Assembly: GCA_017512045.1 (NCBI GenBank)
Contig: JAFWHE010000003.1
Location: forward strand, 1 to 54,476
DNA: 54,476 bases
Direction of reading: 5' to 3'
From: Candidatus Saccharimonadota bacterium
Lineage (GTDB): Bacteria; Patescibacteriota; Saccharimonadia; Saccharimonadales; Saccharimonadaceae
Shown here: in pieces, positions 1 through 54,476 of the stretch
Position numbering within the stretch: position 1 is the stretch's first letter
Layout of the letters: each line of letters begins with the position of its first letter
The notes under the pieces: model-generated
The model's input: the letters and a program-made list of their open reading frames with translations, nothing else
Told to the model about the DNA's origin: nothing
The model's database searches: none
Position numbers and translations under genes: made by a program

Positions 1-55
1 CCACTATACCCAAGCGATGCACCAGTCATTAAATTATCCCGTGCGGTAGCATTGG
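1..55 (-). pseudogene. Edge-truncated FISUMP cassette, type B head
   Basis: The minus strand encodes a type B cassette head (residues like NATARDNLMTGASLGYSG) and runs off the left window edge. It is identical over 55 bp to positions 518-572, the head of the next minus-strand type B cassette. At 55/56 the homology stops abruptly and a plus-strand type A cassette begins. No start codon or Shine-Dalgarno site belongs to it. Confidence 0.7.
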
Positions 56-340
56 GATTTTCATCCTGGTCCTTTTTATTCACTACCTATGGGTATGGGG
101 ATAATGAGAGTGGGAGTAAGAATGCTAGTAGTTATCCGTTATCATATGTCTATTCAGGCGACTACTACTGGGGTACTGGTCGGCTTTACTACCAGTCGTT
201 GCATGGCCGCTACTGGTCACCTAGTACAGAAAGTAGCACCCGTAGTTACGACCTGCATATGTATAGTACACATCTGGTTAAAGCGGATACCAATAATAAG
301 CGCTTCGGGTTCGCTCTGCGTTGTGTTTCAAAGTGGCATA
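56..340 (+). pseudogene. FISUMP-domain cassette C1, type A, 38-bp head class
   Basis: An open frame encodes the C-terminal half of a FISUMP-type domain: FLFTTYGYGDNESGS, then SYPLSYVYSG, a variable core with YYW and YW landmarks, and a closing ALRCV at about 322-327. Positions 76-113 (38 bp) are identical to heads at 21556-21593 (minus strand) and 22241-22278. There is no upstream signal peptide, N-terminal half or ribosome binding site, and the preceding DNA is the head of an inverted type B cassette. I read it as a silent or donor segment, not an expressed gene. A short secreted protein is less likely because the start would fall inside the homology. Confidence 0.7.
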
Positions 341-348
341 TTATAATT

Positions 349-572
349 CTAGATGCAGCGCACGGCACGGCCAATATTTTTGTCACCACTATATTGTGGA
401 TAGATATTGCCACCCACATTTATATCTACGTTGTAGGATGCTGATTGATTGCGAATAGTTGCTGACCACCAAGTCCCTTTTGCACCGACATTGTTTAATG
501 ATGCTCCATTATAAGTACCACTATACCCAAGCGATGCACCAGTCATTAAATTATCCCGTGCGGTAGCATTGG
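349..572 (-). pseudogene. FISUMP-domain cassette C2, type B
   Basis: The minus strand encodes TNATARDNLMTG, then a core with GTWWSATIR and IYPQY landmarks, ending GRAVRCI and TAG at 349-351. It faces C1 tail to tail and C3 head to head; the head junction is at 572. Its first 55 bp are repeated exactly at 1-55. No promoter or ribosome binding site lies upstream, because the neighbour begins directly at the junction. Confidence 0.7.
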
Positions 573-841
573 TGCACTACATACTCAATCCAACCGATCC
601 AAATGCTGGTACTGGCCGTAATAATGCTGTGAGTAGGGATAATTTGATGAATGGAGCAGGGTTAGAGTATGATGGATATTATAGTGGCGCTTCATTGAAT
701 GCTGTCAATGTTGGAGCAACCTGGCAATCATCTACTGTTAGCGATGACATTAAAGAATCATATAGCTTTGGCTTTAATAAAGGAGGAACCTTATCCCCTC
801 AATATAGTAATGGTAAAATTCTTGGTCGCTCAGTGCGCTAA
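573..841 (+). pseudogene. FISUMP-domain cassette C3, type B, closed by a stop inside the tail
   Basis: This plus-strand segment encodes NPTDPNAGTGRNNAVSRDN, then a type B core, and ends SVR followed by TAA where the other copies read RCV. Positions 623-655 (33 bp) are identical to heads at 21090-21122 and 27062-27094. The tail change suggests decay or a broken exchange boundary. It lacks the N-terminal part of the domain and any translation start of its own; the upstream in-frame ATG lies in the inverted neighbour. Confidence 0.68.
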
Positions 842-856
842 TGCTAGACTAACATG

Positions 857-1090
857 CTAAATCCTCGTCACACAACGCAGGGCGACCCCGTTGCGCTTAG
901 TATCGGTGGAAGCCTTAATCAGGCGTGAGCCATACATACCCAGGTTGTAACTATCGGTGCTACTAACTATAGTAGAGGACCAGTAGCGGCCACTCAACGT
1001 CTGGTCGTAAAGCCGACCAGTGTCCCAGTAGTAGTAGCCAGAATATACATACGACAATGGATAAGATCTTGCACCAAGGCTACCAGTGGA
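857..1090 (-). pseudogene. FISUMP-domain cassette C4, type A, 52-bp head class
   Basis: The minus strand encodes GSTGSLGARSYPLSYVYSG, a variable core (YYYWDTGRLYDQT, RYWSSTI) and the tail VALRCV. Positions 1037-1088 are identical over 52 bp to heads at 20827-20878 and 26798-26849. The head begins only a few bases after the pnp stop codon on the same strand, so the cassette would be transcribed by readthrough from pnp. It lies tail to tail with C3. No independent start is visible. Confidence 0.72.
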
Positions 1091-1096
1091 GCCATT

Positions 1097-3292
1097 TTAT
1101 TGTTCAATATTTTTCATTGACAAGCTAAGTTTGCCCTTGTCGTCAATCGCAACAAGTTTCACCTTTACTTCATCTCCGACATGTAAAACTTCATCCACGC
1201 TCTTTAGTCTGCGATCTGCAATTTGAGAAATGTGTAGCATGCCATCAATACCTGGCATAATATTCACAAATGCACCAAAATCCTTGATAGAAACAACTTT
1301 ACCAGTGTAAATCTTACCAACTTCTGGTTCTTCCGTTAGACTCTTAACCCAATCAAGCGCTTTTTGGATGGACTCACTATCAGTGCCAGCAATCGTGACC
1401 AAGCCATCATCTGCAATATCAACTGATGCGCCAGTCTCTGTAGTAATCTTATTAATGGTCTCACCACCTTTGCCAATTACGGCACCGATTTTGTCAGGAT
1501 TAATCATCAACTTCTCAATGCGTGGCGCATACTTAGAGATTTCTGGACGTGGGCCAGGCAAGACAGAAAGCATATGTTTCAGGATAAACATTCTTCCCTC
1601 GTGACTCTGCGCAATAGCTTTTTCTAGAATATCTACCGGCAAACCATGAACTTTCATATCCATCTGCAGAGCTGTCACGCCTTCAGTAGTGCCAGTCACC
1701 TTAAAGTCCATATCGCCAGCGAAATCTTCTGCATCCATCAAATCTGTCAAAACATAAGCCTTATCTACATCAGCAGGTGTGATTTCTGTACCCTTCGGCA
1801 CATCTACCATTAACCCCATTGCTACACCAGATACTGGGCGCTTTAGAGGGACACCAGCATCCATCAGTGCGAGACAGGAAGAACAAGTAGCTGCCATAGA
1901 GGTAGAGCCATTTTGTGACATGATTTCCGTCACAGAACGGATACAATATGGAAACTCCTCTAACGGTGGGAGAACTGGGGTGAGCGCCCTCTCTGCTAGA
2001 TAGCCGTGGCCAACTTCACGACGGCCAGGAGAACCAATCCTGCCACATTCACCGACCGTATAAGGAGCGGCATTATAGTGGTGGATATAACGACGTACTC
2101 CATCTGTCACCTCCATCGTGTCCACCACCTGAGCGAAGCTCATCGGTGCCAATGTCACAATGTTCATCGCCTGAGTGAGGCCACGTGTGAAGAGTGAAGA
2201 GCCATGTACTCTCGGCAACACGGAAACCTGAGAAGAAAGTGGGCGTACTTCTGTCAACTTGCGACCATCTGGACGTACGCCATCTTCTATAATTCCACGG
2301 CGTACTTCATGGTGAACTGCTAGTTCAAAGGCATCATCATATTCAGCCTTATAATTTTCCCCATAATCAGCGATTTTTTCTTCATCAGTCTCGCCCTCAC
2401 CAAGTTCTATAGCAAATTCATCATCCATCTCTGCACGAAGTTCGTCACAAATCTTTTGACGTTCTAGCACGTTGCCACGAATTTTACCACCGGCGAACTT
2501 CGGCGCGGTCCACTTGTCCACCTTTTCTTGGATGCTTTCCTCTGGAAGAATTAATTCATACTCCAAATCTTCTGGTTTCACTACTTCGCGCAATTTTTCC
2601 TGCAATTCTAGAGCTGGTTTACAATTCTCTACTGCCCATTTCATAGCATCGATAATGACTTCCTCTGGAACTTCGTTCGCGCCAGCTTCCACCATCATCA
2701 CCTTACCATCACGCACTGCTACGACCAAATCAAGATCAGACGCCTCACGCTCTTCGCTAGACAAGAAGGCTTTAAACTCATATTCACCTTTGTCATTCTT
2801 TACCCTACCGATACGAAGACCAGCCACTGGGCCATCAAACGGCACACCAGCACAATGTAAGGCCGCACTGGCTGCCACCATCGCCACGCAATCTGGACGG
2901 AAATCTGGATCCATAGAGAGAACTGTAGCTACTACCTGGATTTCTTGACGATAGCCCTTCGGGAAGAGCGGACGAATCGGACGGTCAATTAAACGGCCAA
3001 CTAAGATAGCATTATCTGAAGGCTTGCCCTCACGCTTGATGAACTTGCTACCAGACATCTTCCCTGCCGCATAAAACTTTTCTTCATATTCAATAGAAAG
3101 CGGGAAAAAGTCCTGTTTTACAGGCTGCTTGCTAACCACTACACTACCAAGTACAGTAGTGTCGCCATAAGTCACTAACACACTAGAGGTAGCACGGAAT
3201 CCTACTCTGTTCACCTCTAATTTCAATTCACGACCTTGCCACTTGGTGGTAACAGAGGTGGTTTTCTTCCCACTTGGATTAATAATATCCAT
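1097..3292 (-). CDS. pnp: Polyribonucleotide nucleotidyltransferase (PNPase)
   Basis: PNPase is a trimeric 3'-5' phosphorolytic exoribonuclease of mRNA decay and RNA quality control. The 731-aa product has the full family layout: two RNase PH core domains around a helical linker, a KH domain near residues 590-650 with the GxxG loop GKGG, and a C-terminal S1 domain starting GKIYTGKVVSIKDFGAFV. Length is normal. An AAAGGA Shine-Dalgarno site precedes the ATG. A candidate leader hairpin lies at 3319-3357, as expected for a gene that is autoregulated in other bacteria. It is the last gene of an ancestral truB-rpsO-pnp order, separated here from rpsO by an opposite-strand gene. A FISUMP cassette begins right after its stop codon. 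Confidence 0.98.
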   Translation of the reverse strand: MDIINPSGKKTTSVTTKWQGRELKLEVNRVGFRATSSVLVTYGDTTVLGSVVVSKQPVKQDFFPLSIEYEEKFYAAGKMSGSKFIKREGKPSDNAILVGRLIDRPIRPLFPKGYRQEIQVVATVLSMDPDFRPDCVAMVAASAALHCAGVPFDGPVAGLRIGRVKNDKGEYEFKAFLSSEEREASDLDLVVAVRDGKVMMVEAGANEVPEEVIIDAMKWAVENCKPALELQEKLREVVKPEDLEYELILPEESIQEKVDKWTAPKFAGGKIRGNVLERQKICDELRAEMDDEFAIELGEGETDEEKIADYGENYKAEYDDAFELAVHHEVRRGIIEDGVRPDGRKLTEVRPLSSQVSVLPRVHGSSLFTRGLTQAMNIVTLAPMSFAQVVDTMEVTDGVRRYIHHYNAAPYTVGECGRIGSPGRREVGHGYLAERALTPVLPPLEEFPYCIRSVTEIMSQNGSTSMAATCSSCLALMDAGVPLKRPVSGVAMGLMVDVPKGTEITPADVDKAYVLTDLMDAEDFAGDMDFKVTGTTEGVTALQMDMKVHGLPVDILEKAIAQSHEGRMFILKHMLSVLPGPRPEISKYAPRIEKLMINPDKIGAVIGKGGETINKITTETGASVDIADDGLVTIAGTDSESIQKALDWVKSLTEEPEVGKIYTGKVVSIKDFGAFVNIMPGIDGMLHISQIADRRLKSVDEVLHVGDEVKVKLVAIDDKGKLSLSMKNIEQ

Positions 3293-3318
3293 AAAAAATA
3301 TCCTTTCTGGGAAAACAT

Positions 3319-3357
3319 CAGATTCTCACCTCTGTTATTAACAGAAATACGAATCTG
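3319..3357 (-). promoter_or_regulatory. Hairpin in the pnp 5' leader
   Basis: Seven-base arms CAGATTC/GAATCTG enclose a second small stem CTGTT-ATT-AACAG. The structure lies about 30-65 nt upstream of the pnp start, on the pnp transcript. In Escherichia coli a pnp leader stem is the target of RNase III and PNPase autoregulation; an equivalent role here is inferred from position only. Confidence 0.5.
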
Positions 3358-3417
3358 CCGTCTTCCCTATTATTTTACTATACCTATTTTAGCATATCAC
3401 CTCTTTAGAAAAAAGCA

Positions 3418-3446
3418 TTGACTTTATTTATTTGGTGTGGTATAAT
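3418..3446 (+). promoter_or_regulatory. Consensus sigma-70 promoter of the 194-aa gene
   Basis: TTGACT and TATAAT are separated by exactly 17 bp, with GTGTGG just before the -10. Transcription would start near 3453. The leader can form a GGTTAT/ATAACC stem (about 3466-3489) before an AGGAGG Shine-Dalgarno site. Full -35/-10 promoters are rare in this window and mostly drive accessory genes. Confidence 0.85.
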
Positions 3447-3516
3447 AAGGAATGGAACAGGTTGTCGGTTATAAGGGATAACGGATAACCAAGTTAGGTC
3501 TTTAGGAGGGATTTTT

Positions 3517-4101
3517 ATGCAACAAGTAAAAGTATTAACCACGATTGAGAACTCATCAGTCAACAAGGATCTTTTAACTGGAGATTTCACCATTCGTGGA
3601 GATATTCAATGGAAGCCCAAAGATACGAATGGCAGCGAAACATGTAAGGACCCTGTTGTGGAGCTATTTATAGCAATCCGCAATCAGTACCGCAATGTCA
3701 TGCCGTTAAGTTTACTTCCACCAGTACGGGAAAACGATGTCATCAGATGTCATGTTCTTCCCAGTTTTGTCACTCATTATACTGACAAAGATGAACTGCC
3801 AGAAAAATTTCAGGTAGTAATGGAGAAAGTCTTTATAGACTTCGCTAAAGCATTATCCATCTGGGATAAACGGTGGGGAGGAATGTATAACTTATATTTT
3901 GAGATTTCCGAGTACAAATTATGCAACGAGTTAATAGAAACTTTCATCAGCGAGCTATGCTATAGCAAAGCTCCTGCAATCTGTAGCTCGCTACTATTCG
4001 ATATTATAAGCCAGTTCACCGATGCAAGTACAGAAGAAGTCAAAGAGATTTTAAATCTCTTTAATGCTTCGACGGCAAGAACGCTGAATTTGTTGACATG
4101 A
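3517..4101 (+). CDS. Hypothetical protein inserted between rpsO and pnp
   Basis: This 194-aa protein is not recognised. It has no signal peptide or membrane segment; it is a mixed alpha/beta soluble protein with several cysteines and a helical, acidic C-terminal third (QFTDASTEEVKEILNLFN). It has its own consensus promoter, a strong AGGAGG site 8 nt before the ATG, and two terminators behind it. It is transcribed against rpsO and pnp, so it looks like a self-contained insertion into the conserved truB-rpsO-pnp order. Its promoter style matches the genes at 40.6 and 42.2 kb rather than the neighbouring housekeeping genes. Confidence 0.85.
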   Translation: MQQVKVLTTIENSSVNKDLLTGDFTIRGDIQWKPKDTNGSETCKDPVVELFIAIRNQYRNVMPLSLLPPVRENDVIRCHVLPSFVTHYTDKDELPEKFQVVMEKVFIDFAKALSIWDKRWGGMYNLYFEISEYKLCNELIETFISELCYSKAPAICSSLLFDIISQFTDASTEEVKEILNLFNASTARTLNLLT

Positions 4102-4139
4102 TACGCCTCTAGAATGCCCCCGGAGGCGTTCACCTCCCG

Positions 4140-4173
4140 CCCCAGGCAGCAACACGCCTGGGGTATCTTTTTG
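4140..4173 (+). terminator. Intrinsic terminator after the 194-aa gene
   Basis: Perfect 8-bp stem CCCCAGGC/GCCTGGGG with an 8-nt loop, followed by TATCTTTTT. Confidence 0.85.
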
Positions 4174-4177
4174 CACC

Positions 4178-4207
4178 AAAAATCCCCCTAACAATAGGGG
4201 GATTTTT
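4178..4207. terminator. Second, bidirectional hairpin terminator
   Basis: AAAAATCCCCC and GGGGGATTTTT form an A/T-flanked stem that can terminate transcription from either side. It sits between the inserted gene and the 3' side of rpsO. Confidence 0.8.
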
Positions 4208-4263
4208 CATTTCACCGAGCCAGAACACGATTCATGACCAAGTGAATGTTTAGTTATGCGGGG

Positions 4264-4350
4264 ATCTGAGCTTGCAAATTGACATTTTCTCCGAGCGAAG
4301 CGCGTCTTTGGACGAGCGAGCGAGAAAAAATGTCAAGATGCTGCTCAGAT
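4264..4350. repeat. Long hairpin with conserved GCGAAGCGC-N10-GAGCGAGCGAG apex
   Basis: The outer arms pair over about 28 bases (ATCTGAGC..TTGACATTTT against AAAATGTCAA..GCTCAGAT). The apex carries GCGAAGCGC, ten bases, then GAGCGAGCGAG. The right arm touches the rpsO stop codon, so it would form at the 3' end of the rpsO mRNA. The same architecture with the same 10-base spacing occurs at 39673-39756. Confidence 0.75.
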
Positions 4351-4616
4351 TATTTGCGCAAACCTAACTTAGATACGGTCTTCCTGTAAGCTTCATAATC
4401 AGTATTCTCAAGATACTTGAGCAATCTCTTACGCTTACCGACCATCTGAGTTAGACCACGGCGAGCCATGAAATCGTGTTTGTTCTCTTTCATGTGCTCT
4501 GTTACCTCTTTGATACGCTCAGTCAAGATAGAAATCTGCACCTCTGGAGAGCCGACATCTTTCTTGCCACGAGCCATCTTAGAGATAGCCTCCGCCTTCT
4601 TCTCTTTTGTTATCAT
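4350..4616 (-). CDS. rpsO: 30S ribosomal protein S15
   Basis: S15 is a primary 16S rRNA-binding protein of the small-subunit platform. The 88-aa product has family length and motifs (GSPEVQISILTERI, then HMKENKHDFMARRGL). A TGATATAAT extended -10 ends 7 nt before the ATG with no Shine-Dalgarno site, so the mRNA is predicted to be leaderless. It lies downstream of truB and a coiled-coil protein on the same strand, as in the common truB-rpsO-pnp order. Its 3' end runs into a long hairpin. Confidence 0.97.
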   Translation of the reverse strand: MITKEKKAEAISKMARGKKDVGSPEVQISILTERIKEVTEHMKENKHDFMARRGLTQMVGKRKRLLKYLENTDYEAYRKTVSKLGLRK

Positions 4617-4623
4617 AGGATGG

Positions 4624-4632
4624 ATTATATCA
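4624..4632 (-). promoter_or_regulatory. Extended -10 of rpsO, leaderless type
   Basis: TGATATAAT on the minus strand; seven bases separate the hexamer from the start codon. Confidence 0.75.
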
Positions 4633-4655
4633 CACCTCTGTTATAAAAGCAATAG

Positions 4656-5828
4656 CTACGCAGCTTTCTGCTCTGCCTCTGGAGCCTCTGACTGATCCTG
4701 AACTGGGAACGGCACGACCTTATCGTTACTTTGATTCTCGGTATTCTCTGCCGAGGAGATATCTTTCATCTCTGCCGCTTGCGTTGTGAACTTCATATTC
4801 TCTACACCTATCTCTCTTAGCTGACCCTTGATTCGTTCTATATCGCTCTTAGCATTTTCTATATCACGTTGAGTCCAGTCTACACGCTCCTTTGCAGTCT
4901 TGCGTGCCATGCGTTTCATTAGACGTTTGAATGGACCACCTTGAGATAATTTATCTAGTTCCATCTGTGAATTAACCAAATCCTGACTACGCATCTTTAG
5001 CACTTTTTCGGCAGACTCTAGCTCTGCTTTTAGCCTATTTGTCACATAAGCCTGGGAAGATTCAATTTCTTTTAGTTCTTCCATCACCTGTTGATTACCT
5101 TCATATTCGTGCGCAATTTGCGAACCAAGTCGAGTACTAGTGAAATAGTCCTTGGCACTATTAATATTATTCACACTATCCCTGTAAGCTTCTACTACAT
5201 TTTCACGCGGGATAGCTACTTGCTCCGAATCAGAGGCACTATAAACCAAGTATTTCTCTGGATCTGGTTTATATGTCTTATCGCCCTCCACCTTGAAACG
5301 TATTTCACCAAATTTATTTTCCGGCGTATCGTTATTATCTGTCTCTGTCGTCTCCGTAGTGTCTGATGCACTTTCCGCCTTGTCAGCAGTAGTATCTGCC
5401 TCTGTCTTCTCTGCTTGAGTCTCTTGATACATATCCGATATAATCTTCTCTGCCGAAATATTCTGCCTATCCAAGTACTCTTTTACTAACTGATGAACCT
5501 TGTCTGGATGATTTTGATACCACTCTATTTTCTCTGTATCAGGCTCATCACCAACTTGCTCAACCAAATCGCCAATCTGATCTAAATGTCTCTTGTAATA
5601 TCCAGTTAATTTCGCCCAACTATTTCCCTTTGGCCGTTCCTCAGCTTCTGCTTGGTTTTCTACTGATGTTTCCGTCTGAGTATCAGCCACGTCTTGCTCA
5701 GCTGGCTTCCTTGCGCCTGCAAATTCTACATCCTGCATCGCTTGCGTCCATTCAGCGCCCTGAGTATTATCAATACTTTCTGCACCACTTTCGGAATTGG
5801 TTGTAACCACCTCTTTATTGCCTTGCAT
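4656..5828 (-). CDS. Acidic coiled-coil hypothetical protein
   Basis: This 390-aa protein is not recognised. The first 180 residues are acidic and low-complexity (Glu, Thr, Asp rich), with a short folded stretch around SWAKLTGYYKRHLDQIGDLV. Residues about 255-360 form a long coiled coil (MEELKEIESSQAYVTNRLKA and on), broken by a basic patch KRLMKRMARKTAKE. There is no signal peptide or membrane segment. It starts 10 bp after the truB stop behind an AAGGAGG site, so it is probably co-transcribed with truB. A cytoplasmic scaffold or nucleoid role is possible but unsupported. Confidence 0.85.
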   Translation of the reverse strand: MQGNKEVVTTNSESGAESIDNTQGAEWTQAMQDVEFAGARKPAEQDVADTQTETSVENQAEAEERPKGNSWAKLTGYYKRHLDQIGDLVEQVGDEPDTEKIEWYQNHPDKVHQLVKEYLDRQNISAEKIISDMYQETQAEKTEADTTADKAESASDTTETTETDNNDTPENKFGEIRFKVEGDKTYKPDPEKYLVYSASDSEQVAIPRENVVEAYRDSVNNINSAKDYFTSTRLGSQIAHEYEGNQQVMEELKEIESSQAYVTNRLKAELESAEKVLKMRSQDLVNSQMELDKLSQGGPFKRLMKRMARKTAKERVDWTQRDIENAKSDIERIKGQLREIGVENMKFTTQAAEMKDISSAENTENQSNDKVVPFPVQDQSEAPEAEQKAA

Positions 5829-5838
5829 TAGCCTCCTT

Positions 5839-6555
5839 TTAGTCTATTATACCACATTCCGCTAATGTTACAGCATCTTTTATCTTAAACTCTCCTATCT
5901 CTGTACGACGTAACTCCGTCAAATATCCGCCTACACCCAGTTTTTTTCCGATATCCTCACCAAGGGCTCTAATATATGTGCCAGAGCTAACCTTGCAATC
6001 TATCTTCAAATACGGCCAATGATAATCCAAGATTTTGATATCGCAAATCGTCACTTTACGCTTTGGCATTTCCACCTTTACACCCTTGCGCGCCAAATCA
6101 TAGGCTCTGCGACCATTAATTTTGACAGCAGAATAGACTGGCACCGTCTGCACGATTTCCCCTCGAAAAGCATCTAAGACAGATCGAATTTTTGTAGCAG
6201 CCGGTACACCAAAAGAATCATAATCTGCAAACGTTTCCACAATCTCCCCTTCTATATCACCAGTCGTAGAGACTTTTCCTAGTTCTATCGTTGCTTCATA
6301 CCGCTTATCCAACTTTAGAAAATCACCAGCCTGCTTAGTCCCTTTGTCTAATAGGCAAATTAAAAGACCCGTAGCAAACGGATCCAAAGTCCCAGCATGT
6401 CCCACCTTCGCACGTTTTGGCGGAGTTTTCCCCTGTTTTTTGTATTGCGCTCTCATCTGCTCTGTCAATAACCGCCTAATGCGAGCTACCACAGCAAATG
6501 AACTCATCCCCGCCGGCTTATCAACCAACAAAATCTCTCTTTCCAGTAAATTCAT
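5839..6555 (-). CDS. truB: tRNA pseudouridine(55) synthase
   Basis: TruB isomerises U55 in the T loop of tRNAs. The 238-aa product starts with LLVDKPAGMSSF and has the catalytic motif GHAGTLDPFATG, whose Asp is the nucleophile, plus the SGTYIRALGEDIG motif. It is shorter than the E. coli enzyme because the C-terminal PUA-like extension is missing, as in many short TruBs. A TATAAT hexamer ends 6 nt before the ATG with no Shine-Dalgarno site, so a leaderless mRNA is predicted. Confidence 0.96.
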   Translation of the reverse strand: MNLLEREILLVDKPAGMSSFAVVARIRRLLTEQMRAQYKKQGKTPPKRAKVGHAGTLDPFATGLLICLLDKGTKQAGDFLKLDKRYEATIELGKVSTTGDIEGEIVETFADYDSFGVPAATKIRSVLDAFRGEIVQTVPVYSAVKINGRRAYDLARKGVKVEMPKRKVTICDIKILDYHWPYLKIDCKVSSGTYIRALGEDIGKKLGVGGYLTELRRTEIGEFKIKDAVTLAECGIID

Positions 6556-6561
6556 AGGCTA

Positions 6562-6567
6562 ATTATA
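6562..6567 (-). promoter_or_regulatory. -10 of truB, leaderless type
   Basis: TATAAT on the minus strand, six bases before the start codon. Confidence 0.65.
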
Positions 6568-6635
6568 CAGCTACAGAATGACTACCGCAAACTTGGGGTT
6601 TTATTTTTGTTTTTTTATCCACACTCTCAACAATA

Positions 6636-6713
6636 TTAGTTACTAGTGCGAACGAGCATCATCACCATAGCAGCAGAAATTGCCATGGCAAGGATGATGG
6701 GAAGCATTACCAT
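6636..6713 (-). CDS. Possible 25-aa membrane miniprotein
   Basis: The ATG directly follows the TAG of the 756-aa gene, and an AGGA lies 6 nt upstream inside that gene's end. The product, MVMLPIILAMAISAAMVMML plus VRTSN, is a single hydrophobic helix with a short polar tail. Spacing suggests translational coupling. So short a frame can arise by chance, so confidence is limited. Confidence 0.35.
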   Translation of the reverse strand: MVMLPIILAMAISAAMVMMLVRTSN

Positions 6714-8984
6714 CTACATTCCTGGGATTTTAAATGCCCCTGGGTCCTGAACCGGCGGGACTGACGCTGGATCTTGGACCGGCTGAACTACCACTGGATT
6801 TAATGGCTCTGGTTGGACCTGCGAGCCATCTGGTGCAGTAGGTATTCCTGAGACTGCTGATGGATCCTGGGTAGCGGCCGGAGCAGCTACTGGAGTCGGC
6901 GAAGTTACCGGTGTCGCTGGCACCTCTGGCGTAGTTGGTACGCTAGGAATTGCCTGTTGTAAAGCTTGTTCTTGTGACTGTGGAACATCTGGCACCACTG
7001 GTTGTGCGCCAAAAGCTACTGGTGCAGCCGGCGTGGCTGGGGCCTCTGGCACTGGCACCTCTGGAACGGCCGGAGCTACTGGTTGTGATACTGGCTGTGG
7101 CTCAGCAACAGGCGGCACGGCCGCAGGCTGTGCTACCGGAGTAGCCGGTATCGTCGGTTGCACTGGTGGCAAAGATGGATCTGCTGGTGGCATAGCGCCC
7201 ATATCTACTGGCGGCATCGGTGGCGGTGGCAAAACTGCACCATCCGGAGTAGCTGGAGCCACCGGAGCAACTGGTTGAGGTTGAGTCGTTTGTGCTTGAC
7301 TAATCATCTGATTAACCATATCATCTACATTTTGTTCTCCTGTTGGAATAGCTGATATTGTGGCCTGTGGAGCTGGTTGTGAGACTGGCTGCGGAGCTGG
7401 CTGAGCTACTGGTTGCATAGGAACATCCTGTGGCATCGCCATTTGTGGCATAGCAGGCTGAGGTTGAGGAGCGACTTGTGGCGTAGCCTCTGCTAAAGCT
7501 GCTTCCATCATTGCACCATAATCTTTCGGCTGTTCAATATTTGCCATCGGATCAACCGTGCCATCATGATAGCCGGTTCTATCTGCATCTGTACCATAAA
7601 CAGTAGCGGAAGCAACCTCTGCCGTCGGAACTGCAGCAACTACACCATTCATATCAGGCGCAGTCTCTAACGGTTTTTTCTCTCCGCTTACTACACTGCC
7701 ATTATTGAGATTTGCTTCACCGTTCATTTGTTCGTTCCCTTCCTCTACATTATTTATATTAAATTGAACTTCTTGGTTTTGGTTCGCCTGATTTTCCTTG
7801 TTTTCTTTTGCAGCATCCACTAATTCTTGCATCAAATCCTTTGGGGCAGATGCATTAGAAGCGTTCGGCATAGCAGTACTACCAGAAATCATTTTTTCTA
7901 GTTCTTGCTCTGGCGACAATTGCTCACTTGCAGCAGGTCCTGCTACCTCGGAGGCGGGTTCCACCTCTGGTTTATCCATCGGTTCTGGTGCATTCTGAGT
8001 TGCAATATTTAATGGCTCATCAGCCGCGGCGACAGGGACTTCAGCAGAAGTTTCCTCAACAGGCTTCTCGACCGGCTCTTCTGCTGGCTCTTCGGCAGAC
8101 TCTTCGGCAGGTGTGTCATCGTCATCTGCATCAATGCTATCTGGTTCTGGTTCATTACTTGGAGCTACCACCTCTTGCGTTTCCTTTTTCGGCTCCATAT
8201 TAGCAGAGATTAATTGCTGATCTGCACCTTTCTCCATTAGCTTTGCACTGGCAGCCATAGTATCTGGAGTAGTCCTCTCATTAGAAAAACGATTTGTTGC
8301 TGCTATGATACCAGTGAGAAGCGCCGTAGCCGTATCACCAGAGATATTAGCCTTCAGCGCATCAAGTAGCTGCATAATCATCTCTGCAATAGAAGATGAT
8401 CTATTATCATTCCACTCTGTTCCGCCGATTCTACCAGGAGTAGTATTGGATATATTTATTAATACCGCATCATGCAAAATCCGACCATGCTCCTGAAGTG
8501 CCGCATCCAAATCCTCCGCACTAGTCACATTAATCGAAATAATCAAATCAACATTCACTTCCCCGCGTGAGAACTCCAAATCTTCCTCGGAAATCGTCGT
8601 CTTATATGGCGTAATATAAACCTTTACAAAATCACCCTCTATCTTATAACGGAGATGGTCAGCCTTTTCTTTATTTAAGGCGATAATGAAATCCTGCAAA
8701 CTATTAGTGTCTGACTCAAAAGTATTCTCTGGTTCCAAGAACTGGATAGCATTAGGTGTCTTCCCTGAATAAATTGCCGTGGCATGTTTGCCAACCTGGT
8801 CCAATGCTAAAGTTAGCGCGATTGCAGAAGCCATCTCATCTACGGATGGGTTTCTGGAAAGAGTAACCAAAATATTATCAGCGTCTTCTATCTTTTCTAC
8901 TACGCGCTCAAGAGTCTCACTGATCGGCGCTTTAACCTTCGGTGTTTCTGTCTTTTCTACAACTTTCTTCTTTTCTTCCGGCAT
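6714..8984 (-). CDS. Degenerate DHH-family protein with a Pro/Gln/Ala-rich tail
   Basis: Residues about 15-270 resemble the DHH/DHHA1 phosphoesterase fold (NrnA/RecJ-like): an N-terminal region like DNILVTLSRNPSVDEMASAI, then GGTEWNDNRSSSIAEMI and a TALLTGIIAATNRF segment. The metal-binding motifs are gone: the first DxD is SVDEMAS and the DHH position reads NISNTTP, so nuclease activity is unlikely. The remaining roughly 480 residues are low-complexity, acidic then rich in PQPVAQPAP-type repeats. The family is common in CPR genomes, where its function is unclear. No Shine-Dalgarno site precedes the ATG. Confidence 0.85.
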   Translation of the reverse strand: MPEEKKKVVEKTETPKVKAPISETLERVVEKIEDADNILVTLSRNPSVDEMASAIALTLALDQVGKHATAIYSGKTPNAIQFLEPENTFESDTNSLQDFIIALNKEKADHLRYKIEGDFVKVYITPYKTTISEEDLEFSRGEVNVDLIISINVTSAEDLDAALQEHGRILHDAVLINISNTTPGRIGGTEWNDNRSSSIAEMIMQLLDALKANISGDTATALLTGIIAATNRFSNERTTPDTMAASAKLMEKGADQQLISANMEPKKETQEVVAPSNEPEPDSIDADDDDTPAEESAEEPAEEPVEKPVEETSAEVPVAAADEPLNIATQNAPEPMDKPEVEPASEVAGPAASEQLSPEQELEKMISGSTAMPNASNASAPKDLMQELVDAAKENKENQANQNQEVQFNINNVEEGNEQMNGEANLNNGSVVSGEKKPLETAPDMNGVVAAVPTAEVASATVYGTDADRTGYHDGTVDPMANIEQPKDYGAMMEAALAEATPQVAPQPQPAMPQMAMPQDVPMQPVAQPAPQPVSQPAPQATISAIPTGEQNVDDMVNQMISQAQTTQPQPVAPVAPATPDGAVLPPPPMPPVDMGAMPPADPSLPPVQPTIPATPVAQPAAVPPVAEPQPVSQPVAPAVPEVPVPEAPATPAAPVAFGAQPVVPDVPQSQEQALQQAIPSVPTTPEVPATPVTSPTPVAAPAATQDPSAVSGIPTAPDGSQVQPEPLNPVVVQPVQDPASVPPVQDPGAFKIPGM

Positions 8985-9071
8985 TTTTATCTGATATTTT
9001 TATTTTTTAGTCTATAATTTCATCCTAGCATAAACGAAATAAATTGTAAAGAGGTAAAATAGACATATTAC

Positions 9072-9100
9072 TTTACAATTTTTCTAATCTGATGTATAAT
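9072..9100 (+). promoter_or_regulatory. Promoter of rpsT
   Basis: TTTACA and TATAAT are separated by 17 bp. The predicted leader is about 33 nt and carries a weak TAGGA site before the rpsT ATG. Confidence 0.7.
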
Positions 9101-9140
9101 AATTCCAATATCTAATATTATTAATTTATAGGAATATTCA

Positions 9141-9524
9141 ATGCCGATTATTAAATCTGCTAAAAAAGCTGCTCGCCAGGCTGAAAAACGTACCGAGCAC
9201 AATCAACAAATCAAACGTGATATTAAGACCGCCCTAAAGGAATTCAAGGCTCATCCTACTGCAGAAAACTTCCGCAAGATTCAGTCTGAATACGACAAAG
9301 CTGTCAAGAAAAATCTCATGGAAAGAAATACTGCTGCTCGTCGCAAGGCCGCTGCTGCTAAAATCATGAAAGATGCTGGTGGCAAAGTCACCGCTGCAAA
9401 GAAGTCTGCTTCTACCGCAAAGAAAACTAGTACGAAGAAGACCGTGGCAAAGAAACCTGTTGCTAAAAAGCCTACAGCTAAGAAAACTACCACGAAGAAA
9501 TCTGCAACAAAAACGACGAAATAA
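9141..9524 (+). CDS. rpsT: 30S ribosomal protein S20 with a histone-like tail
   Basis: S20 binds 16S rRNA early in 30S assembly. Residues 1-85 are a normal S20 (PIIKSAKKAARQAEKRTEHN). Residues about 86-127 add a Lys/Ala/Thr tail of AKKPxAKK repeats that resembles bacterial histone H1-like tails and is absent from standard S20. The gene converges on holA and their 3' ends overlap by 38 bp. The rpsT-holA neighbourhood is common in bacteria and supports both calls. Confidence 0.95.
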   Translation: MPIIKSAKKAARQAEKRTEHNQQIKRDIKTALKEFKAHPTAENFRKIQSEYDKAVKKNLMERNTAARRKAAAAKIMKDAGGKVTAAKKSASTAKKTSTKKTVAKKPVAKKPTAKKTTTKKSATKTTK

Positions 9525-10134
9525 GTACCCACGGGTCATAGTTCGTTGATTTCATCGCAATATCAAGTTTAGAGAGTTCTTTCAAAACTCTCTTTTCTTT
9601 TCTTTCCTGGTGACGGTCATAGCTTTTAATCGCTTGCGTGGAGAGCAAACCGACAAACATATATGGGTCTTCTTGATTTTTAATTTCATTCAAGAGTTCT
9701 AGTGCTCGCGTGCCATCAGTCCAAGCCGCATCATATATACCAAAAACTTTCCGCATATCCACCTGTGAAGCCTGATCGTATTTTTGCGATTTCACTTTCC
9801 CGCTTCTAAGAAAATCTTTAAAAGTTTTTTTCTGACTAGTATTAGTTTCCCAGATTATTATGTCATGTGGAGTATCCAGATATGTCATTATCATTTCATA
9901 AAAATCTCTATCACCAAGTGTAGTTACAAGTTTGCTCGATTCACCTCTGGCTGGAGTAATATCTTTTAATAATATCTTGCGTTTGTCAGAAAAAATCGTC
10001 CGTCCAAGGAAAAGACTCGGAATATCATCTGCATTTAAATTCTCCCCATTAAAAATTTCATAGTCATCACCCAAAATTTTTCTGATTTCTGCAGAAATCC
10101 GCACGCGATCTGAGCCATAAAAGACGTGAATCAT
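9487..10134 (-). CDS. holA: DNA polymerase III delta subunit, short form
   Basis: HolA opens the sliding clamp within the clamp loader. The 215-aa product starts MIHVFYGSDRVRISAEIRKI and has the LFLGRTIFSDKRKILLKD, FYEMIMTYLDTP and YMFVGLLSTQAIK regions in family order. It is much shorter than the usual 330-345 aa, lacking much of the C-terminal collar, as in other minimal genomes. Its ATG overlaps the mutM stop by 4 bp, indicating coupling. The last 38 bp overlap the rpsT 3' end in the opposite sense. Assignment rests on weak similarity plus its position beside rpsT. Confidence 0.78.
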   Translation of the reverse strand: MIHVFYGSDRVRISAEIRKILGDDYEIFNGENLNADDIPSLFLGRTIFSDKRKILLKDITPARGESSKLVTTLGDRDFYEMIMTYLDTPHDIIIWETNTSQKKTFKDFLRSGKVKSQKYDQASQVDMRKVFGIYDAAWTDGTRALELLNEIKNQEDPYMFVGLLSTQAIKSYDRHQERKEKRVLKELSKLDIAMKSTNYDPWVLISSFLLQISSW

Positions 10135-11033
10135 CGTGTTACCTTTCTAGTTTCTTGGCGAGATGTTTTCTGTTGACAATACGGACAGATGTGAGTGCCC
10201 CGTCCTGCTACACGAATTTTTTCTATCTCTGTGCCACATCTCTCGCAAGGTTCACCTTCTCTTCGAAAAACCTTGGCAAATAATCTCAGATAATCACCCT
10301 TAGTCCCATCTGCTTTGACATAAGTCGCCATAGTAGAACCGCCAGAATTAATAGACGCTTCCATTACCTTCCTCGCACCCTCCAGCAAATTTTCTGCTTC
10401 TTTTTCTGACAGGCTACCAGCCAGCCGCTCCGGATGAATACTTGCATAATATAAAGCTTCATCCGCATAAATATTACCCAATCCACAAATGATTTTCTGG
10501 TCTAATATTGTCGCTTTAATACAAGAATTTTTATGGCGTTTCAATCGATTATAAAAATCATCTACATCCATGTCCCAAGGCTCTGGTGCTAATTGTCTGA
10601 TAAAATTATCATCCTCTACCTCTGCGGTCGGAATCACTTTGACAAAACCGAATTTGCGCTGGTCATTAAAATATAATGTGCCCTTTTCTAGCTCGAAAAT
10701 TACACGAGTCTGCTTGTCAGGTAATTCATTCAAAAAAGAATCAGTTGGATGACCACCAGCAAAAGAATCTTCATCGCCAAGTTTTTTACCTTTAAGACGG
10801 TAAATTAACTGGCCAGTCATACGCAAATGTATCATCATAGATACGTTGCCAGTGAGGTCAAAAACTAGTGCCTTGCCAAAGCGACGAATATTATCAATTC
10901 TTTGGCCCTCAATAATTTCCTTCGGACCAATGAATGATTTATCGCAATTTATCATTACACGCTTAATTTTTTGTTGCAAACAAAAACCACACAACCCACG
11001 GCGAATAGTCTCTACTTCGGGTAGTTCTGGCAT
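10131..11033 (-). CDS. mutM: Formamidopyrimidine-DNA glycosylase
   Basis: Fpg excises oxidised purines such as 8-oxoguanine and cuts the AP site. The 300-aa protein begins MPELPEVETI, giving the catalytic Pro2 and Glu3, has HLRMTGQLIYR in the N-terminal domain, the H2TH region with GLGNIYADEALY, and a four-Cys zinc finger (CERCG and CPYCQ) near the C-terminus. A TGATATAAT extended -10 ends 6 nt before the ATG, so it probably has its own leaderless transcript although the preceding gene ends only 15 bp upstream. It overlaps holA by 4 bp. Confidence 0.97.
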   Translation of the reverse strand: MPELPEVETIRRGLCGFCLQQKIKRVMINCDKSFIGPKEIIEGQRIDNIRRFGKALVFDLTGNVSMMIHLRMTGQLIYRLKGKKLGDEDSFAGGHPTDSFLNELPDKQTRVIFELEKGTLYFNDQRKFGFVKVIPTAEVEDDNFIRQLAPEPWDMDVDDFYNRLKRHKNSCIKATILDQKIICGLGNIYADEALYYASIHPERLAGSLSEKEAENLLEGARKVMEASINSGGSTMATYVKADGTKGDYLRLFAKVFRREGEPCERCGTEIEKIRVAGRGTHICPYCQQKTSRQETRKVTR

Positions 11034-11039
11034 AGTACT

Positions 11040-11048
11040 ATTATATCA
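11040..11048 (-). promoter_or_regulatory. Extended -10 of mutM, leaderless type
   Basis: TGATATAAT on the minus strand, six bases before the ATG. Confidence 0.75.
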
Positions 11049-11819
11049 TTAAGAATTTCTCAATTTCTTAAGTTCAGCCTTTCTATCCCGATCTACTCGA
11101 TACGAATCGCAAATTTTGGAAATTGTTTTATTGAACGTCCACTTCGGCAAATGTGAATGGAGCAAATATTCGTGCGTATCGTCCGGGAATTTAATATAAC
11201 ATTCTGCAAGTAGCCAGGCCAAGGCCATCTTAACATAATACGCATCCCATGACATCACTCCCATCTCACCAGGACCATCAGAAATCACACTTTCCATATC
11301 ATGAATTCGATCAAAAATCACTTGCAAATATTCCGGTGCATCATCCGTTACATAATAATCCAGTAGGGTCACCAGTGCCACCCTCACATGGAACTCCTCC
11401 AGAGATTTTAGATTTTCATCTACTATACTTAGAAAATCTGCACGATTCTTATTCACCGATTTAATACTATTAACAAATGTGTCACAACTCGCCCAATTAT
11501 CAATTCGCGCAACATGACCCGGAAAGCGTTTTTTCATCTCGCCATACGGCAAACTCGCAATTACGAACCCTTGCACATTCACTTCTTCAAAACTCACTGG
11601 CTCATGTTGCAAAAAATCTCGCCAATTTCCACGCCTTATCGCTTTGGCCATTTCGCGTTGATACGGAATACGCACACCCAAGAATGGCCTATCTGTCGGC
11701 GTGCCTCTCATTGCAAATTCACGATAACCATCTTCTACCAATGCCACAAGTTGACCGCAAAAATCTCGGTAATCTTGCTTTGTCCATTTTTGCTTGTTGA
11801 GATTATCGAAATCATGCAT
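11049..11819 (-). CDS. AlkD-like DNA alkylation repair protein
   Basis: The 256-aa helical protein resembles the AlkD/HEAT-repeat DNA glycosylase family that removes N3- and N7-alkylpurines. Visible landmarks are FLGVRIPYQREMAKAI, the core IDNWASCDTFV, where the W-x-D arrangement matches the family's catalytic region, and YYVKMALAWLLAECYIKFP. It sits directly upstream of mutM on the same strand, giving a small base-excision repair cluster with polA further upstream. No convincing promoter is visible; readthrough from RhuM-Fic is possible because the two are only 8 bp apart. Confidence 0.85.
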   Translation of the reverse strand: MHDFDNLNKQKWTKQDYRDFCGQLVALVEDGYREFAMRGTPTDRPFLGVRIPYQREMAKAIRRGNWRDFLQHEPVSFEEVNVQGFVIASLPYGEMKKRFPGHVARIDNWASCDTFVNSIKSVNKNRADFLSIVDENLKSLEEFHVRVALVTLLDYYVTDDAPEYLQVIFDRIHDMESVISDGPGEMGVMSWDAYYVKMALAWLLAECYIKFPDDTHEYLLHSHLPKWTFNKTISKICDSYRVDRDRKAELKKLRNS

Positions 11820-11827
11820 ATAGTATA

Positions 11828-12829
11828 TTATTCTTCTAGTAATTTAATGGTGAGATTGACAATGAGGTCTTTTTCCTCTGGATTACTTTCTGCAATCAAA
11901 AGTGCCATAGCAGTCAATGCGCGATCGGAAATTTTTGTTTCACCTTTATCAGTCAAGTGATAGTTATTCATTGTCAAAAACACAATAAAAAGTAGTGCAC
12001 CAATGCGTTTATTCCCGTCATAAAATGGGTGATCCTTGATAATGAAATACAGTAGATTTGCCGCTTTCTCGGAGATAGTAGGATAAAGATCTTTTCCATC
12101 ATAGCTCTGGTAGATAGATGCTAGTGCGCCAGCGAAACTATCATTCCTTTTCTTGCCAAACAGTTCCCCGCCATTTTGATTATCCCTCAGCTCCGCGATG
12201 AAACTTTCGCACAATTCTGGAGTAAGCTCCACCTGCTTTTTGGATTTCTTATTCATAGCAGAAAGATCTATAAATCCATCGTCATACTCACGTAAAGTCT
12301 GGAAGCTGCCAGCATACTTGGAGATTACTTCTAGCACGCCAGTCGCCTCGCCAGCATCTAATTCTTGACGAGCAATCAGCCTGCGAACTACATCCATCAT
12401 GTTTTCTACATTTTTTAGTTTCTCGGAAGAAAGTTGCTTTAAACGATGCTCGTTCACTGCGATACCACCGACAACATATTGTTTTAGAACCTTGGTCGCC
12501 CAGATACGAAAATCCGTAGCTTTGCGCGAATTAACACGATAACCAACAGAGATGATAGCATCGAGGTTATAAAAATCAACCTCACGTTTTACATCTCTAT
12601 GGCCTTCTCTACGAACTTGGAAGTTTTTCTTCCAAGTTCGATTTCTGTCTAATTCACCTGATTCGTATATTTTGCTCAAATGGTCATAGATATTTCTTCT
12701 AGTGACATCAAAAAGAAAAGCAATCTGGTCTGCTGACGCCCAAATCGTTTCATCCTCCGTATCAACATTGAAAACAATCTCGCCTTTTACGGCTTTATAG
12801 ATCTCTAAATCCTTGTTTTCATTACTCAT
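11828..12829 (-). CDS. RhuM-Fic/DOC fusion protein
   Basis: The 333-aa protein joins an N-terminal RhuM domain (about residues 10-140: WASADQIAFLFDVTRRNIYDHL, VDFYNLDAIISVGYRVNSR) to a C-terminal Fic/DOC domain with the motif HPFYDGNKRIGA (HxFxDGNxR). Fic proteins transfer AMP or phosphate to target proteins, and DOC types act as toxins; the RhuM part is known from pathogenicity islands and is of unknown function. The ATG immediately follows the polA stop TAG, so translation is probably coupled to polA. No antitoxin is beside it. Confidence 0.92.
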   Translation of the reverse strand: MSNENKDLEIYKAVKGEIVFNVDTEDETIWASADQIAFLFDVTRRNIYDHLSKIYESGELDRNRTWKKNFQVRREGHRDVKREVDFYNLDAIISVGYRVNSRKATDFRIWATKVLKQYVVGGIAVNEHRLKQLSSEKLKNVENMMDVVRRLIARQELDAGEATGVLEVISKYAGSFQTLREYDDGFIDLSAMNKKSKKQVELTPELCESFIAELRDNQNGGELFGKKRNDSFAGALASIYQSYDGKDLYPTISEKAANLLYFIIKDHPFYDGNKRIGALLFIVFLTMNNYHLTDKGETKISDRALTAMALLIAESNPEEKDLIVNLTIKLLEE

Positions 12830-15340
12830 CTACAAATCTCCCCAGTTTTTCCCGGTCGTTACTTCTACTGCCAGTTTAATTGCAAGTTCTGGCGCAACAC
12901 CTTCCATTGTTTCCTGCAAAATTTGTGAGACTTTATCACAAAGAGCCTCATCGCATTCTACAATCAAAGAATCATGTACCTGCAAAACTAAGTTTGCTCC
13001 CTTTGGCAATAACTGATCTACTCTAATCATCGCACGTTTCATAAGATCAGCTTCTGTCCCCTGAATCGGCATATTCATTGCTGCGCGTTCTGCTGATTGT
13101 CTAATTATGAAATTGGAAGATTTCACATCTGGTGTTGGACGACGACGACCATAATATGTCTCCACGTAACCCTCATTCTTAGCCTGATCCAAAATCTTCT
13201 CCAAATATTTTTTCACTGGCTCACGCACCTTAAAATAATCATCAATGAATCGCTTCGCATCAGAAATAAACATTCCAGTTGCATCCGCTAAACCTTTCAC
13301 ACTCATGCCGTATAATATACCAAAGTTAATCGTCTTTGCTGCACGACGCTGTGGTTTTGTTACTTCATCCATCGGCACATTAAACACATCTGAGGCGGTC
13401 TTAGTGTGAATATCTATGTCAGAATTAAAGTCATCTATTAAGGCCTTATCGCCAGAGAGAATGGCTGCTAAACGTAGCTCAAATTGTGAATAATCAGCCG
13501 AAACGAATACTTTACCCTCCTCTGCAATAAATCCAGCCCTTATCCTACGGCCTTCCTCAGTACGGACAGGAATATTCTGCAGATTCGGGCTAATGCTAGA
13601 AAGTCGCCCAGTAGCGGTAACATTCTGCGTGAATGTGGTATGAATCCTATCATTTCCATCAGCTAGTTCCGGCAAAGGTAGTATATAAGTAGACAGTAAT
13701 TTCGCCGCCTCTCGGTATTCCATAATTTTCTGGATAATCGGATGTTGGTCCCTTAGTTTTTCTAATTCTTTTGCACCAGTAGAATAACCACGCGCAGTCT
13801 TCTTTATTCCTTTAGTTGGGAGTCGCAAATTATCAAAAAGTACTTCACTCAACTGAATAGGCGAGTTCAGATTAAACTCTTTCCCTGCCAAGGCATAAAC
13901 TTCTTTTTCTAGCTCAGAAACTTGCGCCTGATATTCCTCCATCATATCAGCGAAATACTTTCTGGATATTTTAATACCACATTCTTCCATCTTGTATAAC
14001 ACCGGAATCAATGGCAAATCATAATCATAATAAATTTTTTCCAACTTTGAATAGCGTGATAAATCAGTGGCTTGCTGCGCTGCTTCTTCACGGTCTTTCT
14101 TCTCTTCTTCCTCAGTCGGGCCAAAGTTAAGCAAACCCTGTTTTGGCTTATCATCTTCATTCTGAATCCTCATTAATGGATTAAGTAAGAACTGTGCCTG
14201 GTTCAAATCCCAATATTTTTTCTTACCACTCAAGATTTCTTCTGCCAAATTAGAATTCTGATGCATCTCTTTCTTAATATCACCCCGCACAATAACCCCA
14301 TCAAAATCCTTAGTTGAATAAATTTTTTGTGGTGCGTGAGCATCTTTTGTGGCATCAATGGCTTCGTCTTTTTGTTTGGCAGAAATTTCTGCCAGTTCTT
14401 TCTCTGCATCTGCATCCGACATAATTTTGAGATCAGACAATGGATTTTCACGAATAGCATTAATATCCGCCACAAACTTACGCAAAACCGAATTAAATTC
14501 CAGGTACTTCAAAGCGTTCTCTACACGCTTTGGATTGATAATAAGGTCTGGTACATCAGATAATTTTACTGGTGCATCAGTCATAATTGTTGCAAGTTTC
14601 TTAGACATGAAAGCTAAATCTTTGCCAGCAATTAACTTTTTCTGCGTAGCACCAGTTATTTCATCAATGTGTCCATATATTCCTTCTAGCGTATCATATT
14701 GATTAAGCAATTGGACAGCAGTCTTTTCTCCAATACCTGGCACACCTGGAATATTATCACTCGCATCACCCTTTAGAGATTTTAAATCTAAGAATTGATT
14801 TTTCTTGATGCCATATTTTTCCTCTACTGCTGGCACATCCATTTCTTCTAGCTCAGAAAAACCCTTCAAGAGTCGATACATTCTAGTATTATTATCTACA
14901 ATTTGGAGCATATCAAGATCGGATGAGACGATAACGGTATCCCACTCTTCCTTGCCAGAATCAGTTTCCTCATCCGCCTGACGAGCCAGAGTGCCAATAA
15001 TGTCATCGGCTTCATAATCGTCACATTCTAAGAATCCCCAACCAAGAGCCTTAATCAATCGCTCCAGAAGTGGGATTTGTGTAAAAAAATCTTCTGGTGG
15101 CTTCACGCGACCAGCCTTATATTCTGGATAGATTTCTTTGCGCTTGCGCGTAGCGGTCTTTGCTTTGTCCCAGGCTACTACCACCTTGGTTGGCTGAATT
15201 TCTTTGACAATCTCTAGTGCAATCACTGCAAAACCATAAATCCCACCAGTCGGCGTACCATCAGACTTAGAAAGATTACCCATCGCATAATAACCACGAT
15301 AAAACACGCTCTTGCCGTCTATAATTATCAGTTTCTTCAT
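12830..15340 (-). CDS. polA: DNA polymerase I
   Basis: Pol I fills repair gaps and removes RNA primers. The 836-aa protein has the N-terminal 5'-3' nuclease (YYAMGNLSKSDGTPTGGIYGF; GDASDNIPGVPGIGEKTA), a middle segment too short and too diverged to hold a working 3'-5' exonuclease, and the polymerase motifs A (DYSQFELRLAA), B (RRAAKTINFGILYG) and C (LQVHDSLIVE). Motif C reads HDS where most family members have HDE, an unusual replacement next to the catalytic Asp. A GGAGG site precedes the ATG. A forward promoter lies just upstream on the opposite strand. Confidence 0.97.
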   Translation of the reverse strand: MKKLIIIDGKSVFYRGYYAMGNLSKSDGTPTGGIYGFAVIALEIVKEIQPTKVVVAWDKAKTATRKRKEIYPEYKAGRVKPPEDFFTQIPLLERLIKALGWGFLECDDYEADDIIGTLARQADEETDSGKEEWDTVIVSSDLDMLQIVDNNTRMYRLLKGFSELEEMDVPAVEEKYGIKKNQFLDLKSLKGDASDNIPGVPGIGEKTAVQLLNQYDTLEGIYGHIDEITGATQKKLIAGKDLAFMSKKLATIMTDAPVKLSDVPDLIINPKRVENALKYLEFNSVLRKFVADINAIRENPLSDLKIMSDADAEKELAEISAKQKDEAIDATKDAHAPQKIYSTKDFDGVIVRGDIKKEMHQNSNLAEEILSGKKKYWDLNQAQFLLNPLMRIQNEDDKPKQGLLNFGPTEEEEKKDREEAAQQATDLSRYSKLEKIYYDYDLPLIPVLYKMEECGIKISRKYFADMMEEYQAQVSELEKEVYALAGKEFNLNSPIQLSEVLFDNLRLPTKGIKKTARGYSTGAKELEKLRDQHPIIQKIMEYREAAKLLSTYILPLPELADGNDRIHTTFTQNVTATGRLSSISPNLQNIPVRTEEGRRIRAGFIAEEGKVFVSADYSQFELRLAAILSGDKALIDDFNSDIDIHTKTASDVFNVPMDEVTKPQRRAAKTINFGILYGMSVKGLADATGMFISDAKRFIDDYFKVREPVKKYLEKILDQAKNEGYVETYYGRRRPTPDVKSSNFIIRQSAERAAMNMPIQGTEADLMKRAMIRVDQLLPKGANLVLQVHDSLIVECDEALCDKVSQILQETMEGVAPELAIKLAVEVTTGKNWGDL

Positions 15341-15348
15341 CTTCCTCC

Positions 15349-15377
15349 TTGACTTTTTATCGTGCTTATGCTATAAT
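15349..15377 (+). promoter_or_regulatory. Orphan consensus promoter, antisense to the CoaE-like kinase gene
   Basis: TTGACT, a 17-bp spacer and TATAAT with an extended TGC, all on the plus strand, lie between polA and the kinase gene, both of which are on the minus strand. Transcription would start near 15384 and run into the kinase 3' end. No plausible plus-strand gene follows. An antisense or small RNA is the simplest product. Confidence 0.65.
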
Positions 15378-15401
15378 GTAGGTAATCGGGCACCAGGCCG
15401 T

Positions 15402-16043
15402 TTAGAAATTAATTTCTTTTAGGATATCGCCCATTTTCTCCTGCATTTGCTCTACTGTACCATCGTTTAAGATATAATAATCAGCCGCAGCAATCGGACC
15501 ACCTTTTTCTAGATTCTCTATCTCGCTACGATCACGTTCACGAATTTCTTCTGCGTTAAATGGACGTTCTGGACGTGCAGCAACTCTCTTATAACGAAGC
15601 TTGCGCGGAACAACAATAGCCACAAAAGTTAGCATCTTCGGGAATTCTTTTTTTAGAGTTTTATATTCTGTCCAAGAATACACGCCATCCAACACGATGC
15701 GCTTCTGTCCGGCCCGCATAAGATCATGCACTTCGTCAATCACTTGACGAACTACCCAATCTTTCCCTTCCGTCTCGCGAATCATTTCACGGAAATGCTT
15801 CTCACTTTCACCGTCTGGAGTGCGTTCTACACCGCGTTTGGCCATTTCTTTGTAAATCATCCCGCCGAAATAAACCTTTGGATAGCCTTTTTCCGTCAGA
15901 TAATCAACTGCGACAGATTTACCACTGCCACTCATGCCAACAATGGCAATAATCTTTACATTATCTTTATTTTCGCGAATTGCATCCGCCTCTGCCTGAA
16001 TCTTAGTATCAGTCAGCACCTCGTTTTTCGTCTTCTCACTCAT
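15402..16043 (-). CDS. P-loop nucleotide kinase, dephospho-CoA kinase-like
   Basis: The 213-aa protein has the Walker A motif GMSGSGKS near its N-terminus, a substrate-side region FGGMIYKEMAKRG, a RERDRSEIENLEKGG stretch typical of CoaE-like lids, and GGPIAAADYYILNDG near the end. This resembles dephospho-CoA kinase and its archaeal relatives; the substrate is not certain. I chose the ATG at 16043 rather than an upstream one because a TGGTATAAT extended -10 ends 6 nt before it, predicting a leaderless mRNA. The polA gene follows downstream. Confidence 0.85.
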   Translation of the reverse strand: MSEKTKNEVLTDTKIQAEADAIRENKDNVKIIAIVGMSGSGKSVAVDYLTEKGYPKVYFGGMIYKEMAKRGVERTPDGESEKHFREMIRETEGKDWVVRQVIDEVHDLMRAGQKRIVLDGVYSWTEYKTLKKEFPKMLTFVAIVVPRKLRYKRVAARPERPFNAEEIRERDRSEIENLEKGGPIAAADYYILNDGTVEQMQEKMGDILKEINF

Positions 16044-16049
16044 AAGATT

Positions 16050-16058
16050 ATTATACCA
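16050..16058 (-). promoter_or_regulatory. Extended -10 of the CoaE-like kinase, leaderless type
   Basis: TGGTATAAT on the minus strand, six bases before the chosen ATG. It places transcription initiation at or next to the start codon and argues against the longer frame. Confidence 0.75.
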
Positions 16059-16091
16059 TACATGCCTGATAGAAATCCGGCGATGCATACT

Positions 16092-17054
16092 TTACGATTT
16101 CGTAATCACATTTATTGCTTTATCAGATTTCTTCACGACCAGCTCTGTCAATTGCACTCGTTTATACTCGCCTTCTGCCTGGATTTCTATTTCTGATGGG
16201 GTAGAAAAATCTATCTTGGTCTCCTGTGACATTACCTTACCCGGCAAGTGAAATAATATGCTTTTCATCATGAACACACCCAGACGGAAAACGTTTTTCA
16301 ACTTACCATGAGAAACCAAATATTCATCCTTCCTTTGCCAATAATTTCCGCCCTTCATCATCTTCGCTACTGTGTCACTATTAACAAATAATACATCTGT
16401 GGTCCGCCTACCACGAGTAATATTTTTTCTACCGTTTTTAGCAATTCTCATATTATTAATCGGTGTATCATTAAGCTGAATATCTGGTGGGAGAAAATTG
16501 CGTTTCCTACTGCTGAAATACCATCGCATGAGTTTCTTAATAGAATAGGCTAGGCGCTTTTTGCCCTTTTTGAGGCTATTTCTAGTATCCTTCACATTGA
16601 ACTCTTCTGTGCTCTCAGCAAACATACCAATAGAAAAATAACACGCGGCATACCGGAAAAACTCACCATTTATCCTAGCTTCTAGCGGATATAATTGCCT
16701 AATGGAACCTCTTTGGAAATCTGCCAACAAGTCCTCGCATTTATGCTCACCCAACATATTCGCCATATCGTTGAAATTGCCATATCCTAGCACACCCAAA
16801 GTAACCTTTGCCTCAGTCATCATCGCCGCGTTTAACCCGACGGTTGCAGTACCATCTCCACCCGCTACCAATATCAAATCACCATCCATCAAAATCTTGG
16901 TCAGATTCTTAGCATTTTCTTCTACTGGTATCTGCTTCACTTCATATTTGCCAACTTGATAGCCTTTTATTGCGCGCATCGGCTTAATCACCTCATCCTG
17001 GATTAAGGCCTGTTTAGAAGACCTAGGATTATAAACGATTATTACCCGCTGCAT
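16092..17054 (-). CDS. Diacylglycerol kinase family lipid kinase
   Basis: The 320-aa protein starts RVIIVYNPRSSKQA and has the catalytic glycine loop VAGGDGTATVGLNA around residues 62-75, followed by LGVLGYGNFNDMA. Members phosphorylate diacylglycerol or related lipids at the membrane. The C-terminal beta-sandwich region is present and length is normal. It begins 3 bp after the stop of the VirB2-like gene and is probably co-transcribed from the rpoD promoter. Substrate is not predictable. Confidence 0.9.
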   Translation of the reverse strand: MQRVIIVYNPRSSKQALIQDEVIKPMRAIKGYQVGKYEVKQIPVEENAKNLTKILMDGDLILVAGGDGTATVGLNAAMMTEAKVTLGVLGYGNFNDMANMLGEHKCEDLLADFQRGSIRQLYPLEARINGEFFRYAACYFSIGMFAESTEEFNVKDTRNSLKKGKKRLAYSIKKLMRWYFSSRKRNFLPPDIQLNDTPINNMRIAKNGRKNITRGRRTTDVLFVNSDTVAKMMKGGNYWQRKDEYLVSHGKLKNVFRLGVFMMKSILFHLPGKVMSQETKIDFSTPSEIEIQAEGEYKRVQLTELVVKKSDKAINVITKS

Positions 17055-17057
17055 CGG

Positions 17058-17480
17058 TTAGCTGCTACCCTTGAGAGCCCCGCCCGGCAAAATCCACTGC
17101 AAGAATCCCCACATCACCGCATAAATCGCAAGGCCTATCACTATATTGATAATCCGAGATTTGGCCTTTGTCATCTGCTGCTCATTATCGCGTGCAGTCA
17201 AATACATAACACCAGAAATCACGATACCCAGCGTACCAGCGATACCCACGCCATAGGTCAGAATTGTTAATGCGATATTAAGAACACAAAATATTCCAGC
17301 ACCTTTGCTATCTTCTGCTTTGTCGCCACAACTGGTAAGAATACTAGTTTTATCACCCTGGCTATAAGTACTTTCGCCTTCCTCCGCCATCACTGGCTGA
17401 GTAGTCAGCATAAAAGAAGAAAAAACCATAGTCAAAGAAACTATGCTGGTTGTGACAATATTGATAATTTTTTTAAGCAT
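17058..17480 (-). CDS. VirB2/TrbC-like pilin or small membrane protein
   Basis: The 140-aa protein has a signal peptide ending near PVMA-EE (residue about 32), a loop with two cysteines (CGDK..GIFC) and two hydrophobic helices with a short basic turn between them (AAs about 66-95 and 108-132). This layout fits VirB2/TrbC-type pilins and small CPR membrane proteins often annotated as pilin. A GAGGAGG Shine-Dalgarno site is close to the ATG. It follows rpoD by 12 bp and precedes the lipid kinase by 3 bp. Confidence 0.75.
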   Translation of the reverse strand: MLKKIINIVTTSIVSLTMVFSSFMLTTQPVMAEEGESTYSQGDKTSILTSCGDKAEDSKGAGIFCVLNIALTILTYGVGIAGTLGIVISGVMYLTARDNEQQMTKAKSRIINIVIGLAIYAVMWGFLQWILPGGALKGSS

Positions 17481-17492
17481 TTTCCTCCTCTT

Positions 17493-18464
17493 TTATCTCA
17501 AATACTCATGCAATTTCTTAGTGTCCTTGTGTTTGCGCAACTTAGAAAGAGCCTTCGCTTCTATCTGACGAATACGCTCGCGAGTGACAGAAAACTCTGC
17601 ACCTACTTCTTCCAAAGTATGCGGACGACCGCCACCAATACCAAAACGCAACTTGATAATCTTCTGTTCCCTCTCTGATAGTGTAGAAATAATCGTAGCA
17701 AGCTGTTCCTTCAAAATCTGATTAGCAGCAGAATCTTCTGGCGAGACACGCTCCTCATCCTCTACGAAATCGCCCAACACGGAATCTTCATCATCACCAT
17801 CACGGCCAACGCTCTGGTCCAGTGATGCAATGTCTTGTTTAATCTTCATCACATATTCTACTTTTTCTGGCTCCATGTCCATTTCTTTGGCAATCTCTTC
17901 CACAGTCGGTTCACGATTCAACTCCTGGGTGAGCTTGCGCGTAGCACGAAGAACTTTATTAATAGTTTCTACCATATGCACTGGAATACGAATAGTCCTA
18001 GCCTGGTCTGCAATCGCACGGGTAATCGCCTGACGAATCCACCAAGTAGCATAAGTAGAAAATTTAAATCCTTTTTCTGGATCAAACTTCTCTACTGCAC
18101 GTAATAAGCCAGTATTTCCCTCTTGAATCAAATCCAATAAATCAAGTCCTCGTCCAGAATAACGCTTAGCAATGGATACAACCAGACGCATATTAGCTTC
18201 TGCTAGTTTGTCCTTGGCCTTTTTGTCACCCTTAATTACGCGCTGAGCGAGATCTGCCTCTTCTTCTGGAGTAAGTAGTGGGATTTTACCAATCTCACGC
18301 AAATACAAACGGACAGAATCATCTGCAAAAGCATCTACATTGTCAACGGTAATCGCTAATTCTTCGTCTGAGAGCTCTTCCTCATCAGCGAGATCACCCA
18401 TGCCAGGCTCTTCCTGGTCCATCAAAGTTCCAGCGTTCAAAATATCATCTTTATCTTGTATCAT
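17493..18464 (-). CDS. rpoD: RNA polymerase sigma factor RpoD
   Basis: This is the primary sigma factor. The 323-aa product lacks region 1.1 and the large non-conserved insert but has regions 1.2 ([20 protein letters not shown]), 2 ([29 protein letters not shown]), 3 and 4 ([20 protein letters not shown]). I start it at 18464 (MIQDKDD): a promoter TTGATA-17 bp-TATAAT ends 7 nt before this ATG, and the longer frame would start inside that promoter. A leaderless mRNA is predicted. It heads an apparent operon with the pilin-like and lipid kinase genes; its -35 lies in the end of dnaG. Confidence 0.97.
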
Positions 18465-18471
18465 TAGAAAA

Positions 18472-18500
18472 ATTATACTAGATACAGAACAAAATATCAA
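18472..18500 (-). promoter_or_regulatory. Promoter of rpoD with a -35 inside dnaG
   Basis: Minus-strand TTGATA (18495-18500), a 17-bp spacer, and TATAAT (18472-18477). Seven bases separate the hexamer from the chosen ATG, so transcript and reading frame start together. Confidence 0.8.
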
Positions 18501-20113
18501 CCTTTTTGTAGCTTCTGGATTTCACGCAAAATATCTTTAGACTTCTCGTCATCGTCTTCATATTTTTCTAGCTCTTCCGTTAGCTCAGCAATTTTAGCTG
18601 ATTTTGTTTCCTGCTGGTATTGCTTAAGCATATCTTTGACATCTTTTTTTAACTCGCCAGTAGGCTGATTCTTGTATTTTGTATCATAAATCAATGATAA
18701 TTCTTCTATTCTCACTTCATCATTTGGCAATTCCAAGTTTATTTCTCTGCCGGCTTCTCCGCCAAAAATCATAATCGCCATCAAACTATCTTCTAGGAAT
18801 TTCACACGCTTAGCTTGAGATTCCTTATTCTTGATAGGTTTTAGTCTCTTGACCGTGGAAGTACTAATCTTCTTTTGTTGTAAATCTTCTACTGACACAT
18901 CCAGCCTCTTTGCTACATTCTGCTCGTAATGTTTCCGTACAACTGGATCAGAGAGGTATGATATGAGCTTCATAGCTATATCGGAATATTCTTTCTTCCC
19001 TCTAGCACTAAGGAGATCTAGTTTTTCCTCATATTTATCAAGTAGCCAATCTACTGCTGGCTTACATGATTCTACAGCCTTTTTCCATAGTTCTGGATCT
19101 TTCTGAATTAATTCATCAGGATCTTTAGCGCCATGATAATCAGAAATAACGGATAAGTTAATTCCCATATTACCAGCAATATTAATTGCCCGCTCAGTCG
19201 CACTAACACCCGCATCATCACCATCATAAGCCAACCTTACATCGTTAGTGAGATGAGAAATAATCTTTAAATGCTGCTCCGTCATTGCAGTACCACTAGT
19301 CGCAACAGTCTGTCGCACGCCAGCTTGATGTGAAGAAATCACATCCATATTTCCTTCCACGATGACGATATAATTATTCCGCCTAATAGCCTCCTTGGCA
19401 TGATAAAGTCCAAAAATAAAACGCGACTTATTAAATAATAGTGTCTCTGGAGTATTCAGGTATTTTGGCTCACCATCACCCAGGATTCTCCCGGTATAGC
19501 CAATTACTTGCCCATTTGTATCTATGAATGGCACCATCATTCGACCACGGAACAAATCTCCGTCATATTGATTCAGCAAACCAGCATCTTTCATCTCATT
19601 TTTAGAAAAGCCTTTTTTCTCCAAAAATGCTTTTAAGGCTCTGCCGACACTCGGAGAATAACCAATTCGGAATTCTTTTACCGTCGCGCGGCTCATATTT
19701 CTCTTATAAAAAACATATTCACAAACTGATTTATTCTTCATCAATGCCACCTGATAATATTTGGTGGCAAGTTCCAAGACCTCTTTGGCGCGGGCTTTTT
19801 TCTGTGCAATTTTTTTGTCACCCACACTGTATTTTTGTAGCTCCACACCCGCCTGAGCAGCCAATTTTTCTAATGCTTCTCGGAAGGAAATTCCTTCTAC
19901 CTCCATGACGAAAGAAAACACATCCCCGCCTTTGTTAGCGGAAAAATCATGCCAAATACCTTTTTCTGGCGACACCATAAAAGACGGGGTTTTGTCCACT
20001 CCCCAGGGACTACGTCCTTTCAAAGTCCTACCAGCACGTTTCAGCTCAATATATTGCCCAACTACATCTTCTATGGAAAGCCTAGTTTTGATTTCCTCCT
20101 TCGCATCTTCCAT
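18497..20113 (-). CDS. dnaG: DNA primase without zinc-finger cysteines
   Basis: DnaG makes RNA primers for replication. The 538-aa protein has an N-terminal CHC2-like domain and a TOPRIM core ([32 protein letters not shown]). In the N-terminal domain the usual CPFH reads SPWG (in [15 protein letters not shown]) and the usual HCFGCG reads HDFSAN, so all zinc ligands except one His are lost while the flanking fold is kept. A TGATATAAT ends 6 nt before the ATG, predicting a leaderless mRNA. It is divergent from the next gene. Confidence 0.95.
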
Positions 20114-20119
20114 GTCTCT

Positions 20120-20128
20120 ATTATATCA
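20120..20128 (-). promoter_or_regulatory. Extended -10 of dnaG, leaderless type
   Basis: TGATATAAT on the minus strand, six bases before the dnaG ATG, back to back with the promoter at 20161-20169. Confidence 0.75.
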
Positions 20129-20160
20129 GAGGAGAGAAATTTTTGTCTTTTTTCTATCTG

Positions 20161-20169
20161 TGTTATAAT
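20161..20169 (+). promoter_or_regulatory. Extended -10 of the 209-aa membrane protein, leaderless type
   Basis: TGTTATAAT, six bases before the ATG at 20176. It rules out the in-frame upstream ATG at 20143. Confidence 0.75.
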
Positions 20170-20175
20170 AAGCAT

Positions 20176-20805
20176 ATGAATAATAAGGAATATCTGGAAA
20201 AAATCGCAAAAGATACCCGCACTAACAAAATGCAGCAGAAAAAGTTCCTTGGACTGAACCTTTCCCCGAATACTATTAAGCTGCTCATTGGTGGTGCAAT
20301 TTTGGTATTCGTGATAATGATTTTTGGCATGATTTTTAGTGGTGATGGCAACAAAGAACGCGATTACGTCGACAAGGTATACCTACGCGCAAGTAACCTT
20401 ATTAGCGAGACTGGAAATTATACGAAGCTAGTCAAATCTTCACAACTACGTTCTATGGGTAATTCCCTGGTTGCAATTCTGACAGAAACTCAATACGCAA
20501 TTGGTACATCATTGAAGGAAGATTTCGGTGCTAAATCCCTAGAAAAACCAAACAAAGAAAAAACTAAAACCGACGAAGATGCGGTAATGGTGGAATACCT
20601 AGAAACATTAGAGAATGGACGGCTAAATGGCATACTGGACCGTGTCTATACGCGTGAGGTAGCTTACCAAATTGGTATGCTGATTTCTGCCGAACAAGAT
20701 GCTTATACCCGTACCAAGAAAGATAACCTCCGCACTGCGCTAGAAAAATCTATGACGAATTTGGATACGCTGTATAACCAGTTCAATGAGTTTTCAGCGG
20801 AATAG
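20176..20805 (+). CDS. Single-pass membrane hypothetical protein
   Basis: This 209-aa protein is not recognised. A charged cytoplasmic N-terminus of about 35 residues is followed by one hydrophobic helix (LLIGGAILVFVIMIFGMIF) and a helical, charged outer domain of about 150 residues with no cysteine. The start follows from the leaderless promoter 6 nt upstream. It is divergent from dnaG and ends about 20 bp before a FISUMP cassette on the same strand. Orthologues could be widespread in the lineage, but I cannot name a family. Confidence 0.88.
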   Translation: MNNKEYLEKIAKDTRTNKMQQKKFLGLNLSPNTIKLLIGGAILVFVIMIFGMIFSGDGNKERDYVDKVYLRASNLISETGNYTKLVKSSQLRSMGNSLVAILTETQYAIGTSLKEDFGAKSLEKPNKEKTKTDEDAVMVEYLETLENGRLNGILDRVYTREVAYQIGMLISAEQDAYTRTKKDNLRTALEKSMTNLDTLYNQFNEFSAE

Positions 20806-20814
20806 CATATAGGA

Positions 20815-21054
20815 AGCCCCTGACTCCACTGGTAGCCTTGGTGCAAGATCTTATCCATTGTCGTATGTATATTCTGGCAGCTATTACTGGGTTACGGGTA
20901 GGCTTTACCACCAGACGGTGTATGGCGACTATTGGTCATCTAGTATAGTTAGTAGCGCCGATAGTTACAACCTGGATATGAATAATACGCGCTTGGTTAA
21001 GGCGAATAACAATAATAAGCGCCGCGGGCTCGCTCTGCGTTGCGTTTTTGTCTG
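20815..21054 (+). pseudogene. FISUMP-domain cassette C5, type A, 52-bp head class
   Basis: It encodes STGSLGARSYPLSYVYSG, a core (SYYWVTGRLYHQT, DYWSSSIV) and the tail ALRCVFV with a TGA. Positions 20827-20878 are identical to the heads of C4 and C9. Against C9 (26.8 kb) 20 of 58 core codons differ: 18 are replacements and two silent, and most replacements fit mutation of A in AAC/AAT-type codons. It starts just after the stop of the membrane-protein gene and runs into type B cassette C6. No start or ribosome binding site is visible. Confidence 0.75.
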
Positions 21055-21320
21055 AGCCAACCGATCCAGATGCTGGTACTAACCGTACTAATGCTGTGAG
21101 TAGGGATAATTTGATGAATGGAATGGGACTAAAATATGATGGGCATTACAGTGAAACTTCATTGAATAATATTGGCCTAGGTGTGGGTTTGTGGTCAATT
21201 AATACTCGTGACTATAGCACTGCATATAATTTAGTTTTTAGCAATACTGGTGATCATATATATCCTCAAAGTCGCAATAATAAATACTTTGGTTTCGGTG
21301 TGCGCTGTGTGTCAAATTCA
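21055..21320 (+). pseudogene. FISUMP-domain cassette C6, type B
   Basis: It encodes a head like PTDPDAGTNRTNAVSRDNLM, a type B core and the tail GFGVRCVS. The 33-bp block 21090-21122 is identical in C3 and C10. It is fused head to tail to C5 through a junction that recurs at 27.0 kb (CTGCGTTGCG, a few T-rich bases, then CCAACCGATCCAGATGCTGG). It converges with C7. Confidence 0.7.
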
Positions 21321-21327
21321 AATACTA

Positions 21328-21606
21328 ATCTTTATCACACAACGCAAATTATAGCCATTACGTTTATTGTTACTGTTTGCCACTTTTAGATATTTTTCAT
21401 AAATTTTTAGGGTATTTACACTGGTTCCATGAATAATGGTTGCTGACCAGTAGAAGCTGCCTTTATTTGTGGATTGATTATAGAGCATGCCTGTCTGCCA
21501 AGTCCCCATCCCACTGTATATATAAGATAGTGGATAGCTCCTGATACCACGATTCCCACTCTCATTATCCCCATACCCATAGGTAGTGAATAAATAGGAC
21601 CAGGAT
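21328..21606 (-). pseudogene. FISUMP-domain cassette C7, type A, 38-bp head class
   Basis: The minus strand encodes a head with YGYGDNESG, then RGIRSYPLSYIYSG, a diverged core (MGTWQTGMLYNQS, SFYWSATII) and the tail NLRCVIKISI. Positions 21556-21593 match C1 and C8 heads exactly. It lies downstream of mscL on the same strand beyond a terminator and meets C6 tail to tail. Confidence 0.7.
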
Positions 21607-21618
21607 AGTAAGGGAACA

Positions 21619-21647
21619 AAAAACTGGGCTTTGTCAGCCCAGTTTTA
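21619..21647. terminator. Terminator of mscL
   Basis: AAACTGGGCT and AGCCCAGTTT form a 10-bp stem with A/T flanks on both sides. It separates mscL from cassette C7 and could act in both directions. Confidence 0.8.
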
Positions 21648-21662
21648 TTAGTTGATGATAAG

Positions 21663-22157
21663 TTATTTCTTAGCTTTTTTGTCTGCTTTTAGCTCGTCAC
21701 GAATTTCTTTGAGGAGCTTAATAGTCTCATCAGAGACAGCTTTTTCTTCCTTCTTTTCTTTGGCCTCTGCCTTTTCTTCTTTTTCTGCTTCAGCTTTGTC
21801 AGCACGCTTGGTGACGGATTTAGCTTTTTCGTTGATTTTATTGATGGCGCGAATTACTACGAAGAGTGAGAACGCGATAATCAAGAAATTCACAACACTC
21901 TGAATGAAACTTCCGTAGCGAATAACTGCTGCGGTATTTCCACCGAAGAAATTGTGGATTGTAATGCTAAGGTCGGAGAAATTGACACCACCAATGATTA
22001 ACCCGACTATTGGCATAATAATATCATTAACAAGAGCATTGACGATGGATGTAAAAGCTGCACCGATGACCATACCTACGGCGAGATCCATTACACTGCC
22101 TTGGCTAATAAATTTTTTGAATTCTTTGACGAATTCTGAATCATTAATTTTTCCCAT
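21663..22157 (-). CDS. mscL: Large-conductance mechanosensitive channel
   Basis: MscL is a homopentameric emergency valve against hypo-osmotic shock. The 164-aa product has the N-terminal amphipathic helix, TM1 (VMDLAVGMVIGAAFTSIVNA), the periplasmic loop and TM2 (FLIIAFSLFVVIRAINKI). The C-terminal cytoplasmic helix is longer and more charged than usual (KEEKAEAKEKKEEKAVSD), adding about 25 residues to the typical 130-140. Only a weak extended -10 (TGTTAATAT) is seen upstream. Confidence 0.96.
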   Translation of the reverse strand: MGKINDSEFVKEFKKFISQGSVMDLAVGMVIGAAFTSIVNALVNDIIMPIVGLIIGGVNFSDLSITIHNFFGGNTAAVIRYGSFIQSVVNFLIIAFSLFVVIRAINKINEKAKSVTKRADKAEAEKEEKAEAKEKKEEKAVSDETIKLLKEIRDELKADKKAKK

Positions 22158-22235
22158 AATACCTACATATTAACACATATTGCAGTATTTGTAAAGAAAA
22201 ACTTCCTCGTTATATATTATTTCTCAAATCATAAT

Positions 22236-22509
22236 CCTACTTATTCACTACCTATGGGTATGGGGATAATGAGAGTGGAAATCATGGTGTTAGGAGCTAC
22301 CCGTTATCATACGTTTTGCCAGGACTTTATTATTGGAGCAATGGTAGGTTTTTCTTTAGTACGAATGAAGGACGCTATTTATCATCCAGTACGCTAAATG
22401 CAGTTGATAACTATATCTTGTATATGAATTATAGCGGCACTCGGCTATTTCAAAGCGGCAATAACAAGCGTACCGGCAACCTTTTGCGTTGTGTGTCACA
22501 CAACGCAAA
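22236..22509 (+). pseudogene. FISUMP-domain cassette C8, type A, ending in a palindrome
   Basis: It encodes FTTYGYGDNESGNHGVRSYP, a strongly diverged core (GLYYWSNGRFFFST) and the tail LLRCVSHNAK. Positions 22241-22278 match C1 and C7 heads. The LRCV end is fused to an inverted copy of a cassette tail, making a 27-bp palindrome at 22483-22509 that ends about 20 bp from the groEL stop. So a second, opposite-strand cassette was probably removed except for its last bases. Confidence 0.7.
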
Positions 22510-22527
22510 GTAAGTGCCCTACTGGAA

Positions 22528-24153
22528 TTAATACATTCCACCCATATCGCCACCAGCAGGAGCTGCTGGTTCTTTTTCTGGAACCTCCACAATGAGCGCA
22601 CCCATAGTAATAGTAGTTGCAGCGATAGAGATTGCATTCTGGACCGCTTCTCGTGTGACACGTGCTGGGTCAATGATGCCAGCTTTCTTTAAATCAATCA
22701 GCTCATCAGATGGGTTCATCACGTTGATACCGTAACCAGGTTTCTTAGAAGTTTCTACTTTTGCTAATAGGGCCTGTGCATTGAGACCAGCGTTTTCCAT
22801 AATCGTGATAAATGGTGTTTTCATAGCATTTTTCACGATAGTGGCGCCAGCATCATCGCCCTTAATCTCATTAGACAGATTAAGTAGAGTTACGCCACCA
22901 CCAGGCACGATACCCTCGGAAAGGGCAGCCTTAGTCGCAGCAACTGCATCATCCACACGGAATTTTTTCTCATCAATTTCTGTTTCCGTTGCACCACCGA
23001 CTTTGATAACAGCAACTTTGCCAGAAAGCGCAGCAGCACGCTTCTCAAACTCACCCCGCTCATAGTCAGATGTAGCAAGTTCCGCCTGAGAATTAATTAA
23101 ACCAATTCTAGCAGCTACTTCCTTAGCAGAGCCAGCACCCTTGATGATAGTGGATTCGTCCTTCGTAGCGATAACTTTCTGAGCAGAGCCAAGCACTTCC
23201 ATACCCGCTTCTTCTAGTTTGATTCCCTTATCTTCGGATACGACAGTAGCATCAGTAAGAATAGCAATGTCTTCCATAATCTCTTTACGACGATCACCAA
23301 AGGAAGGAGCCTTCAAAACAAGAGTATTAAACACGCCTTTGAGTTTATTAAGAACGAGCAGGCTCAGGGCTTCGCCCTCCACTTCTTCCGCAATAATTAC
23401 AAGGTCCTTCTTCCCTGCCTGGGCACACTTTTCTAGAAGTGGCAAAATATCACTAGCGGCAGAAATCTTTTTCTCCGCGACTAAAATCAGTGGCTTCTCG
23501 AAAATTGCTTCCTGACGATTGACATCTGTAACAAAGAACGGAGAAGAATAACCCTTGTCATAAGAAAAGCCTTCTACAATTTCCTGTTCCATCTCCAAGC
23601 CCTGGCCAGCTTCTACTGTCACTACACCATCTTTACCAATCTTAGAGATTACTTCCGCAATCAATTTACCAATCTCTGCATCACCAGCAGAAATCGTAGC
23701 GACTTCGGCGACCTTCTTATCATCACCTGCAATTTTTTCAGCTACTTTATCTATGCCTTTAATGATTTCTGCGCCAGCCTTTTCAATTCCCTTGCGTAAT
23801 TCCATTGGGTTAACACCCGCAGCAATCAACTTGTTTGCCTCAGAGATAATGTTATATGTCAAAACTGTAACAGTAGTGGTGCCATCGCCAGCAACTTTAT
23901 TAAGCTTCTGGGCAGCGGTCTTAATTAGTTTAGCGCCAATCTGTTCGCCCAGGTTATCATCTGTCGCGCCAAGGTCTACTGCCTCTGCCACTGTTACACC
24001 ATCATGAGTAATAGTTGGAGCACCATAAGACTTTTCTATCACCACATTTTGTCCTTTAGGGCCATAGGTTACCTTTACTGCATCATATAATTGCTTTGCA
24101 CCAGAGAGAACCTTATCCCTCGCTTCTGCGTTATAAAAAATCTTCTTTGCCAT
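22528..24153 (-). CDS. groEL: Chaperonin GroEL
   Basis: GroEL is the double-ring ATP-dependent folding chaperonin. The 541-aa protein has the expected N-terminus (AKKIFYNAEARDKVLSGAKQ), the ATP-site region GDGTTTVTVLTYNII and a shortened C-terminal tail GGDMGGMY. It follows groES by 19 bp in one operon under a CIRCE operator. Its 3' end abuts a FISUMP cassette remnant, with no obvious terminator in between. Confidence 0.98.
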   Translation of the reverse strand: MAKKIFYNAEARDKVLSGAKQLYDAVKVTYGPKGQNVVIEKSYGAPTITHDGVTVAEAVDLGATDDNLGEQIGAKLIKTAAQKLNKVAGDGTTTVTVLTYNIISEANKLIAAGVNPMELRKGIEKAGAEIIKGIDKVAEKIAGDDKKVAEVATISAGDAEIGKLIAEVISKIGKDGVVTVEAGQGLEMEQEIVEGFSYDKGYSSPFFVTDVNRQEAIFEKPLILVAEKKISAASDILPLLEKCAQAGKKDLVIIAEEVEGEALSLLVLNKLKGVFNTLVLKAPSFGDRRKEIMEDIAILTDATVVSEDKGIKLEEAGMEVLGSAQKVIATKDESTIIKGAGSAKEVAARIGLINSQAELATSDYERGEFEKRAAALSGKVAVIKVGGATETEIDEKKFRVDDAVAATKAALSEGIVPGGGVTLLNLSNEIKGDDAGATIVKNAMKTPFITIMENAGLNAQALLAKVETSKKPGYGINVMNPSDELIDLKKAGIIDPARVTREAVQNAISIAATTITMGALIVEVPEKEPAAPAGGDMGGMY

Positions 24154-24172
24154 AATTCTCCTTTCTTTATAG

Positions 24173-24427
24173 TTACATTGTCGCTAAAATATCTTCTTCG
24201 GCGACAATAATATAATCCTCATCGTCCATCTTAATATTAGTGGTGGAATATTCTTTGTAAACAATTTTGTCACCTTTTTTGATGCTTTTTACCTCTGGCC
24301 CAACTGCTTCTACTACTGCATAGGCCGGAGTTTCCTTCGCTTCGCCCAGCAGAATACCAGATTTAGTCTTAGTTAGAGGTGCTTCTTTTTTTGCTACTAC
24401 CTTATCTTTTAACGGTTTTATTGCCAT
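24173..24427 (-). CDS. groES: Co-chaperonin GroES
   Basis: GroES caps the GroEL ring. The 84-aa product is short for the family (about 95) but has the start AIKPLKDKVVAKKE, the mobile-loop region TKSGILLGEAKETPAYAVV, and VGPEVKSIKKGDKIVYKEY. An AAAGGAG site lies before the ATG. It is the first gene of the groES-groEL operon. Confidence 0.97.
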   Translation of the reverse strand: MAIKPLKDKVVAKKEAPLTKTKSGILLGEAKETPAYAVVEAVGPEVKSIKKGDKIVYKEYSTTNIKMDDEDYIIVAEEDILATM

Positions 24428-24446
24428 ATTTAACTCCTTTTCATCT

Positions 24447-24474
24447 ATTGTAGCGCAAAAATTAGCACTGTCAA
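24447..24474 (-). promoter_or_regulatory. Promoter of groES-groEL
   Basis: Minus-strand TTGACA (24469-24474), a 16-bp spacer, and TACAAT (24447-24452). The -35 lies inside the CIRCE operator, so repressor binding would block polymerase. Confidence 0.8.
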
Positions 24475-24488
24475 GCTCCGAGTGCTAA
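24462..24488. promoter_or_regulatory. CIRCE operator (HrcA binding site)
   Basis: TTAGCACTG, nine bases, then GAGTGCTAA: one mismatch from the CIRCE consensus TTAGCACTC-N9-GAGTGCTAA. HrcA bound here represses groES-groEL until heat stress. It also overlaps the space just beyond the 3' end of the VanY-like gene. Confidence 0.95.
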
Positions 24489-24493
24489 TTTCT

Positions 24494-25408
24494 CTATTGA
24501 TTACAGGTGCCAGCCGTTAAACTATTAAGAAATCCACGCATCTTGAGGTAGTGCTCCAGAGAGTCATATGCACCATTATTATATTTGCCCGTTGCAATCT
24601 CTGTTGCCTCTGGTATGCCTACATAACGATAGTGCCAAGTTTCATAATAGCCAGTAGTGCCATCCTCAGTCAAGTTAATCGGTTGCATCATAGAACTGCC
24701 AGCCCATTCTACTGGGTAGCGATCAATAAAACCATATTTATAGGAATTAGCCTTGAGCCATTGCCAATCTATATGCTCAGGATAATAATCAGTATCCAAC
24801 GTATTACCATAAGCTGTATCAATCAGATCGCAAGTATAGCCAGAGTGGTGCTCGGATGTACCAGTCGGAGCACAAAGCCTACCGCAAGATGTACCAATAC
24901 TACGGAAACACGACATGGTCTGCAAGGTATGTCCTGGATAGGCCGCCTCATAAGCTTTTACCATATCATTCAGATGCTGTGCCGCTTCTTCATCCACCAA
25001 TGGCGTTCCATTCCAAGCGTTCGCCTCCGTAATACCATAAAGCGCAGAAATATCCACTAATTGACTCTTTCGCACGGAAATAAAATCGCTATTTACGGTA
25101 TAATTCGCGTTGATAAGCATTAGCTTTCCCAGGCCAGTCGTGCAGTTCCCACCTGGAATACTTGCCGGCGGAATAGTAGGGGTAGGCTGTTCCTCTGGAC
25201 TATCACTTTTTACCTCTTCTACATTATCTGATTCATGGGTCTCTACGTCCGTGGGAGTACTATATTGACTTTCTGCTTGATTTTGGCTGGAATTATCCTT
25301 GCGCATTAATAAAATTACCACAATAATAGTTGCGATAGCTACCATTACCATCAAGCAAATAACAATCTTCCACGGTAAACGCCTTCTGCCCAATCTGCGA
25401 TTTTTCAT
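24494..25408 (-). CDS. VanY-like D-alanyl-D-alanine carboxypeptidase, membrane-anchored
   Basis: The 304-aa protein has an N-terminal basic patch and signal anchor (IVICLMVMVAIATIIVVILL), a Ser/Thr/Pro-rich stalk, and an M15B (LAS-type) peptidase domain. Zinc and catalytic residues are visible in SEHHSGYTCDLID and in YETWHYRYVG. It would trim the terminal D-Ala of peptidoglycan stem peptides outside the membrane. A TGATATAAT at about 25432-25440 on the minus strand and a leader of about 20 nt precede it. It is divergent from murE. Confidence 0.93.
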   Translation of the reverse strand: MKNRRLGRRRLPWKIVICLMVMVAIATIIVVILLMRKDNSSQNQAESQYSTPTDVETHESDNVEEVKSDSPEEQPTPTIPPASIPGGNCTTGLGKLMLINANYTVNSDFISVRKSQLVDISALYGITEANAWNGTPLVDEEAAQHLNDMVKAYEAAYPGHTLQTMSCFRSIGTSCGRLCAPTGTSEHHSGYTCDLIDTAYGNTLDTDYYPEHIDWQWLKANSYKYGFIDRYPVEWAGSSMMQPINLTEDGTTGYYETWHYRYVGIPEATEIATGKYNNGAYDSLEHYLKMRGFLNSLTAGTCNQ

Positions 25409-25445
25409 TCTTTTTCCCTATTTCTACCTCTATTATATCAAATCA

Positions 25446-25454
25446 TGCTATAAT
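25446..25454 (+). promoter_or_regulatory. Extended -10 of murE, leaderless type
   Basis: TGCTATAAT, six bases before the ATG at 25461. It fixes the murE start and excludes a longer upstream frame that overlaps the divergent VanY-like gene. Confidence 0.75.
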
Positions 25455-25460
25455 TTCCTT

Positions 25461-26789
25461 ATGAGTTTAAAAGACAAAATTCCAGGTTATAATTCCATAA
25501 TTATCCCTTATCATATTGCACAGTCCGCCACCGCCGCCATTAAAAATGGTCGTCCTGGCGAAAAATTGCGCGTTATCGGTATAACAGGTACTAACGGCAA
25601 GACTACTACTTGCTTTATGATCTGGAAAATGCTGAACTCGGCCGGATTTAAGACTGGACTCATGACCACCGTAGCCTGGGGTGCACCAGGTATAACTAAA
25701 GACATTTTAGCTCGCGACAAACACAAAACAGATACAATTCCAGACAAAGATGGCCTAGTTAAGCAAATTGAACACATGACTACTGCGGATTCTTTCACTC
25801 TCAATCGCCGTATGAAGACTATTGCCAACACTGGCGCAGAGTTTCTTGTCTTAGAGGTGACATCCCACGCATTAGCTCAACATCGCACCTTGGATATCCC
25901 AATAGAAATAGCCGTAATGACTAATGTCACCCATGAGCATCTAGACTATCATAAAACTTTCGCCCGCTACGTAAAAGCCAAAACTAAATTATTTAGGCAT
26001 GCTGGTTATGGGATAATTAACGCAGATGATCCATCTTGTGGTGCTTTCAAAAAAGCAACTCCAGATAGTAACTATATCACTTATGGTATAAAATCTGGTA
26101 AAATGCGTGCAAAATCCATCAAATTATCCGCTACTGGCGTTAAATATTCATTTGGTGATATAAAACCTCTGGAAATTACCACTCAAATTCCGGGAGAATT
26201 TAATGTCTACAATTCTATGGCAGCTGCTCTCGTCGGCAAGAGATTAGGATTAAGTGATAGGCAAATCGCTGCTGGTATTGCCTCGCTCACAGAGGTAGAA
26301 GGTCGCATGAACCGCCTGCAATTAGGCCAAAATTATGAGGTGATAGTAGATTTCGCCCATACACCAGACGCTTTCGAAAAGGTCTTCTCCTCTGTTAAAG
26401 CACCTAGCAAAAATGGGCGAGTCATCTCTCTGTTTGGTGGCGCTGGCAGAAGAGACGAAAGTACTCGTGCTGAACGTGGGGAAATCGCCGGCAAGCATAG
26501 TGATATTTGCATTATTACAGAGGATGATTCCAGAGATGAAGATCAACTTGTAATTATGGAAATGTTCCGCGATGGTTGTAAAAAAGCTGGCATGAAAGAT
26601 TCTGCTATCATCATGGAAAAAGACCGCGAGACCGCCATAAACAAAGCTATTTCCCTGGCAAAGAAAGGCGATTTGGTACTTATCCTTGGTAAGGGACATG
26701 AGAAAACTATTCTCCGCGCTGATGGTGCACATCCATTCGAAGACCTAAAAGTAACAGCAAAAGCAATCAAGAAAGCTTTGCGTAAGTAA
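25461..26789 (+). CDS. murE: UDP-N-acetylmuramyl-tripeptide synthetase
   Basis: MurE adds the third amino acid to the peptidoglycan stem peptide in the cytoplasm. The 442-aa protein has the ATP-binding motif GITGTNGKTTT, LEVTSHALAQHR, the NVTHEHLDYH motif and a C-terminal ligase domain with GRMNRLQ and DDSRDED. The DDSR element differs from the DNPR of DAP-adding enzymes, so the amino acid used is uncertain. The start was set by the leaderless promoter. A FISUMP cassette head begins within 10 bp of the stop codon. Confidence 0.95.
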   Translation: MSLKDKIPGYNSIIIPYHIAQSATAAIKNGRPGEKLRVIGITGTNGKTTTCFMIWKMLNSAGFKTGLMTTVAWGAPGITKDILARDKHKTDTIPDKDGLVKQIEHMTTADSFTLNRRMKTIANTGAEFLVLEVTSHALAQHRTLDIPIEIAVMTNVTHEHLDYHKTFARYVKAKTKLFRHAGYGIINADDPSCGAFKKATPDSNYITYGIKSGKMRAKSIKLSATGVKYSFGDIKPLEITTQIPGEFNVYNSMAAALVGKRLGLSDRQIAAGIASLTEVEGRMNRLQLGQNYEVIVDFAHTPDAFEKVFSSVKAPSKNGRVISLFGGAGRRDESTRAERGEIAGKHSDICIITEDDSRDEDQLVIMEMFRDGCKKAGMKDSAIIMEKDRETAINKAISLAKKGDLVLILGKGHEKTILRADGAHPFEDLKVTAKAIKKALRK

Positions 26790-26794
26790 AGGCA

Positions 26795-27025
26795 ACTCAC
26801 TGGTAGCCTTGGTGCAAGATCTTATCCATTGTCGTATGTATATTCTGGCAACTATTACTGGGTTACGGGTAAGCTTTACCGCCAGACGGTGGGTGGCTTC
26901 TACTGGTCATCTAGTATAGTTGGTAACACCAATAGTTACGACCTGTATATGGGTAATACTCGCTTGATTAAGGCGGATAGCAATAATAAGCGCATCGGGA
27001 TCCCTCTGCGTTGCGTTTTTTGCCT
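26795..27025 (+). pseudogene. FISUMP-domain cassette C9, type A, 52-bp head class
   Basis: It encodes TGSLGARSYPLSYVYSG, a core (NYYWVTGKLYRQT, FYWSSSIV) and the tail PLRCVF. Positions 26798-26849 are identical to heads at 1037-1088 and 20827-20878. It is the closest relative of C5 and shows the clearest adenine-type codon variation. It directly follows murE on the same strand with no promoter or ribosome binding site of its own, and is fused to C10. Confidence 0.75.
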
Positions 27026-27291
27026 AATCCAACCGATCCAGATGCTGGCACTAATCGTACTAATGCTGTGAGTAGGGATAATTTGATGAATGGATTAGGG
27101 CTGAAATATAATGGACAATATATTAATAAGGATTTGGATTTTGTTGGTACAGATGGGTTCTGGTGGATGTCTGCTATTCGCAATAATACCTACTCATATA
27201 GCTCGCGTATAAATACAGATGGCTATATTTATCCTCAAGGCCAAAGCGTCCAAAACATGGGTCGAGCAGTGCGCTGTGTCTACAAAAATTA
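27026..27291 (+). pseudogene. FISUMP-domain cassette C10, type B
   Basis: It encodes NPTDPDAGTNRTNAVSRDN, a type B core (GFWWMSAIRNNT, YIYPQGQ) and the tail GRAVRCVYKN with a TAG. Positions 27062-27094 match C3 and C6. Together with C9 it repeats the A-then-B tandem seen at 20.8-21.3 kb. A terminator follows. Confidence 0.7.
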
Positions 27292-27315
27292 GCATCCTGT
27301 TTTTCTAAAACAGAT

Positions 27316-27349
27316 TCAAAAATCCCTCCCCCATCAAGGAGGGATTTTT
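27316..27349 (+). terminator. Terminator behind murE and cassettes C9-C10
   Basis: AAAAATCCCTCC and GGAGGGATTTTT form a long stem with an A-tract before and a T-tract after. It implies that the cassettes are transcribed with murE. A GCCGGC-rich inverted repeat follows at 27365-27381. Confidence 0.85.
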
Positions 27350-27553
27350 GCTGTAATATCTTTTGCCGGCTTTGCCGGCCGCAACTTTTCTACCACTTAG
27401 CAACCCAGCATTACGCTTATCGTTGCAATACAATAATATTTTTGATAGGATATTCTCAAACAAAAATGCTCTCAACGTACCTTGGATTTCTTGTTATATA
27501 TTTTGGAGTTGGGAGTATTTTTGGTAAATGTCAAAATAATCATTGGAGCAACT

Positions 27554-27943
27554 ATGGAGGAAAAACATTTTTGGGAGTGGATAGAACTGAAAGAAAGACT
27601 ACACTTTGTTGGAAACTACCCGCCGATAAAAGAAGGGCAAATTTGGTGGTGCGCTGTTGGTGAAAATATTGGTGCAGAAATAAATGGTAAAAACCACACA
27701 TTTTCTCGCCCGGTTCTAATTATGAAAAAATTAAGTCAATATAGTTTCATGGGTATTCCATTAACATCACAACCGCATGAGGGTAGCTGGTATGTTCATT
27801 TTAAATTCAAAGGCAAAATGCAATATGCTGCTTTAGCTCAAGCCAAAGCATTCAGTGTCTCCAGACTTTATACCAAAATGGGGACAGCGCCGAATTCTGA
27901 TTTGCAAATTGTTAGAGACGGATTTAGGAAATTGTATTGCTAA
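27554..27943 (+). CDS. PemK/MazF-like toxin
   Basis: The 129-aa protein has the PemK/MazF-type core: KEGQIWWCAVGENIGAEING, then FSRPVLIMKKLSQYSFMGIP and LTSQ, followed by a helical C-terminus. Characterised members are sequence-specific mRNA endonucleases. The start at 27554 has a TTGGAG site 6 nt upstream; earlier in-frame ATGs encode a hydrophobic stretch without a site. No antitoxin gene is adjacent, which is common for this subfamily in CPR genomes, so toxicity is not certain. Confidence 0.8.
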   Translation: MEEKHFWEWIELKERLHFVGNYPPIKEGQIWWCAVGENIGAEINGKNHTFSRPVLIMKKLSQYSFMGIPLTSQPHEGSWYVHFKFKGKMQYAALAQAKAFSVSRLYTKMGTAPNSDLQIVRDGFRKLYC

Positions 27944-28053
27944 AAAATATACCCCAAATCTCGTGATTATGGGGTTCTTCAGGTATTCCCGAATACATCT
28001 CCAGTATATCATACCAAATTATATCTGTAAAGACGGAATTTTCTCGTTTTTGC

Positions 28054-28083
28054 GGGAAAAGTGTAGAATTTCGCACTTTTCCC
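28054..28083. other. Perfect 10-bp hairpin upstream of the phosphoketolase genes
   Basis: GGGAAAAGTG and CACTTTTCCC surround a 10-base loop, followed by TAAAAA. It lies in the gap between the PemK-like gene and the phosphoketolase operon. No clear T-tract follows, so it may be a weak terminator or a leader element. Confidence 0.5.
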
Positions 28084-28156
28084 TAAAAACCCACAAAACT
28101 AGCGAAATCGTGATTCTATTCACATTTTCGCCATTTTATACTAAAATAATCATAAG

Positions 28157-29110
28157 ATGAATGATTTTGGTGGGCAAAATGCTATTCGTTGTGAGCGTAG
28201 AATTCGCGCTTGTGATTATCTTTCTGTTGCCCAATTATACCTGAAAGACAATTTTCTGCTCAAGAGGAAGCTTAGTATTTTTGATATCAAGCCACGCTTG
28301 CTCGGCCATTGGGGGACTTGTCACGGTATCAATGTCGCTTATGCTAATCTAAAGATTCGTGGTAGGATGACTAATTTTATTCTGGGGCCGGGGCATGGTT
28401 TTCCGGCTTTGCAGGCCAATCTTTTTATTGACGGCGACCTGGCGAAAGTGGATGAAAAAGCACAGCCAAATCTAGATGGTATCAAATATATTTGCCAAAA
28501 CTTTTCTTGGCCAGGTGGATTTCCATCGCATGCCAGTCCGGTTACTCCGGGTGTAATTTGTGAGGGTGGGGAATTGGGCTATGCTTTGGCGGCGGCATAT
28601 GGCGCTGCACTCGGCCATCCGGAAAAGCGTGTCGTGGCATTGATTGGTGATGGTGAACTAGAAACAGCTACTGCTCTGTCATCGCTTAATCTTTGCAAAC
28701 TATTCACTACTGATACTAATGGTAAGGTCTTGCCGATTTTGCATCTCAATGGCTACAAGATTTCTGGACCGACGATTTCTGCGCGCAAGTCAGAAAGGGA
28801 GCTGATGGAAATGATTAGAGGATTTGGCTATACACCACTATTTATTAACGGTGATGATACTGGAGAATTCCAAGATGCTCTGGATGAGGTGGGAATGATG
28901 GATGTACCATTTATCATTATGAAAACCGAAAAAGGCGAAACTGGCCCACGCTACGTAGATGGGAAGAAGATCGCCGGGAATTATTTGGCACATCAGATTC
29001 CTCTAAAGGACGTGAAACATGATTTAAAAGAATTGGATATATTAGAAACTTGGATGAAATCGTATAATTTCCGAGAATTGTTTGATGAGAAGGAAGGATT
29101 TTTGTTATGA
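28157..29110 (+). CDS. Phosphoketolase N-terminal (ThDP pyrophosphate-domain) subunit
   Basis: This 317-aa protein matches the N-terminal half of xylulose-5-phosphate/fructose-6-phosphate phosphoketolase, which makes acetyl phosphate from sugar phosphates. It carries PRLLGHWGTCHGINVAYANL, ILGPGHGFPA, FSWPGGFPSHASPVTPG, EGGELGYALAAAYG and the ThDP motif IGDGELETA..LHLNGYKI. It ends just after the linker sequence LETWMKSYNFRELFD, where ordinary enzymes continue into the second half. The second half is the next gene, overlapping by 4 bp (ATGA). Both halves look intact, so this is a true split, not a frameshift. Confidence 0.92.
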   Translation: MNDFGGQNAIRCERRIRACDYLSVAQLYLKDNFLLKRKLSIFDIKPRLLGHWGTCHGINVAYANLKIRGRMTNFILGPGHGFPALQANLFIDGDLAKVDEKAQPNLDGIKYICQNFSWPGGFPSHASPVTPGVICEGGELGYALAAAYGAALGHPEKRVVALIGDGELETATALSSLNLCKLFTTDTNGKVLPILHLNGYKISGPTISARKSERELMEMIRGFGYTPLFINGDDTGEFQDALDEVGMMDVPFIIMKTEKGETGPRYVDGKKIAGNYLAHQIPLKDVKHDLKELDILETWMKSYNFRELFDEKEGFLL

Positions 29111-30312
29111 GTGATGTTGCTACATCTGGCTTATTTGGTCCGGCACAAATTGAGCACCCAGGTTTGGAACGCCATTCTCCTGCTGAGAAAATTGGCGAGT
29201 TAATTAAAAATACTATGAAGCAAGACGGCTCATTTTACCTGTTTTCTCCAGATGAGACCACTAGTAATAAATTAGATGTGGCTTATCAAGTGTCGGCTAG
29301 GGCTTGGGCTTTGCCACGTAAATCTTGGGATTTGCCAGAATCAGAGAATGGCAGAATTGTAGAGCTATTATCAGAGAATACTTTGTTTGCAGTGATGACG
29401 GGACATATTCTAGAAAATCACGAGCCAGCCATGATGACTAGCTACGAGTCGTTTTTCTCTATCATCACTTCGCAGGTTTTGCAACACATTAAGTTCTTGA
29501 AACAATCCCAGGAGGTATTTTGGCGCGAGCCAGTGCCGGCTGTGAACTTGCTCTCTACTAGCACTTGTTGGCGACAGGATCACAATGGTTATTCGCACCA
29601 GTCACCAGCTTTGATTTCTGCTTTGCTAGATAATCCAAGTAATTTGGCCAATTGTATTTTCCCGGTAGATGATGTGGCGGCTGCGGCAGCGTTCCAATTC
29701 ATGATGGAGAGCCGTAATGCTGTGAATCTTACAACATTCAATAAGACAGAGGAGCCGCGTTGGATAGATTGTAACCACGCCAAGTTCCAGTATGAGCACG
29801 GTGCGAGTATCTTTGGCTTTGCTTCGGATGATGACCCAGATTATATCTTTACGGCGGCAGGAGATATCGTATCGCGTGAAGCGCTGTATGCCTTGCAGAT
29901 TTTGCGGGAAGACCTGCCAGAAAAACGTTTCCGCTTCGTCGGGATTAATGCTCTGTCGCATAATGCGATTGGTACAACTAATGCTAAAATGTCGCGAGAA
30001 AGGTTTTATGAATATTTCATGGCAGGCAAGCCGATTATTGCGAACTTCCATGGTTATCCTGATACTCTAAAAGCGATTTTGCAAAGTTATGATGTGCCAG
30101 AAGAATATTTATCGGTGCATGGTTTCATAGAGCAAGGTAGCACGACTACGCCTTTTGAGATGTTGAGTCTGAACAAAGCTTCGCGCTATCATCTATGTAT
30201 TGATGTAGCAGAACGAGAAGGCCGCGCAGATTTGATTGCAAAATATCAGGAGAAGTTGGCTGCCAATACGGCGTATGCGCTGGAAAATGGAGTTGATCTA
30301 GAAGAGACGTAG
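29107..30312 (+). CDS. Phosphoketolase C-terminal (Pyr plus C-domain) subunit
   Basis: The 401-aa protein starts with an unconserved leader and then matches the second half of phosphoketolase: YLFSPDETTSNKLDVAY, GRIVELLSENTLFAVMTGHI, the YESFF Glu region of the Pyr domain, TCWRQDHNGYSHQSP and PIIANFHGYPDTL. It overlaps the upstream subunit by 4 bp and has a GGAAGGA site, so it is translated as a separate chain. The active enzyme presumably needs both chains, as in split archaeal transketolases. It gives the cell acetyl phosphate and ATP from pentoses. Confidence 0.92.
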   Translation: MSDVATSGLFGPAQIEHPGLERHSPAEKIGELIKNTMKQDGSFYLFSPDETTSNKLDVAYQVSARAWALPRKSWDLPESENGRIVELLSENTLFAVMTGHILENHEPAMMTSYESFFSIITSQVLQHIKFLKQSQEVFWREPVPAVNLLSTSTCWRQDHNGYSHQSPALISALLDNPSNLANCIFPVDDVAAAAAFQFMMESRNAVNLTTFNKTEEPRWIDCNHAKFQYEHGASIFGFASDDDPDYIFTAAGDIVSREALYALQILREDLPEKRFRFVGINALSHNAIGTTNAKMSRERFYEYFMAGKPIIANFHGYPDTLKAILQSYDVPEEYLSVHGFIEQGSTTTPFEMLSLNKASRYHLCIDVAEREGRADLIAKYQEKLAANTAYALENGVDLEET

Positions 30313-30317
30313 GATTT

Positions 30318-31007
30318 CTATTTTCTCTTAGCAAATAACATTCTTCCAGACGATGTTTGGATGAAGCGGACAATTTCCACATTTATTTCTTGTCCGACCT
30401 TGCGCGAGCCATTATCTACAATTACCATGGTACCATCTTTTAGATGCCCCACTCCCTGACCAGGATTAGCACCTTTGGCGGTGATTTTTAGCTTCATCTT
30501 CTGGCCAGGCTGATATTCGTTTTGTAGGGCTATGGCCAGGTCATTAATATTAAGCACATCTATGCCCTCGGCGCTAGCAACCTTATTTAGATTGAAATCA
30601 TTGGTGCAAATGGTGCCGTGGTTTTCTTTCGCTAAAGCGATTAAGCGTTCATCCACCGGTGTGCGATCCAAAGCATCCTGGAGAATTTCTACATTACAAT
30701 AAATTACGCGTTCCAGCGCATTGACGTTATCCAACCCGCGACGAGCGATAGAACGCTTGGAACTATCTTTGCCGTCAGCTAAAAGTTGCATTTCTCGAAT
30801 CACGCTGCGTGGAATGATGAGGTCATCGCCGATGAATCCAGTCTCTGCTACATTTAGGATACGTCCGTCCATCAGAGCGGAAGAATCAATATAGACTTTG
30901 CGCTTGCCAGATTTTTGACGAGGTTTAGTAAAGGATCTGATACACAGAAAAGATACCTCGGCTAGTATTACGAGGGTGGCAATCAAAATTATAACAGTCA
31001 AATCCAT
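30318..31007 (-). CDS. PIN-TRAM domain protein
   Basis: The 229-aa protein has one N-terminal membrane helix (LTVIILIATLVILAEVSFLC), a PIN nuclease domain (YIDSSALMDGRI, then ICTNDFNLNKVA, with acidic residues kept) and a C-terminal TRAM domain (KITAKGANPGQGVGHLKDGT). It resembles Bacillus YacL, a membrane-tethered putative RNase of unknown target. The ATG at 31007 is chosen because a TGTTATAAT ends exactly 6 nt before it; the upstream ATG would lie inside the leader-less gap. It converges on the phosphoketolase operon. Confidence 0.93.
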   Translation of the reverse strand: MDLTVIILIATLVILAEVSFLCIRSFTKPRQKSGKRKVYIDSSALMDGRILNVAETGFIGDDLIIPRSVIREMQLLADGKDSSKRSIARRGLDNVNALERVIYCNVEILQDALDRTPVDERLIALAKENHGTICTNDFNLNKVASAEGIDVLNINDLAIALQNEYQPGQKMKLKITAKGANPGQGVGHLKDGTMVIVDNGSRKVGQEINVEIVRFIQTSSGRMLFAKRK

Positions 31008-31013
31008 AAACAT

Positions 31014-31022
31014 ATTATAACA
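31014..31022 (-). promoter_or_regulatory. Extended -10 of the PIN-TRAM gene, leaderless type
   Basis: TGTTATAAT on the minus strand, six bases before the chosen ATG. Confidence 0.72.
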
Positions 31023-31024
31023 TA

Positions 31025-31816
31025 TTATTCAGAGACGCCCAAGATTCCGCGCAAAGCATAGCCAGTATCTTCGTGGTTGCGGACGGTGATGGTGTCAATC
31101 CCCATCTGGACGACTGGATAATCATTACCACCTGGCTGAGTCATATCACCGAAGTAAAGAATCTCATCTTTTGTAACCTTGAGCTCTTCTAATAGATGTG
31201 TCATACCGAACTCCTTGTTCATACCTGGAGTGATGGCATTAATAGAGGTAGTACCGCCAATTTCATAATCAAATTCTGGTGCCAGCTCTTTACAGCGAGC
31301 GACAATCTTCTCGCGTTTTTTGCAATCCGGATCCCAGGCATATTTTTCTTCTGTGCCGGCTTTTTGGCCGAGAGCGGAGAAAGTAACTTGGGAGAGGCGA
31401 TTTTCAATGATCTCATCGCCTGGTTGTAATTTGTCTTCTTCCCAATATCCCAGTTCACGAGCAGATTTCTCTATCGTTTCGCTGATTTTCTTCACCTGTT
31501 CATCTGTGAGCGGGTAATTATAAACTTGCTTCCAGTTCTTCTCATCATATTTGTCGGACTTATTCTCATAAATATAGTATTGTGTGCCTTGTGCGACAAA
31601 GAGGTGGAGATGCGTGAGTTGAGCTGGCTTGACACCGTTGTCTAACATTGGATTGACAATTTGGATGAGGAATTGGTCAAATTTTTGTCCAGAAATTGGA
31701 CAGATTTCATAATAATCAGAACACCTGATCAAAAGCTCTGCGATGTCATCCGTGATGGGAGTCTTCGCGATATTTAATGTTTGGTCAATGTCAAATGATA
31801 GTACTTTTTTGGTCAT
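31025..31816 (-). CDS. HAD-superfamily hydrolase, phosphomannomutase-like
   Basis: The 263-aa protein has the HAD nucleophile motif FDIDQTLN, ICPISGQKFDQF, and a C-terminal acidic motif YFGDMTQPGGNDYPV that resembles the FGDKTxPGGNDYE of eukaryotic-type phosphomannomutases (HAD-IIB). Either a sugar phosphatase or a phosphomannomutase is possible. A TGCTATAAT at 31845-31853 and a GTGGAG Shine-Dalgarno site precede it, so it has a short conventional leader. It is divergent from tyrS. Confidence 0.85.
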   Translation of the reverse strand: MTKKVLSFDIDQTLNIAKTPITDDIAELLIRCSDYYEICPISGQKFDQFLIQIVNPMLDNGVKPAQLTHLHLFVAQGTQYYIYENKSDKYDEKNWKQVYNYPLTDEQVKKISETIEKSARELGYWEEDKLQPGDEIIENRLSQVTFSALGQKAGTEEKYAWDPDCKKREKIVARCKELAPEFDYEIGGTTSINAITPGMNKEFGMTHLLEELKVTKDEILYFGDMTQPGGNDYPVVQMGIDTITVRNHEDTGYALRGILGVSE

Positions 31817-31864
31817 ATTTTCTCCACGTTTTGTTATTGAGTTAATTATAGCATAGTATCGGTA

Positions 31865-31873
31865 TGATATAAT
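31865..31873 (+). promoter_or_regulatory. Extended -10 of tyrS, leaderless type
   Basis: TGATATAAT, six bases before the tyrS ATG. Confidence 0.75.
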
Positions 31874-31879
31874 ACAACC

Positions 31880-33226
31880 ATGAAACTATCCGAAGAGCTA
31901 ATTTGGCGTGGTTTCCAGGCGGAGACTACTATCAAAGATCCAACATTTTTAGACGAAAAAGAAAACAAGTCATTTTATTGGGGTGCGGATCCATCGGCAG
32001 ATTCGCTCACTATTGGTAATCTAGCTGCACTGATGATGTGCGCGTGCTTTGTGCGTCATGGATATCAGCCATATCTTTTGGTGGGTGGTGCGACTGGCCA
32101 AATTGGTGACCCGAAGGATACCAAAGAGCGTGACCTGAAGCCATTATCAGAGGTAGAGCATAATAAAAAATGCATCAAAGCTCAAATTGAGCGATGTCTG
32201 AAAAATGCTTCCACTAGCCCAGCAAATGACAAAACGGCGAGCACCAGCGACATATCTGGCGAAAAAGCCGGCGTGGCCGCAGACATTAACCTCACCATGG
32301 TCGACAATTATGACTGGTTCAAAGATATAAATTACATTGATTTCCTCCGTACGGTGGGCAAATCATTCTCTATGACACAGCTGATGGATCGCAAATTTAT
32401 TCAATCCCGTATGGGTGAGGGTGGCTCTGGTATTTCTTATGCGGAGTTTTCTTATACTTTGATTCAAGGCTATGATTTCTATCACTTATACAGGCAATAC
32501 GGCATTGATTTACAACTTTGTGGTGCGGATCAATACGGCAATTGTTCTTCCGGTATCTCCCTGATTCGTAAACTTGCTGGAGCGGAGGCCAATGTCTGGT
32601 CTACACCTCTGATTATCGACCCAGTAACTGGTCGCAAATTCGGCAAGTCAGAGGGGAATGCAGTTTGGCTAGCAGCAGAGGCAGTGAAGCGCCCAGCGGA
32701 TGTAGTGGAAGCTGGCGAAGCGGAATATTCACCTAATTTCACCTCCGTTTTTGATTTTTATCAGTTCTGGTTGAATCAGGCAGATACAGCAGTAGAATAT
32801 TTATTGAAAATTTACACCGTTTATGATAAAGATACCATTGAGAATATTTTGTCAGAGCACACAAAAGACCCATCTCAGCGTATCGCTCAAAAAGCATTGG
32901 CTAAGGGTGCGACAGAGGTGGTTCACGGAAAAGAAGCGGCAGAAGCAGTGATTGCCCTGACAGAAAAATTATTCGATAAAAATGCTACTTTTTCTGATAA
33001 AGATATAGAGCAGGCAGCAATTATTTTGCCAGTGAAGCCGATTGGCGTATCCCTGGTAGACGATCTTGTCGCGACTGGCCTGGCCAGTTCGAAAAAAGAG
33101 GCGCGTCAGTTCATCGGGTCTGGTGCCGTATCTGTTAATGGAGAGAAGGTTACTGATGAGGCAAAGGTTCTGAGTGCTCCTGCCATTCTGAAAAAAGGCA
33201 AAAACAAATTCGCCGTTGTAAAATAA
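31880..33226 (+). CDS. tyrS: Tyrosyl-tRNA synthetase
   Basis: TyrRS charges tRNA-Tyr. The 448-aa protein has the ATP-site segment WGADPSADSLTIGNLAALMM, which reads TIGN where HIGH-type enzymes have HIGH, the KFGKSEGNAVW counterpart of KMSKS, a tyrosine-binding region YTLIQGYDFYHLY, and a C-terminal S4-like RNA-binding domain (KKEARQFIGSGAVSVNGEKV). A Ser/Thr/Ala-rich insertion of about 35 residues (NASTSPANDKTASTSDISG) interrupts the catalytic domain. It is probably leaderless. Confidence 0.97.
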   Translation: MKLSEELIWRGFQAETTIKDPTFLDEKENKSFYWGADPSADSLTIGNLAALMMCACFVRHGYQPYLLVGGATGQIGDPKDTKERDLKPLSEVEHNKKCIKAQIERCLKNASTSPANDKTASTSDISGEKAGVAADINLTMVDNYDWFKDINYIDFLRTVGKSFSMTQLMDRKFIQSRMGEGGSGISYAEFSYTLIQGYDFYHLYRQYGIDLQLCGADQYGNCSSGISLIRKLAGAEANVWSTPLIIDPVTGRKFGKSEGNAVWLAAEAVKRPADVVEAGEAEYSPNFTSVFDFYQFWLNQADTAVEYLLKIYTVYDKDTIENILSEHTKDPSQRIAQKALAKGATEVVHGKEAAEAVIALTEKLFDKNATFSDKDIEQAAIILPVKPIGVSLVDDLVATGLASSKKEARQFIGSGAVSVNGEKVTDEAKVLSAPAILKKGKNKFAVVK

Positions 33227-33244
33227 CCGTAGAAATTATAATCG

Positions 33245-33253
33245 TGATATAAT
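33245..33253 (+). promoter_or_regulatory. Extended -10 of the class A PBP gene
   Basis: TGATATAAT ends 11 nt before the ATG, giving a leader of at most a few bases and no Shine-Dalgarno site. Confidence 0.65.
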
Positions 33254-33264
33254 AAAATAAGCTT

Positions 33265-36024
33265 ATGAAAGACACTGCGAAAAAATCTAAGAATGCCGAT
33301 GCGATAAAAACCGCAAAAGCTCCGAAGAAACTCAAGTCGCCATCTAAGAAAGTCCCAAAGAGGAGCCTCTTACAGAGAGGTGATAAGAGTATGAGTACTT
33401 ACTCTAGCCTAGTCTATCGTAGTAAGGTAAAGAAAGAAAAGCGCGCTCGTAAGCGTGCAGAAGATCTCGCCACTTTGCCAAAGAATCCAGTCAAGAGGTT
33501 TTTTGCTCATCTTCATCCGAAGCGTGTGTTCAAGTATTGGTTTTCTCTGCGCGGATTAAAGACTTTCTTAAAGATTGTTGCGGCTACTGTTTTGATTATT
33601 ATCATCGCTCTGGGTGGCCTTTTCCTCTATTATAAGAAGGATTTGGAGGCTATTCAGCTAGACAAATTAAAGGTGTCAGAAACAGTTAATACCTATCTGG
33701 ATAGGAACGGGGAAATTCTCTGGGAAGATAAAGGCGATGGCGATTATCGCTTGGTAGTGGATGGAGACCAGATTTCTACTTATATGCGTCAGGCGACGGT
33801 AGCGATTGAGGATAGGAACTTCTATAACCACAATGGTATCGACTTCTGGTCGCTAATTCGTGCAGCGTTTTCTACTCTCTCTGGTAAGAGTGTTCAGGGT
33901 GGCTCTACTCTGACACAGCAACTGATTAAGCAGGTTTATTTCTCTGATGAGGCAAAGGATCGTGGTCTTTCTGGCATCCCGCGTAAGATTAAGGAAGCTA
34001 TTCTCGCCGTAGAAGTAGAGAAGATGTATGATAAGGAACAGATTATTACCATGTATTTGAATGAGTCGCCTTATGGCGGTCGTCGTAACGGGGTAGAATC
34101 TGGTGCACAGACCTATTTCGGCAAGTCTGCTAAGGATCTCACTTTGGCGGAGGCGGCGTTACTTGCTGCTATCCCAAACAATCCAGCAGTATTAAACCCA
34201 TACAATGAATATGGCCACGAGGCTTTACTCTGGCGTCAACAATACACCTTGGATGTGATGGCAGAGCTCGGTTATATTACAAAGGAAGAGGCAGAAGAGG
34301 CGAAGGCTGTGCCAATCTTGGATACGATTAAGCCAGAGACCAACCAGTATGATAACATCAAGGCTCCGCACTTTGTCCTAGAGGTCAAAGACATGCTAGA
34401 AGAGAAATATGGTGTCAAGACTATGCGTGCTGGTGGCTTCACTATCAAGACTACTCTAGATTATCGTGCACAACAAATGGCAGAACAAGCCGTAGCTAAT
34501 GGTGCTGCACTGATGTACTCTAATGGTAGCGATAACATTGCCCTAGCATCTGTGGATGTGGAAACTGCACAGGTAATTGCAATGGTAGGGTCAGTAGATT
34601 GGAAAATTCCTGGTTATGGTGAGGTGAATGCCGCTACAGCAGAGTTGGAGCCTGGCTCATCAATGAAGCCGATTATCGATTATGGTCCGCTCTTTATGCA
34701 GCGCCAGGGCCAGAATTATGGTCCAGGTAGTATATTGAAGGATGAAAATATCGACTCTATCTATTGTGCTGGCTACAGAGGTACTTGTGCTTTGCGTAAT
34801 TATACTGGTAGCTGGTATGGCAACGTGACGATTCGCCGTGCCTTGGCAGGCTCTCTAAACATCCCAGCGGTGAAGGCTCTCTATATCAACGGTGTGGAGA
34901 ATAGCTTGAAGGTAGCTCAGGGGTTAGGTGATAAGCACTATTGTGCTGATGATTCTTGGTCTGGTGGCTTGTCTATTGCAATTGGCTCTGGTTGCAATGT
35001 GACTGCGATTGAGCATGCCAATGCCTTTGCCTCTATCGCTCGTGGCGGTGTCTATAAAGAGTTGTCTTACATCTTAGAGCTGAAGAATTCCTCTGGTGAT
35101 ATTATCGAGAGCTGGACAGATAATGGTGGTGAGAGGGTATATGACGATCAGGTAGCCTATATGCTTTCTAGCATTCTGTCTGATGCAAATGCTCGTACTA
35201 TCACTTTTGGTAGTCAGGGATATTCATTTGGCTTTGTCATTCCTAATGTAAAGACTGCAACAAAGACTGGTACTACTACCACCACTAATGCCTCCGTGGC
35301 AAAGGATTCTTGGATTCTCAGTTACTCTCCAGTAATTGCTACAGCGGTTTGGAATGGTAACCATGACGGTGGTGCTTTGAGGGATAGCTCTAATACTATC
35401 GTCCGCCGGGTGGTGAATGACTACATGGGGCCAGTTCATACTCAATTGTATGCTAGTGAGGGCAAGTGGACAGTAAATCAAGACTTCGTCAGACCAGCTG
35501 GTATCCAGACTTTGACTGTCAACGGGCAGACCGATATTTGGCCAAGCTGGTATAACTCTAAAACTTCCGGCGTGACTACGGAGACTCTGACGTTCAATAA
35601 ATACACACACAAGCTTGCTACTGCTTGTACGCCAGAGAATCAAAAGATTCAGATAGAAGTGACTAAGACGATTGATCCAATCACGAGGAGAGAGGTCTAT
35701 AGCGTGCCGCAGCCATATACGCGTGATGAGCAAGATGACTGTTCCTATACTGCGCCAGGAGTGAATCTCTATCAATCTGGAGAAAAACTAAAAGCTGTTA
35801 TCACGGTCGGCTCTTCTCCAGAGGTAAAGTATGTCCTTTATGAAGATGGCACTGCCTATGAATCTGGTACGGCCAGTGGTACTTCTATTGACTTTGGCTA
35901 TGACCTCAGTAGTAGTGGCATTACTGGTAGGACTTTAAAGGTTGTTGTGACAGACGGTAATGGGGCAGAATCCAGTTCTCAGTGTACCATAGTAACCAAA
36001 GACGGCGAGAATAAGTGTACCTAA
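33265..36024 (+). CDS. Class A penicillin-binding protein (PBP1A-like)
   Basis: This bifunctional enzyme polymerises and cross-links peptidoglycan. The 919-aa protein has a basic cytoplasmic tail of about 100 residues, a membrane helix (VAATVLIIIIALGGLFLYYK), a GT51 domain (AIEDRNFYNHNGID, GGSTLTQQLIKQ, KEAILAVEVEKMYD) and a transpeptidase domain with SSMKP, SLN and the KTGTTT motif. A C-terminal Ig-like extension follows. Its long basic N-terminus is unusual. The next membrane gene starts right after its stop. Confidence 0.95.
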   Translation: MKDTAKKSKNADAIKTAKAPKKLKSPSKKVPKRSLLQRGDKSMSTYSSLVYRSKVKKEKRARKRAEDLATLPKNPVKRFFAHLHPKRVFKYWFSLRGLKTFLKIVAATVLIIIIALGGLFLYYKKDLEAIQLDKLKVSETVNTYLDRNGEILWEDKGDGDYRLVVDGDQISTYMRQATVAIEDRNFYNHNGIDFWSLIRAAFSTLSGKSVQGGSTLTQQLIKQVYFSDEAKDRGLSGIPRKIKEAILAVEVEKMYDKEQIITMYLNESPYGGRRNGVESGAQTYFGKSAKDLTLAEAALLAAIPNNPAVLNPYNEYGHEALLWRQQYTLDVMAELGYITKEEAEEAKAVPILDTIKPETNQYDNIKAPHFVLEVKDMLEEKYGVKTMRAGGFTIKTTLDYRAQQMAEQAVANGAALMYSNGSDNIALASVDVETAQVIAMVGSVDWKIPGYGEVNAATAELEPGSSMKPIIDYGPLFMQRQGQNYGPGSILKDENIDSIYCAGYRGTCALRNYTGSWYGNVTIRRALAGSLNIPAVKALYINGVENSLKVAQGLGDKHYCADDSWSGGLSIAIGSGCNVTAIEHANAFASIARGGVYKELSYILELKNSSGDIIESWTDNGGERVYDDQVAYMLSSILSDANARTITFGSQGYSFGFVIPNVKTATKTGTTTTTNASVAKDSWILSYSPVIATAVWNGNHDGGALRDSSNTIVRRVVNDYMGPVHTQLYASEGKWTVNQDFVRPAGIQTLTVNGQTDIWPSWYNSKTSGVTTETLTFNKYTHKLATACTPENQKIQIEVTKTIDPITRREVYSVPQPYTRDEQDDCSYTAPGVNLYQSGEKLKAVITVGSSPEVKYVLYEDGTAYESGTASGTSIDFGYDLSSSGITGRTLKVVVTDGNGAESSSQCTIVTKDGENKCT

Positions 36025-36753
36025 ATGGAATATAGTTTTACAGAGGTAGGGGGTGGATTTTTCGCCGGAATCTTAGATACTGTCCTAGCGCAGCCAGCGT
36101 GGTTAATTGTGCTAGTGATGGTATATTTAGTGGCACAGATTCTCTTCCTTCTAATTCGTAAGAATGCCAAGAAATGGCTAAAGCTCAATCTATTGTTTCT
36201 ATTCTTGTTCCTGATTATAGATAGGGTGATTGATCTGGAAGTGATGCGTTATATGTCTGATAGTTCAGTCTCTGATGCTAGTGCGCATTTGGGGATGAGT
36301 TTCATGGGAAGTATCCTAAAAGGTGTAGTTTTGATTGTTGGTGCGATAGTAACATCTCTAATTACCAGAGGTAATTCTGATAGTCGTGGTCTTCAGGATG
36401 AAGAGGATATCTCCCAGGATAACGGTGGAAAAGGGTTGATTATTGCGGATTGTGCGGTGGGGGCGCTGTTTTTTGGCCTATTGTTGGTTAGCAGCATGGG
36501 TGCAAAAGCGAATGTTTTCATGAAAGAGCGTGTCAATGATAGGATTGTCGCCAGAGATAATTACAGCGTTAGCATCAAAAAAGGCCAAGTTGTCAGATTA
36601 GGAGAGAGAAAAGTAGAAGTTTCTGATATCGGAGATGATGGCGTGACAGTGTCTTACTCTAGCAACGACAATAATATGATTCAACAAAAATTATTTTGGA
36701 ACAAGCGTTACCAGTATGATGGGGCGCAATATACCGTGATTTTTAGAAAATAA
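36025..36753 (+). CDS. Membrane hypothetical protein coupled to the PBP gene
   Basis: This 242-aa protein is not recognised. Hydrophobic helices are visible at about residues 25-50, 52-72, 90-115 and 138-158, followed by a soluble C-terminal domain of about 80 residues rich in beta-prone Val and Ser-Asp turns (GQVVRLGERKVEVSDIGDDG). The ATG directly follows the PBP stop, so translation is probably coupled. An accessory role in cell-wall synthesis is a guess from position. Confidence 0.8.
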   Translation: MEYSFTEVGGGFFAGILDTVLAQPAWLIVLVMVYLVAQILFLLIRKNAKKWLKLNLLFLFLFLIIDRVIDLEVMRYMSDSSVSDASAHLGMSFMGSILKGVVLIVGAIVTSLITRGNSDSRGLQDEEDISQDNGGKGLIIADCAVGALFFGLLLVSSMGAKANVFMKERVNDRIVARDNYSVSIKKGQVVRLGERKVEVSDIGDDGVTVSYSSNDNNMIQQKLFWNKRYQYDGAQYTVIFRK

Positions 36754-36763
36754 CGGGATTTTA

Positions 36764-36772
36764 TGCTACAAT
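36764..36772 (+). promoter_or_regulatory. Extended -10 of tpiA, leaderless type
   Basis: TGCTACAAT, six bases before the tpiA ATG. Confidence 0.7.
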
Positions 36773-36778
36773 TAGCCT

Positions 36779-37546
36779 ATGAAAACATATATCGTGGGCA
36801 ACTGGAAGATGAATTTTACCGTGGGTGAGTCATCTATTTATCTTCATAAATTATTAAAGAGAATCAAACCAGCTAAGGGGATGCAGATAGTGGTGGCGCC
36901 GTCGCCAGTCGCCTTGCAGCCTCTAAGCCTGCAAACTGATCGTAAGAAGATTAGAATCTCAGCTCAGAACTGTTGGGGACGCGATTTTGGTGCATATACA
37001 GGAGAGACGGCAATAGCTCAGTTAAAAGGTATCGTAGATTATTGTATTATTGGTCATTCAGAGAGGCGACATATTTTTGGCGAGACGGATAAGATGACTA
37101 AGGAAAAGGTCGCTGCCTGCATTAGGAATGGAATTACCCCTATTCTTTGTATCGGAGAGACGGAATCAGAGAGAACTTTTGGCGAAACAGCAGATGTCTT
37201 GCGCGATCAGATAGTAGCAGGACTCTCTGATGTATCGAAGGAGGATTTAAAGAAGGTAATTATTGCGTATGAGCCAGTTTGGGCAATTTCTAGTGTCAAG
37301 GGGGCGAAGTTGGCTTCTCCAGATGATATTGCACAAAGTGTTGAGTTAATCAGAAAATACCTAAAATCTACCTATGGTAAGGAAGCAGAGGAAATACCAA
37401 TATTGTTCGGTGGGAGTGTGAACCCATCCAATGCTGGTGCTTATCTTACTATTCCAGGGGTAAACGGCTTGTTAATAGGGGGAGCGTCGTTGATTGCGGA
37501 CCAATTTAATGATATAATTGAGGTAGCAAAAAGAGTAAGAGCATGA
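36779..37546 (+). CDS. tpiA: Triosephosphate isomerase
   Basis: TpiA interconverts dihydroxyacetone phosphate and glyceraldehyde 3-phosphate. The 255-aa protein has VGNWKMN (Asn, Lys), the catalytic His in IIGHSERR and the catalytic Glu in AYEPVWAI, plus the phosphate loop GGSVNPSNA. Length is normal. It is the first gene of a short operon; its stop overlaps the ATG of the next gene (ATGA). Confidence 0.97.
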   Translation: MKTYIVGNWKMNFTVGESSIYLHKLLKRIKPAKGMQIVVAPSPVALQPLSLQTDRKKIRISAQNCWGRDFGAYTGETAIAQLKGIVDYCIIGHSERRHIFGETDKMTKEKVAACIRNGITPILCIGETESERTFGETADVLRDQIVAGLSDVSKEDLKKVIIAYEPVWAISSVKGAKLASPDDIAQSVELIRKYLKSTYGKEAEEIPILFGGSVNPSNAGAYLTIPGVNGLLIGGASLIADQFNDIIEVAKRVRA

Positions 37547-39024
37547 CAAAAAAAGATGCCCCAGCACCAGAACCAATGGATGTAGGGGCTGATATACCGG
37601 TCAAGATTGGCTCTCAGAGCCACTCAGAAGCCCCTAGAAAGCCGCTTATGGCTAAACGTGGGCAATTTATGGATTTTGCCCCAAATCGCCGTAGGGCGCC
37701 TCTGGTAAGCCACGAGGCGGTTTCTGAGATGCCAACTAATGCTACACCGAGGAAGAGATTGTTCATTGGCGATATTAAGCCAGTCAGGAGAGCTCGTCGT
37801 CCGCAGATGGAAACACCGAGGATAGATACCCCAGAGATGAAGGTGGAAGCACCAGATATGGCCACAGATGAGATTGTGGAAAAACCTGTGGAAAACTCTT
37901 CAGATGAGCCTATCGAAATGCCTGTAGAGATACCTACAGAGCCGCCTCTAGAAACGCCGGTGGAGAAACCACGTCACAGGGGGCTGAGGATGGACTTTAT
38001 CAAACGAGTTTCTGCTGTGATTAAGCCAGCGCGCGAAGATGATATGGATGAGGGGGAAGATATATCAGAAGATGTGCCAGAGGAGCCTATTCGTGAAGAA
38101 ATAGAGGTAGAGCCAGAAGCTCCAGAGGAGGTAGAAACCCAGACAGTGGCCAGAAGGCCTGTGGTCATGGATGTATCTAGTGCGTCCAGGGTGGACATCC
38201 GCCGGGAGCCAGCCGTAGAAGCGGATGATGCCACAGACGATGATTTACCACCTCAGAATGAGGATGAGCTGAGCGCGATTCTGGCAGGTTTTGCGGATAG
38301 TGATGCGCCAGATATGACAGATAATCTATCAAAAGAAGTAGTAGATTTTGAGGAAGAGCTAGATGCTTTAGAAGATTTAGAAGAAGCAGCGGCAGATTTT
38401 GTGTCGGAGCCAAAACCTCTGTTTGTAGCGAGTGGGGCAGATCCACTGGTAGAGCAATCTATTCATCGTAAGAAACCAGAGATAAGTGAGCTAACTACCT
38501 ACATAGATGGCAGTGCTGTTAGGGAAGACGATGATGTAGAAATTAAAAATAATGGCAAGATGATTGATGATTTCGTAGAAACGCCACCGCCAAAGCCACC
38601 AGTAGAGCCTTATCGCCAGATTTTGGGTGGAAAATCGCCGTTCCTTAATTCCGTCACCGTAGAAAAAAGGCCACTCTCTGGATACACATCAGAGTCATCT
38701 ATGACAGAGGGACAGAATACACTAGAACATTCATCAGAGAAATTGTCGGAGAAGCGGACATTCTCTAAACTTGTACGCAAGACGAGCAAAAACGATGATG
38801 TCAGTAGTAAAAAAGAAGATAATTCACCAGAGAATAACAAGCATAAATATGAACGTAGAGATGAGCAGCCGTCTCACTTCTCCAGCAGATTTAGTGAGCC
38901 GTCTATCTCTATTCCTAGCAACAAGCCAAAGGGCTTGAGCTTGCCTCTGGTTTTGGCGATTATTTTGACATTGATTCTTGGTGCCGGTGCAGGTGCATTT
39001 ATCTATTTGGTATTCTTGCAGTAG
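37543..39024 (+). CDS. Acidic, Pro-rich protein with a C-terminal membrane anchor
   Basis: This 493-aa protein is not recognised. Residues 1-460 are largely disordered, rich in Glu, Asp, Pro and Val, with repeats such as EKPVENSSDEPIEMPVEIPT. A single hydrophobic helix (PLVLAIILTLILGAGAGAFI) ends the chain three residues from the C-terminus. That topology would leave the bulk in the cytoplasm as a tail-anchored protein. Its ATG overlaps the tpiA stop by 4 bp. Confidence 0.82.
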   Translation: MTKKDAPAPEPMDVGADIPVKIGSQSHSEAPRKPLMAKRGQFMDFAPNRRRAPLVSHEAVSEMPTNATPRKRLFIGDIKPVRRARRPQMETPRIDTPEMKVEAPDMATDEIVEKPVENSSDEPIEMPVEIPTEPPLETPVEKPRHRGLRMDFIKRVSAVIKPAREDDMDEGEDISEDVPEEPIREEIEVEPEAPEEVETQTVARRPVVMDVSSASRVDIRREPAVEADDATDDDLPPQNEDELSAILAGFADSDAPDMTDNLSKEVVDFEEELDALEDLEEAAADFVSEPKPLFVASGADPLVEQSIHRKKPEISELTTYIDGSAVREDDDVEIKNNGKMIDDFVETPPPKPPVEPYRQILGGKSPFLNSVTVEKRPLSGYTSESSMTEGQNTLEHSSEKLSEKRTFSKLVRKTSKNDDVSSKKEDNSPENNKHKYERRDEQPSHFSSRFSEPSISIPSNKPKGLSLPLVLAIILTLILGAGAGAFIYLVFLQ

Positions 39025-39049
39025 CTCGTGTTTTTTACCCCTGTTAATC

Positions 39050-39079
39050 TTGACTTTACGGGAGGATATATGCTAGAAT
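39050..39079 (+). promoter_or_regulatory. Promoter of the 124-aa membrane protein
   Basis: TTGACT, an 18-bp spacer and TAGAAT with an extended TGC. A leader of about 40 nt carries a GGAGGTGAT Shine-Dalgarno site that matches the 16S tail fully. Confidence 0.75.
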
Positions 39080-39121
39080 GCCTGTTAGACAGCTGTTTCT
39101 TTTTGCGAGGGAGGTGATAGC

Positions 39122-39496
39122 ATGAAACAGGGAGCGTTGTATTTTGCTATATTGATTATTTTGCTGTTATTTATGGCTAAAATTTGTCCGGAATATGTGC
39201 AAGTAGATGGAGTAGTGCCGGTGATTATCGCAGTCGTATCCCTGCTATTGTTAGATCTTATGATAGCAGTCGTAGGAATGTTAGTGATAGCCTGGGTAGG
39301 ATTAGGAAGATGGAATATGAAAATGCTGATAGCGATGATGATACTCTTGATGGTGCTAGTGTTTGTAGCGAATATGGTAGCACTTAATGTGATGAACAAT
39401 CATCTGGAAGGGTTTTATATTCCAAATATTTGGCTTAGGGTGATAATTGCGCTGTTTGGCGTGCCGTCAATAAATATCAATATTAACAGGGAATAA
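39122..39496 (+). CDS. Small polytopic membrane protein
   Basis: This 124-aa protein has three or four hydrophobic helices (ALYFAILIILLLFMA; VVPVIIAVVSLLLLDLMIAV; LIAMMILLMVLVFVANMVAL) and a short polar C-terminus. No family is recognised; a holin-like protein is possible from size only. It has a strong promoter and ribosome binding site. A G-U-containing stem with a T-tract at about 39511-39537 may terminate its mRNA. Confidence 0.75.
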   Translation: MKQGALYFAILIILLLFMAKICPEYVQVDGVVPVIIAVVSLLLLDLMIAVVGMLVIAWVGLGRWNMKMLIAMMILLMVLVFVANMVALNVMNNHLEGFYIPNIWLRVIIALFGVPSINININRE

Positions 39497-39586
39497 TCAA
39501 GATTTTTTGTGAGAGGCCTCGAAGTTCGGGGTCTTTTTTATACAAAAATAAGTAGCTTTTAGCTACTTATACGCTGGTTTTTCATC

Positions 39587-39661
39587 TGGTGCGAGTGGAG
39601 GTAGTCGAAACCTCATCCCAAGTTTGGAAAACTTGTATACTAACCGCTGTACGACACTCGC
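39587..39661 (-). tRNA. tRNA-Gly(UCC)
   Basis: The minus strand folds as a cloverleaf with acceptor GCGAGTG/CACTCGC, anticodon stem CAAGT/ACTTG and loop TTTCCAA, so the anticodon is UCC. CCA is encoded (39587-39589). It lies downstream of tRNA-His beyond a long hairpin and has no visible promoter of its own, so it may be co-transcribed. Confidence 0.93.
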
Positions 39662-39672
39662 AAATCTCTTGT

Positions 39673-39756
39673 CAGGACGCCTAGATTAGTGTTTTATCCA
39701 AGCGAAGCGCTACTTAGGTAGAGCGAGCGAGGAAAAACACTGAGATAGGTGTTCTG
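39673..39756. repeat. Long hairpin between tRNA genes, same apex as 4264-4350
   Basis: Arms of about 26 bases pair with few mismatches (CAGGACGCCT..GTGTTTTATCC against GGAAAAACAC..GTGTTCTG). The apex is GCGAAGCGC, ten bases, GAGCGAGCGAG, identical in layout to the hairpin behind rpsO. It separates tRNA-His from tRNA-Gly. Confidence 0.75.
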
Positions 39757-39758
39757 GA

Positions 39759-39836
39759 TGGGGCGGGTAACTGGTTTCGAACCAGCGACCTTCTGGACCA
39801 CAATCAGACGCTCTAACCAACTGAGCTATACCCGCC
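39759..39836 (-). tRNA. tRNA-His(GUG)
   Basis: Acceptor GCGGGTA/TACCCGC with an encoded G-1 opposite C73, loop TTGTGGT with anticodon GUG, normal D and T arms, and encoded CCA. The anticodon stem has one A-C mismatch next to the loop. A TGATATAAT (39846-39854) 9 nt upstream serves as promoter. Confidence 0.94.
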
Positions 39837-39876
39837 ATCCGGCTCATTATATCATAAAAATAACAGTTATGGAAGC

Positions 39877-40434
39877 CTAAATCCCACTTCTGCGTGTCGG
39901 TACTTGGGGTGCTCTGGCATTGGATAGAATCGGCTGTGCCCTGCGTGCTACATCTGAGCCAACGCTAGTGATTCCGCCGCTAGTGCTAAACCTAGCGCGT
40001 TTCATTGCAACATCCATCGGATTAGAGGCGGAATTTCTTCCGCGTAATCTTGCCACTCTCTGGTCTGCCACTCTGTCAGCTAGCGAATCACCAGCGTTAG
40101 TATATCTGGTGGGCTGGGCGGTATTATCAGCGTTGATTGCCTCTCTATTAGTGGCGTAGGCATCGCGTCGGTTGCTCATCTGTTGTAAATCGTCAGTACG
40201 GGAGTAGGATTTGGCGTATTCGGCATTATAAAACTGATTCGCCACCTTAGAGCTTTTGTACTTTTTGACATGTTGGCGATTTTTCTCAATAGATTGGCGC
40301 ACACTAAAACTATCTCCGCCGGTCGTGCCGATACTGTCGCTATTTTGCGCATTGCCATAGGCAGAAGAATGAAAAAAATCCTTGCGCGCGTCATTTTTCA
40401 TCGCATAGTCAATGATGAGCTTGTCATTTGCCAT
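39877..40434 (-). CDS. Hypothetical, probably disordered protein
   Basis: This 185-aa protein is not recognised. It is rich in Asn, Ser, Arg and Ala, with no hydrophobic helix and a basic C-terminal half (DQRVARLRGRNSASNPMDVA). The start is fixed by a TGCTATAAT that ends 6 nt before the ATG, so it is probably leaderless. It lies alone between tRNA-His and the 332-aa gene. Confidence 0.78.
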   Translation of the reverse strand: MANDKLIIDYAMKNDARKDFFHSSAYGNAQNSDSIGTTGGDSFSVRQSIEKNRQHVKKYKSSKVANQFYNAEYAKSYSRTDDLQQMSNRRDAYATNREAINADNTAQPTRYTNAGDSLADRVADQRVARLRGRNSASNPMDVAMKRARFSTSGGITSVGSDVARRAQPILSNARAPQVPTRRSGI

Positions 40435-40440
40435 AACCTT

Positions 40441-40449
40441 ATTATAGCA
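40441..40449 (-). promoter_or_regulatory. Extended -10 of the 185-aa gene, leaderless type
   Basis: TGCTATAAT on the minus strand, six bases before the start codon. Confidence 0.72.
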
Positions 40450-40543
40450 TTAAATAGATGGATGTAGCGATGGATTTAGGACTGTTTCCAGGGAAAAATG
40501 ATGGTATGACACTATATTATGTAATCTTTTTATGTTTAACCAC

Positions 40544-40572
40544 TTGACATATTTGGTGAAGTGTGATACAAT
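40544..40572 (+). promoter_or_regulatory. Consensus promoter of the 332-aa gene
   Basis: TTGACA, 17 bp, TACAAT. The spacer carries TTTGG and GTGTGA, like the promoter at 41900. The leader of about 60 nt ends in AAGGAGG. Confidence 0.85.
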
Positions 40573-40638
40573 GAGAGTACACTATATTGTTTTGTAACAG
40601 TTGTTCATTTACATTTTGCGAAAAAGGAGGAATTCGCT

Positions 40639-41637
40639 ATGGCAAAGAAGAAAGGTATAAAGAGTTTTGTCGGAAACATGATAGGTTTCCATGATAAGGA
40701 AGACGAGGAGAAGAAGTCTCAGACTGTTCTCGGAGGATACGACATCAAAGTAGAGGACAGTAGCAAAGTAAACAAGCCCAATGAGCAGTCCAAGAAGGAC
40801 GAGAAGCCTGAGGAGAAATCTGAAGGTGAATCAAGCAGCTCTGATGCTGCTGGCGATGCCACTGCGGACAAGAAGTCAAAAAGCTCAGGAAAGGCTCCGG
40901 CGAACGAGGAAATGATGACCAATGAGGTATTCGTAGGCACTAACAAAATCCAGGCACAGCTTAAAGAACCTGCGATCGAGGCGTCACTTGATATAGTGGA
41001 CACACTTGCCAAGTATGACAAGGAGAATTTGCCTCTGGCGGCAGCGCAACTGTTCGCCACAAATGGTAAAACACTCAATCGTAAGCTGGCAGATATAATT
41101 CAGTTTGCGATTAGGTACAATGCCGAGACAAGGGCATTTATTTCCAGGGAAATACCAGGAATCATAGCAGAGTATCCTGAACAGTTGCAGGCTTACAGTG
41201 TAGCAGTAAATAGAGTTGCATCTGACATTAGGATTAAGCATCTATTCTACTGCCCGATTGACAGAAATCTGTATGATTCTGAGGACTTGGCTTTTGAGCA
41301 TCTCGGTAAGAGCGACATCATTGCACTTACCAGGGGTGTATGGAGCTTTGCTGATGCATGGGTGCGCACTGACTCTGATGGAAAGATTATCGAGCAGGAC
41401 GGAACTTTAACAGAGTCAGAAGTCCGCAACCTGATTAGTGGATTACCGAGAGATATCCAGGCTGAAACTGCAGATAAGCTCCACATCAAGTGGGGTAAGA
41501 AGCAGGATAACAAGCAGGATAAGCCGGACGAGCAGGATTCATCAGGTAAGGATGCCGAAGATGATGCCAAGGATGGCGACAGTAATAACAGGAAGAGCTC
41601 TGGCAGAGGAGGCAAGAAGTCTCCGAAACAGAGTTAA
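40639..41637 (+). CDS. Hypothetical protein with charged flanks
   Basis: This 332-aa protein is not recognised. A basic start (AKKKGIKSFVGNMIGF) and an acidic, Ser-rich stretch to about residue 90 precede a helical core (residues about 95-280, LFATNGKTLNRKLADIIQFA; HLFYCPIDRNLYDSEDLAFE). The last 50 residues are Lys/Asp-rich and repetitive. There is no signal peptide. It has a strong promoter, a GGAGG site and a terminator of its own. Its C-richer third positions differ from neighbouring genes, which with the promoter style suggests acquisition. Confidence 0.82.
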   Translation: MAKKKGIKSFVGNMIGFHDKEDEEKKSQTVLGGYDIKVEDSSKVNKPNEQSKKDEKPEEKSEGESSSSDAAGDATADKKSKSSGKAPANEEMMTNEVFVGTNKIQAQLKEPAIEASLDIVDTLAKYDKENLPLAAAQLFATNGKTLNRKLADIIQFAIRYNAETRAFISREIPGIIAEYPEQLQAYSVAVNRVASDIRIKHLFYCPIDRNLYDSEDLAFEHLGKSDIIALTRGVWSFADAWVRTDSDGKIIEQDGTLTESEVRNLISGLPRDIQAETADKLHIKWGKKQDNKQDKPDEQDSSGKDAEDDAKDGDSNNRKSSGRGGKKSPKQS

Positions 41638-41747
41638 CCACCTCCTTTCAGGGTGTGCGTAGTCTCTCTTACGGATGGCTACACACAGGCGGCGCGAAAG
41701 CGCTATCGATAAGGGGGAGGCTACGTAGCCCTAAACAATATGGTGTA
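41638..41747. other. 3' untranslated stretch of the 332-aa gene
   Basis: No gene is visible. It holds a stem with GTGCGTAG/CTACACAC-type arms (about 41656-41692), a GGCTACGTAGCC palindrome (about 41719-41730), and then the terminator. Confidence 0.5.
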
Positions 41748-41781
41748 GTCCCCGCAGGGTTTTATCTGCGGGGACATTTTA
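41748..41781 (+). terminator. Strong intrinsic terminator
   Basis: GTCCCCGCAG and CTGCGGGGAC pair perfectly over 10 bp, followed by ATTTTATTT. Confidence 0.88.
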
Positions 41782-41899
41782 TTTGGATTTTTGCGCAAAA
41801 AAACAGGGGTGAAATAGAGAAGATTTTGCGCAGTAATCTGAATAATAGATGATAGTTGATTTATCAGGTATAAGCATAAGAGTAATTGTGTTAATGCTA

Positions 41900-41928
41900 T
41901 TGACTTTTTTGGCAATGTGTGCTATAAT
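41900..41928 (+). promoter_or_regulatory. Consensus promoter of the 42.2-44.4 kb operon
   Basis: TTGACT, 17 bp, TATAAT. The spacer has TTTGG and GTGTGC at the same places as the promoter at 40544. It lies just outside the left inverted repeat at 41984-42000, and the leader to the first gene is about 260 nt. Confidence 0.88.
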
Positions 41929-41934
41929 GGAATC

Positions 41935-42196
41935 AGTCTATATGGGAGAGTTGTAAAGCACCACCTGTATCTAGACGACCATTAAAATCGATTCATCTCA
42001 GGTACGAAAAGTACCTGATTTATATGCTTGCTATCCCTTTTTTATCAGGAGGGATGGTAACCTCCTGTTTAAATATAGATGTTTTAGAGTTTTTTGTGTA
42101 ATTGCAATTACAGCCGAAGCTTTCGGCGAGTGGATTTCTGCTCGCTGAGAGCGGAAGCGTTATTCTACACCATATTCATTCTAGGAGGTAAAAACT
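41935..42196 (+). promoter_or_regulatory. Long structured 5' leader
   Basis: The leader is 260 nt without a gene. It can form CAGGTAC/GTACCTG (41999-42017), CAGGAGG/CCTCCTG (42046-42067), a 16-bp perfect palindrome TGTAATTGCAATTACA (42097-42112) and GCCGAA/TTCGGC (42113-42127), before an AGGAGG site. It matches no riboswitch I recognise. Confidence 0.6.
41984..42000 (+). repeat. Left arm of an inverted repeat around the operon
   Basis: AAAATCGATTCATCTCA is the exact reverse complement of 44462-44478. Flanking ACCATT and TACG also recur in inverted form. Confidence 0.75.
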
Positions 42197-42676
42197 ATGA
42201 TGGAGATGATCATTACGGCCGCGGTAGCGGCAATGCTAACAGTGTTAAAATGTGCCTATCAGGCACAAAGCATCAAAGAAACAACTAGCGACGAAGAGAA
42301 GCATCTAAATCCTTTTACCGTAGCATTCTCAATTATATTGCATGGAGTAATCTGTGTGGTATTGATGAGGTATGCCGGTGGCGAGATGCTTTACTCGGCG
42401 ATTTACATTTGTTGGATTATCCTGGGGATTATAGCTGCACTCTCAATCTTTAATAGAGAGGGAGGTTACAGGAGAGATTCTTGGAACTGCTTAATTTTAC
42501 TATATGGCTTGGTATTAACCATGTCATTAGCAAAGAGAGCGGATGCTGGAGTGTTGACAACTGTGAATGTCGTTATGTCAGCAATAGTTGTTATCGTCGT
42601 ACTATTTGTAAATGTATTTGCGTGCTATTGCTATGAGAACGGTGTTTTCAAGGCAGAAGCAAAAAGTTCGCACTAA
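42197..42676 (+). CDS. Polytopic membrane hypothetical protein
   Basis: This 159-aa protein has about five hydrophobic segments (MIITAAVAAMLTVL; PFTVAFSIILHGVICVVLM; AIYICWIILGIIAALSIF; LILLYGLVLTMSL; VNVVMSAIVVIVVLFVNVFA). No family is recognised; size and layout are holin- or accessory-like. An AGGAGG site precedes the ATG. It is followed 17 bp later by the 554-aa surface gene, so the pair probably functions together. Confidence 0.75.
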   Translation: MMEMIITAAVAAMLTVLKCAYQAQSIKETTSDEEKHLNPFTVAFSIILHGVICVVLMRYAGGEMLYSAIYICWIILGIIAALSIFNREGGYRRDSWNCLILLYGLVLTMSLAKRADAGVLTTVNVVMSAIVVIVVLFVNVFACYCYENGVFKAEAKSSH

Positions 42677-42693
42677 GAAAGGGGTGGTGTAAT

Positions 42694-44358
42694 ATGACGA
42701 ACTTTAAGACGTTTTTAGCCATCCTAATAGCGGTGGCAGTATTGGTCTTTGTAGCTATTATGATAGCTCCGAAAAGTACTAGTAATACTGAGGATACTAA
42801 GGGCATGACGGAAATTTCCGAAGTGCTTGATACGTCCAACGCGCAGAGTGATACTGACGCTCCGGCTGAGGAAGAAACGATATCGGATAATTCGATAGTT
42901 GCGGAAGCAGAAAGCAGTAATACAGATACAGAAGCAACGGAAGTGGTAACAACTATCGATATGGGCAACGGCCCGGAAAGTTTTGTGCTGGAAACAGCTG
43001 ATACTGACATTCCGGCCTACCTGGACGTGATCACAACAGAGGATATCCAGTCAATTAAGGATTTCCTCGCTGCACAGCCTGATATCGATGGTGATGCGGT
43101 AAAGAACTTCTGGCAAAAGTACGGCGGCAACAATGGTTATTTCAAAGTCCTCCAGGACGACAACAGTAACTATTTAGTGGCTGCAGGTGACGAAATGTTT
43201 ATGCAGACAGATTTGGTTCGTCCGATGAAGTCTGTAGATATGGGCTTAAGCAAAGAGCAGATAGACGATGCTTTTGCATTTCCGTTTGAACTTACGGAGG
43301 AGCAGATGAGTAAAGTCTTGAAGCTCGGCGTAGGCCAGAAGGGCGATTTCAGCGATGCAGAGATTGGGAAGCTGAAGATTCAGCTGTTCCAGTTTCTGTT
43401 CGGTCATCCTCACGCGTTGGAAGCGTACATTGAGTTACTCAATCAGCAGAAGATCGCTGACGAGTTCTACCTCAATGAATACTGGGTGCTTGGTAACGAG
43501 TACTTAGAACGCTGCAAGACGGCAAGGGAGGAAGGTAAAGGAATGAATATTTGGTATGCTAAGTACGTCAATGATGATGACGGAAAGGAATACCATTTCA
43601 CTACTGAGGAATATCACAAGTATGTGATAGGACTCTTTAATCTTCTCTGGCCACGGAAGGCCGAGGTAGCGGTCTATACGGCGAAAGCCAAAGATCATTA
43701 CCATTTGATAGATATGGGCGACTTTAATAGTCTGCGGAAGGCAACACCCGCAGACTATCAGGAAAGCTTGGCTTCTTTGGTTTTCACGTTTTACACGAAA
43801 ACCGGTAAAGTGGCGTTGAGATTTGGCGCTAACATCAGGGATAAACGCCCTGAGGTTCTCAATTATACAGTAGTCAAAAAACCGGTAGCTAAAAAGCCAG
43901 TGAATAACACGGTATCGACGCCGGTAATTACGCCAATTATTTTCGGAGTAACCACCACAACGACCATGACACCACCGTCTGGTGATACGCCGGGTAACCC
44001 GCCGCCAGACAATCCACCACCTGGTGGAAATACGGAGTATAAATCGCCGGCTGAGGGCACCAAAGCCCAAACAGGAGGCGGACAAAAATCCGACACTGGA
44101 CCTGGCGAACAGAAGCCTGACCAGGGCAACGGCAATGGTGAATACAAGCAAGGTACGTCACCTAATCCAGACGGGTCTAAGCAAGAGCAATATGATCCAG
44201 GACCACCTGCCGACGATACAGACGGCGGAACAGCGCCGGAAACGAAGCCGATGGAAACGCAAAAATCTGAGACTGAGAACGGTTCAGCCGGAGGCAATGG
44301 CGGTGGAGCTGGTGGCGATAACAACAAGGAAATAGCCTCGCCACCCGCAGAAGATTAA
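42694..44358 (+). CDS. Membrane-anchored extracellular protein with a Pro/Gly tail
   Basis: The 554-aa protein has an N-terminal signal anchor (FLAILIAVAVLVFVAIMIA), an acidic Thr/Ser stalk to about residue 95, and a folded domain from about 105 to 390 (KNFWQKYGGNNGYFKVLQDD; FLFGHPHALEAYIELLNQQK). From about 410 the tail is low-complexity Pro, Gly, Asn, Gln (PGNPPPDNPPPGGNTEYK). The domain is not recognised. AAAGGGGTGGT precedes the start. Inverted repeats flank this operon. Confidence 0.8.
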   Translation: MTNFKTFLAILIAVAVLVFVAIMIAPKSTSNTEDTKGMTEISEVLDTSNAQSDTDAPAEEETISDNSIVAEAESSNTDTEATEVVTTIDMGNGPESFVLETADTDIPAYLDVITTEDIQSIKDFLAAQPDIDGDAVKNFWQKYGGNNGYFKVLQDDNSNYLVAAGDEMFMQTDLVRPMKSVDMGLSKEQIDDAFAFPFELTEEQMSKVLKLGVGQKGDFSDAEIGKLKIQLFQFLFGHPHALEAYIELLNQQKIADEFYLNEYWVLGNEYLERCKTAREEGKGMNIWYAKYVNDDDGKEYHFTTEEYHKYVIGLFNLLWPRKAEVAVYTAKAKDHYHLIDMGDFNSLRKATPADYQESLASLVFTFYTKTGKVALRFGANIRDKRPEVLNYTVVKKPVAKKPVNNTVSTPVITPIIFGVTTTTTMTPPSGDTPGNPPPDNPPPGGNTEYKSPAEGTKAQTGGGQKSDTGPGEQKPDQGNGNGEYKQGTSPNPDGSKQEQYDPGPPADDTDGGTAPETKPMETQKSETENGSAGGNGGGAGGDNNKEIASPPAED

Positions 44359-44627
44359 CGCAAGCATATAAATAGATTTGCCAGCAATGGCAGAAGTACC
44401 TTAAGTTACCGGGGGCCTTACCAGCCCCTGGTACTTACAGGATTAATAGGAAAAACGTATTTGAGATGAATCGATTTTGGCAATGGTTAAGACGAAAATT
44501 AAAAATTTGGCTAGCAAAAAGGTTTGGAAAAGCCTCCGCAATTTTGCAATTTAAGCAAAACTCTGCGTGGCTGAATTGAATATCAAATTTAACTAAGATT
44601 TTAACTTTTTGAAAGGAGAATTATACT
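44359..44627. other. Intergenic stretch with hairpins and the right inverted repeat
   Basis: No gene is seen. It contains a TGCCA/TGGCA stem (44379-44392), TACCGGGGGC/GCCCCTGGTA (about 44412-44438, no T-tract), the right inverted-repeat arm (44462-44478) and a GC-poor stem near 44538-44568 before the surface-protein leader. I could not place a convincing promoter for the following gene. Confidence 0.5.
44462..44478 (-). repeat. Right arm of the inverted repeat around the operon
   Basis: TGAGATGAATCGATTTT, the exact inverted copy of 41984-42000. Confidence 0.75.
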
Positions 44628-45974
44628 ATGAAAAAGTTTATTAAATCTGCTTCCGCCGTCTTGGCTACTGCCTCTATCGTCGGAATCAACGTTGCTCCTG
44701 CTGTAATGGCTTGGGGTGACAATGCTGGTGGTCGTCAGACTTACACTCTTACGAACTGTAATGCTGACTACTCCAAATGTGAAGTTTCCCCTGCTATGGG
44801 TGACAAAATCACATTTAACTCTTATACGAACAACCCAAACATTGGCGGAGACGAGCGTGATTTCGTCAATGCTCGTGTAGACAATGGTGTCAACGATGGT
44901 AAACAATCTTGGCAGTCTCACGAAATTACCGTAGAAGATGGACAGACTTATATCATCCGTCTTTACGCTCACAACAATAACCCTAATGGTACCGCAGCTA
45001 CTGCGAAGGATGTGACTCTTCACTATACTCTTCCTACTACTGCTGGTACTGAGCTAAGTGTTCAGGGTGCTATTGACTCTTCTAACGCTACCCCATCTCG
45101 TGTTTGGGATGATGTAGTGTTCAAGAGCTCCAATGGTCAATCTTTCTACCTTGATTACATTGAAGGTTCTGCTCTTTACGAGAACAACGGAATCGGTAAA
45201 AATGGTGGTGTGAAACTTTCTGATAGCATCATCAATCAAGCTGGTGCAAAAATCGGTTATGATGCACTTGACGGTAACGTTCCAGGTTGTTTCAAATACG
45301 ATTCTTACACTACTATCAAGGTGAAAGCTGTTTATATCAACAATTCTTATGAGGTCGCTAAGACTGTTCGTAAGATTGGTGATACTGACAAAACCTTTAA
45401 AGAATCTGTAGACGCTAATGTTGGCGATACAGTTGAGTACCAGATTTATTACAAGAATACTTCTAGCCAGCACGTTGATAACGTAATGGTGAAGGATGTT
45501 CTACCAAATAATATGGAACTTGTAAAAGGTACTACCAAACTTTACAACGAAACCAACCAGAACGGTTTGCTTTATAAGGATGACACTATCACTACTACAG
45601 GTATCAATATCGGTAGCTATGGTGTAGGTGCTAATGCTTATATCCGCTTCCGTGCTAAGGTTGTAGACAAGAGCATGGTTTGTGGTACTAACAAACTTGT
45701 CAACTGGGGTCAGGTAGGTGTAGGTAAAACTACTCTTCAGGACAACGCATTCGTAATGGTGAAGAAGACTGAGGGCTGTGATCCAAAACCAACCCCAACT
45801 CCAGATCCAGATCCAACTCCAGATGATCCACAGCCAACTCCTGTGATCCCAACTGTTACACCTGCTAATATGCCAACCACTGGTGCTGCTTCTATTGCTA
45901 CTGGTGTGATTGGTGCTGGTAGCATCGTAACAGCTGCTGGTTACTACATTGCTAGCCGCAAATCTCTACGCTAA
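44628..45974 (+). CDS. Secreted surface protein with DUF11-like domain and MPTTG tail
   Basis: The 448-aa protein has a signal peptide ending AVMA-WGDN (about residue 28), a beta-rich N-terminal domain, a DUF11-like domain (VGDTVEYQIYYKNTSSQHVD) typical of bacterial adhesins and S-layer-like proteins, a Pro-rich linker (PTPTPDPDPTPDDPQPTP), and a C-terminal sorting-like signal: MPTTG, a hydrophobic helix and SRKSLR. Codon use is biased (C-ending tac, aac), suggesting high expression. A GAAAGGAG site precedes the ATG. It is a candidate for a major surface layer or adhesin. Confidence 0.88.
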   Translation: MKKFIKSASAVLATASIVGINVAPAVMAWGDNAGGRQTYTLTNCNADYSKCEVSPAMGDKITFNSYTNNPNIGGDERDFVNARVDNGVNDGKQSWQSHEITVEDGQTYIIRLYAHNNNPNGTAATAKDVTLHYTLPTTAGTELSVQGAIDSSNATPSRVWDDVVFKSSNGQSFYLDYIEGSALYENNGIGKNGGVKLSDSIINQAGAKIGYDALDGNVPGCFKYDSYTTIKVKAVYINNSYEVAKTVRKIGDTDKTFKESVDANVGDTVEYQIYYKNTSSQHVDNVMVKDVLPNNMELVKGTTKLYNETNQNGLLYKDDTITTTGINIGSYGVGANAYIRFRAKVVDKSMVCGTNKLVNWGQVGVGKTTLQDNAFVMVKKTEGCDPKPTPTPDPDPTPDDPQPTPVIPTVTPANMPTTGAASIATGVIGAGSIVTAAGYYIASRKSLR

Positions 45975-45977
45975 TTG

Positions 45978-46025
45978 ACCGCCTCGTAGGAATCAATCCT
46001 ATATGGGTTGGGCAAAATAGGCGGT
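45978..46025 (+). other. Structured 3' untranslated region
   Basis: ACCGCCT/AGGCGGT closes a stem holding an inner TAGGA/TCCTA hairpin, just behind the surface-protein stop codon and before the terminator. It may protect the mRNA end. Confidence 0.5.
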
Positions 46026-46048
46026 GCATACAACTTGCCTAGCGAAGA

Positions 46049-46083
46049 AAACTCCCCAAAGGTTCGCCGATGGGGAGTTTTTG
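46049..46083. terminator. Terminator between the surface-protein gene and folD
   Basis: AAACTCCCCA and TGGGGAGTTT form a 10-bp stem with A/T flanks, usable for both convergent genes. Confidence 0.85.
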
Positions 46084-46089
46084 TTGCAA

Positions 46090-46944
46090 TTATAATTCTG
46101 CTGCTTGGATTACATCTTCGAACAATACCGCCACAGTCAGTGGGCCGACACCACCTCTGACCGGGGTGATAGCCTTTAAATCGGTACGATTACGAACAGA
46201 ATCATCTACATCGCCGACCAGTACACCATCCTCACTAGCAGTGCCAGCATCGACGATGACTGCGCCTGGTTTTATCATATCATTAGTAATCAAGTGTGGT
46301 ACGCCAGTTGCGGAGACGACTACGTCATAATCGCGTAATTTAGATAAGTCACTATTATGATGAAAAACTGTCACGTCGTAGCCGGATATTTGCCACATTC
46401 TGGCTAGTGGTGCACCGACGAGCCTCCCACGTCCAACTAGTGCGATTTTTTTGTCGGAAAGATCAATGTCATGTCCCGCCAGCAACCAATTGATGGCGGT
46501 GGCGGTGGCACTTTCAAAAATGCGTTTTGGCAACAATTTTCCATGGTTGGCATATTCTGCACTGCTGGTATTATTGGAATACATCTGCGATAGTCCGTCT
46601 ACATCTTTCTTTGGCACGATTAGATTTACTACTTCGTCAGTATGGGCAGTGTCAGCTAGAGGAAGTTGGACAATAATTCCAGAAACAGAACTATCATCGT
46701 TAGCCTTACGAACGGCTTCTTTTGCCTCTTCTATATTAGTAACTTTGCAATCTTCTACGTCTACGCCGATGTCATTACCATAGTGGATTTTGAGATTTAC
46801 ATATTTTGTAATAACCGGATTATCGCTATCACGTATAATAACGAGTTTCGGAAAAACTTTACGTGATTTCATTGCTCGCACTACGTGAGCCTGGCGCTCT
46901 TTGACGAAACCAGCCAGCTCCTGGCCGTTTAGTTCTTTTGTCAT
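46090..46944 (-). CDS. folD: Methylenetetrahydrofolate dehydrogenase/cyclohydrolase
   Basis: FolD interconverts 5,10-methylene- and 10-formyl-tetrahydrofolate. The 284-aa protein has the YVNLK active-site Lys region, SGIIVQLPLA, DVDGLSQMYSNNT, the Rossmann motif VGRGRLVGAPLA and the closing TPVRGGVGPLTVAVL. It overlaps murB by 4 bp and is probably translated with it. With purC nearby it suggests some one-carbon or purine chemistry is kept. Confidence 0.96.
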   Translation of the reverse strand: MTKELNGQELAGFVKERQAHVVRAMKSRKVFPKLVIIRDSDNPVITKYVNLKIHYGNDIGVDVEDCKVTNIEEAKEAVRKANDDSSVSGIIVQLPLADTAHTDEVVNLIVPKKDVDGLSQMYSNNTSSAEYANHGKLLPKRIFESATATAINWLLAGHDIDLSDKKIALVGRGRLVGAPLARMWQISGYDVTVFHHNSDLSKLRDYDVVVSATGVPHLITNDMIKPGAVIVDAGTASEDGVLVGDVDDSVRNRTDLKAITPVRGGVGPLTVAVLFEDVIQAAEL

Positions 46945-47969
46945 TTTGCGATTAGCTCCACTGGCTCTTGCTCTAGCTTGTAGCCAAATTTTTCATATAC
47001 AATATCAGTGATTTCCGTTCTGGCTTTGGCGAGGTCAGCATAAGATTTGCCACTTTCATTGATCAGAATGAGGGCGGCTTTTTCTGATATGCGAAAACCA
47101 TGGAAAATCTGACCTTTTAGGCCGGCCTGTTCTAGCAAATATCCGGCACTAATCATTTTTTGGCCATCTGACTTGGTATGAATCTTAATGCCTTTTTCTT
47201 CAGCTTTTTCTGCATCTTCATAGCTCAGATAAATATTCTTAAAGAAGCTACCAGCACTCGGAATGACGGCTGGGTCTGGTAATTTTTCTGCGCGAATTGC
47301 CATGACTGCCGTGCGGATAGAAGCAGGGGAATAATCAGTAATATTATGCTCATCCAAATATTTTTGCAAAGAATTATAGAATGGTGGTTGCAAGGAAGAC
47401 TCGTTTTCTAGGACGAAGGTGACCGCCGTAATGAAATATCTACCTGCATCTTTCCCAGTATTGAAGATTGTGCTGCGATATGACATATTCATATCTTCTT
47501 TGCCAATTACGACTAGTTCATCAGTTTGTGTGTCATAAGCAGATACACTTTCTATGACATGAGAGATATCTTGGCCGTAAGCTCCGATATTCTGGACTGG
47601 TGCTGCGCCAACTGTGCCAGGAATACTACTCAAAGTTTCTATGCCAGAATAGCCACGCTCCGTAGCGAAAGCGACAAAATCATCCCAATTTTCTCCGCCC
47701 ATGGCACGAATTACGACCTCGTCAGCAGTTTGAGAAAGGATTTCTATACCTTTGAAGCAATTAATGATGACGAGTCCAGGAAATCCCTCGTCACGGCCAA
47801 TAGTATTGGCGCCGTCGCCCATCATCCAGGTAGGAAGTGATTTGTTTTTGGCGAAATCGTAAGCTTCTTTTAGCTCAGGCAGATTATGAACTTCTACCAC
47901 ATAGCGAGCATTACCGCCAATACGCATAGTGGTGAGGTTAGAAATTGGGATATTTTCTGATAGTTTCAT
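46941..47969 (-). CDS. murB: UDP-N-acetylenolpyruvoylglucosamine reductase
   Basis: MurB makes UDP-MurNAc with FAD and NADPH. The 342-aa protein has the FAD-binding segments TTMRIGGNARYVV, GDGANTIG and IPGTVGAAPVQNIGAYGQDI, with SYRSTIF and the GSFFKN motif of the catalytic domain. It has a TGCTATAAT that ends 7 nt before the ATG, so it is probably leaderless. It overlaps folD by 4 bp. Confidence 0.96.
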   Translation of the reverse strand: MKLSENIPISNLTTMRIGGNARYVVEVHNLPELKEAYDFAKNKSLPTWMMGDGANTIGRDEGFPGLVIINCFKGIEILSQTADEVVIRAMGGENWDDFVAFATERGYSGIETLSSIPGTVGAAPVQNIGAYGQDISHVIESVSAYDTQTDELVVIGKEDMNMSYRSTIFNTGKDAGRYFITAVTFVLENESSLQPPFYNSLQKYLDEHNITDYSPASIRTAVMAIRAEKLPDPAVIPSAGSFFKNIYLSYEDAEKAEEKGIKIHTKSDGQKMISAGYLLEQAGLKGQIFHGFRISEKAALILINESGKSYADLAKARTEITDIVYEKFGYKLEQEPVELIAK

Positions 47970-47976
47970 TAGATAT

Positions 47977-47985
47977 ATTATAGCA
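47977..47985 (-). promoter_or_regulatory. Extended -10 of murB, leaderless type
   Basis: TGCTATAAT on the minus strand, seven bases before the start codon. Confidence 0.72.
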
Positions 47986-48098
47986 CAGATAGGCTAGGTT
48001 TGCGTTCCTAGCTACTTTATGTTAATATAAAACGAGCATCAATAGTGATGTATATTTTTTGGCAAATTATGCCAAGGTACCTTGAAAGGAGTGATAAG

Positions 48099-49049
48099 AT
48101 GAAGCCGATAAAACCAATTAGGGAGGGTAAGGTCAGAGATACCTATCAGTTGGATTACCAAACTATCGTGGTGGTAGCGAGTGATCGGGTGAGTGCTTTT
48201 GACAATGTAATCCCTGGGCTCACGATTGCGGATAAGGGCATAATCTTGACGAAGATGAGCAGGAAATGGCACGAACTAATTGATATTGATATCGGACCGA
48301 ATGGAAAATCTTGGGCGAATGAATGTGGGTCAGTGTTTGGCGATGATGATTACAAGGTTTCAACATCATATCTTGATCACATATATTATGACCATTTTCA
48401 ATATGAGAGGTCGCAGATTCAGACTGACTTGACTATGGTTCCGGTAGAATGTATCGTGCGTGGTTATATTACAGGCTCATTGTGGCAGGCATATCACGAG
48501 GCTGGTTTGCGTGAATTCTGTGGGGTTGAGTTGCCAGATGGTTTGCAAGAGTCGGATAAATTGCCAGAGCCAATTTTTACGCCCACTACAAAGGCACCGG
48601 TTGGCCAGCATGATGAGAATATTGATTATAATCAGATGGTGAGGATAATCAAGGGTGATAAATCCCTCCAAGATTTTAGTCATATTTTATCAGCAGAGAA
48701 AATTGCCCAGGTGATTAGAGATGTGTCGTTGTTCTACTTCAAGAAGGCAAGTGAGTATGCCCTGGAGCGAGGAATTATTATCGCGGATACCAAATTTGAG
48801 TTTGGTCTGCGGGACAAGTGGATTTATCTGGGCGATGAGATTCTGACACCAGATTCCTCACGCTTTTGGTCAGCAGATGATTATGAGCCTGGTCGTTCGC
48901 AGAAATCTATGGACAAGCAAATCATTCGTGACGAGATTAAACGTCAGAAAAACGCAGGAATTAGTCCAATTGTTTTGTCTGATGAGATTATTAAGCAAAC
49001 TCAAGATGCTTATAATGGAATTTGTCAGGAACTTTTTCCGGATGCCTGA
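48099..49049 (+). CDS. purC: SAICAR synthase
   Basis: PurC condenses carboxyaminoimidazole ribotide with aspartate in purine synthesis. The 316-aa protein has PIREGKVRDTYQ, ASDRVSAFDNVIPG, VECIVRGYITGSLW, an ADTKFEFGL motif and DEILTPDSSRFW. The ATG at 48099 has an AAAGGAG site; the earlier in-frame ATGs have none. A TTGGCA/TGCCAA hairpin at 48059-48075 lies in the leader. No other purine gene is in the window. Confidence 0.96.
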   Translation: MKPIKPIREGKVRDTYQLDYQTIVVVASDRVSAFDNVIPGLTIADKGIILTKMSRKWHELIDIDIGPNGKSWANECGSVFGDDDYKVSTSYLDHIYYDHFQYERSQIQTDLTMVPVECIVRGYITGSLWQAYHEAGLREFCGVELPDGLQESDKLPEPIFTPTTKAPVGQHDENIDYNQMVRIIKGDKSLQDFSHILSAEKIAQVIRDVSLFYFKKASEYALERGIIIADTKFEFGLRDKWIYLGDEILTPDSSRFWSADDYEPGRSQKSMDKQIIRDEIKRQKNAGISPIVLSDEIIKQTQDAYNGICQELFPDA

Positions 49050-49073
49050 TAACATTTGGGTCATTTTACTCCT

Positions 49074-49104
49074 AAAATCCACCAGTATTACACTGGTGGA
49101 TTTT
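49074..49104. terminator. Terminator of purC
   Basis: AAAATCCACCAGT and ACTGGTGGATTTT form a 13-bp stem with a T-tract. It also faces tRNA-Arg on the minus strand. Confidence 0.88.
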
Positions 49105-49135
49105 CGTCACTTATTATAGTTCTTACCCTTGGCTT

Positions 49136-49212
49136 TGGTATGCGCGGGAGGATTCGAACCCCTGGCCTTCAGGACCGGAACCTGACGCTCTATCCAGCTG
49201 AGCTACGCGCAC
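49136..49212 (-). tRNA. tRNA-Arg(CCG)
   Basis: Acceptor GTGCGCG/CGCGCAT (one G-U pair), anticodon stem TCAGG/CCTGA with loop TTCCGGT, so the anticodon is CCG; CCA is encoded. A TGTTATAAT (49224-49232) 11 nt upstream is the likely promoter. Confidence 0.95.
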
Positions 49213-49236
49213 ATAACAGAGATATTATAACATATA

Positions 49237-49245
49237 TGATATACT
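49237..49245 (+). promoter_or_regulatory. Extended -10 of the 137-aa gene, leaderless type
   Basis: TGATATACT, six bases before the ATG, back to back with the tRNA-Arg promoter. Confidence 0.68.
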
Positions 49246-49251
49246 AGATAT

Positions 49252-49665
49252 ATGAATGAAAAGGACGAAGTAGATAACAGTATTCCAGAAAACGTATTGG
49301 AGTCATATTGTAGTAGCATACTGGGTAGAGATTTTTCTAGTTATCAAGCTGATGTGTCCGCTAATAGTTATGCTAGCAAAACTAAGGCTAATGAAGTAAG
49401 AGAAGCTTTAGAAGATTATATTAGGGTTGAAGATTTAATGCTAAAAGAATTAGATATTGAAGATTTGAACTCTATCATGTACTTGGAAGAATTGCGCGAG
49501 CAAAAAGAAATTGCAGATTGGCGGGAACGAGGGGTAGAAATTAATCCGAATGACATTCCAAATATTTATGATGCTATGGAAATCAATCAAAAAGTAACGG
49601 CTGGTGAATACATGAAAAGTATTCCGGAGATTATTACTAAATTAGGGAATGAAAAATTTTCTTAG
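49252..49665 (+). CDS. Acidic helical hypothetical protein
   Basis: This 137-aa soluble protein is not recognised. It is acidic and helix-rich (KANEVREALEDYIRVEDLML; IMYLEELREQKEIADWRERG) with one Cys and no membrane segment. The start follows from the leaderless promoter. It stands alone before tspO. Confidence 0.75.
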   Translation: MNEKDEVDNSIPENVLESYCSSILGRDFSSYQADVSANSYASKTKANEVREALEDYIRVEDLMLKELDIEDLNSIMYLEELREQKEIADWRERGVEINPNDIPNIYDAMEINQKVTAGEYMKSIPEIITKLGNEKFS

Positions 49666-49721
49666 TTTATGTTATTATGTAAAGTATAAACTTTTTAAAA
49701 ATAAAAAAACGAAAGGATAAA

Positions 49722-50228
49722 ATGACAAAAACAAAACTATCAACATTTGGAAAAATATGGCGTATTGTGCTTTGTATTGTTGCTCCACTAGGCGGTGGAT
49801 TCTTAATTTCATTGTTGACGATGAGCGCAATGGACAAATTTGGCGCGCTAAAACAGCCTCCACTAGCTCCACCAGCTTGGCTATTTCCAGTTGCATGGTC
49901 TATTTTGTATGTTTTGATGGGTATAGCATCTTATCTAATTTGGTATGCTGGATTTAAAGGTAAAAAATCTGATAAAAGTACGGCAAAATGCGCACTGATT
50001 CTTTATGGTGTACAGCTTGTATGTAATTTTGCCTGGACGCCGGTATTCTTTAACATGGAGCAATACTGGATTGCGTTGGCAATTCTTGCTATAATGTGGA
50101 TTCTAGAAATCATTATTTTGGCCAAAATCTGTAGACTCTCTAAGCCTGCGTTTTGGTGTTTAATGCCATACCTTCTTTGGACCACATTTGCGGCCTATCT
50201 AAACATTTCTATCGCAATTCTGAATTAA
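49722..50228 (+). CDS. tspO: TspO/MBR family tryptophan-rich sensory protein
   Basis: TspO proteins are five-helix membrane proteins that bind tetrapyrroles and cholesterol-like ligands. The 168-aa protein has KQPPLAPPAWLFPVAWSILY, VLMGIASYLIW, VCNFAWTPVFF and the closing YLLWTTFAAYLNISIAILN, in family order. A GAAAGGA site precedes the ATG. The next gene starts 16 bp later, so the three genes to 51.7 kb may form a unit. Confidence 0.92.
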   Translation: MTKTKLSTFGKIWRIVLCIVAPLGGGFLISLLTMSAMDKFGALKQPPLAPPAWLFPVAWSILYVLMGIASYLIWYAGFKGKKSDKSTAKCALILYGVQLVCNFAWTPVFFNMEQYWIALAILAIMWILEIIILAKICRLSKPAFWCLMPYLLWTTFAAYLNISIAILN

Positions 50229-50243
50229 TTTTGCGGATTCAAA

Positions 50244-51182
50244 ATGAACGTCTTAGAATATGCCAAGGGTGTAGAACGGATGGTGGACCCAATGCAAGTT
50301 GGTAAAGTCCACTATATGCAAACCAAACTTAAAAAAATGCCAGTATGGCTGCAAAAGAAAATTGTTCTATCTGCAGCCAAAAAGGCTAACAAAATGCCAT
50401 TTGTGGTAGAGCCTTATTGTAGTTTTCTATTTTACGAAGTTGTAGAGCCGGACAAAATCCAAAAGTTTTTGCCAGATGGATTCATACCAGCGAGGGCTGC
50501 GATTTTTGAGGGCGGAGCAGAGAAATATTATGGGATAGTATCAATGTTCCGAATTCATACTAGCGTGTTTTGGGGTGCTAGAACCGAGTTTTATTTGGTG
50601 GCAAAAAATGCAGAAACGGGGCTATTGTCCTGGATTATGTGCGATTATATTAGTGATACGATTTCTTATGACGAAATGCATGGGTTGAAATCTCCTGATG
50701 CCTCAGAAGCTGTGATGACGACAACTTGCGAGGGGGATTTTGTCTGTGACATGGATAATTCTGCTTTTCTTGAAAGTGCTAGCAGAAAGAAAGCTATTAC
50801 CACTAGCAAGAAGTATGTGCGGTTGGAAGTTAATTTGAATAACGCTAAAATGAAACCACTAGACCAGAGACTTTGGATTGAAGGTAATACTTCTATTGCG
50901 TATGGGCGACTCGCAGGCGAGCCGGATGGAGATTTGTTTTCATTGACATTTTTCCCAGAAGAAATGAAGCAGGCCTTAGAAGTACCGATGTATGATGTGC
51001 GCAAGGCTGAAGTGCTTTGCGGAACGGGGAAACTTGGCGGCAAATTGGAACGCGTGGTAAGTTTTCCATATGCACAACATATGTTGAGTGATAGTCCAGG
51101 TCAAAAGACGCATTATGGTAGTGAAGAAAAATTACGCGCTGCGGTGGAGAAGGTTAATTTTGGAAAAATGAAAGGGTTGTAA
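50244..51182 (+). CDS. Acetoacetate decarboxylase-like protein
   Basis: The 312-aa protein has an all-beta layout resembling the acetoacetate decarboxylase-like superfamily: YCSFLFYEVVEPDKIQKFLP with LPDGFIPARAAIFEGG, and SLTFFPEEMKQALEVPMYDV. I cannot confirm the Schiff-base Lys, so activity is unknown. It lies between tspO and a deaminase on the same strand and starts soon after tspO, without an evident Shine-Dalgarno site. Confidence 0.65.
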   Translation: MNVLEYAKGVERMVDPMQVGKVHYMQTKLKKMPVWLQKKIVLSAAKKANKMPFVVEPYCSFLFYEVVEPDKIQKFLPDGFIPARAAIFEGGAEKYYGIVSMFRIHTSVFWGARTEFYLVAKNAETGLLSWIMCDYISDTISYDEMHGLKSPDASEAVMTTTCEGDFVCDMDNSAFLESASRKKAITTSKKYVRLEVNLNNAKMKPLDQRLWIEGNTSIAYGRLAGEPDGDLFSLTFFPEEMKQALEVPMYDVRKAEVLCGTGKLGGKLERVVSFPYAQHMLSDSPGQKTHYGSEEKLRAAVEKVNFGKMKGL

Positions 51183-51216
51183 GTTTGTTAGGTTTTGCTT
51201 TGATAGAAAGGAATAA

Positions 51217-51684
51217 ATGTATAAAAAAGAATTCATGGAAATCGCAGTAAATGAAGCGAGAGAGGGGATTATCAGCCATGACGGTGGACCATTTGGAGCG
51301 GTAATAGTGAAAAATGGTGAGGTGGTTGCATCAGGGCATAACCGAGTACTTTCTTCTAATGATTCGACTTGTCATGGTGAAATTGATGCGATTCGGAAGG
51401 CAGAAAGTAGGCTTGGAACTTATGATCTTTTGGATTGTGAGCTGTATACTACGGGGGAACCTTGTCCAATGTGTCTTGCGGCGATTTTGTGGGCAAATAT
51501 CAAAAAAGTATATTATGGCTGTAGGTTGAACGATAATGACGAAATCGGATTTCGTGATGCAAAGTTTGATAAAATGATGGGTGGAAGATCTAGCTTACCC
51601 GAAGGGTTCATGGAAGAAAAAGATCGGGAGATGTGCCTCAGAGTATTCAAAGAGTATGAGAAAATGAATATGGAAAAATATTAG
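51217..51684 (+). CDS. Nucleoside/guanine deaminase family protein
   Basis: The 155-aa zinc deaminase has GGPFGAVIVKNGEVVASGHN, the CHGEIDAI (HxE) motif and EPCPMCLAAILW (PCxxC). It most resembles guanine deaminase (GuaD) of Bacillus, which converts guanine to xanthine, rather than TadA because of its C-terminal extension GRSSLPEGFMEEKDRE. A GAAAGGA site precedes the ATG. Confidence 0.88.
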   Translation: MYKKEFMEIAVNEAREGIISHDGGPFGAVIVKNGEVVASGHNRVLSSNDSTCHGEIDAIRKAESRLGTYDLLDCELYTTGEPCPMCLAAILWANIKKVYYGCRLNDNDEIGFRDAKFDKMMGGRSSLPEGFMEEKDREMCLRVFKEYEKMNMEKY

Positions 51685-51705
51685 ACATCACGAAAAACTA
51701 AATCC

Positions 51706-53529
51706 TTAGCAGCGCAGTCCTTTCTTAATCAAGTAGCTACCGACAAGAATTGTTAATATCACGAGAAAAACCGCAATATCTATCTGGGCGCCTGCGGTAG
51801 CGTCTTGTTTTGTGCTGATCGCCGAACCGGAATTTGGAACTCCTATGTCATCTTCATCCTCAGTTTCATCATCAGGCTTCGGAATAAGACTTTTTAGTAT
51901 TGGCATAATACTTTCAGGAATGTGGCCAATGACGAGATTCTCAGCATTATTAACGAGAGTATAAGTATAATAAAGCGAATAATCCTCGCCGAATGTATTT
52001 TGAGTATAAATAGCGTCGGCAATCAGAATAGGAGAGATAGCCTTAACTAATTTTGGCAAGTTTTCCTTAAGGATTTCAAACTCTGTTTCACTAATGCTTG
52101 GAGCTTGACCAAACTTAATCTCGTAATCATCATATTGCCCCATATAATCAGTAAGTTTTCCGATTAGTTCATCAACATCACCATCGGTTGCAGTGCCTTT
52201 TAAAACTTTAACCAAATTAAGATAAGTTGGAAAAATAGCTAAATCACCAGCATAATTTGCCAATAAATCATAAAGAGCATTACCGGCTACCATACCAGCA
52301 AGGCCCTTACTAGTATCACTGATAAATTCAGTAAAATCACTTTGCTTATCTAATGTTCTCATTTGATATAGTTTCATTACGGCCGATAATGGTTCTTTAA
52401 TCTCGGTATCAAAGTATTCACGAGTCAGCCCGCTGTCGGTCACAAAATGTATCCAGGCATCCATAAATTCACGGCCATTCATAGTATTGACTTGTTCAAC
52501 TAAACCTTCGTTATTTGATAGAATATTGGCGGCGGTGGTAGGATCAGAGAGCTCGGCGATATTAATAACGGAAGTCGCAATTTCTAAGTCAGCAGGATGT
52601 ATTTCTTCATGGGTGCCAGTGTTATGGAATCCCCATAGTTCTGGGAAAACATAGCCGAGAAGTAGATCATTGCCATCTTTGACATCATGAATATTGGTGT
52701 AACCTGGATCGGTGAGGCTAGCACGAGGTGCGCCAAAAGTGTAAACATAAAAATCATCTGCTTTCATATCATAATCTGAGAGATTTTCGTTAATCATTTT
52801 GGCAACGAGGTCAACTACTGCACCACCACGAGAATAACCAACCATCCAAATTTTATAATCTGAAAGATGATTAGTGTCGATATATTCGTCAAGTCTAGCT
52901 TTGATATACCCAGCTGATTCACTAAAACCAGCATGATCACCGCCAGTGCCAATATTGAAATTAGAAAGCCACTCAGTCATATAGTTATAGTTTCTAGGTG
53001 CGACAACAATTAAAGTCTGTCCGTTCGAAAGGGTCTTTCGTGCAACGGTCGTCCCCATGGAATGTCCATCTTCGTCAGATGCTATGTCCCATTTTTGATA
53101 ATCATTAAAACCAAGTTGATCTAGGAAAAGGTGAAGTTTTGGATTGGGTGTAGAGCTGTCAGATGGATAACCGTCGGCTTTATTCTCAAACCCAGCAAGA
53201 GCTAGTGCGTATGAAACAGCGCGAAGCTCTGGATGATCACCAGGAGAAGGCGTATCAAAATAGCTATCGTTATAATTTATAGTGTCAGTGGAGTCTAGAG
53301 CGTCCCAAACCGTTTTCCATGGATTGTCTGGGTCTTCCACAAAGGCATAATAAGGATATGTAACCGTGATGGTGTCTGATGATCCGGAGGTGTTATCGTA
53401 ACCACCTGGACCAATCGCAAACGAAGCCGTTGGATCAAAACATGAAGATAGAAAGCCGAAAATCAAAAGTATTATTATAAAATATCGTCGCTTATTTCTG
53501 AGTTCTCCATAGCAATTGTTATATGTCAC
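51706..53529 (-). CDS. Surface-anchored class 3 lipase-like protein
   Basis: The 607-aa protein has a signal peptide with a hydrophobic core (FIIILLIFGFLSSCFD), an alpha/beta hydrolase domain with the nucleophile elbow MVGYSRGGAVVDLVAK (GxSxG) and a lid-like helical region, then an acidic stalk and the sorting-like tail VPNSG, a hydrophobic helix and KKGLRC. The GxSxG Ser is kept; the Asp/His partners are likely in TFGAPR and the NTGTHEE area. The start codon is GTG just after the stop of the upstream gene; alternatives lack a site. Lipid or host-envelope hydrolysis outside the cell is plausible. Confidence 0.8.
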   Translation of the reverse strand: MTYNNCYGELRNKRRYFIIILLIFGFLSSCFDPTASFAIGPGGYDNTSGSSDTITVTYPYYAFVEDPDNPWKTVWDALDSTDTINYNDSYFDTPSPGDHPELRAVSYALALAGFENKADGYPSDSSTPNPKLHLFLDQLGFNDYQKWDIASDEDGHSMGTTVARKTLSNGQTLIVVAPRNYNYMTEWLSNFNIGTGGDHAGFSESAGYIKARLDEYIDTNHLSDYKIWMVGYSRGGAVVDLVAKMINENLSDYDMKADDFYVYTFGAPRASLTDPGYTNIHDVKDGNDLLLGYVFPELWGFHNTGTHEEIHPADLEIATSVINIAELSDPTTAANILSNNEGLVEQVNTMNGREFMDAWIHFVTDSGLTREYFDTEIKEPLSAVMKLYQMRTLDKQSDFTEFISDTSKGLAGMVAGNALYDLLANYAGDLAIFPTYLNLVKVLKGTATDGDVDELIGKLTDYMGQYDDYEIKFGQAPSISETEFEILKENLPKLVKAISPILIADAIYTQNTFGEDYSLYYTYTLVNNAENLVIGHIPESIMPILKSLIPKPDDETEDEDDIGVPNSGSAISTKQDATAGAQIDIAVFLVILTILVGSYLIKKGLRC

Positions 53530-53531
53530 GA

Positions 53532-54476
53532 TTATTCCCGTTTTTCTTTTCTCTTCAGCATAACTCCTGCCACTACAACAATCCCAACAATTACAGTAGC
53601 AACCAAGATATCATTTGTTATTTCTGCGCTGCTACCTTCGCTAGTAAATACACCGGAGTTGGGGACTACGATATCTTCGTCGTCGTCATCGGTTTTTGGT
53701 TCTACGATTTTGAAGCTGGCCTTGGCGCTTCCTGACTCTGGTTCTGAGAAATATGCTTCAAAGGAATGTTCGCCTAGCGCGAGAGTGTTTAAGAAACTCG
53801 CTGGGAGGGTAATAGTCTGGTTGTCTGAATCTACTTCACAATCTGTACGCATATCATGATATTCGCCATCAATGATGAGATTACCTGTGCCGCAGAATGT
53901 TGTTACATCGTTATCGATCTTGAAGACTAATGGTTCTTCACTACCGATGATATGCTCACCGCCATCGCCTTCTAGTACTGGATAAACTCGGAGGAAGGTT
54001 GCGTAAAAGGTTAAAGACTCTGTACCGGGTGTTACTCTGAAAACATTGTCTTGTATCTGATCGGTGACTTCTTGGCCGTCTAATTCTAGATATACTAGTT
54101 CATTGCCAGGCTCTGGCACGATTCCTACTTCTACGTCGGTACCGCCGACTACAATATTTGGCACATCGAGATTTCCGTTGCCTGTGATGTATTTATAAAC
54201 GGAAAGGTCGTGGCCGGCTCTCACATAGGCGTCCATGGTGATGTCTCGAATCTCTTTGCCAGCTTCGGTGCCTTCGTCGATAATGGCAAGTTCGAGGGTT
54301 ACCGGCATGTTGCGCTTCATGACTTCGACCCCCGCTTTCACATCATAGGCAACCTCAAAAACAGCATCGCCAGCTTGAACATGGATTCCTTCACTACTTA
54401 TAGACGGATCCATATATTCTTCAGCACTCCAATAAAACCAGCCGTCATTAAGGGAACAACTATTCCCGCCCATACC
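53532..54476 (-). CDS. Surface protein, 5' end beyond the window
   Basis: At least 314 residues of an extracellular beta-rich protein reach the window edge, so the N-terminus is missing. It has Ig-like or CBM-like repeats (VVGGTDVEVGIVPEPGNELV; HSFEAYFSEPESGSAKASF) and ends with VPNSG, a hydrophobic helix (ILVATVIVGIVVVAGVML) and KRKEKRE. The tail matches that of the lipase downstream, so both are probably anchored by the same machinery. They form an operon: the next gene starts 2 bp later. Confidence 0.78.
   Translation of the reverse strand, partial: GMGGNSCSLNDGWFYWSAEEYMDPSISSEGIHVQAGDAVFEVAYDVKAGVEVMKRNMPVTLELAIIDEGTEAGKEIRDITMDAYVRAGHDLSVYKYITGNGNLDVPNIVVGGTDVEVGIVPEPGNELVYLELDGQEVTDQIQDNVFRVTPGTESLTFYATFLRVYPVLEGDGGEHIIGSEEPLVFKIDNDVTTFCGTGNLIIDGEYHDMRTDCEVDSDNQTITLPASFLNTLALGEHSFEAYFSEPESGSAKASFKIVEPKTDDDDEDIVVPNSGVFTSEGSSAEITNDILVATVIVGIVVVAGVMLKRKEKRE

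Follow-up and report, generated by a model that had tools for sequence, protein, structure and literature searches.

Antigenic variation in Neisseria (pilE/pilS) and Borrelia (vlsE) proceeds by gene conversion from silent cassettes. As in both of these, the system described here combines a large number of partial, silent cassettes that have constant flanks with a small number of complete genes of acceptor type, and an acceptor and one cassette share identical sequence. It differs from them in occupying 54 dispersed sites in both orientations, in having four interleaved families with separate acceptors, and in a putative retroelement signature in the cassette variation; the proteins concerned are also unrelated. 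Diversity-generating retroelements (DGRs), particularly those of Patescibacteria (clade 2 in Roux et al., 2021; PMC8144416), resemble it in placing the variable region at the C-terminus of a surface protein, in differences that fall largely at adenines and in a constant 3′ tail, and congeners of the present genome carry canonical DGR loci on the same domain. Unlike those DGRs, this genome has dozens of silent, non-genic copies of the variable region in dispersed intergenic sites, the copies bear the head of the expressed gene, the assembly yielded no reverse transcriptase, and some sequences point to an exchange with expressed genes that does not involve mutagenesis. In Nanoarchaeota, remote or fossil variable regions of DGRs have been described (PMC4372165), and there too DGR-type variation lies away from any reverse transcriptase; the copies described here, by contrast, are silent and fragmentary, are present in dozens and in places match acceptor genes exactly. 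DGRs and silent-cassette conversion, which are known separately as means of diversifying surface proteins, appear to be joined here, with hypermutated variants stored silently and shared with complete genes. The literature searched, which lay mostly outside subscription journals, contained no account of a joined system of this kind.

Silent cassettes in the window and in the genome

The window, i.e., the whole 54,476-nt stretch of DNA that was analyzed, is contig C16 of G000, a Saccharibacteria-like genome of 733 kb that is 97% complete. The assembly is fragmented into 30 contigs, many of which terminate within cassettes. Relatives retrieved via MurE were Saccharibacteria, chiefly from ruminant gut, and comparisons used one genome per species. 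An earlier note on this DNA had described 52-bp heads at positions 1037-1088 (minus strand), 20827-20878 (plus) and 26798-26849 (plus) as identical in spite of differing cores. Both observations held: the heads are 52/52 identical in all pairs, and the 167 bases behind them are 75, 77, and 86% identical. The 20 bases upstream of the three heads are unrelated (3-10/20 identical). The mapping of genome copies that the note had suggested gave 47 copies of the 52-mer with ≤3 mismatches in the 733 kb, 16 of them exact, and a reversed-pattern control gave 0 matches in G000, indicating a copy number far beyond chance. Heterozygosity was 0.03-0.08 in heads vs. 0.24-0.46 in cores.

The 52-bp heads open silent cassettes that code for the C-terminal portion of a surface domain of the Fib_succ_major-like (FISU) type. 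In each cassette, a variable core lies between a constant head and a constant tail. The reading frame is open over 70-90 codons in nearly all of them and interrupted by in-frame stops in a few, and neither a start codon nor an upstream domain is attached. Searches of G000 with translated cassettes as protein queries found 104 places of A type and 50 of B type. Once genes and weak matches had been removed, ~145 silent cassettes in 54 arrays were left, which occupy 33.2 kb, or ~4.5% of the genome. There are four head families, namely A1 (TGSLGARSYPLSYVYSG, the 52-mer), A2 (SWSYLFTTYGYGDNESG), B1 (NPTDPDAGTNRTNAVSRDNLMNG), and B2 (TNRTNATARDNLMTGASLGY), to which 45, 45, 22, and 26 members, respectively, were assigned by head motif, two acceptor genes included. 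Cassettes of the four families are intermingled in both orientations, ~0-30 bp apart, and arrays of 3-7 cassettes sit between housekeeping genes inside long contigs, the window included. A plain mobile element or integron-like cassette was set aside on the evidence of the flanks, in which no constant site was seen outside the cassette.

Behind murE, the A1 head at 26798-26849 (plus strand), a constant 5′ arm of 52 bp, directly follows the stop codon and opens a silent A1 cassette (26798-27017, plus) made up of head, variable core and the constant tail CTGCGTTGCGT, with no start codon and no upstream domain. It is followed by a silent B1 cassette with the head PTDPDAGTNRTNAVSRDNLMNG... (27026-27289, plus). 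The same 52-bp head at 20827-20878 belongs to a silent A1 cassette at 20827-21046 (plus), next to which lie a silent B1 cassette (21057-21314, plus), with a near-identical copy among other neighbors at G000:C24:11975-12226, and a silent A2 cassette (21336-21605, minus). Another silent A2 cassette, which contains an in-frame stop, occupies the mscL-groEL gap (22226-22495, plus). Near the start of the window, the head at 1037-1088 is part of a silent A1 cassette (869-1093, minus) that directly follows the pnp stop codon. Nearby lie a silent B1 cassette (587-844, plus), which has a near-identical copy among other neighbors at G000:C7:2-253, as well as a silent B2 cassette (349-576, minus), a silent A2 cassette (61-327, plus), and a B2 head piece that is cut by the contig end (1-55, minus) and consists of the same 55 bp as 518-572. 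The cassettes at array ends usually point head-outward toward the neighboring gene (by hand count, 30/38 left edges were in plus orientation), and outward heads at both ends give arrays the look of inverted repeats, for example at 61-1093 and 20813-21605.

According to the earlier note, the heads always stand right after a stop codon. Within the window this is accurate, since each of the three heads follows a gene of the same direction (pnp, the gene at 20143-20805, and murE) and begins ~8-22 bp behind its stop codon, but the rule does not extend to the genome, where a co-directional stop stands no more than 40 bp before only 9/45 A1-family cassettes (hand count). Most A1-family cassettes are inside arrays beside other cassettes, and some face the 5′ ends of genes. 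Taking as genes the longest ORFs rather than called genes, with gene ends defined by these ORFs, we found that array edges facing gene 3′ ends (n = 43) had a median distance of 41 bp, with 21 within 40 bp, and those facing gene 5′ ends (n = 29) a median distance of 114 bp, with three within 40 bp. The distances to 3′ ends were thus shorter (Mann-Whitney p = 4.5e-5); the excess of 3′ over 5′ neighbors among the 72 edges (43:29) was not significant (p = 0.12). On the simplest reading, insertions immediately downstream of genes are tolerated and those in promoters are not. In one relative (L108), cassettes are also present in the groEL 3′ flank and the murE 3′ flank is empty; across 80 relatives, cassette-like matches at the murE locus occurred in four loci only. 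In another relative, an intact gene for a 750-aa protein with two FISU domains (L120:3724-5976) lies directly upstream of murE.

Core variation and the DGRs of congeners

The A1 family has 11 hypervariable codons, in which heterozygosity is 0.71 and 0.57 at positions 1 and 2, respectively, and 0.15 at the third base; outside these codons the third base is the most variable (0.23). Among polymorphic columns at positions 1 and 2, 41/43 contain A. A1 cassettes that are nearly identical outside the 30 adenine-type columns (1-3 differences in the other 129) disagree with one another at 9-23 of these 30, and those of the window at up to 22; the contrast is somewhat inflated because the adenine-type columns were picked partly for being variable. 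This pattern fits what recent adenine mutagenesis of AAY codons would produce. Confinement of variation to adenine-derived positions is strong, though not exclusive, in A1 and in the silent cassettes of two congeners (G070 and G061, below) and appears to have decayed in A2, B1, and B2. The variation of these three families looks older than that of A1, and the signal for a DGR as their ultimate origin, which we infer, is weaker because their third-position variation is ordinary. Pooled base-pair spectra by themselves were set aside as a measure of adenine bias, as they are nearly strand-symmetric and not decisive, hence the need for the codon-wise and backbone tests.

No reverse transcriptase was detected in G000 with either the PF00078 profile or a profile built from congener DGR enzymes. 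Because repeats break the assembly and the smallest contig seen is ~3 kb, a short contig with the gene may be missing, and we put its loss in this manner at roughly even odds. No all-adenine template was found among the G000 cassettes, and adenine at hypervariable columns never exceeded 0.64.

PF00078 matched in 87/147 congeners, and a reverse transcriptase is present in G070, G061, and G033. Congeners carry canonical DGRs, complete with reverse transcriptase and template, whose target is the same FISU domain type. In G033, G117, G070, and G078, target-template differences fell at template adenines in 19/20, 18/18, 29/30, 24/24, 23/24, and 21/21 cases, and two further target-template pairs were compatible with this (24/27 and 19/19). 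Silent arrays, recognized as many matches in short frames, were found in G070, G061, G138, and G120, the last with no clear template in the stretch examined; G033 and G117 have little beyond target and template. In G070, a close relative with arrays (MurE 73%), comparison of 27 silent cassettes with the local template yielded 577 differences at A and 179 at C, G, and T together, so that 76% were at A, with an A content of 29%. The 18 silent cassettes of G061 gave 331 differences at A and 113 elsewhere (75%; A content, 28%). This concentration of differences at adenines of the local template suggests that the silent cassettes of G070 and G061 were diversified by DGRs. In both genomes the cassette heads correspond to the part of the target gene that precedes its variable region, whereas the sequence preceding the template does not match them. 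The G061 cassettes end before a 46-nt stretch after the stop codon that is common to template and target. Taken together, the heads and the G061 cassette ends suggest that the cassettes are copies of the expressed gene rather than direct products of the template.

Acceptor-type genes and their matches to cassettes

Judged by their sequence, the ~145 partial copies have their complete counterparts in acceptor-type genes on contigs C3, C25, and C30. Gene 1 (C3:12020-14362) encodes a 780-aa protein with a hydrophobic N-terminus and an ectodomain, and has A2 sequence at its 3′ end. Gene 2 (C25:130515-132287), which is cut by a contig end, has B2 sequence at its end. Gene 3 (C30:31875-33656) is a paralog of gene 1 that a contig end cuts before the variable end; our guess is that it is the A1 acceptor. 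No B1 acceptor was seen in the G000 assembly, and a related gene on C27, which is intact, has a sequence of its own and not that of a cassette. The variable region is C-terminal in genes 1 and 2. The Pfam family Fib_succ_major was recognized in the C27 gene and in a G117 target, and gene 1 gave no match to it. A PDB sequence search returned nothing significant, and an AlphaFold model of a relative's domain (pLDDT 38) was too poor for assignment of the C-type lectin fold that is usual in DGR targets. Behind the B1 cassette that follows murE, the window contains a terminator-like sequence and a PemK/MazF-like toxin gene (27314-27943), a similar counterpart of which is found behind gene 1 on G000:C3 (L183:5373-6334), as if the two sites shared a common 3′ neighborhood.

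At its 3′ end, gene 1 agrees at ~99% with a single silent cassette over ~265-267 nt, vs. ~70-80% identity with other A2 cassettes. This cassette is split between the start of C9 (124/124 nt) and the end of C12 (98.8% of 171 nt), and outside the cassette both flanks are unrelated to gene 1; because it spans two contig ends that overlap by 29 nt, some room is left for an assembly error. The end of gene 2 equals the silent cassette at C26:12980-13125 over 145/146 nt. For both genes, then, the variable region of the acceptor is identical to segments of silent copies whose flanks differ. The variable sequence of gene 2 is common to three contig ends (C25, C22, and C26); how the gene continues is ambiguous, possibly into the dnaE region. 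A C25-C22 join that would complete gene 2 has a 69-nt overlap, yet the resulting frame ends atypically before dnaE, and C22 may instead continue the C26 cassette. Near-identical units that are limited to the cassette and lie between different neighbors indicate that non-mutagenic copying of such units happens. Identical tracts exceeded those in permuted columns for A2 (run of 56 vs. a permuted maximum of 51 in 300 permutations); the same test was not significant for A1 (p = 0.13), B1 (p = 0.09), or B2 (p = 0.31).

Probable origin and use of the cassettes

We consider it reasonably probable that the cassettes are silent copies of DGR-made variants that are exchanged with expressed genes by recombination. 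In the proposed scheme, a DGR would first rewrite adenine-derived positions of the variable region to give diversified cores, a step whose expected signature is visible in two congeners and in the A1 family of this genome. Head and core would then be copied from the expressed gene into intergenic sites to become silent cassettes. We infer this second step because the heads match the expressed gene and not the template, and because the cassettes of one congener stop before the shared post-stop region. Finally, cassettes and expressed genes would exchange sequence without mutagenesis, through homologous recombination via head and tail, as seen in the sequences of the 99% donor-acceptor pair and of the second, 145/146-nt match. 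The likely outcome is that the cell would keep a ready-made library of adhesin-like surface protein variants, in effect an archive, and switch among them. To judge from the lifestyle of the group, such switching would probably serve to match the bacteria that act as hosts or to evade attack. More tentatively, and with slightly more doubt than belief, we suggest that the genus keeps a genome-wide memory in which DGRs invent binding sites in an expressed surface gene, silent cassettes store them and recombination restores them, the library in this genome outliving a retroelement that has seemingly been lost.

The earlier note had read the head as a recombination arm, and its identity beside divergent cores as a product of recent copying or active homogenization. 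A role as an arm is consistent with the presence of A2 and B2 heads inside acceptor genes and with the match between heads and the expressed gene in two relatives, and the contrast between head and core is real. Recent copying as its sole cause does not agree with cores that are mutated mainly at adenine-type positions. The head would be nearly invariant beside a divergent core because it lies upstream of the mutated zone, and since it is outside that zone and part of the acceptor gene (in A2, B2, and the relatives), it can serve as a 5′ homology arm. The constant tail (CTGCGTTGC or GTGCGCTG) can act as the 3′ homology arm.

Adenine-specific differences from the template in the G070 and G061 cassettes, together with GC-rich constant 3′ tails, would also be expected if the cassettes were direct, remote DGR targets that are rewritten in place by mutagenic retrohoming and have no traffic with the expressed gene; remote variable regions with no reverse transcriptase nearby have been reported in Nanoarchaeota (PMC4372165). 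We think this unlikely, however, as the cassette heads are present in the expressed gene and absent from the template, the G061 cassettes stop short of the post-stop stretch that template and target have in common, gene-cassette matches are exact and not mutated, and the G000 assembly has no reverse transcriptase. The last point would suit ordinary gene conversion from silent donors, of the pilS/pilE or vlsE kind, in which mutation and selection generate the variants and no retroelement is involved in the lineage. The acceptor-type genes, the exact donor match, the shared tracts, and the ordinary third-position variation of A2, B1, and B2 agree with that explanation too. It is nonetheless quite unlikely in our view, since near-identical A1 backbones are saturated with differences at adenine-type columns and in two congeners the homologous cassettes are copies of a local template mutated at adenines.

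That the cassettes are decaying debris with no function, i.e., pieces of variable surface genes that recombination or a mobile element since lost has scattered, appears very improbable. They are partial copies with no gene structure, a few have in-frame stops, and they are gained or lost between species, as the empty murE 3′ flank of L108 illustrates; against this, nearly all frames are open over 70-90 codons, heads and tails are constant, and near-identical, cassette-limited units recur between different neighbors. An artifact of assembly or binning, in which the versions of a single hypervariable gene from many strains were mistaken for separate copies, could be suspected from the 30 contigs and the many that end inside cassettes. 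We give it almost no credence, because long contigs contain internal arrays of 3-7 cassettes flanked by housekeeping genes, as in the window, and the same organization occurs in several other species, two of which have their own template.

If silent storage of DGR-made variants with exchange by recombination is the correct reading, an ultra-small epibiont with a 0.7-Mb genome would gain a reusable repertoire of binding variants, and a testable explanation would be at hand for how Saccharibacteria track changing hosts. Scans that assume one template and one target per DGR would miss most of the variable copies. A further congener, G055, has ~40 domain matches, mostly in long frames (~500-700 codons) with few short ones, and is possibly an example of another solution to surface diversity.
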